This document shows positions 1 through 24,727 of a stretch of 24,727 nucleotides of DNA, one piece after another. The translations under genes and the position numbers were made by a program. Below the pieces are notes generated by a model, which saw only the letters and a program-made list of their open reading frames with translations, was not told the origin of the DNA and made no database searches. Origin of the DNA: a virus; IMG/VR virus record IMGVR_UViG_3300044984_003522, positions 1 to 24,727 of that record, one strand, 5' to 3'. Within the stretch, counting starts at the first letter, position 1, and every line of letters begins with the position of its first letter.

Positions 1-2302
1 TGTCAGATTGTGCCTGTTGCTCTGCTTGCATTCTTTGAAGATCAAGTTTAGAATTTTCTAACTGAAGCTTCATCTGATTGATTTGACCTTCCATATCCAC
101 TTGCTTCTCGCGCACACGAACCTCTTCTAACAATGCTTGAGCGGTCATAACTTCAGGATTTGGTTGCTGTTGCTGCTGTTGCTGAGTTTCTTGCATTATT
201 TGTTGTGTGGCTTGTGCGGCTGCGGCTGCAATCTTATTCTGATGTTTAACATCAAGTTGTGATGGGTCTTCTGGAAGCTGTTTGCCCATCTTCTCTTGCA
301 TTTGCAACTGATAAGCCATTGCCATATGTTCTTGAATATGCGCTTTAATGGTCTGTGCTATCTCTGGATCTTGATTAGCATTCTGTAATAAAAGGCTATG
401 AACCATAATGTGTGCCTGGTGATCTTGCTGTATATTGGCTACAATAGGTTTTTTATTCATAGCATTCATATTTTCAGAAATGGGATCCAAAGGTTTAGGA
501 CCATTATCTTCTTCGGGAGGCATGATCTCATCAATATTTGATACCTTCATGCTTACCAATACGTTCCTGACTACCTTTCTCTTATTAAAAAGATCTGGGT
601 ATTTATCAGCGATAGCCATAACGCCTTCATTTTGAATCATGCGTTGAGCAGATGATGTAACGTTAGGATCTGATACAGGTATGATATGCAGTTTATTATT
701 AAAATCTGCCCGCATAACCATGTGTTTTCCACCAGGAACACTAAATGGATATGGTTTATCTGGTAGATATTCACTGAATAAACGATAGAATATACGGAAT
801 ACCTCACCCATGGACCGGTGGAGACGACGTAGTATGCTATTCTGCATCTTATTCGCATTTTCCATTAATGCTAGCGTAGTGCCAACTGGAGCATTAGGAT
901 TGAAATCTGCAAATGTGGATTCTGCTGCGGATACAAGTTTATTAATATTATCTTCTAGGGAGTTTTTAAGCTCCAATAAAGTAGCTGAAGGCTCTTTGTA
1001 AGGAAGGGCCATAATAGCTTGTTGAATTGGTCCCATATTAGTATCAATTTCTGCAAACTCACCAGGTCCAAGACGTACAGTGCTATTCTCTAAGTTCATT
1101 CCCTTAGCTCTAAATCCACCTGGGAAGTTAGCAAGAACACCCGCATCTATTAATTGACGTAGAAGACTAGTAGCGGCCTTAGCAGACCCACCAGCTATAT
1201 GGGATAGTCCATATGCATAGAATCCTAACCCTGGAAAGAATGGGAAATGCGTAAAGTATTCAACACGACGAAATTTATCATCCCCTTCTACCCAATTCTT
1301 ATAGATAGACAGAATCTTCTTACTCTCGATATCAATCGTGACAACATATGGCATAGGAATGCCAGTTTTCTTACCGCCCTTGTCTTTATGCTCATATCCT
1401 TCTAAATCAAGATCAATATGGCACTCATAAAGGGTATAGACTTGGTTGTAATCATCATCCCCAGGTGTAATCCCCTGAATTCTGTTAATTTCCATATCTA
1501 CTTGGGATTGTTCTGATGCATCATCTGTTGGAAATACTTCAAGATCTATATACATCCCTTGGTATTGACGAAGACGTAGTTCTTTTTTCGTCAAATGAAG
1601 GATCTGAGTGATACGGGTACAATTTTCTAGGGAAGATGCGCTATTGTTAACAACGAAGTGCTGTGGCTTAATATATTGGCAAATAGGCCTATTTAAAACT
1701 GGATCTTGGTATGTCTTCGTAAATACGGATCCATATAGGGTACACCATACAAAAGCCTGTTCAAGATCTGGATAAAAGTCTCGTGACATTTGTGTGAGAT
1801 AAAGATTCATCCATTTCTCTACACGATTTGCCTGATCGACTGCTTCATCTGAATCCTCTCCAACAACATGAACCCTTACAGGTCCATTAGGAGGCAATAA
1901 TTCTGCTGTAATATTTGATACAGAAGCTAGGATAGATTGCATAAAGGCACCAGAATACACACCTGAAGCATTCTTAAATGGCCATTCTCTATCATCAGTA
2001 GATAGGCCCATTTGCTCCACACCCTCAACGAGTGCAGTTTCCCATTCTGCCCTAGAGGATAAATCATCCTCAATAGCATCCACGATATTAGCACCAACAC
2101 CATCTAATACATTAGAATTAGATCTATGTAATATCTCTGCTAAGTTTTGATAATGTGGTCCCTCAATAGATTCATATTTAGGGCCATATTCTACAACTGC
2201 GCCATCATCACCTAAATCAGTAATAGAGGCACCATCGACTTTATTTTTTGAAGGCAAGTCAGGAAATACCTGAAAAGCAGAATCACTGATCTGTTTCAGC
2301 AT
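1..2302 (-). CDS. Phage portal protein, P22-like (3' end outside window)
   Basis: The reading frame is open from an ATG at 2302 to the window edge (767 codons, C-terminus missing). An in-frame TAG lies 12 bases upstream of the ATG, which fixes the start. The product would form the dodecameric portal through which DNA enters and leaves the capsid. Support: it lies directly downstream of the terminase large subunit on the same strand. It is large, like P22-type portals, and has segments typical of that group such as an early YGSVFTKTYQDP stretch, a central FFPGLGFYAYGLSHIAGG region and a late helix-rich tail. The visible C-terminal part is very Gln-rich (a QQQQQQ run near residue 710) and coiled-coil-like, as in portal barrel regions. 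Assignment to the P22 class rather than another podovirus-type connector is inference. Confidence 0.8.
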   Translation of the reverse strand, partial: MLKQISDSAFQVFPDLPSKNKVDGASITDLGDDGAVVEYGPKYESIEGPHYQNLAEILHRSNSNVLDGVGANIVDAIEDDLSSRAEWETALVEGVEQMGLSTDDREWPFKNASGVYSGAFMQSILASVSNITAELLPPNGPVRVHVVGEDSDEAVDQANRVEKWMNLYLTQMSRDFYPDLEQAFVWCTLYGSVFTKTYQDPVLNRPICQYIKPQHFVVNNSASSLENCTRITQILHLTKKELRLRQYQGMYIDLEVFPTDDASEQSQVDMEINRIQGITPGDDDYNQVYTLYECHIDLDLEGYEHKDKGGKKTGIPMPYVVTIDIESKKILSIYKNWVEGDDKFRRVEYFTHFPFFPGLGFYAYGLSHIAGGSAKAATSLLRQLIDAGVLANFPGGFRAKGMNLENSTVRLGPGEFAEIDTNMGPIQQAIMALPYKEPSATLLELKNSLEDNINKLVSAAESTFADFNPNAPVGTTLALMENANKMQNSILRRLHRSMGEVFRIFYRLFSEYLPDKPYPFSVPGGKHMVMRADFNNKLHIIPVSDPNVTSSAQRMIQNEGVMAIADKYPDLFNKRKVVRNVLVSMKVSNIDEIMPPEEDNGPKPLDPISENMNAMNKKPIVANIQQDHQAHIMVHSLLLQNANQDPEIAQTIKAHIQEHMAMAYQLQMQEKMGKQLPEDPSQLDVKHQNKIAAAAAQATQQIMQETQQQQQQQPNPEVMTAQALLEEVRVREKQVDMEGQINQMKLQLENSKLDLQRMQAEQQAQSD

Positions 2303-2620
2303 TAATTTTATCTACCCTGTTAATAATTTTTTATTTTTTACATTATAAGATATTTTAGAAAAAAGATCTACACCCTATTGTTTTTAGGTATAAAAAATGC
2401 TAAATACTACATGCCAACAAGATGTTGGTAAGATTAATATTAGGTTGTTAAGTTTTTAACATAAAATCTTGTATGCATTAAAATAGGGTATAAATTTATG
2501 TATCCTATTTTAATGTATCCGTTACCACATCACATTAGACAAATTTCATAAAATATTTTTTAAAATAAATAATATTGTCCACATTTTTGGTGGATAACCC
2601 TGTGTATAGAGTTTCATTTT
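2303..2620. other. 318-base non-coding gap with several hairpins
   Basis: No convincing gene lies between terminase and portal. The stretch is very AT-rich and holds short perfect inverted repeats: 2414-2428 (CCAACA, 3-base loop), 2447-2460 (GTTAA, 4-base loop), the long one at 2471-2520 listed separately, and 2578-2594 (TCCAC/GTGGA) just past the terminase stop. None is followed by a clear T-run in the leftward direction, so a classic terminator is not supported. A portal promoter or an RNA processing site is possible. Confidence 0.5.
2471..2520. repeat. Imperfect inverted repeat, about 20-bp arms
   Basis: Arms at 2471-2490 and 2501-2520 pair with three or four mismatches. The core is a perfect 11-bp match, ATTAAAATAGG (2477-2487) against CCTATTTTAAT (2504-2514), and the centre is itself palindromic (ATAAATTTAT). 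It is the longest inverted repeat in the terminase-portal gap. It could be an operator or a stabilising RNA stem; the sequence alone does not decide. Confidence 0.6.
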
Positions 2621-4267
2621 TTAATATAGGGGCTTGTCCTTGTTTAAATCTATTTCTGGTAAAAATTTCTGATCTGATGGATGTGCTACAAAATGGTAGT
2701 TAACCAAATAGATCAAGGCTTGTGACATGGAATCCACCAAATCGTTTGACTCATCCGAAGGAAAATCAATACAAGCATTTAAAAACTTATCCGCATATCC
2801 TAATAAATTATTAAAGTTAGGTCCTCGTGCAGGCAGCCATATTCTACCTGCCTCTGCATAAATAGAAACTAACCTAGCTCTTTGTTTCTTGTTATTTGTA
2901 GTTGATCCAAATACCTTATGCTTCAGTGGATAAAATGGTGTAACAGGAATTCCCACTCTCTTTAAACACTGAATCAATGATAAGCCATTTGCTTGCGCTT
3001 CTACCAATACCATGTCTGGAGATGGTCCAGGACCTCTGGGATCACCTAATATTGTATCATGAAAATTATTATATAATCTCTGGGACATTTCTAATAGCTC
3101 TGGCATTTCTACCCTGCCCTGCCATAGATCTAATAATATAATATTAGGTGTTTTAGTTCCAGGTTCTGTAAAAACACCCCATGTAGTGCAACAACTCATA
3201 CAGGCAGTCGCTGAAGTGCTCAGCGCCGTATCCCATGACTGTAAAACAAAATCACATTCAGGTGGTTCCCGCTCACACCACCATTCAAACCAATCCTTCT
3301 TGAATATACCACCTTCTGCTGGCGCACCACGTTGTTGCAGCTGATTAGCATATTGATAAGATCCAAGGGTAATCTTTAATTCTTTTATCTTTTCAGCAGT
3401 AATATGTGCTGGCCATAACAATTCCCCTTCTTTCTTTCTAGGGTCTGTCCATACCTTCCCATTTGTACTAGGAAGAGCAATCGTCTTACATTTTCGTTCC
3501 ACTTCAAATTCATAAGGAAGGCAGAAATGTACTACATCTGGGTTTTCACTATCAAGAATATGGCCACTGACATCAAATTTGTGTAATCTTTGCTGCGACA
3601 CTATACGGCAGAAACGTTTGGGATCCATCCACCGCGTTGACATAGTAAGATCCCAGGTCTCATTGGTTCCTTCACGGATAGTAGGTGAGTCAACATCGTC
3701 TCTATTGTTAGGATCGTCCCATATAACCCAGTGTGCCCCTTCACCTGTGGCCTTAGAACCAATAGATAATGCTATTCTATATCCTGTGCAATTGTTATTA
3801 AACTTAGTGGTGGTATCATTTGTTAATTTATATTTTTTACCCCATAACTTTTGATACCATTCTGATTTTATAAGAGCGCGACAATAATCACTATCACGAT
3901 GGGATAATCGTTCCGAGTGACTTGCATATATAAACTTTAAGGATGGATCCTTTGCCCAAACCCATGCAGGGAAAATGACGTTGAGAAGTGTACTCTTTCC
4001 ACAACGAATGGGAACATTGATGATAAAATAAGTAATCTTTCCATAATATGTTGCCTCTAAATGGTCACACAAGTCCTCTATATGCCATGTATCAATAAAA
4101 TCTGCACCAGACCCTGCAAACTTCCAGGCACGCTTGGTGAACTCATAAAATGATGATTCACATATCTCTCGTTCTTCTTTGATTGATTCGTCTTCTACGT
4201 ACCCTAAGCCTAACTTTTCTGTATTTTCTATGGCTTGTAGGGCGCGCTTCATTAAAGCACTTCCCAT
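2621..4267 (-). CDS. terL: Terminase large subunit (packaging ATPase/nuclease)
   Basis: 548 residues. The product drives DNA into the procapsid and cuts concatemers. The N-terminal ATPase domain has a P-loop (PIRCGKST, about residues 86-93) and a Walker B segment (HWVIWDDP, about 179-186) with the usual acidic pair. The C-terminal half has the RNase-H-like nuclease signature: a QSWDTA strand with the first catalytic Asp (about 341-346) and a later VLVEAQANG strand. Length and domain order match TerL. The start ATG at 4267 is preceded by AGGGAAAA. The portal follows downstream; the tRNA genes lie upstream on the same strand. No small terminase is adjacent; a possible distant candidate is at 12838-13332. 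Confidence 0.95.
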   Translation of the reverse strand: MGSALMKRALQAIENTEKLGLGYVEDESIKEEREICESSFYEFTKRAWKFAGSGADFIDTWHIEDLCDHLEATYYGKITYFIINVPIRCGKSTLLNVIFPAWVWAKDPSLKFIYASHSERLSHRDSDYCRALIKSEWYQKLWGKKYKLTNDTTTKFNNNCTGYRIALSIGSKATGEGAHWVIWDDPNNRDDVDSPTIREGTNETWDLTMSTRWMDPKRFCRIVSQQRLHKFDVSGHILDSENPDVVHFCLPYEFEVERKCKTIALPSTNGKVWTDPRKKEGELLWPAHITAEKIKELKITLGSYQYANQLQQRGAPAEGGIFKKDWFEWWCEREPPECDFVLQSWDTALSTSATACMSCCTTWGVFTEPGTKTPNIILLDLWQGRVEMPELLEMSQRLYNNFHDTILGDPRGPGPSPDMVLVEAQANGLSLIQCLKRVGIPVTPFYPLKHKVFGSTTNNKKQRARLVSIYAEAGRIWLPARGPNFNNLLGYADKFLNACIDFPSDESNDLVDSMSQALIYLVNYHFVAHPSDQKFLPEIDLNKDKPLY

Positions 4268-4329
4268 TATAATTTTCCCTATTAGGAAATACGTTATATG
4301 ATTTTTTTGAAATAAGAAAGATTAAATAA

Positions 4330-4459
4330 CTACTACAGAGAGATTCGAACTCTCGATTGGATGGGACCTATAGGTTCCCCGATCTAATACAGGCATATCG
4401 TCATATGCTAACGAATTGTGACCGACGTCTGTTGCTTTAAGCCACTCAGCCATGTAATA
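4330..4459 (-). tRNA. Oversized class-II tRNA-like gene (130 nt, anticodon unclear)
   Basis: The RNA has a 7-bp acceptor stem (TATTACA with TGTAGTA, one G-T), a class-II D-arm (GCTGAGTGGCTTAAAGC), a perfect T-arm (GAGAG-TTCGAAT-CTCTC) and a long variable hairpin centred on ACCTATAGGT. It is about 40 nt too long. The anticodon region closes with only ACAG/CTGT and contains an extra stem (TCGTTA/TGACGA) where a 7-nt loop should be, and no U33-anticodon arrangement is convincing. CCA is not encoded. It may be an interrupted tRNA, a decayed one, or a tRNA mimic. It lies between tRNA-Asn and terL on the same strand. Confidence 0.55.
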
Positions 4460-4513
4460 GTTACCACTTTATTATATAAGATTTTTATTTAAGATGAAAG
4501 GGTATTTATATTG

Positions 4514-4554
4514 AACTACCTAGGATTCCTAGGCAGTTGTTCGGAATTTCCGAA
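4514..4554. repeat. Two adjacent strong palindromes between the tRNA genes
   Basis: 4514-4524 pairs with 4528-4538 over 11 bp (one G-T in the leftward RNA, 3-base loop; core CCTAGG repeated). It is followed at 4540-4554 by TTCGGAATTTCCGAA, a perfect 7-bp palindrome about a single central base. They sit between tRNA-Asn and the tRNA-like gene. No T-run follows. Possible roles are RNA processing, protein binding or recombination; undecided. Confidence 0.65.
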
Positions 4555-4597
4555 TAACTAACGATTTTGTTACATCTATCATTTAATTTCCTTTGTT

Positions 4598-4672
4598 TGG
4601 CTGCCTCTAAAGGATTCGAACCTTTGACCGAGCGATTAACAGTCGCTAGCTCTACCACTGAGCTAAGAGGCA
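4598..4672 (-). tRNA. tRNA-Asn (anticodon GTT), CCA encoded
   Basis: A complete cloverleaf: acceptor TGCCTCT/AGAGGCA, D-arm GCTC-AGTGGTAGAGC, anticodon stem AGCGA/TCGCT with loop CTGTTAA (anticodon GTT), T-arm AAAGG-TTCGAAT-CCTTT, discriminator G, then an encoded CCA. The gene begins one base after the stop codon of the preceding small gene, so it is probably cut from a longer leftward transcript. Phage tRNAs commonly supplement host decoding. Confidence 0.95.
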
Positions 4673-4951
4673 TTAATTATCTTTAATTTCATATTTGTCT
4701 AAAAAATTGTTCGTACTTTCACGTTCTTCAGAATGCATTGGATCTAAAGAAAAAGCTATATATTTTCCATCTATAACCCTAATTATGGCTGGAAATCCAC
4801 AATAAAATTCTAATTCCGTCAGATTATATTTTTCCATATAATAGGCTAATTCTTGTAGTTTTTCATTTATAATCCCTATATCAAAATTAAAAGCTTCTTT
4901 TTTAATTTTCCTAATTTTTCCGTTATCGTGATGGAATATAAAATCATTCAT
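4673..4951 (-). CDS. Hypothetical protein, 92 aa
   Basis: Not recognised. It is a mixed alpha/beta, charged protein starting MNDFIFHHDNGK, with a central ELAYYMEKYNLTELEFYCGFP region and no membrane segment. The chosen ATG (4951) lies 4 bases after the stop of the upstream gene; an in-frame ATG at 4984 inside that gene is an alternative adding 11 residues. The stop codon abuts the 5' end of tRNA-Asn, so the gene and tRNA probably share a transcript. Confidence 0.65.
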   Translation of the reverse strand: MNDFIFHHDNGKIRKIKKEAFNFDIGIINEKLQELAYYMEKYNLTELEFYCGFPAIIRVIDGKYIAFSLDPMHSEERESTNNFLDKYEIKDN

Positions 4952-4955
4952 TTCT

Positions 4956-5150
4956 TCAATGTTTACCCAGCATCTTAACAACATTCCTAATCCGATCTAG
5001 CTTGTCTTGAAGGGGTTTGGATGGAGAATAACGTTTTAAAAAACAGCTAACACAATAAGGTACATTTTTAATTAGTTCTTGGCATTGATTGCACATACTA
5101 ATGTCGTTGTTGAGAGTAACTGTATTTTCATAGGCCTTTTTCCCCCGCAA
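4956..5150 (-). CDS. Small protein with CxxC-x10-CxxC zinc motif
   Basis: 64 residues with two cysteine pairs, CNQC and CVSC, ten residues apart (about 20-36), the pattern of a small zinc knuckle. A zinc-bound fold is inferred. The frame begins with TTG at 5150, four bases after the preceding stop; the first in-frame ATG is at 5096, just before the cysteines, and neither has a good ribosome site. The basic C-terminal helix and operon position are typical of phage orphan genes. Confidence 0.55.
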   Translation of the reverse strand: MRGKKAYENTVTLNNDISMCNQCQELIKNVPYCVSCFLKRYSPSKPLQDKLDRIRNVVKMLGKH

Positions 5151-5154
5151 TAGA

Positions 5155-5379
5155 TCATATGCGGCATATTACATGGGTTGCAATGCTTCCATCTGGTCCC
5201 TTTAATGCAAGATCTCCAATATTGGTTAAATCCAATGTGTATAAATCTAGTTTTCCGCGAACATCAAGATTAATGTCTTTGGTTTGATAAATAAGTTCGT
5301 TTGGATCTGGGGTAAGAATTCTACCATCTAAATCAGGTAGTATTTTGCCTTGTATTTGTATTCTATCAAACATCCCCAT
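5155..5379 (-). CDS. Hypothetical protein, 74 aa (MGMFDRI start)
   Basis: Family not identified. It opens with MGMFDRIQIQGK, an N-terminus similar to that of several small phage proteins, then has alternating beta-type segments ending in DGSIATHVICRI. AAGGAAAA lies upstream of ATG 5379; a second ATG two codons in is preceded by GGGG. It is part of the leftward string of small genes. Confidence 0.65.
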   Translation of the reverse strand: MGMFDRIQIQGKILPDLDGRILTPDPNELIYQTKDINLDVRGKLDLYTLDLTNIGDLALKGPDGSIATHVICRI

Positions 5380-5415
5380 TTAGCTTTTCCTTATGCAAAC
5401 TGTTCTAGCTCAAAT

Positions 5416-5652
5416 TTAAATTGTGGGATTGGGTGCAATTTTCTCTCTCAACAAGTCATAAGCTGATTCCGCTTCTTCTTGGGTTTTGAAATACAAATTA
5501 GAAAACATTTGATTATACAAAACTATCACTAAAAACATCCCACTTCCGTCGAGCCTAGGAGAATCTATGAAAGGAACAAGGTCAGTATTAAAACTGCTTC
5601 TATATAAAATATTTACGTCACTATAATACTCAATCTCTACAAACTTCTGCAT
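5416..5652 (-). CDS. Hypothetical protein, 78 aa
   Basis: Not recognised. Features are a beta-rich N-terminal half with FVEIEYYSDVNILY and a C-terminal TQEEAESAYDLLREK helix. The latter recalls the DTKEEAQEFYGRHKR end of the 8724-8954 product, suggesting both share a small fold in which aromatic strands are followed by an EEA helix. The start at 5652 has an excellent ribosome site (AAAGGAG). Confidence 0.65.
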   Translation of the reverse strand: MQKFVEIEYYSDVNILYRSSFNTDLVPFIDSPRLDGSGMFLVIVLYNQMFSNLYFKTQEEAESAYDLLREKIAPNPTI

Positions 5653-5694
5653 TTAGCTTCTCCTTTTAAAATTAAATTTCTAAACTCTATTATA

Positions 5695-5841
5695 TTAAAC
5701 ATTTCTTTTACCTTCCATAGATAATCTCAACTCTTCAAATCTTTTTAATTGATCCAAATAAGTAGATGTTAGTTTTCCACGGAAATACTTTATAGTAGTT
5801 CCCTTTAATGTAGAACGTTTTTTATTTTGTTTTTTGTTCAT
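5695..5841 (-). CDS. Small basic protein, 48 aa
   Basis: This short frame starts at ATG 5841 behind a very strong G-rich ribosome site (AAGGGGGGG) and ends at 5695. The product is strongly basic (MNKKQNKKRSTLKG start) with an amphipathic C-terminal helix (LDQLKRFEELRLSMEGK). Nucleic-acid binding is plausible from charge only. It lies 42 bases upstream of the 5652 gene on the same strand. Confidence 0.6.
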   Translation of the reverse strand: MNKKQNKKRSTLKGTTIKYFRGKLTSTYLDQLKRFEELRLSMEGKRNV

Positions 5842-5967
5842 TTACCCCCCCTTGTTCTATTTTCCTTTTAATATATGCTAGTTTTATGCATATTATGCAA
5901 TAATTGATTGTTTTATAATAATAAAGTGGCCTCCAATAAAAGTTATTTTTAACCCACTTTTTAAATC

Positions 5968-6180
5968 CTAATTTTTTAAACATTCATACACCTTAACCAA
6001 AAAAAGTATAAAAGATACTGTTCCTATAAATTCAATTAATCTCTGTATTCCATGGGCAGTAGGACTATTATTAATTTGTTTAAATTCTATAGAGCCTAAT
6101 AGGCATCCTAGAGATATTACAAATAATATAACGCATTGATAGGCCGGCAATTGAAATAATGCCTCGAAATCATTAATCAT
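5968..6180 (-). CDS. Two-helix membrane protein, 70 aa
   Basis: Two hydrophobic segments (about residues 16-33 and 47-66) separated by a polar loop with a GIQR turn predict a small inner-membrane hairpin. Size and topology resemble small holins, but nothing else marks a lysis gene. The ATG at 6180 overlaps the end of a 17-codon leader frame with a strong ribosome site (6173-6226), so translation is probably coupled; an ATG four codons upstream lacks a ribosome site. A perfect extended -10 promoter lies about 100 bases upstream. Confidence 0.65.
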   Translation of the reverse strand: MINDFEALFQLPAYQCVILFVISLGCLLGSIEFKQINNSPTAHGIQRLIEFIGTVSFILFLVKVYECLKN

Positions 6181-6226
6181 GGCAAACACCATAAATGATA
6201 AAGACTTTCTTATTGAATAGTTTCAT
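6173..6226 (-). CDS. Possible 17-codon leader peptide
   Basis: An ATG at 6226 sits behind the near-perfect ribosome site CAGGAGGG, with 7 bases between. The frame reads MKLFNKKVFIIYGVCHD and stops with TAA at 6173, overlapping the ATG (6180) of the membrane-protein gene by 8 bases. The best ribosome site of the region therefore serves a tiny frame that delivers ribosomes onto the next start. The peptide itself may have no function. Confidence 0.45.
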   Translation of the reverse strand: MKLFNKKVFIIYGVCHD

Positions 6227-6279
6227 TATATTCCCTCCTGTTTTAATTTTTTAATATATTTTAAAGAGCATACCAAAAA

Positions 6280-6288
6280 ATTATATCA
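6280..6288 (-). promoter_or_regulatory. Extended -10 promoter (TGATATAAT)
   Basis: Leftward strand reads TG-A-TATAAT, a perfect extended -10, about 55 bases before the leader/membrane-protein start; a TTTACA lies upstream at non-ideal spacing. It lies downstream of the recombinase gene and would give the 6180-and-below genes their own start point. Confidence 0.55.
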
Positions 6289-6374
6289 GTTGCACTAAGA
6301 ATTTTTGTAAATATAAAAACACGCAATAAATTGTAACTTCTAAAAAAAGAAATGAACTCATGTAAAATTTTCCC

Positions 6375-6950
6375 TTAAATCTTATTAATAGCTACTTTTT
6401 GAGCTTCTGAATTAACTTCAATATACCTAGAGGTATTATTCATACTACTATGCCCCATTAGTGCTTGCAACTCCCTAATATTTATTATGTTAGCTAACTT
6501 TGTACCAAAAGTCCGTCTTCCTGAATGACTGGAACATCCTTGAAGCCTTAAATCTTTATACACCTTACCAAACCAATCTATTACAGCTTGATTTTTTAAA
6601 CATTTACCCTTTTGACTATATAATACGTAATCCTCTGGATCTGGTTTGGTTTTTTCCTTTAATTCAATCAAAGCTTGCTTTAACTCATAATTAAGTGGGA
6701 TTATACGGCCAGAGTTATCACCTTTAGAAGCTATATGTTCTAAATTAATGCTATCACCTACCTCATGGGATGGATCCAATATCATTCTCCAGCGCACCTG
6801 TGAGATCTCTTTTGCACGCAATCCAGCTTTAAAGGACAAAAGAACCATAACCTTATTACGCAATGAATATCTTGTAAAATTGCAATAATCTATAAGTTGC
6901 TTATGCTCCCTATCAGAGAGTATTTTAGCTTGTTTACCTAGTTTAGCCAT
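6375..6950 (-). CDS. Tyrosine recombinase, catalytic domain only (191 aa)
   Basis: The catalytic set of lambda-Int/XerC-type recombinases is complete: Arg45 (GLRAKEI), Lys76 (SKG), His142 and Arg145 (HSGRR), His167 (GHSS) and nucleophile Tyr176 (TSRY). Only a short segment precedes the catalytic domain, so the arm-binding and most core-binding regions of phage integrases are absent. The size is like the FimB/FimE inversion enzymes. Start chosen at ATG 6950 (MAKLGKQ), because the longer frame to 7061 only overlaps the upstream gene; stop and start overlap by 8 bases. It probably integrates or inverts DNA; no att sites were found. Confidence 0.9.
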   Translation of the reverse strand: MAKLGKQAKILSDREHKQLIDYCNFTRYSLRNKVMVLLSFKAGLRAKEISQVRWRMILDPSHEVGDSINLEHIASKGDNSGRIIPLNYELKQALIELKEKTKPDPEDYVLYSQKGKCLKNQAVIDWFGKVYKDLRLQGCSSHSGRRTFGTKLANIINIRELQALMGHSSMNNTSRYIEVNSEAQKVAINKI

Positions 6951-7290
6951 GTTCGTTCTTTGCATATTCAACCCAATCACATCGCACACCCACATTCCAT
7001 ACTCCGGATATAATGTCAAAAAAAAGAGATACTGTGTAGGGAATTGGATTAAATCCATCAACTTTCGTATTATAGGTAAATTCTTTATCCCTCAGATTAA
7101 ATTCAAACATCCAATGGGCGTTTTTTGGTGCAATTTTGCAAATATTAAGCACGTCTTCCTTGGGTATTGGATCTTTCCATATAATTTCTATGTGCATACC
7201 ATCTAAAAATTCGTAATGGTTTTGCCTAGGTAGAGCTAACTGTTCCAAGGTTTCCCTTTCGCCTGGGCAGCAATTTGGACACTTGTGCAT
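6943..7290 (-). CDS. DGFNPIPY-motif protein, copy A (115 aa)
   Basis: Function unknown. The C-terminal half (KEFTYNTKVDGFNPIPYTVSL region, about residues 68-90) matches the 10006-10467 product, which has the same KEF-x6-DGFNPIPY core, then hydrophobic strands and an aromatic/Asp end, so the two are paralogues. The N-terminus has CPNC and a further Cys, possibly metal-binding. ATG 7290 has a strong ribosome site (AAGGAAAAAG). The gene overlaps the 55-aa gene upstream by 55 bases and the recombinase start by 8. Confidence 0.7.
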   Translation of the reverse strand: MHKCPNCCPGERETLEQLALPRQNHYEFLDGMHIEIIWKDPIPKEDVLNICKIAPKNAHWMFEFNLRDKEFTYNTKVDGFNPIPYTVSLFFDIISGVWNVGVRCDWVEYAKNEHG

Positions 7291-7403
7291 TCTTTTTCCT
7301 TATAAATAGAAATATCTAGGGTTTTGTTAGTTTTAGTGATTGTGATAGAGTCACCATCTTTTATCTCTTTGTTTAGTAATGATAATATTATTTCATTGTT
7401 CAT
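7236..7403 (-). CDS. Hypothetical protein, 55 aa
   Basis: ATG at 7403, stop TAG at 7236. The product has MNNEIILSLLNKEIKDGDS, then Thr/Lys-rich beta-like sequence (TITKTNKTLDISIYK). It overlaps the 3' end of the frame at 7400-7554 in an ATGA arrangement and the DGFNPIPY gene by 55 bases; the latter may instead start at an internal ATG. The Asn-Asn-Glu start resembles neighbouring MNN- genes. Not recognised. Confidence 0.5.
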   Translation of the reverse strand: MNNEIILSLLNKEIKDGDSITITKTNKTLDISIYKEKECTSVQIAAQAKGKPWNS

Positions 7404-7554
7404 TCGTTGTCCTTTTCTTTTAAATCTTTTATGGAATTAAATTTTTTTAATTTATCGTAATCGTTTTTGTACTTTAGAACCTGTTCCACACAACAAATGA
7501 GAACTCCAATAAAAACCCCAATAATGATTCCAACGGTCATTTCAAAAGTCATTC
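7400..7554 (-). pseudogene. Small membrane-protein gene, apparently frameshifted
   Basis: ATG 7554 follows AAGGAAAAAG. The frame encodes a hydrophobic helix (MTFEMTVGIIIGVFIGVL) but ends after 26 codons (TAA at 7474-7476). The +2 frame continues as a charged tail (KYKNDYDKLKKFNS...KEKDNE) ending in TGA at 7400, overlapping the next ATG as ATGA. Removing one TC from the TCTC at about 7498-7502 joins the two into a 50-residue membrane protein with a cytoplasmic tail and perfect spacing to the next gene. Alternatives: a genuine 26-aa peptide, ribosomal frameshifting, or a sequencing error. Confidence 0.5.
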
Positions 7555-7570
7555 TTTTTCCTTATTCCCC

Positions 7571-7870
7571 TTATATATAGGGTAGGCACAATGGGGCAGT
7601 GCATTTATATGCCTTAGTCCATTTTCTGGCAATAGATATGGAACCAGCTTCTATATCAAAGAATAGTTCTTCAATTAATTTAGCCCTATTAATATTAAAG
7701 TGCTTACATATTCTGGAAGTTTCTACACTTGTATATACAAATGTATAAATAATTCTTTTGCTGGGAGGATCTTTTTCGGGGCCTCCGCGTTCCTCAATGA
7801 TTTTCTTTCGATCATAATTATCGTATATAAAACTCAAAATCCTATCTCTTAATTTTCTTTCGTCACTCAT
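7571..7870 (-). CDS. Hypothetical protein, 99 aa, possible HTH
   Basis: Start chosen at ATG 7870 (MSDERKLRDRIL), which overlaps the upstream stop by 8 bases; the longer frame to 8122 is only the shadow of the upstream gene. The charged N-terminal helix is followed by TSVETSRICKHFNINRAKLIEELF (about 55-78), which reads like a helix-turn-helix, and by a Cys-containing tail. DNA binding is therefore possible but unproven. Confidence 0.65.
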   Translation of the reverse strand: MSDERKLRDRILSFIYDNYDRKKIIEERGGPEKDPPSKRIIYTFVYTSVETSRICKHFNINRAKLIEELFFDIEAGSISIARKWTKAYKCTAPLCLPYI

Positions 7871-8171
7871 TCTTTGTTTCCTGCATTTTGCTTTCTCCGT
7901 AACATAAAGGGCAAGCAAATTTTTTATAATCTGTTCCTGTAATAGGCAACATCTCATAATCAATGCCATGCTTATGGCAAAACAGCCTTCCGCCATTCCT
8001 TTTAATATCCTCCTCAAGTAGGTATTGAAGGATTTCTTCATATACATGGAATCGTCCCATATCCCATGGATTAAATGGTTGTGTTTCTTTAGGTTCTGCT
8101 TGTAATGGGGAATACATTGCATTTCTTTTTTTTAAAAAGCCTACAAGCTCGTGTATGCATTTATTGTTCAT
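7863..8171 (-). CDS. Hypothetical zinc-motif protein, 102 aa
   Basis: The C-terminal third has C-x2-H (CHKHG, about residue 67) and C-x2-C (CPLC, about 88), a plausible four-ligand zinc site. The N-terminal part is helical (HELVGFLKKRN, YEEILQYLLEED). Start ATG 8171 overlaps the upstream stop by 4 bases and the stop overlaps the next start by 8, so it belongs to a translationally coupled chain. Family not recognised. Confidence 0.7.
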   Translation of the reverse strand: MNNKCIHELVGFLKKRNAMYSPLQAEPKETQPFNPWDMGRFHVYEEILQYLLEEDIKRNGGRLFCHKHGIDYEMLPITGTDYKKFACPLCYGESKMQETKNE

Positions 8172-8410
8172 TCCTTATGTTCCTCTATTGGTTTTTCACT
8201 TGAAAACCTAAGCGTACCAGTATATTTTGAGCCCCCGTCTTCTGTGGGTTCTTCTTTCAGTGATCCTTCGACATAGTGTTTCATTTCTTCGTCTGATAAA
8301 CGCAGGATGCTTTTAGCAAACTCTAACTCTGGCGTTGGTTGTCTTTTAAAATATATTTCGTTCTTTAAAGCTTTTTTATCTAAAATAATCCATGTACTTT
8401 TGTCATTCAT
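8168..8410 (-). CDS. Hypothetical protein, 80 aa
   Basis: Not recognised. It has MNDKSTWIILDKKALKNE, then an acidic helical centre (ELEFAKSILRLSDEEMKHYVEGS) and a polar tail (RFSSEKPIEEHKE). ATGA overlaps at both ends make it an internal member of the coupled chain from 8954 to 7571. Confidence 0.65.
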   Translation of the reverse strand: MNDKSTWIILDKKALKNEIYFKRQPTPELEFAKSILRLSDEEMKHYVEGSLKEEPTEDGGSKYTGTLRFSSEKPIEEHKE

Positions 8411-8727
8411 TCCTTGTCCTCCCCCAATTTTGAATCATTATTTCTGCTTATATCAAGAAATTTTCTATATATTCTAAGTGCGTTGCTATTTAAAAAACTT
8501 TCATTCGTGTAACAATCTAGCAATTGCATATTTTCTAAATTACACTCATGCCTCTTCTCAGGTGGGAATTTATCCATAATCATATCATCAATTTTAATTT
8601 GCTTTATAAGAAGCCGACTATGAAAGTTTTCTATCTCAAGGGTATAGTGCATTGAAAAAATATATTTCAATACATGCTGCCAATGGCTATTCATTCCTAA
8701 CAATTCATCTTCTTCTATATTATTCAT
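8407..8727 (-). CDS. Hypothetical protein, 106 aa
   Basis: Not recognised. It is a mostly helical, acidic protein with HWQHVLKYIFSMHYTLEIENFHSRLLIKQIKIDD in its first half (about 16-49) and Cys residues at ECNLENMQLLDC. No membrane segment or known motif. It is coupled by 4-base overlaps to both neighbours. Confidence 0.65.
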   Translation of the reverse strand: MNNIEEDELLGMNSHWQHVLKYIFSMHYTLEIENFHSRLLIKQIKIDDMIMDKFPPEKRHECNLENMQLLDCYTNESFLNSNALRIYRKFLDISRNNDSKLGEDKE

Positions 8728-8954
8728 CTTTTATGCCTCCCATAAAATTCTTGCGCCTCTTCTTTAGTATCAAACCAATCAATATTAATAATTTTTGCTT
8801 CCCAATATGATTTAATGCCCCACATATTTTTTGGATTATTTTTGAATGGTTCATCCATTGATTTTAATTCTATGGTTTCCATTTCCATTGATTTTAATTC
8901 CATGGTTTCCATTTCCATAAATTCCCATTTTTTTTCTCTTTGTGTCTTATCCAT
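8724..8954 (-). CDS. Hypothetical protein with 10-aa tandem repeat
   Basis: 76 residues from ATG 8954, which follows a G-run ribosome site (GGGGGG); ATG 8966, four codons earlier, is possible. The N-terminal part carries two 10-residue copies of the MEMETxELKS unit encoded by a 30-bp tandem repeat. The C-terminal part (WEAKIINIDWFDTKEEAQEFYGRHK) has aromatic strands followed by an EEA helix. It is the first gene after the leftward promoter at 8998-9025. Confidence 0.65.
   Translation of the reverse strand: MDKTQREKKWEFMEMETMELKSMEMETIELKSMDEPFKNNPKNMWGIKSYWEAKIINIDWFDTKEEAQEFYGRHKR
8855..8914. repeat. 30-bp tandem direct repeat, two copies
   Basis: 8855-8884 and 8885-8914 are identical except for one T/C difference. 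The length is a multiple of three, so the repeat extends the encoded protein without breaking frame. Such a repeat can change copy number by slippage. Confidence 0.85.
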
Positions 8955-8997
8955 AATACCCCCCATAAAATACTAGGAAATGTTTAATTTCAAACAT

Positions 8998-9025
8998 AAC
9001 ATATCATTTATCGAGAGGATGTCAA
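8998..9025 (-). promoter_or_regulatory. Leftward promoter (TTGACA, 16 bp, TATGTT)
   Basis: On the leftward strand a perfect -35 TTGACA (9020-9025), a 16-bp spacer and -10 TATGTT (8998-9003) lie about 45 bases before the 8954 start. The same -10, the same spacer length, and an ATGTCA...TAATATC block recur at 24538-24576. The -10 lies within the 12-bp inverted repeat 8998-9009/9059-9070, so a bound protein would block it. Confidence 0.65.
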
Positions 9026-9070
9026 TACCTAATATCATGTAACCCGCATTAACGTTGGAAATGATATGTT
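8998..9070. repeat. Perfect 12-bp inverted repeat, candidate operator pair
   Basis: AACATATCATTT (8998-9009) is perfectly inverted as AAATGATATGTT (9059-9070), 49 bases apart, in the region between divergent genes. A further ATATCAT-type copy lies at 9032-9038. One arm covers the leftward -10. This arrangement suits cooperative repressor binding with looping, or twin operators. Confidence 0.65.
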
Positions 9071-9104
9071 TTGTATAAAAGATAGTATTTTTCATTCTTA
9101 TGAG

Positions 9105-9135
9105 TTGACATTAAAAGTAGTACGTATTATCGTAC
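9105..9135 (+). promoter_or_regulatory. Rightward TA promoter with palindromic operator
   Basis: TTGACA (9105-9110), 17 bp, then TATCGT (9128-9133). The palindrome GTACG-TATTAT-CGTAC (9120-9135) overlaps the -10. Known YefM operators use palindromes with a TGTACA core, so this GTAC-bearing site fits autoregulation by the antitoxin encoded at 9462. Confidence 0.6.
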
Positions 9136-9170
9136 GTGTATTAAATTTACAATTGTAATGGATATAAAAA

Positions 9171-9257
9171 ATGAAACTTAAGGCATTTGATATGCTTTCT
9201 AAGAAAAAATCAAAACCCAGTATTTTAAAAATTATTTACAATTGGATAAGGAAATAA
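9171..9257 (+). CDS. Possible 28-aa basic leader ORF
   Basis: ATG 9171 to TAA 9257 encodes a lysine-rich peptide starting MKLKAFDMLSKKKSK. It lies between the promoter and the wHTH gene and ends 5 bases before ATG 9263, whose ribosome site lies inside its last codons. The ribosome site for 9171 is weak. It may be a leader, a small protein, or chance. Confidence 0.3.
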   Translation: MKLKAFDMLSKKKSKPSILKIIYNWIRK

Positions 9258-9262
9258 ATAAG

Positions 9263-9460
9263 ATGAAAAAAATAAGATTGCAAGATATAATATTGAAATC
9301 ATTAGAACGTGGTCCAAGGAGAGTTTCAGAAATTAAAGACTTTATTCGTCTTTCGCTTCCGGACAAAAAAGAACGTGAAATAGGGGCGGAACTACTCCAA
9401 ATGATATATAGAAAACAAATTGAGCGTATATCCTGGGGGATTTACAAAAGGATAGTTTAA
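9263..9460 (+). CDS. Small winged-helix-like protein upstream of TA pair
   Basis: 65 residues from ATG 9263 (a TTG at 9242 would lengthen it; AAGGAAA precedes the ATG). The pattern LQDIILKSLERGPRRVSEIKDFI...GAELLQMIYRKQIERISWGIYKRI reads as a short winged helix: helix, turn, recognition helix and a wing ending in a basic strand. It ends one base before the antitoxin ATG, so the three genes form one operon. A role as an extra transcriptional regulator is inferred. Confidence 0.65.
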   Translation: MKKIRLQDIILKSLERGPRRVSEIKDFIRLSLPDKKEREIGAELLQMIYRKQIERISWGIYKRIV

Positions 9461-9461
9461 A

Positions 9462-9704
9462 ATGACAATCATAACCCCTAGTGGTCTGCGAAATGATATT
9501 TACAATATTATAAATGAGGTGATCGAAACTAATGCACCTATCTTTATAAAAAGTAAGAACAAGGATGCCGTATTAATGTCAGGCGCGGATTATAGAAGTA
9601 TGCAGGAAACAATGTACCTACAATCTATTCCCGGAATGGTTGAGTCTATCCAAGAAGGCATGAAAGAACCATTAGAAAACTGTAAGCCATTTGTATTTGA
9701 CTGA
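9462..9704 (+). CDS. yefM: YefM/Phd-family antitoxin
   Basis: 80 residues. The Phd/YefM N-terminal pattern is clear: residues 1-15 (TPSGLRNDIYNIINEV) form the DNA-binding/dimer segment, APIFIKSKNKDAVLMSGADYRSM is the central strand-helix, and the acidic, Pro-containing tail (EGMKEPLENCKPF) would thread over the toxin. It would neutralise the downstream toxin and repress the operon through the 9120-9135 palindrome. The stop and toxin start overlap as TGATG, typical of such pairs. Confidence 0.85.
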   Translation: MTIITPSGLRNDIYNIINEVIETNAPIFIKSKNKDAVLMSGADYRSMQETMYLQSIPGMVESIQEGMKEPLENCKPFVFD

Positions 9705-9964
9705 TGTACACATTATTAATGAGCAAACAGGCAGAACAAGACTATATATATGCGTGTAGGGTAGGCCTAAAAGATAAGATCCAAAAGATATTACATATTA
9801 TGGGATCTAATCCTTATGTAATGCCACCACCATATGAAAAGCTTAATGGTAATCTGCGTGGCTGTTATTCAAGAAGGCTAAACATAAAACATAGACTTGT
9901 GTATGAAGTTTTTGAAAAAGAAAAAACTATTAGGATATTGCGAATGTGGTCGCATTATGATTAA
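9704..9964 (+). CDS. yoeB: YoeB-family mRNA-interferase toxin
   Basis: 86 residues, normal for YoeB. Like the E. coli enzyme, which cleaves mRNA in the ribosomal A site, it has the acidic residue in P-x-E (Glu45), the SRR-x4-HRLVY core (Arg64) and the C-terminal His84-Tyr85. All catalytic positions are present, so the toxin looks active. It is translationally coupled to YefM. On a phage such a pair could stabilise the prophage or act in superinfection defence; that is inference. Confidence 0.9.
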   Translation: MYTLLMSKQAEQDYIYACRVGLKDKIQKILHIMGSNPYVMPPPYEKLNGNLRGCYSRRLNIKHRLVYEVFEKEKTIRILRMWSHYD

Positions 9965-10005
9965 TATTTATTATTAAGTGGATGAAATTCTAGGGGGAAA
10001 GAATA

Positions 10006-10467
10006 ATGAGCGCGGACATAAAGCCATGGATGGAACCAGGCTTTCCATCAACATTATGTACAGAATATATGGTTGATAATATAAAAGTTAGGGCTACTAC
10101 TAGATTTCCAATACCTCCGAATTATTCAGGGGAAAGCATAAATGTAAAAATAAATATTAAAGAAATGAAAAAAACCAACACACCCTATAAAGAATTTATA
10201 TTTGACGCTAATTTCGATGGATTTAACCCTATCCCATATAGTATAAATATTTATACTGATATAAATACTAAAGAAGTATTTTGTGATGTTATTTATGATA
10301 GGATAAAATACATAGCTCTAGCAAAATTTCCTATTGATTCCGATAATATATGCAAAGCATATCTATCGTTAAAGGGGAGCAATAAAGATCCAAGAGTCCA
10401 CGAGTATCATGAACGACTACAAGAAAGAAGAGACCTTATTGCAAGAAATGAAGGAATATTAAAATAA
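10006..10467 (+). CDS. DGFNPIPY-motif protein, copy B (153 aa)
   Basis: Paralogue of the 6943-7290 product: KEFIFDANFDGFNPIPYSINIYTDI (about 65-90) aligns with KEF-x6-DGFNPIPY-x6-DI there, and both continue to an aromatic-Asp-x-hydrophobic-x-Tyr segment. It is longer than copy A and lacks its N-terminal cysteines. A strong ribosome site (GGGGGAAAG) precedes ATG 10006. It lies on the opposite strand from copy A, 3 kb away. Function unknown; a beta-rich fold is likely. Confidence 0.75.
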   Translation: MSADIKPWMEPGFPSTLCTEYMVDNIKVRATTRFPIPPNYSGESINVKINIKEMKKTNTPYKEFIFDANFDGFNPIPYSINIYTDINTKEVFCDVIYDRIKYIALAKFPIDSDNICKAYLSLKGSNKDPRVHEYHERLQERRDLIARNEGILK

Positions 10468-10468
10468 G

Positions 10469-10792
10469 ATGTACAAAGACATAAAATTAACTATGAGCAG
10501 CAAATGTGAACATTGTGGTAAAAACCATATGCCGCCTCTTGATTTAATTGATAACATGAAATGGCATTTAGAATATTCTATAGGATATCATAGGACTGGC
10601 TGTAGCAACTCTGCTACTAAAGTTTATCCTACCCTTATGTTGTCTTGTATGTTACAACTATTACTTCCTGTTGGGTATGAGTTTGACAATCCTGATGAAT
10701 TGTATTTACAGGTAATGGCCAAAATGGAAGCCATGGAAGAAAAAGCCAATGAAAAAAAACAGACAGAATCTTATAAAGGCCTTAAAAAATAA
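10469..10792 (+). CDS. Hypothetical zinc-motif protein, 107 aa
   Basis: An N-terminal CEHCGKNH (residues 13-20) and a later GYHRTGC supply Cys/His residues for a zinc site. The middle is hydrophobic (YPTLMLSCMLQLLLPVG) and the tail is a charged coiled helix (QVMAKMEAMEEKANEKK). ATG 10469 is one base past the preceding stop. Not recognised. Confidence 0.7.
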   Translation: MYKDIKLTMSSKCEHCGKNHMPPLDLIDNMKWHLEYSIGYHRTGCSNSATKVYPTLMLSCMLQLLLPVGYEFDNPDELYLQVMAKMEAMEEKANEKKQTESYKGLKK

Positions 10793-10925
10793 TAGCATTC
10801 TTACAACAAAAGAGGTTGAGCTATTAAATAAAACATTACTTAAAAGCTTTACATATGGCTATAAAAGCCTTGCATCAAACAATGATTTGCACGACCCATT
10901 ATTACCCAATCGTACAGTGGTCTAG
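10749..10925 (+). CDS. Hypothetical basic protein, 58 aa
   Basis: ATG 10749 lies within the 3' end of the preceding gene (44-base overlap) with GGAAG upstream; stop TAG at 10923. The product has MKKNRQNLIKALKNNSILTTKEVELLNKTLL, with basic N-terminal helix and a T-x2-E-x-E-LL turn that could be the start of a helix-turn-helix. It fills an otherwise empty 190-base gap with codon-like sequence. Not recognised. Confidence 0.5.
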   Translation: MKKNRQNLIKALKNNSILTTKEVELLNKTLLKSFTYGYKSLASNNDLHDPLLPNRTVV

Positions 10926-10983
10926 TATCCTATTTACTTCTCTCATAAATGTAGTGTATAAATTTCTCTGAAAGGAACCAAAC

Positions 10984-11394
10984 ATGTTTAAATGTATATT
11001 AAAAAATATTTTCCCCTCTTATTTTAAGAAGGAAGATCCAATAATATTCCCATCTGCTGAATCCACTTCTGAAATGACAATCGGTTCAGGGGAATTTATA
11101 GCTATTCCATCAGGTTCAAAATTAAAAGATGTAACATTTTTCATTCCTACAAAACCAAAACGAAAAGCTAAACTAAAGGAAATATCCAAGAAGCGTATTA
11201 AATCTAAGGGGCCATTGGATATTAAAATACATCCATCATACATACATAAGGGGAATAATAAATATACACAAGTTGCATCGCTCATAAAGAGTGGTAAATC
11301 TATTGCTGATGCAACAAAAGAGGTTGGAATATCTCAAAGTTATTATTATTTACTAAAAAGAAAAGACAACAATAATTCGTATACATTGAATTGA
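10984..11394 (+). CDS. DNA-binding protein with C-terminal HTH (136 aa)
   Basis: The last third reads as a resolvase/Hin-type helix-turn-helix: VASLIKSGKSIADATKEVGISQSYYYLLKRK (about 98-128), with helix, G-turn and recognition helix in register. The middle is rich in Lys (KPKRKAKLKEISKKRIKSKG), suiting DNA contact. The N-terminal 50 residues have hydrophobic and Ser-rich segments of unknown role. AAAGGA precedes the ATG. No catalytic domain is visible, so it is more likely a regulator than a recombinase. Confidence 0.7.
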   Translation: MFKCILKNIFPSYFKKEDPIIFPSAESTSEMTIGSGEFIAIPSGSKLKDVTFFIPTKPKRKAKLKEISKKRIKSKGPLDIKIHPSYIHKGNNKYTQVASLIKSGKSIADATKEVGISQSYYYLLKRKDNNNSYTLN

Positions 11395-11419
11395 CAACAT
11401 AAAAAAAATTTGATATAAA
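11391..11419 (+). promoter_or_regulatory. Near-consensus promoter (TTGACA, 17 bp, TATAAA)
   Basis: TTGACA at 11391-11396, 17-bp A-rich spacer, TATAAA at 11414-11419. The -35 overlaps the stop codon of the HTH gene. It would drive the 11507-11788 frame rightwards with a leader of about 80 nt. By sequence it is one of the best promoters in the window. Confidence 0.7.
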
Positions 11420-11506
11420 TAATAGGGCTATGTAGCTTTTTTAAGATCTCCTTATTTTAGTTGCATGGCCTTATTATTTATATAAGAAAAGCAAGCAGGT
11501 ACCACG

Positions 11507-11788
11507 ATAGATATTAATAAAAAAGATTTAGAATTTATTTCCACAACTCGTAAAGAACTATTGGATTTTGCTTCATCCCTAAAAAAAGAATTTGAATCAA
11601 AGGGTGGTGTTGTTGTACAAAAGGTTATACATGAAGATAGCTGTATAACTATCACATATGCTTTAATATTTCCTGAAACCCAAGCCCCTATTGTTCCAAT
11701 TGGATATTTAGAAATTAATAAAGAAGATAAAGTGACATATCACATTTCAGAAGTGATTAAACCTAAAAGCAGCTTGATACTTCATTAA
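11507..11788 (+). CDS. Hypothetical protein with no ATG (93 aa, ATA or TTG start)
   Basis: The frame after an upstream TAA (11482-11484) has no ATG before 11561. A ribosome-type GCAGG ends 7 bases before ATA (11507), where a start would be expected; TTG at 11561 is the first standard alternative and has no ribosome site. The sequence from 11507 is protein-like (DINKKDLEFISTTRKELL, then KVIHEDSCITITYALIFPE). Either ATA is used, or an ATG mutated to ATA and the gene is silent despite its strong promoter. Confidence 0.55.
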   Translation: MDINKKDLEFISTTRKELLDFASSLKKEFESKGGVVVQKVIHEDSCITITYALIFPETQAPIVPIGYLEINKEDKVTYHISEVIKPKSSLILH

Positions 11789-11791
11789 TCT

Positions 11792-11917
11792 TTATATTAG
11801 TTCTTCTTCCACAACGTCCTCTACGATTTCAATAGCATCTTCCTCAAAATTCTTATGAGTGAAGGGCTTGCATAGAACAATGAATATGGAACCTATAATT
11901 AAAACTGGTATAAACAT
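11792..11917 (-). CDS. Single-pass membrane protein, 41 aa
   Basis: ATG 11917 behind AAAGGAAAA; stop TAA at 11792, only three bases from the stop of the convergent rightward gene. One N-terminal hydrophobic helix (residues 2-17, FIPVLIIGSIFIVLC) and a strongly acidic tail (FEEDAIEIVEDVVEEEL). Small phage membrane proteins of this kind act in lysis or exclusion, but no assignment is possible. Confidence 0.6.
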   Translation of the reverse strand: MFIPVLIIGSIFIVLCKPFTHKNFEEDAIEIVEDVVEEELI

Positions 11918-12014
11918 TTTTATTTTTCCTTTCTATCCTGCTTTTATTCGATGGTTAGTATAACTTCTTTCTTGGGTAGTTTTTTTTCTAGTTCATCAAT
12001 CTTTGCTGCAATAA

Positions 12015-12455
12015 CTAGATGGCTTCGTCTGTTTTGTTTTGCCTTGCTTGGGTTAGCTGGGCAAGCATCCTGAAATTGTTATCTAAATCAATTATCCTTT
12101 CTTCAAGAATTATTAAAACAATCTCAGAGGAACAACCTTTGAATTTAGCCAGCTCGGACTTGCACAAATCGTTAAACATATTTTGGTATTCAGGCTTAAG
12201 TAATGGCCCATTAAATATGTGCGCATAATTATAAAGAATATATAGTGGAATGTATCTATCGATATATTCTTGATTTGGATCTAATGAGATGGCATGACGA
12301 AAGCATTGCAAGGCAAACCAAATGTCTGGCTCTAGGAATAACTGATAGTATTCTCCATCATATAATCTTCCATAGGATCCAGTTTGATATTGCCTACCAA
12401 TCTGGAATAGTTCAGCCGCTAGCTTTGTTTTATATACAGCGTCTTTTTCATTCAT
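12015..12455 (-). CDS. TPR-like protein, 146 aa
   Basis: The centre (about 46-62) contains DIWFALQCFRHAISLDPN, which fits a tetratricopeptide repeat helix pair with the closing aliphatic-Asp-Pro-Asn, preceded by another helix (LAAELFQIGRQYQTG). TPRs mediate protein-protein contacts. The ribosome site ACGGAGG before ATG 12455 is one of the best in the window. Downstream, one frame continues after the stop with protein-like sequence (IDELEKKLPKKEV), possibly a lost C-terminus. Confidence 0.65.
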   Translation of the reverse strand: MNEKDAVYKTKLAAELFQIGRQYQTGSYGRLYDGEYYQLFLEPDIWFALQCFRHAISLDPNQEYIDRYIPLYILYNYAHIFNGPLLKPEYQNMFNDLCKSELAKFKGCSSEIVLIILEERIIDLDNNFRMLAQLTQARQNKTDEAI

Positions 12456-12486
12456 CTTATATAACCTCCGTAATATTGCACATTAA

Positions 12487-12633
12487 TTAATCAATATTGT
12501 GTTGTTTGATTGTATTTTTTGTTAAATATTTTTCTTTAGCAATTTCTATTGCGGCCTCTGTTTCTGCTTTATTTCTAGGAATGAAAGCATCAAATTCTTT
12601 AATAGCCGCCCGTTCTTCATATTCATAATCCAT
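12487..12633 (-). CDS. Hypothetical acidic/helical protein, 48 aa
   Basis: ATG 12633 overlaps the stop of the upstream gene by one base (TAATG), and the frame runs to TAA at 12487. The product is highly charged and helical (MDYEYEERAAIKEFDAFIP, then KAETEAAIEIAKEKY). Coupled translation and codon-like composition support a real gene. Not recognised. Confidence 0.65.
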   Translation of the reverse strand: MDYEYEERAAIKEFDAFIPRNKAETEAAIEIAKEKYLTKNTIKQHNID

Positions 12634-12845
12634 TAATACATATCTATTAATACTTGTTGATGAAGGGTTCCATCTTCAATAGATTTAAGCGTATCAGATA
12701 CAAATTTATCCTTACCTTCCGAACTATGAAAAGGAATCTTCCCAAAACGTTCGTCGGCAATTTCTTTAAGCATAGCATTGATTTCTTCTGTTTTTTCTTT
12801 AGGTATAGTTTTTAATTTTTCAAACTTATCATTAGATTTAAGCAT
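12633..12845 (-). CDS. Hypothetical protein, 70 aa
   Basis: Not recognised. Lys/Glu-rich helical protein (KFEKLKTIPKEKTEEINAMLKEI), with a KIPFHSSEGKDKF turn and a C-terminal helix (ESIEDGTLHQQVLIDM type). Start overlaps the 12838 gene by 8 bases; stop overlaps the next ATG by one. It lies in the operon of the DUF5681-like gene, so may work with it. Confidence 0.65.
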   Translation of the reverse strand: MLKSNDKFEKLKTIPKEKTEEINAMLKEIADERFGKIPFHSSEGKDKFVSDTLKSIEDGTLHQQVLIDMY

Positions 12846-13332
12846 TTGTTTTGCCTCCCAGCATATTTTCTAGTTTCTCTAGTGCTTTCTCAAGACGTAA
12901 GGATTCGTGTACCTTCCGAGTATCTTCTAATCGTTTACCAGCCAAATTCGCATCCTCAGGCGATATTTCACCACCGAACATAGCGTAATTAACAATATTA
13001 TTGGCTTCCAGCAGATCATCGGATGTCTTAATATCTCCAATATCCAAATTAATACATTGAAGTACCCTCTCAGGGCCGAATAACCCTATCAACCATTGAG
13101 ACATCTTTTGATCCCCAGATTTAATATCATTAGTTATGTTATTTAATGCGCTTTGTAATAGATCTTGAGATACCTTTTTTATTAGAATTGTAGATGCACT
13201 TAATGAACCTACAGGGCGTCCCTTACGCCATATTCTAGGGTCACCCTTAGTAAAGCTACCGGATGTCTTGTACTTTGATTCCTTGGGCTTTAAATCGCCT
13301 ATAACAATAGACTTTTTGATTTCATCAGACAT
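12838..13332 (-). CDS. DUF5681-like protein, possible packaging accessory
   Basis: 164 residues. An N-terminal GSFTKGDPRIWRKGRPVGSLS segment (about 25-45) resembles the glycine/arginine GRP-x-GS motif of DUF5681 proteins, which often accompany terminase genes. The rest is helical, with an acidic C-terminal coiled coil (KVHESLRLEKALEKLENMLGG). A small-terminase role is only a hypothesis: terL is 8.5 kb downstream, though on the same strand. Start ATG 13332 follows AGGGAAA. Confidence 0.5.
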   Translation of the reverse strand: MSDEIKKSIVIGDLKPKESKYKTSGSFTKGDPRIWRKGRPVGSLSASTILIKKVSQDLLQSALNNITNDIKSGDQKMSQWLIGLFGPERVLQCINLDIGDIKTSDDLLEANNIVNYAMFGGEISPEDANLAGKRLEDTRKVHESLRLEKALEKLENMLGGKTNA

Positions 13333-13396
13333 ATTCTTATTTCCCTGTTATTTTCTTTATTATTAGGGAAAGAATAGATCTTTGTTTTTATGTTTG

Positions 13397-13582
13397 TCAA
13401 GACGATTTAATACGATCTTCCATCCATTTATGTATATCTTCCTCAACCCAACCTATGCTAGCCTGGGATATCTTGATACGTTTAGGGAACTTACCTACCT
13501 TTTCAAGCCGCCATCTAGTTGTTCTACTTAGTCCTGTAAGCTTTAGGCATTCTGGCTCACGCATAAAACGATGTTCAATCAT
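13397..13582 (-). CDS. AlpA-family transcriptional regulator
   Basis: 61 residues with the complete AlpA pattern: a short strand (HRFMREPE), the helix-turn-helix (CLKLTGLSRTTRWRLEKVGKFPKRIKIS, about 13-40), then the wing and W-x-E-x2-I-x2-W (VGWVEEDIHKWMEDR). AlpA proteins regulate excision or early genes of prophages and islands, binding as MerR-like winged helices. Its presence suits control of the tyrosine recombinase. Confidence 0.85.
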   Translation of the reverse strand: MIEHRFMREPECLKLTGLSRTTRWRLEKVGKFPKRIKISQASIGWVEEDIHKWMEDRIKSS

Positions 13583-13606
13583 TTCTATTTTTCCTTTGTG
13601 TTTGGG

Positions 13607-13834
13607 TTATCCTGCTTTATTTTTTGTTGGCAGCTGTATTTCGTTTAGTATCTCAACTATTATTTGGGAAAAGTAATATTTTGCCCTTTCCCTTTCCATC
13701 TCCGCGTACTCCAAAACAAAATCCATTCTGTTGGTTGTATGATCTTGTAGCCCCTTATGTCTTAAAAAATCCCCATAATCTTTTTTGATATCATAGGATA
13801 AGTTAATTAAAGGCCCTCTTGTAAATTTAGTCAT
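13607..13834 (-). CDS. Hypothetical protein, 75 aa
   Basis: Not recognised. It is helical and charged, with a RMDFVLEYAEMERERAKYYFSQIIVEILNEI coiled region (about 36-66). The start ATG 13834 overlaps the 3' end of the upstream gene by 8 bases, indicating coupling. Confidence 0.65.
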   Translation of the reverse strand: MTKFTRGPLINLSYDIKKDYGDFLRHKGLQDHTTNRMDFVLEYAEMERERAKYYFSQIIVEILNEIQLPTKNKAG

Positions 13835-14045
13835 TTTTAATTCTCCTTTTCTCTTTTATGTTCATTCTGTCGTATATTTCTTCGGCTATGGCTACGATAA
13901 CAGGGTGGTTTTTTACTGATGTTTCTTCGTTTGTTTGTCCCCACCAAGTGCCAAGCCTACTTTTTATAATTGGCTCATTTTTCGGCCATCCCACTATAAA
14001 CCAGTCTCCAATGGTAAATTTCTTTCTCTTGTCCGTTTTCGTCAA
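13827..14045 (-). CDS. Hypothetical protein, 72 aa, uncertain start
   Basis: Not recognised. The segment WFIVGWPKNEPII-x-SRLGTWWGQ is Trp-rich, and the tail is basic (RMNIKEKRRIKND). From ATG 14045 it overlaps the upstream gene by 71 bases in another frame. A GTG at 13994, nine bases after GGAGA, would cut the overlap to 20 bases and may be the true start. Confidence 0.55.
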   Translation of the reverse strand: MTKTDKRKKFTIGDWFIVGWPKNEPIIKSRLGTWWGQTNEETSVKNHPVIVAIAEEIYDRMNIKEKRRIKND

Positions 14046-14232
14046 AAAGGTTTGTTATATCAACTTTATGAAATATACCCTTTTCCAAAAGGTGATCTAT
14101 TAAAAGGGTTTGATTTTTAAAAAGGTTTTCCGATAAAATACCATCAACAATTTTGTAAATCCCATTAGTCCTTTTGTTACGCCTAATTTGTTTGGCTACC
14201 ATTTCTTTCTTTATTTTTTCCATTACAGTCAT
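13975..14232 (-). CDS. Hypothetical basic protein, 85 aa
   Basis: Not recognised. The basic N-terminus (MEKIKKEMVAKQIRRNKRTNGIYK) is followed by a helix-rich middle (LLIDHLLEKGIFHKVDITNLF) and a short Trp-containing end. It is the first gene after the RNA-hairpin/terminator element, so would need its own promoter in the AT-rich 14233-14400 stretch; none is clear. ATG 14232 follows GGAGATACGAAG. Confidence 0.6.
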   Translation of the reverse strand: MTVMEKIKKEMVAKQIRRNKRTNGIYKIVDGILSENLFKNQTLLIDHLLEKGIFHKVDITNLFDENGQEKEIYHWRLVYSGMAEK

Positions 14233-14405
14233 CTTCGTATCTCCTTTATTTGTTTAACTTAAACACACTATGACACAACCTGAAACAACTTGCAACAACA
14301 AAATGCATTTATTTTATAAATATTTCTTTTAAATAAAAAGTTATAAATTTCAATCGTACTGAAAAAATAGTTGAAGGATTAATTTATTAGTAGTATCATT
14401 ACAAA

Positions 14406-14524
14406 TGACCTCTAAAAAAAGAGGGCCTTGTTAAAGGCCCCGAGTCTAACAGGGAGGTCACATCTTGGGAGATGCGTAGTATGAATCCTTTCGGATTCCA
14501 TTAAAAGGCCTTGCGCCCTTTAAT
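14406..14524 (-). ncRNA. Structured RNA: five stems ending in a terminator
   Basis: In the leftward direction four hairpins follow one another: 14500-14524 (10 bp, one G-T), 14483-14498 (6 bp closed by a GAAA tetraloop), 14461-14474 (5 bp), and the terminator hairpin 14423-14440 with a UAAC tetraloop. In addition 14406-14412 (TGACCTC on +) pairs perfectly with 14454-14460, enclosing the terminator. The GNRA-type and UMAC-type loops appear only on the leftward strand, fixing orientation. It begins 15 bases past the stop of the 14540 gene. It could be a 3'-UTR-derived sRNA, a phage ncRNA or an attenuator; known families were not recognised. Confidence 0.65.
14414..14440 (-). terminator. Rho-independent terminator (leftward)
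   Basis: Leftward RNA: GGGCCTT-UAAC-AAGGCCC (7 perfect pairs), then UC and seven U (14414-14420). It is canonical and ends transcripts of the excisionase-like gene and the structured RNA. The U-run lies within the loop closed by the 14406-14412/14454-14460 stem, so pairing there might affect its strength. Confidence 0.9.
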
Positions 14525-14539
14525 TTGTTTACCCTATTT

Positions 14540-14737
14540 CTAGGGAATTTCTTTCTTCGGTCTATGAGTCATGCTTTCTAGCAGGGCCCTTACGTCCGAT
14601 TCTTTAATATAATATATGCGAACGGTCCTTATGTATGGTAAGTCTATTGTACCTTCCAGTAGCTTCTTGCTTAGAGTCTGTCTTTTCATCATAAGCAAAT
14701 TGGCAGCTTCTTGTAGATTTAAGGTCTTATCGTTCAA
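14540..14737 (-). CDS. Excisionase-like HTH protein, 65 aa
   Basis: Residues 6-50 (LNLQEAANLLMMKRQTLSKKLLEGTIDLPYIRTVRIYYIKESDV) are a typical MerR/excisionase HTH_17 domain: helix, turn, recognition helix, wing and the IYYIKESDV strand-helix. Such proteins direct excision or regulate early phage genes. It has its own good promoter (14808-14836) and a 70-nt leader, and is followed by the hairpin RNA and terminator, making a one-gene unit. Confidence 0.8.
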   Translation of the reverse strand: MNDKTLNLQEAANLLMMKRQTLSKKLLEGTIDLPYIRTVRIYYIKESDVRALLESMTHRPKKEIP

Positions 14738-14807
14738 ATTATATTATCCTTTTATAACACATTAGTTATATTAATCAATAATTTTTATTTCATAGGTTTA
14801 TATGCTT

Positions 14808-14836
14808 AATATATAGTAGAACGTAAAGGACGTCAA
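14808..14836 (-). promoter_or_regulatory. Leftward promoter (TTGACG, 17 bp, TATATT)
   Basis: On the leftward strand TTGACG (14831-14836), a 17-bp spacer and TATATT (14808-14813): 5/6 matches in each box. The start site would be near 14801, about 65 bases before ATG 14737. It drives the excisionase-like gene and the structured RNA. Confidence 0.7.
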
Positions 14837-14921
14837 GTACATAATGAACAATAAGAATAAAAATAATATTCACTACAAACCTACTGTCTGTAAGTGTTAC
14901 AAGATATATTGTTTGTAAAAA

Positions 14922-15077
14922 CTATTTATTATCCTTGGAATCAAGGTTTTTAAATTTACGCCAGATAAATTCCATACGGCCCTTTATATCTAAGAACTTA
15001 CGATCTAGATCTTCCACCTTGTACATCAAGAATAGGATTGTACAGCAACCCAATATAATACCTATGTCTAGTAGCAT
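14922..15077 (-). CDS. Single-pass membrane protein with charged tail, 51 aa
   Basis: ATG 15077 behind a G-run ribosome site (GGGGGG). One N-terminal membrane helix (residues 4-19, DIGIILGCCTILFLMY) and a charged, basic cytoplasmic helix (VEDLDRKFLDIKGRMEFIWRK). The layout resembles small spanin- or holin-type accessory proteins and the frameshifted product at 7400-7554; no family is recognised. Confidence 0.6.
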   Translation of the reverse strand: MLLDIGIILGCCTILFLMYKVEDLDRKFLDIKGRMEFIWRKFKNLDSKDNK

Positions 15078-15131
15078 ATCATCCCCCCTAATTGTTTTTT
15101 ATTTGGATAATGCCTATAGGATAGTATTATA

Positions 15132-15308
15132 CTACTTTTTTTTTGCTTTTAATAGTAAGCAATAGATAATATCAACTAAAGCAATAAATAAAACAGGTAT
15201 TAATAATAAAATATGTCCTAATACTGCTGGTATCATTCTTAATATAGATTCTATAATTTTAAAAAAAAGTCGGAACCACTCTGTAACAAAATGTGAGAAC
15301 TTTACCAT
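15132..15308 (-). CDS. Small membrane protein, 58 aa
   Basis: ATG 15308 overlaps the upstream stop by 7 bases; stop TAG at 15132. An amphipathic aromatic N-terminus (FVTEWFRLFFKIIESILRM) leads to a long hydrophobic stretch (about 27-53) and a basic KAKKK end, predicting one or two membrane passes with the tail in the cytoplasm. With the 15077 gene it may form a small membrane-protein pair, possibly lytic; that is inference. Confidence 0.6.
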   Translation of the reverse strand: MVKFSHFVTEWFRLFFKIIESILRMIPAVLGHILLLIPVLFIALVDIIYCLLLKAKKK

Positions 15309-15829
15309 GTGTATAGTCCATTGTCATTGTTGATGGTTTTAATTATTTCTTTGATATTATAATCCATTATGTATTTAGCACCCATTGAATCCCATATGTC
15401 TTTTCTTTTCTTAAATTGGTCTAGCTCATACCCAGCATTTATCCAGTCTGCTCGTACATAGCTATCTAACCTTTGTTCCTCTGGTCCTGTCAAAAAATCT
15501 ATAACATATGTTCTGCACACTAATTCAGGCCTTACCAGTATGTTTTTCATACTTTCATGTAAGCTTCCCTGCCTTTCTACTTTCATAATCAATCCCTTAT
15601 TAAGCAATAGAGTTTGCCCAGAAAATGGCGGTAGATCTTCTTGCTTATCTTTAGAATCTGATAGCCTAGTTAAATACAACAATCCAATCCCGCGCAAACC
15701 AACGATTAATGAAAATCTATCGTCACCGCCCGCATAGTCATATGGATTGTATGTAGACTTCTTCCCAGTGTTATTCTTTAGTTCTATAACTTTTCCACTT
15801 TTGTTCTTTGGTGGCTTATTATTATTCAT
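15302..15829 (-). CDS. Hypothetical protein, 175 aa
   Basis: Not recognised. It has a polar Lys/Asn-rich N-terminus (about 25 residues), then a compact domain with SLIVGLRGIGLLYLTRL, PFSGQTLLLNKGLIMKVERQ and a C-terminal RKDIWDSMGAKYIMDY region. No membrane segment of sufficient length. It is upstream of and coupled to the 58-aa membrane protein and downstream of the 177-aa gene. Confidence 0.7.
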   Translation of the reverse strand: MNNNKPPKNKSGKVIELKNNTGKKSTYNPYDYAGGDDRFSLIVGLRGIGLLYLTRLSDSKDKQEDLPPFSGQTLLLNKGLIMKVERQGSLHESMKNILVRPELVCRTYVIDFLTGPEEQRLDSYVRADWINAGYELDQFKKRKDIWDSMGAKYIMDYNIKEIIKTINNDNGLYTW

Positions 15830-15844
15830 TCTGTTTTCTCCCTG

Positions 15845-16378
15845 TTATAATATAAATATATCATGATCCTTATCTGGCTTCATGTCTTCTGGTATAGGTT
15901 TCTTTCCTTGTATTAGCCCCCTTACAAAGAGATTCCACATCTCTAGTACATTATTGGGGTACTTCTTCGATATCTCTTCGTACTGTGGCCTAATGCGTTC
16001 TAATAGCAATTTAGGATCAATAGAACCCCATTGTTTGGAGTGTGGCCCAATTCCCGCCAATGCAAAACCTGGACTATTATACCCCATAACGACAAATGGT
16101 ATATCATTCTCGATTAGATTTACCATGTTATGAAGCATAGGCTTAAGCACATCAACATTGTTCTGATTAAAAAATATACATATAGGCGCACCCCTTATAA
16201 AGGACGCACCAATTATAAATATAGCACTGTTTAGCTCAAAGAAAGGCTTCTGCTGAATTATAAATGTCTTTTGATCCAATTGAATGGGACCAGGTATTAT
16301 ACTCAATGGTCCTTTGGTCTTGTGTTTCTCTAGTGAGTCTGAAATAGCCTTTAGTAAGTTTTTCTGCTTGTTTTCCAT
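15845..16378 (-). CDS. Hypothetical protein, 177 aa
   Basis: Not recognised. The first part is helical and basic (MENKQKNLLKAISDSLEKHK), the centre is hydrophobic and beta-like (SAIFIIGASFIRGAPICIFF, DIPFVVMGYNSPGFALAGIG), the end acidic. Its first six codons are copied as a fragment 984 bases upstream, at 17344-17361, where they form the scar of the LRR gene duplication. Confidence 0.7.
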   Translation of the reverse strand: MENKQKNLLKAISDSLEKHKTKGPLSIIPGPIQLDQKTFIIQQKPFFELNSAIFIIGASFIRGAPICIFFNQNNVDVLKPMLHNMVNLIENDIPFVVMGYNSPGFALAGIGPHSKQWGSIDPKLLLERIRPQYEEISKKYPNNVLEMWNLFVRGLIQGKKPIPEDMKPDKDHDIFIL

Positions 16379-16385
16379 AATTACC

Positions 16386-17327
16386 TTATAAAATTACAAA
16401 AGGGAATCTATCCCTGACTAGTTTTTTAACTTCATCACCTATGTTGTTACCCAATAAATCCAACCTAGTAAGGTTTTTCATATGCTCAGAGGTAGCAATA
16501 GCCATGGCACCTACAACACCTATGTTATTATCCCATAAATCCAACTTAGTAAGGTTTTTAAGATTCCCGGAGTTGGCGATGGCCATGGCACCTTCATCAC
16601 CTATGTTGGCACCCATTAAATCCAACACGGTAAGGTTCTTGAGATTCCCGGAGTTGGCGATGGCCATGGCACCTTCATCACCTATGTTGGCACCCATTAA
16701 ATCCAACCTGGTAAGGTTCTTGAGATTCCCGGAGTTGGCGATGGCCATGGCACCTTTAGCACCTATGTTGTTACCCCATAAATATAACTCGGTAAGGTTC
16801 TTGAGATTCCCGGAGTTGGCGATGGCCATGATACTTTCATCACCTATGTCGTTATCCGATAAAGATAACCTGGTAAGGTTCTTGAGATTCCCGGAGTTAG
16901 CAATGGCAATGGCACCTTTAGTACCTATGTTGTTACCCCGTAAATCCAACACGGTAAGGTTCTTGAGATTCCCAGAGGTAGCAATGGCCATGATACTTTC
17001 ATCACCTATGTTGTTATTCCATAAATCCAACTTAGTAAGGTTTTTAAGATTCCCAGAGTTGGCGATGGCCATGGCACTTTCATCACCTATGTTGTTACCC
17101 CGTAAATCCAACACGGTAAGGTTCTTGAGATTCCCAGAGTTGGCGATGGCCATGGCACCTTTAGCACCTATGTTGTTACCCCGTAAATCCAACACGGTAA
17201 GGTTCTTGAGATTCCCGGAGTTGGCGATGGCCATGGCACCTTTAGCACCTATGTTGTTATCTGATAAATATAACTCGGTACCATCTTTGCTCAAATTATC
17301 TTTGATTAATTTTTCTATGTTGGTCAT
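16386..17327 (-). CDS. Leucine-rich-repeat protein 1 (313 aa)
   Basis: About ten 27-residue repeats, each close to NLKNLT-x-LDL-x-GNNIG-x-x-GAMAIANSG, plus a degenerate first one (TELYLSDN). The period and the alternating LxxLxL/NNIG pattern place it near the ribonuclease-inhibitor LRR class; a solenoid that binds proteins is expected. Repeats differ mainly at the exposed positions of the LxL strand (VLDLRGN, KLDLWNN, RLDLMGA), as in ligand-binding LRRs. No signal peptide or membrane anchor is visible. Tandem paralogue of LRR 2. Confidence 0.9.
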   Translation of the reverse strand: MTNIEKLIKDNLSKDGTELYLSDNNIGAKGAMAIANSGNLKNLTVLDLRGNNIGAKGAMAIANSGNLKNLTVLDLRGNNIGDESAMAIANSGNLKNLTKLDLWNNNIGDESIMAIATSGNLKNLTVLDLRGNNIGTKGAIAIANSGNLKNLTRLSLSDNDIGDESIMAIANSGNLKNLTELYLWGNNIGAKGAMAIANSGNLKNLTRLDLMGANIGDEGAMAIANSGNLKNLTVLDLMGANIGDEGAMAIANSGNLKNLTKLDLWDNNIGVVGAMAIATSEHMKNLTRLDLLGNNIGDEVKKLVRDRFPFVIL

Positions 17328-17343
17328 GTTATTTCCTTTACTC

Positions 17344-17429
17344 TTTTCTGCTTGTTTTCCATAATTACCTTATAAAATTACAAAAGGGAATCTATCCCTG
17401 ACTAGTTTTTTAACTTCATCACCTATGTT
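17344..17429. repeat. Duplication scar: copy of 16360-16445
   Basis: 17344-17429 repeats 16360-16445 almost exactly, 984 bases away. The unit includes the first codons of the 16378 gene (MENKQK), the intergenic bases and the 3' end of the LRR gene. At 17361 the stray MENKQK codons run into a 12-codon frame ending over the LRR 1 start (ATGA). It records a tandem duplication whose breakpoint lay just inside the downstream gene. Confidence 0.85.
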
Positions 17430-18224
17430 TTTACTCGATAAATACAACTCGGTAAGGTTTTTGAGATTCCCGGAGTTAGCAATGGCAATGGCACATTCAT
17501 CACCTATGTCGTTATCCGATAAAGATAACCTGGTAAGGTTCTTGAGATTCCCGGAGTTAGCAATGGCAATGGCACCTTTAACACCTATGTTGTTACCCGA
17601 TAAATCCAACTCGGTAAGGTTCTTGAGATTCCCAGAGTTGGCGATGGCAATGGCACCTTTAACACCTATGTTGTTACCCGATAAATACAATCTGGTAAGG
17701 TTCTTGAGATTTCCAGAGTTGGCGATGGCAATAGCACCTTCATCACCTATATTGTTATCCCATAAATCCAACTCGGTAAGGTTCTTGAGATTCCCAGAGT
17801 TAGCAATGGCAATGGCACCTTCATCACTTATGTCGTTATCCGATAAATACAACCTGGTAAGGTTTTTCATATGCTCAGAGGTAGCAATAGCCATGGCACC
17901 TTCATCACCTATGTTGTTATTCCATAAATCCAACCTAGTAAGGTTTTTCATATGCTCAGAGGTAGCAATAGCCGTGGCACCTTCATCACCTATGTTGTTA
18001 TCCGATAAATACAACCCGGTAAGGTTCTTGAGATTCCCAGAGTTGGCGATGGCAATGGCACCTTCATCACCTATGTTTTTACTCGATAAATACAACTCGG
18101 TAAGGTTCTTGAGATTCCCAGAGTTGGCGATGGCACCTTCATCACCTATGTCGTTATCCGATAAATACAACCCGGCACCATCTTCACTAAGATTGTTTTT
18201 GATTAGTTCTTCTATGTTGGTCAT
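17370..18224 (-). CDS. Leucine-rich-repeat protein 2 (284 aa)
   Basis: Nine repeats of the same 27-residue type plus a first partial one. The conserved N-terminus (MTNIEELIKNNLSEDGAGLYLSDN) and C-terminus (IGDEVKKLVRDRFPFVIL) match LRR 1, so the two arose by duplication. The first full repeat lacks two residues (GAIANSGN instead of GAIAIANSGN), a 6-base deletion. Two adjacent repeats use the HMKNLT variant that LRR 1 has only at its end, so repeats have been shuffled or converted. It follows the HigA-like gene by one base. Confidence 0.9.
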   Translation of the reverse strand: MTNIEELIKNNLSEDGAGLYLSDNDIGDEGAIANSGNLKNLTELYLSSKNIGDEGAIAIANSGNLKNLTGLYLSDNNIGDEGATAIATSEHMKNLTRLDLWNNNIGDEGAMAIATSEHMKNLTRLYLSDNDISDEGAIAIANSGNLKNLTELDLWDNNIGDEGAIAIANSGNLKNLTRLYLSGNNIGVKGAIAIANSGNLKNLTELDLSGNNIGVKGAIAIANSGNLKNLTRLSLSDNDIGDECAIAIANSGNLKNLTELYLSSKNIGDEVKKLVRDRFPFVIL

Positions 18225-18225
18225 G

Positions 18226-18501
18226 TTATTTCCCCCTCTCTATTTTCCAAAAATCATATTTGTTTTGCAAACCGATCCAGTAAAATTTATCAGTATTAAA
18301 GAACTTTGAAAAGGCCCAAGCTATTCGGGGCGTTATATTTCTCTTGTTTCTTAAAATACCGTGTATCGTAGATATCTCTATACCAGTTTCTTTGCTCAAT
18401 TTTAATTGAGTAATTTGCATTGGCTGCATCCACTCATAAAACAATATCTCCCCAGGGGACCTAACTGTAACCAATGGTTTTATAGTAGGTCCAAAAGACA
18501 T
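18226..18501 (-). CDS. HigA-like XRE regulator without toxin (91 aa)
   Basis: Has the HigA/VapI signature: RSPGEILFYEWMQPMQITQLKLSKETGI (about 14-41) followed by HGILRNKRNITPRIAWAFSKFFNTDKFYWIGLQNKYDFW, the usual XRE helix-turn-helix and the closing W-x2-LQ. HigA proteins neutralise HigB and repress their operon. No HigB-like frame lies next to it; the upstream gene is DUF669-like and the downstream genes are LRRs. It is probably an orphan antitoxin used as a phage regulator. Confidence 0.85.
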   Translation of the reverse strand: MSFGPTIKPLVTVRSPGEILFYEWMQPMQITQLKLSKETGIEISTIHGILRNKRNITPRIAWAFSKFFNTDKFYWIGLQNKYDFWKIERGK

Positions 18502-18513
18502 AAGACTCTTCTT

Positions 18514-19065
18514 TTAATATGGGATCACATCATTAAATGGATCATTCATTAAATGATCTGGCACTGTTTCCTCTGATTCCCTATACGATGGCGCAAGAGG
18601 TGCAACCTGCTGCTGTTGCATAACTGGTACCAAAACTGCCATAACAGCTGAAGCATACCCTTTAACAGTATTATACTTACCTCCATTATTTCCCGACTTT
18701 TCTTCAACAAATATAGTAATTTTTTTACCCAATAAATGGTGTCTATCTTGAACTGAAACCATAGTATCAATATCAAATATATTAGGGATACCTAAGCAAT
18801 TCATTAGACTTTGGCATTTACTCAATCCGCTTTGTTGATATTTATTATCTTTATGCAAACCTATAAAATCTTTAACAAATATAAATCCTTCTCCAGGTCT
18901 ATTAACCCCTAAAGTTAACTGAAATCCAAGTCCAGACTTTGGGTTTGATGTATCCTTATATCTAAATATAGTTGCAACATAACTACCCTCTTCTAATAAA
19001 TCACGTTCTGCCGTATTTGAATTAACCGGAATTGAGGCTATCCCACTAAAATTTGCTAATGCCAT
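18514..19065 (-). CDS. DUF669-like protein, partner of Sak4-type ATPase
   Basis: 183 residues. The order GSYVATIFRYKDTSNPKSGLGFQLTLGV (about 27-54), then strands, a CQSLMNCLGI helix, and GKKITIFVEEKSGNNGGKYNTVKGY matches DUF669 phage proteins, which usually sit beside a RecA-like ATPase and are thought to bind DNA. A Gln/Pro-rich linker and an acidic end (SEETVPDHLMNDPFNDV) resemble an SSB-type tail. The Sak4-like gene is 0.6 kb upstream in the same run. Confidence 0.7.
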   Translation of the reverse strand: MALANFSGIASIPVNSNTAERDLLEEGSYVATIFRYKDTSNPKSGLGFQLTLGVNRPGEGFIFVKDFIGLHKDNKYQQSGLSKCQSLMNCLGIPNIFDIDTMVSVQDRHHLLGKKITIFVEEKSGNNGGKYNTVKGYASAVMAVLVPVMQQQQVAPLAPSYRESEETVPDHLMNDPFNDVIPY

Positions 19066-19068
19066 TTT

Positions 19069-19341
19069 CTATTCTCCCACAATATAATATTTAAAAAACT
19101 TAAAGAAACCTTTTTCCTTTATTTTTATTCCCCTAAATCTATTATTAACCTTAAAAATTTTTATCATGGATATTTTGGATGGCTTTTTAATATAGATAGC
19201 ATTATCCGTATCCCCTTCTAAACTTTTTAGATATTTATAAAAAAACATACGGCCAACCTTCTTTAAACGATCCTCAGACGGAAGCCCAATATCAAATGTT
19301 TTTCTATATTCATTAAAAATTTCAGACAACTTAATACCCAT
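19069..19341 (-). CDS. Hypothetical basic protein, 90 aa
   Basis: Not recognised. Rich in Lys and Phe (KKVGRMFFYKYLKSL, IKIKEKGFFKFFKYY). Start chosen at ATG 19341, which shares a base with the upstream stop (TGATG). It lies between DUF669 and the Sak4-like gene, so a role in recombination is possible by context only. Confidence 0.6.
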   Translation of the reverse strand: MGIKLSEIFNEYRKTFDIGLPSEDRLKKVGRMFFYKYLKSLEGDTDNAIYIKKPSKISMIKIFKVNNRFRGIKIKEKGFFKFFKYYIVGE

Positions 19342-19709
19342 CAATAAATCTCCACTACGTTAAAAAATATTCCATCTTTGTTGTGGTAAGCTAACAACAC
19401 TGGATCTTTAAATATCTCCTCTGCTGTTTCACCATCACATACTCTATAAATAAGCTTAAAATCCTCAAAAGATTCTTCCGCTAATCTCAAATTACTAACC
19501 CTAACTATTTTCTTAACTCCATCTACAGACTCTATGCTTTTACAAGCTCTATCGTCTGCCCATTTTACAAAATCGCTAAACTGTTTTGTACATATCAGCT
19601 TAAATTCGCTTTTACCTAATTTACAAGCCTGCAATGCTTCAAAATACTGTAATTCTAGGCTTTCTTTATGCTTAGCATTTAATTCATATTTAATCAATAT
19701 ATTTTTCAT
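19341..19709 (-). CDS. Hypothetical protein, 122 aa
   Basis: Not recognised. Mixed alpha/beta, with helical KESLELQYFEALQACKLG and a later acidic segment (RLAEESFEDFKLIYRV). It overlaps the ATPase gene by 20 bases in a coupled arrangement and ends one base into the next start. Confidence 0.65.
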   Translation of the reverse strand: MKNILIKYELNAKHKESLELQYFEALQACKLGKSEFKLICTKQFSDFVKWADDRACKSIESVDGVKKIVRVSNLRLAEESFEDFKLIYRVCDGETAEEIFKDPVLLAYHNKDGIFFNVVEIY

Positions 19710-20517
19710 CTTTTTCTTCCAAAGTGTTGTTATTGTTCGTGTTTCGCTTTTTGATAAAGTAATTTTGTATTCCTTCGTTCAATTGTTCCCACTCAAATGG
19801 CAATTTGTATGGCAATCCATACCTATTACCGGCCTCAAATGATGGCCTTCTCTCTGTGTATATACACCTATCTTGAGGATCCTTGTTTAACGTATCATAG
19901 TTTTTACTAGCAAAAAATTGTCCGCTTACTTGATTCTCCAAAGATGCATACAAGGTACAGTCCGCCCAATTGGTTAAGACAGTATATGCCTCTTCCGATA
20001 TTGTTTGAGCCTTCGTTGCCTTTGTAATCATATTAGGCCTAGAGAATGTAACGGGACCATGAGCCATATTTCTTTGCTCAATAAACTCTTGAGCTGTTAT
20101 AACGATACCTATTCCATCTGAAACAAGGCCATCCAAAGTAGATAAAAAGTTTGAAAACTTCTCTATAACCATTCCAGGACCCCTTCCATAGGGTATATCA
20201 TCAAAATATTGTATTCCAGGACTCTTTTTCTCCTGCTCGTCTGCAAACACGGCATTCATTATAATCTTTTCTAGTCCATAAAGATTATCAATAACCAATG
20301 TCTTACAATAAATCTCTCTAGATTTAATTTTACTAACAATCTCTTCTACGCCATCCTCGGATTCACATCCCTTATATAAACTACATCTTTGTCCATTAGG
20401 GCTTAAATGCCCTATAGTTCTACCAACATCCAAAAAATACACATCAGGGATCTTAGAGCAAAAAGTACTAATACCAATCTTACTGGGTCCATATAGGACA
20501 ATTCTAGGCGGCTGCAT
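19690..20517 (-). CDS. Sak4-like RecA-fold ATPase with altered Walker A
   Basis: 275 residues. The order matches phage Sak4-type (RecA/RAD51-like) nucleotide-binding proteins used in single-strand annealing: P-loop strand (IVLYGPSKIGISTF, about 6-19), Walker B strand (KTLVIDNLYGLEKI, about 74-87) and a sensor strand (GIGIVITAQEF). The usual Lys of GxxxxGK(S/T) is Ile here, so nucleotide handling may differ or be lost. Start chosen at ATG 20517, preceded by AGAGG at good spacing, not 20532. It overlaps the upstream gene by 14 bases and pairs with the DUF669 gene. Confidence 0.75.
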   Translation of the reverse strand: MQPPRIVLYGPSKIGISTFCSKIPDVYFLDVGRTIGHLSPNGQRCSLYKGCESEDGVEEIVSKIKSREIYCKTLVIDNLYGLEKIIMNAVFADEQEKKSPGIQYFDDIPYGRGPGMVIEKFSNFLSTLDGLVSDGIGIVITAQEFIEQRNMAHGPVTFSRPNMITKATKAQTISEEAYTVLTNWADCTLYASLENQVSGQFFASKNYDTLNKDPQDRCIYTERRPSFEAGNRYGLPYKLPFEWEQLNEGIQNYFIKKRNTNNNNTLEEKDEKYID

Positions 20518-20917
20518 GGTACACCTCTTCATTTAAAGAGTCATGTTCCATAGGCAAACCAACAATTAAATTCAAAAGATAATATCTTTGACCACTTCCA
20601 TTGGGTGTAGCCATTAATTTTGGACCCTTTATAGAATCCATACCACCACTATAAAGTTCGTTTGATAATTTAAAAACAAGCGTTTCATCGGCCTTATACC
20701 CAATAACTCTATTACTATTTTCTGGCATATCTCCACAAAGTTCATTCCACCTTTCTTTTGTAAGCTCACGTGTATAATAAATCTCGTGACTTTCTGCATC
20801 GTAGTGCTGGCTTGCGTCTGAATTAAAGCCATAGTATTTAATGTAATCTAATGTTTCCAAATAATTGCTTTGGCTCACTTCTACAAAAACATTGCTTCTT
20901 AAAAATTCAAAATTCAT
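20504..20917 (-). CDS. Hypothetical protein, 137 aa
   Basis: Not recognised. It is first in the leftward block behind the twin operators. The N-terminal part has strand-like FEFLRSNVFVEVSQ and DYIKYYGFN; later RYYLLNLIVGLPMEHD. Its 3' end overlaps the Sak4-like gene and contains that gene's ribosome site. A role with the ATPase is inferred from coupling. Confidence 0.65.
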   Translation of the reverse strand: MNFEFLRSNVFVEVSQSNYLETLDYIKYYGFNSDASQHYDAESHEIYYTRELTKERWNELCGDMPENSNRVIGYKADETLVFKLSNELYSGGMDSIKGPKLMATPNGSGQRYYLLNLIVGLPMEHDSLNEEVYHAAA

Positions 20918-20950
20918 TTTATTTTTCCTCTTGTTCGTGTTGACTCTTTT

Positions 20951-20995
20951 GTGTAAAGTTGTTTACACGTTTTCACTGTGTCAAATTGTTTACAC
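20951..20995. promoter_or_regulatory. Twin palindromic operators between divergent genes
   Basis: GTGTAAAGTTGTTTACAC (20951-20968, 7-bp arms) and GTGTCAAATTGTTTACAC (20978-20995) agree at 16 of 18 bases, 27 bp apart. They sit between the leftward 20917 gene and the rightward 21063 gene; the second overlaps a leftward TTGACA (20979-20984). The layout is that of a divergent promoter pair under one repressor, possibly the product of 21063. Confidence 0.75.
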
Positions 20996-21062
20996 AATGT
21001 CAATAAAAAAATTTACATCTGTTGTTTTTTTTGTTAATAAAGATGTATGAGGATAAAAATTA

Positions 21063-21269
21063 ATGTCTAAAATGATTAAATCATTAGGTCTACATGTGCG
21101 CGTCTCCCCAAAGACAATTGATAGCTTAGATCTATTAAGCAAATTAAGAGGGATACCTCGTAGCGAATTTGTAGAAGATACAGTCATGGCATTAATTACT
21201 GCTAATAAAAATAACCCAGCCTTAAAGGACGTATTAGGAGCAGCTTATTACGAAAAATATTTAAAATAA
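21063..21269 (+). CDS. Ribbon-helix-helix-like regulator, 68 aa
   Basis: Residues 8-42 (LGLHVRVSPKTIDSLDLLSKLRGIPRSEFVEDTVM) fit the ribbon-helix-helix pattern of Arc/CopG-type repressors: a strand of alternating residues, helix A, the GIPRSEF turn and helix B. The GG-free, Lys-rich end is short. It lies behind the twin operators and may bind them. The next gene, a secreted protein, follows 14 bases later and is probably co-transcribed. Confidence 0.7.
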   Translation: MSKMIKSLGLHVRVSPKTIDSLDLLSKLRGIPRSEFVEDTVMALITANKNNPALKDVLGAAYYEKYLK

Positions 21270-21283
21270 AAAGGAAAATACAC

Positions 21284-21754
21284 ATGAAGAAACTAATTTT
21301 ACCATTACTTATGTTGCCTGCATTATCTTATTCTGCGTCCGAAATTCCAGATACAAGCATTAGACATTCCCAAGCATCTATCGCCACTGAATCTTCCTCC
21401 TGTATTACTGAAGATCCAGTTTTAAGATCAATACATATTCACGATAAGGATGCGGCTAAAGCTTTCATATCAGAATATGCTTTATTTAAACAAAATCCCG
21501 GAAAATATAGTGCCGTAGCAGAACTAGATAAAGAACTGTCAACATTATACGAATTTTATGCTCTCAAGACTATGGGAAAAGAAATGGCAAAACGTCATTT
21601 CTGTTTTAGGCCAAGCATGAACTTCAAAGATAGTCTGGCAATGTTACCTAAATTATTAATATCTAGATCAGTGGACGATATGTATTCAGATATTGGCGGA
21701 ATTGAAGGACGAATAAAAGTTCTACAAAGAAAACTAAGGGTATTAAAAGAATAA
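21284..21754 (+). CDS. Secreted protein of unknown function, 156 aa
   Basis: A textbook signal peptide: MKK, a hydrophobic core (LILPLLMLPALSY) and a likely cleavage after SYSA (about 17-18). The mature part has two Cys residues (about 41 and 107), possibly a disulfide, and a helical end (GGIEGRIKVLQRKLRVLKE). It is not a lysis or virion protein by any visible motif. AAGGAAAA precedes the ATG. The position behind a repressor-type gene with its own terminator suits a morphology-neutral cargo gene (moron). Confidence 0.75.
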   Translation: MKKLILPLLMLPALSYSASEIPDTSIRHSQASIATESSSCITEDPVLRSIHIHDKDAAKAFISEYALFKQNPGKYSAVAELDKELSTLYEFYALKTMGKEMAKRHFCFRPSMNFKDSLAMLPKLLISRSVDDMYSDIGGIEGRIKVLQRKLRVLKE

Positions 21755-21815
21755 TAAACATATGCTTAATTACTTGTGTTTATATGATATAATTACTAAT
21801 TATTTTAGTATCTGG

Positions 21816-21842
21816 AATGGGGCCATGGTGGCCTCATTTTAA
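21816..21842 (+). terminator. Terminator of the rightward secreted-protein unit
   Basis: AATGGGGCC (21816-21824) pairs with GGCCTCATT (21830-21838), 9 bp with one G-T and a 5-base loop, followed by TTAATATT after CATT. The end overlaps the stop codon of the convergent VRR-NUC gene (21834-21836). The U-run is short, so efficiency is uncertain. Confidence 0.75.
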
Positions 21843-22301
21843 TATTCCCCATTCCCTAAGTTGTGCTTCTGCTTCCTCAAAGCTTTTAGCGACAACATAT
21901 TTTGCCCCCTTAAGCTCACACCAAGATCTAAATGCCTTCTGATTATCTGTTAATACCCCCGTCTTTGTTTTCATTTCCAAACAATACATTCCCTCACCAT
22001 TACCAAAAATATAATCAGATACTCCAGGGTATTTACCCATCGCCTTTATCAAATTATCTTTATGACTGAATTTTCGAATGAACGTTGGTTTCCCATCTGG
22101 CCCAATTTTCTTTTCATGGCTGGTATATGTTACTTCCTGAAATACAGGGAACCACACAGCATTTAATTTATTTTCTACCGTCCATCCTCGTAATGCATTG
22201 GCTAACTTCACACAGATTTGGTCCTCTGGCCTCTTAGGATTCATGCAGGCACGCGGTGGCATCAATAGTTGATGGTATATATCCAACATGGATTTATTCA
22301 T
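21834..22301 (-). CDS. VRR-NUC domain nuclease, 155 aa
   Basis: The C-terminal half carries the PD-(D/E)xK-type VRR-NUC core: ENKLNAVWFPV (catalytic Glu region), GVSDYIFG (Asp), LEMKTKTG (E-x-K, about 118-125) and the trailing TDNQKAFRSWCELKGAKYVVAKSFEEA. These nucleases process branched or replicating DNA. Start chosen at ATG 22301, overlapping the initiator stop by 8 bases; the frame to 22331 lies further inside that gene. It is coupled to replication genes. Confidence 0.85.
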   Translation of the reverse strand: MNKSMLDIYHQLLMPPRACMNPKRPEDQICVKLANALRGWTVENKLNAVWFPVFQEVTYTSHEKKIGPDGKPTFIRKFSHKDNLIKAMGKYPGVSDYIFGNGEGMYCLEMKTKTGVLTDNQKAFRSWCELKGAKYVVAKSFEEAEAQLREWGILK

Positions 22302-23388
22302 GACGCCAACCAAAAAGAACCTCTGTTGCACTTATGCCAATATCATCTGCAACCGATAATATTTGGTCATCTATATTATCCCGAGCAAGCCGTTCAGCAA
22401 TAAATTTACTGGAAGCCGTTACGTCAATTTTGCACTCTTCCGAATACTCAAACGTAAGATTTTCAATCCATGTATGATAAATATTTTCTCCTACCTTGTT
22501 ATACATACCCTCCAACATACGTTCTGTAAAAGTTTCCCCCTTAAAATCTGGCCGTGGTTTCTTTTCTGGCTCATTCATGGAATCAGATGGTTCAAAAGCC
22601 CATTTGCTGTACTCACGGCAAAGGTGACACCATTTGGACAGTGCAGCATCCCAATTTACCATACTATCCCCCTTGGCAATGTGGTGGTCCTTAAATTCAC
22701 TCCAGACTCGCTTAACTTGGGATTTGTGTATTCCTCTGCTCAAAATGAGCTTTTCTCGCTCTATGGTCAACCGTGAGTCTTCTGTAAGTGGGTTTGATCC
22801 AGATTCAAACTCCTTATTCCTATCCAGAGAAATTTTATGCGCGCGCGCCTCTCTCTCTGAAGTAGTATCTGTAGTAGTATCTGTTCTATATAACGAAACC
22901 GACTTTCCCGGCGTCCGTAAACCGACTTTCTCGGTCTCTGTAAACCGACTTTCCCGGTTTACCGTAAGATTGGCTTTGGGGCTAGGTTTTGTTAAGATTT
23001 CGTATAGAATACTGTCTACCAATTCATCGTTTCTAAAGTAATAGGTTAGGTGACTAGTCTTTTCTGTGTAGGATGCATAAAACTTACCTTGGAATTTATC
23101 TTTCGCCTGAAGAAATTGCGTCTTGGTTTTATGTTTTATTCCTATTTTTGAAAAAGCCTGGTCAAACTCTTCGGCAGAAAAGCCCAATTCTTCACACCAG
23201 CTATCCCCTTCAACATACATTTCATGTCCACATGGTTCTTTGAACTTATAAAAATTATCTGGTTTTTTATCAAACCAATAGTCAAGCTGTTGCATTAAAA
23301 TACAGGACGTTAGACTGCCGGCATAAGGCCTTAGTTCTTTTATGTAGGGTATTGATCCGCGTGTTATTGATAATAGCTTGTTTTGCAT
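22294..23388 (-). CDS. Replication initiator, wHTH plus DnaA-N-like end (364 aa)
   Basis: The N-terminal ~120 residues (SLTSCILMQQLDYWFDKKPDNFYKF, then WCEELGFSAEEFDQAFSKIG) resemble the winged-helix of phage/plasmid replication proteins. A polar linker (about 135-190) is encoded by DNA with three iterons. WSEFKDHHIAKGDSMVNWDAALSKWC is typical of phage replication proteins. The end (YHTWIENLTFEYSEECKIDVTASSKFIAERL, about 304-334) resembles DnaA domain I. Role: binding the internal origin and loading the host helicase. Strong ribosome site (AAGGAG). Confidence 0.75.
   Translation of the reverse strand: MQNKLLSITRGSIPYIKELRPYAGSLTSCILMQQLDYWFDKKPDNFYKFKEPCGHEMYVEGDSWCEELGFSAEEFDQAFSKIGIKHKTKTQFLQAKDKFQGKFYASYTEKTSHLTYYFRNDELVDSILYEILTKPSPKANLTVNRESRFTETEKVGLRTPGKSVSLYRTDTTTDTTSEREARAHKISLDRNKEFESGSNPLTEDSRLTIEREKLILSRGIHKSQVKRVWSEFKDHHIAKGDSMVNWDAALSKWCHLCREYSKWAFEPSDSMNEPEKKPRPDFKGETFTERMLEGMYNKVGENIYHTWIENLTFEYSEECKIDVTASSKFIAERLARDNIDDQILSVADDIGISATEVLFGWRHE
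22896..22957. repeat. Three palindromic iterons in the initiator gene
   Basis: AAACCGACTTTCCCGG (22896-22911), AAACCGACTTTCTCGG (22919-22934) and AAACCGACTTTCCCGG (22942-22957) are spaced exactly 23 bp apart. Each has CCG/CGG-type inverted arms; the second is ACCGA-CTTTC-TCGGT. 23 is not a multiple of three, so the repeats fall in different reading frames and must be conserved as DNA. It is a strong candidate for the replication origin, as in lambda O. Confidence 0.8.
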
Positions 23389-23535
23389 TTAATTCTCCTT
23401 TTTGTGTTCCATATCCTGTTAAGAATCTTAATTTATAGTTGCAATCTTTATTTTATATGTTATATTGCACTTATATTTAAGGCTCCTTAACAGGAACCCT
23501 TTAAGATCCAAACTTCGCCGGATGGATGTTTTTTT

Positions 23536-23565
23536 AAAAGACCTTGGTTCATTCCGAGGTCTTTT
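23536..23565 (-). terminator. Bidirectional-looking terminator before the initiator gene
   Basis: AAAAGACCT-T-GG (23536-23547) pairs with CC-G-AGGTCTTTT (23554-23565), one mismatch, 6-base loop. The leftward RNA has TTTT after it, and the rightward strand TTTTTATTT. It lies 18 bases past the stop of the leftward 23584 gene, so separates that unit from the initiator gene. Confidence 0.75.
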
Positions 23566-23583
23566 TATTTCTACGCTTCCTTT

Positions 23584-23931
23584 TTAACTTTTGCAATCAT
23601 TTTTAGAAGGCGTTTCAGTTTTCATGCTTCTATATTTTATAAACTTAATAAGAATGTTGTTTTCGATAAGGGTTACCTTTTCTCCGGCTTCTTCTGTTAT
23701 AAAACATACAACCGATTCTGGTTCTTGTTTTCTATTATAAAGAACTCCAAGCACTTTATCCTTATCACTATCGCATTTAAAATGTAAATCTTTCCCAAAG
23801 CGATAACCTAAGTATTCCTTACCAATAGTTTTATCAAGAAACCCCTTGAATTCCTCTAAGTGATTTACAGCCACTCTGGTAAAATTCTGGTCATCTAAAA
23901 ATACGTGATGTTTGTATTTATCATTGTTCAT
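23584..23931 (-). CDS. Hypothetical protein, 115 aa
   Basis: Not recognised. Polar, with strand-like SVVCFITEEAGEKVTLIENNILIKF (about 74-98) and a helical HLEEFKGFLDKTIGKEYLG. No membrane segment. It is last in the three-gene leftward unit that starts at 24515 and ends at the hairpin at 23536-23565. Confidence 0.65.
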   Translation of the reverse strand: MNNDKYKHHVFLDDQNFTRVAVNHLEEFKGFLDKTIGKEYLGYRFGKDLHFKCDSDKDKVLGVLYNRKQEPESVVCFITEEAGEKVTLIENNILIKFIKYRSMKTETPSKNDCKS

Positions 23932-23940
23932 TCTCTTCTC

Positions 23941-24180
23941 CTAATTCACCGTTTTGTTTTGTGTGTTGTCCATATGGCTATCGAGCATTTCTTTTAGTAA
24001 TTCACACAAAAAAACAAATACAACTTCATCAGATTTCATTAATTCCTCTGCCGCCTCTGCTACACATGTACATCTCATTTCATCTGAATCAAGAAAACCA
24101 CTATTTTTATTTCCGTCTAAATAAGATCTAAGAACATTGTCCCCTACCTCATTTAGAGTTTTACTTTTAAATTTTATCAC
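23941..24180 (-). CDS. Hypothetical acidic protein, 79 aa
   Basis: Not recognised. Contains CTCVAEAAEELMKSDEVVFVFLCELLKEML (about 37-66), a Cys-containing helical region. The start overlaps the upstream stop by 4 bases (ATGA), so it is translationally coupled to the winged-helix gene. Confidence 0.65.
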   Translation of the reverse strand: MIKFKSKTLNEVGDNVLRSYLDGNKNSGFLDSDEMRCTCVAEAAEELMKSDEVVFVFLCELLKEMLDSHMDNTQNKTVN

Positions 24181-24515
24181 TTCATTTCTTCCAAAGCTTG
24201 GTTAATTTTATCCATGTTGATGGTGTAATGGCATCTAGCGGGTTTTCCGGCTATTCTAACATTAATAAACCCAAGGTATTTTAAAGATTTCTTGGAATGC
24301 GTTAAAACTCCAATTTTAAAATTTAAGTATTTTATGAAAACTTCATCCATGTACGCAAATTCTTTAGAATCTTTTGTTTTGTGTAATGCCACAAGATAAG
24401 AAAGCAACACCGCCTGATGCAGTGTTTTTGTTATGCTAATATAGGCTGGGCAAAACTTAAATTCATAATATGCCAAAATATTCTCCGTTGTTTGTTGATA
24501 ATATTTTCTTAACAT
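24177..24515 (-). CDS. Winged-helix protein, replication-type (112 aa)
   Basis: Residues 31-100 (LHQAVLLSYLVALHK, then FAYMDEVFIKYLNFKIGVLTHSKKSLKYLGFINVRIAGKPARCHYTINMDKI) read as a complete winged helix: helix, DE-x-F-IK-YLNF recognition helix and a wing G-KPARCHYTIN. The same helix/recognition pattern occurs in the initiator's N-terminus, so it may be a related DNA-binding protein or a regulator. It is first behind the promoter at 24538-24565; no ribosome site is visible, so a short leader is likely. Confidence 0.65.
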   Translation of the reverse strand: MLRKYYQQTTENILAYYEFKFCPAYISITKTLHQAVLLSYLVALHKTKDSKEFAYMDEVFIKYLNFKIGVLTHSKKSLKYLGFINVRIAGKPARCHYTINMDKINQALEEMK

Positions 24516-24537
24516 ACTGCAATATGAATACTATTTC

Positions 24538-24565
24538 AACATATATTATTAAGCGAGAATGTCAT
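24538..24565 (-). promoter_or_regulatory. Leftward promoter matching the one near 9000
   Basis: Leftward strand: ATGACA (24560-24565, a one-base variant of TTGACA), 16-bp spacer, TATGTT (24538-24543). Just upstream lies TAATATC, five bases after ATGTCA, exactly as at 9019-9036, and CGAGA occurs in both spacers. The start codon is only 23 bases from the -10. It drives the 24515-23584 genes. Confidence 0.6.
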
Positions 24566-24627
24566 TGACTAATATCTTTTTTAATGATAACCTTAAATAA
24601 TAGTTTAACCAACAGGGAGTTGAATAT

Positions 24628-24727
24628 ATGAACTTAATACATGAGATTATGAAAACAAAATCCAAGGATTTAATGCAGCTTAATGATGCCCAACTATTAT
24701 TTATACGGGATCATCTACAAGACCTAA
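24628..24727 (+). CDS. Rightward gene, 5' part only
   Basis: ATG 24628 behind CAGGGAG; open to the window end (33 codons, MNLIHEIMKTKSKDLMQLND at the start). It diverges from the 24515 gene, so could encode the regulator of that promoter, but the visible part is too short to recognise. Confidence 0.55.
   Translation, partial: MNLIHEIMKTKSKDLMQLNDAQLLFIRDHLQDL

Follow-up and report, generated by a model that had tools for sequence, protein, structure and literature searches.

What does a run of four hairpins ending in a seven-U tail do in the genome of a phage? A sequence-only reading of the window (the whole stretch of DNA analyzed, positions 1 to 24,727 of IMG/VR virus record IMGVR_UViG_3300044984_003522) had noted this element and had suggested that it might be a phage sRNA, a 3'-UTR regulator, or an attenuator for the genes below 14232. 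The element was examined for its fold, its relatives in bacteria and other viruses, and its possible targets.

A stable multihairpin RNA behind an excisionase-like gene

Four hairpins and a U7 tail were found in order on the minus strand, read leftward from 14524 to 14414 (Table 1), as the sequence-only reading had described. The RNA folded with a minimum free energy of -48.2 kcal/mol, compared with -29.2 ± 3.8 kcal/mol for shuffled sequences (z = -5.0), and none of 200 shuffles was as stable. The stem lengths given earlier for the first two hairpins (10 and 6 bp) were correct, and the third stem was found to be 7 bp rather than 5 bp. The terminator, which probably forms the 3' end of the sRNA and an Hfq-binding tail, was one of three sites of its kind in the region; shuffled sequences gave 0.3. 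A fifth stem had also been claimed; it does exist, with its arms corrected to the 6-bp pairing of GACCUC (14459-14454) with GAGGUC (14413-14408). Since the U tract precedes its 3' arm, the terminated RNA lacks this stem, and inspection by eye revealed no counterpart among the printed relatives. The 3' arm is outside the conserved element.

Table 1. Positions of the RNA, its neighboring features, and its candidate targets in the window
Feature	Position	Strand	Description
SL1	14500..14524	-	10-bp stem, loop GCAAG
SL2	14483..14498	-	6-bp stem, GAAA tetraloop
SL3	14459..14476	-	7-bp stem, loop CCCA; CUCCCA exposed at 14471-14466
Single-stranded seed CCUCCCUGUUAGACU	14443..14457	-	unpaired 15-mer; second anti-Shine-Dalgarno motif
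Intrinsic terminator GGGGCCUU-UAAC-AAGGCCCU, C, U7	14414..14441	-	hairpin 14441-14422, 8 pairs; U7 at 14420-14414
GAGGUC, 3' arm of fifth stem	14408..14413	-	pairs with GACCUC 14459-14454; 3' of the U tract, in read-through RNA only
HTH_17/excisionase-like gene	14540..14737	-	65 aa; stop codon 16 nt before SL1; 3' UTR holds the RNA
Promoter-like site TTGACG-17-TATATT	14808..14836	-	upstream of the HTH_17 gene; 10/12 matches
Candidate target UAACAGGGAG	15838..15847	-	RBS of gene 15302-15829; complementary to the seed over 10 nt without mismatch
Candidate target UAACAGGGA	13342..13350	-	RBS of gene 12838-13332
Candidate target UAAUAGGGA	4276..4284	-	RBS of terL (2621-4267)

The protein encoded immediately upstream matched Pfam HTH_17 (28.2 bits against a cutoff of 27) and a PHROG excisionase family (E = 2e-4). 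The promoter-like site ahead of this gene is likely to be the promoter of an mRNA ending in the sRNA, judging by its sequence; six such sites were found in the region compared with 3.3 in shuffles, and the evidence from this site is thus weak. A promoter scan of the region detected no such site just upstream of SL1. Given a promoter-like site before the HTH_17 gene and none before SL1, an sRNA derived from the 3' UTR is the simplest reading, its release from the UTR being assumed. The earlier idea of a 3'-UTR regulator is thereby favored, with SL1 lying 16 nt 3' of a small excisionase-like gene that has its own promoter-like site. Another short hairpin, CCCUA-GAAA-UAGGG, spans positions 14545-14532 and overlaps this gene's stop codon.

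That the window belongs to a phage is evident from its genes, which besides the excisionase-like gene encode an integrase, TerL, Sak4, and an SSB-like protein. The terL product was assigned by PHROG (E = 1e-71) and, among cultured phages, was closest to that of Roseobacter phages CRP-901/902 (38%), a likeness that fits an alphaproteobacterial host. A sample of 385 alphaproteobacterial genomes yielded TerL relatives of at most 44% identity and no provirus; a host search in the order of the small genomes around G184 returned nothing. By its Sak4 protein the phage had only one viral relative (L002); the two sequences agree at 99.97% over 6.85 kb and represent one virus. The L002 contig ends at leucine-rich repeats and does not contain the RNA. 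Since no close phage with the RNA was available, bacterial relatives were used for the analysis of covariation.

A covarying RNA family in Alphaproteobacteria

At gathering thresholds, the sole Rfam match in the window was tRNA-Asn. A permissive search of the element produced suhB/mmgR at 31.2 bits (E = 1.5e-4) and SorX at 22.9 bits (E = 0.0035), neither of which reached its cutoff (41 and 46.6, respectively); no other family was convincing in the element region, and ar15 (RF02345) was not listed up to E = 5. Both suhB/mmgR and SorX are sRNAs of Alphaproteobacteria in which a C-rich anti-Shine-Dalgarno segment is exposed ahead of a terminator. The part common to the window RNA, suhB/mmgR, and SorX was ACCUCCCUGUURGAC plus the terminator. 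Since the ar15/AbcR, SorX, and suhB/alphaR8 models all remained below cutoff, the window RNA is regarded as AbcR-like rather than as a formal member of any of these families.

Five elements make up the bacterial relatives, which are about 105 nt long: an SL1 whose loop is GCAAN, an SL2, an SL3 that exposes CUCCCA, single-stranded CCUCCCUGUU, and an intrinsic terminator. In the closest of them the SL1 loop is GCAAG, GCAAC, or GCAAU, the SL2 loop is often UUCG, and SL3 is of the type ACGUCUCCCAGACGU, followed by GAAG-CCUCCCUGUU and the terminator; CCUCCCUGU of the seed is present in nearly all. Two covariance models were built, R1 from five bacterial sequences with the window left out and R2 from 37 bacterial sequences, again from bacterial copies only. 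The element was the sole match in the window for both, at 41.4 bits with R1 (E = 1.4e-8; positions 1-103 of 103) and 42.9 bits with R2 (E = 1.6e-9; positions 1-101 of 101). On the plus strand R2 scored 7.3 bits, in agreement with the strand specificity that had been proposed. The R2 score places the window RNA near the low end of the full members (41 to 107 bits), and it differs from the family in having a longer SL2-SL3 spacer and no GAAG linker. Its SL1 loop is identical to that of two bacterial loci (L056 and L192), and its SL3 CUCCCA matches L173 and others. R1 matched in 152 of the 385 sampled alphaproteobacterial genomes.

A check for compensatory changes in the stems had been suggested for related phages; it was carried out with the bacterial relatives instead, and such changes were abundant. 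Among 35 sequences, 96.4% of cells were paired and 21 of 27 pairs changed on both sides. The covariation score was 0.504, compared with 0.171 for shuffled sequences and at most 0.135 with slid partners, in an alignment that was fitted to the model and hence favors structure. Covarying pairs were distributed over helix 1 (8/8), helix 2 (5/6), and helix 4 (7/7 modeled pairs). The SL3 pair 85-113 was GC in 32 of the 35 sequences and AU in one; because the window letters read GCAUCU/AGAUGU, this single A-U sequence is the phage copy. Homology of the window RNA to the bacterial sRNA family is well supported by these comparisons. It is a conserved regulatory RNA and, by analogy, likely acts as an anti-Shine-Dalgarno (anti-SD) RNA. 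The phage sRNA explanation is favored by the same result, a covarying sRNA family present in many alphaproteobacterial genomes.

The bacterial locus

At R1 loci the usual order is trxB, a LysR gene, and then the RNA, and a close relative of one LysR protein was found within the ~1.5-kb flanks in 20 of 30 loci, making the association frequent but not universal. The RNA usually lies in the gap 3' of the LysR gene and not directly behind its stop codon. This is the position of the AbcR RNAs in Agrobacterium and Sinorhizobium. In Agrobacterium tumefaciens the order is trxB, vtlR, abcR1, abcR2, and the pairing of trxB with vtlR has been described as well conserved across the class (PMC7486931). From this gene order we infer that the LysR protein at R1 loci corresponds to LsrB/VtlR; a PDB sequence search with it indicated a LysR regulator and nothing finer. 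Around the phage copy the arrangement is different, with no LysR gene nearby or among the window open reading frames that were read or scanned, and with an excisionase-like gene preceding the RNA.

The ar15 model reached its cutoff in none of 23 genomes carrying the R1 family, and no Rfam 15 model did so in 20 R1-family loci. The bacterial family defined by R1 and R2 would thus be AbcR-like by place and parts, with no claim of sequence homology to ar15. Across the class, AbcR-like RNAs are common at the trxB-LysR locus, though they stay below the Rfam 15 cutoffs in those 20 loci.

Two other features of the bacterial loci were observed. A palindrome of the type GATGTTGCGTTGCAGCATC occurs upstream of many copies (L238, L241, L244, L245, L246, L251, L173, L174, L070, and L186-L188) and is absent before the phage copy. 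It resembles PhaR sites, and the bacterial copies may thus be tied to PHB control. Four loci (L185, L188, L070, and L198) contain two or three tandem short units of hairpin, core, and terminator, like arrays of sibling sRNAs.

Comparison with known small RNAs

The window RNA shares several properties with AbcR1/AbcR2 (alpha-r15, RF02345) of the Rhizobiales, which are Hfq-dependent repressors of ABC-transporter mRNAs: the trxB-LysR locus is where its bacterial relatives are found, one of its two anti-SD motifs is in a hairpin loop (CUCCCA, equivalent to M1) and the other in a single-stranded linker, and it has an intrinsic terminator and a length of ~110 to 120 nt. Brucella AbcR sRNAs act through CUCCCA (M1) and GUUCCC (M2) (PMC5461406), and for the two anti-SD motifs of Sinorhizobium meliloti AbcR, mutation showed action on ribosome binding sites (PMC8844928). 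The window RNA differs in that its linker reads CCUCCCUGUUAGACU, containing CCUCCCUGUU and no M2, and in that the phage copy is not beside a LysR gene.

In SorX of Rhodobacter sphaeroides (RF02784) the core ACCUCCCUGUURGAC likewise stands directly before the terminator, but the 73-nt Rfam model has no equivalent of SL1 or SL2. SorX is an Hfq-dependent sRNA derived from a 3' UTR (PMC9438474), and the placement of the window RNA, 16 nt after a stop codon and with no promoter-like site just upstream, would be compatible with a similar release. The alphaR8 RNAs (MmgR/SisA-D; suhB, RF00519) also have a hairpin, a single-stranded CCUCCCU anti-SD stretch, and a terminator; they differ in carrying the 10-mer UUUCCUCCCU, where the window RNA has the core GACCUCCCUG, and in usually adjoining an N-formylglutamate amidohydrolase gene. 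Repression in trans by SisA-D, with the anti-SD motif acting on ribosome binding sites, was shown in Caulobacter (PMC12559287). NfeR1 and the alpha-r14 "cuckoo" RNAs resemble the window RNA in having several hairpins that expose C-rich anti-SD motifs. The three identical CCUCCUCCC motifs of the "cuckoo" RNAs (PMC10746234) were absent from 14414-14524. Like AgvB, AsxR, and DicF of Escherichia coli prophages, the window RNA is a small regulatory RNA carried by a phage, of a kind that rewires host regulation. AgvB mimics targets of a host sRNA (PMC12197685), whereas the window phage carries a homolog of a host sRNA family.

Copies in other viruses

The core CCTCCCTGTTRGACY with T6 within 35 bases was found in 41 IMG/VR contigs, and a shuffled core of equal composition in none. 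Bacteria contained it in at least 118 stretches, with Alphaproteobacteria, mostly Rhodobacterales, among the matches listed; in the sample from the class it was present in 22 of 385 genomes (0 for a reversed-pattern control). Nearly all printed copies of the core had a hairpin before it and a G+C-rich terminator after it. Among the viruses, this short form was often located 23 to 39 nt 3' of the gene for a major head protein of PHROG 371. L021 and L024 have it 12 nt behind a major head protein gene of an unrelated family (PHROG 3922), and an endolysin gene ~105 nt away is its closest upstream neighbor in L008 and L028. A SorX-type core and terminator thus stand behind head genes of two unrelated PHROG families (L003-L043, e.g., L003, L013, and L021), and in some phages an anti-SD sRNA may therefore come from the late mRNAs with the strongest expression. 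In the cultured Rhodobacter phage RcZahn, genes 66 and 67 are separated by an intergenic region with an unannotated core of the SorX type and its terminator (L162, 2440-2630; the core is at about position 59625 of the phage record), a setting that makes the short form open to laboratory testing now.

A pattern combining SL3 and the seed identified 10 more viral contigs, all matching R2 at 37 to 93 bits. Seven of them (L256, L258, L260, L262, L263, L264, and L265) encoded proteins typical of phages, namely a terminase large subunit, portal, DnaB-like helicase, repressor, or anti-repressor. A protein of L261 matched an exonuclease, and those tested from L257 and L259 matched nothing. Relatives of LsrB or TrxB were found in none of the 10. 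BLAST of the element against annotated phages returned chance-level pieces only, and one Rhizobium phage match (H42) was discarded because it falls within coding sequence. The occurrence of a host-type RNA in several unrelated phages suggests that a host gene-silencing RNA is used for phage ends. The literature searched contained no account of an RNA of this kind from a phage.

Candidate targets in the phage

The pattern TAAYAGGGA occurs four times in the window, in the RNA gene itself and at the three ribosome binding sites listed in Table 1, compared with 0.74 times in shuffles. The presence of two exact 9-mers in start regions had a P value of 0.006 when the CCTCCC part was kept and the flank was permuted. 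This signal, which comprises two exact sites and one with a G-U pair, was noted post hoc, after the duplex list, and the pattern was not seen in the other phages carrying the RNA. The phage self-targets are a prediction from complementarity. The 15302-15829 protein had no relative in the class sample, and for the 12838-13332 protein a relatives search was empty and there was no Pfam or PHROG match.

Proposed function and alternatives

Common architecture, homology, covariation, location on a virus contig, and recurrence in phage contigs together make the window RNA a phage-borne member of the family. As to transcription, release, and function, our reading, held at a probability of roughly three in four, is that it would be a trans-acting sRNA of ~110 nt, homologous to the AbcR-locus RNAs, that is released from a 3' UTR and blocks SD regions. 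The sRNA would be cotranscribed with the excisionase-like gene and would end at the terminator. Cleavage within the A/U-rich segment 5' of SL1 would then free it from the 3' UTR, as SorX is freed from its mRNA. With Hfq, it would pair with SD regions through both of its exposed C-rich motifs, CUCCCA of SL3 and CCUCCCUGUU, and so stop translation. Its targets would be host mRNAs (e.g., those with AACAGGGAGG) and possibly the phage mRNAs of 15302-15829, 12838-13332, and terL. Made from the phage's own promoter, such an AbcR-like repressor would be freed from host control.

The homology might be narrower, with the RNA being an anti-SD sRNA of the SorX/alphaR8 type that has only SL3, the seed, and the terminator in common with the family and that carries SL1 and SL2 as unrelated hairpins; its function would be much alike. 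The suhB and SorX matches are consistent with this, as are the SorX-type phage RNAs, which score 14 to 38 bits with R2, but R2 aligned all 101 positions and the loops of SL1 and SL3 are those of particular bacterial copies, so that we regard it as unlikely. If the element acted only in cis, it would terminate the mRNA of the excisionase-like gene, form its 3' end, and shield it from decay, without targets in trans, and the C-rich stretch would belong to a host-style terminator module that spreads together with terminators. The short distance to the stop codon and the strong terminator are in line with such a role, and so is the short form behind major capsid and endolysin genes elsewhere, where a terminator is expected. 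However, a terminator needs no conserved single-stranded CCUCCCUGUU, CUCCCA loop, or GCAAN loop, all of which are fixed while the stems change, and the bacterial unit is usually not directly behind the LysR stop codon. A purely cis role is thus considered rather improbable.

The reading as a trans-acting repressor was also weighed against a sponge or decoy, i.e., a phage RNA that titrates Hfq or host sponge RNAs binding anti-SD seeds instead of repressing mRNAs. Phage-encoded anti-sRNAs, AgvB and AsxR, are known (cited in PMC12559287), and CrfA sponges the alphaR8 RNAs SisA-D of Caulobacter through UUUCCUCCCU (PMC12559287). The phage RNA, in contrast, has the C-rich seed of the regulator itself and not a complementary G/A-rich decoy sequence, and there is little to expect from a sponge function. 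Least probable by far is an attenuator or riboswitch-like cis regulator of the leftward genes below 14232. Those genes do follow, and the fifth stem could form in read-through RNA; yet this stem, the only antiterminator-like pairing, is outside the terminated RNA and was not conserved by eye, the single-stranded part is the conserved anti-SD seed, the downstream contexts of the bacterial homologs differ, and the closest described RNAs are trans-acting sRNAs. The attenuator put forward in the sequence-only reading was dropped for the position of the fifth stem beyond the U tract.

The phage copy connects the study of phage-encoded regulators with that of the alphaproteobacterial anti-SD sRNAs (AbcR, SorX, alphaR8, and NfeR1), through which nutrient uptake and host association are controlled. 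A broader proposal, which we offer tentatively and regard as possible rather than probable, is that alphaproteobacterial phages repeatedly took up anti-SD sRNAs of the AbcR locus as a translational switch, which would silence host nutrient-uptake mRNAs and, in the window phage, time its own packaging genes through seed sites in ribosome binding sites.

Other features of the window

Two adjacent leucine-rich-repeat genes (NIGDEGAMAIANSGNLKNLT...), unusual in a phage, occupy 16386-18224 on the minus strand, and it is here that the L002 contig ends. A gene for a HigA-like plasmid antitoxin with an HTH domain (PHROG 1381) lies at 18226-18501 (minus strand), and a YefM/YoeB-type toxin-antitoxin pair was identified by Pfam at 9462-9964 on the plus strand. 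The tRNA-Asn (GTT) lies at 4598-4672 on the minus strand, between terL and small genes.
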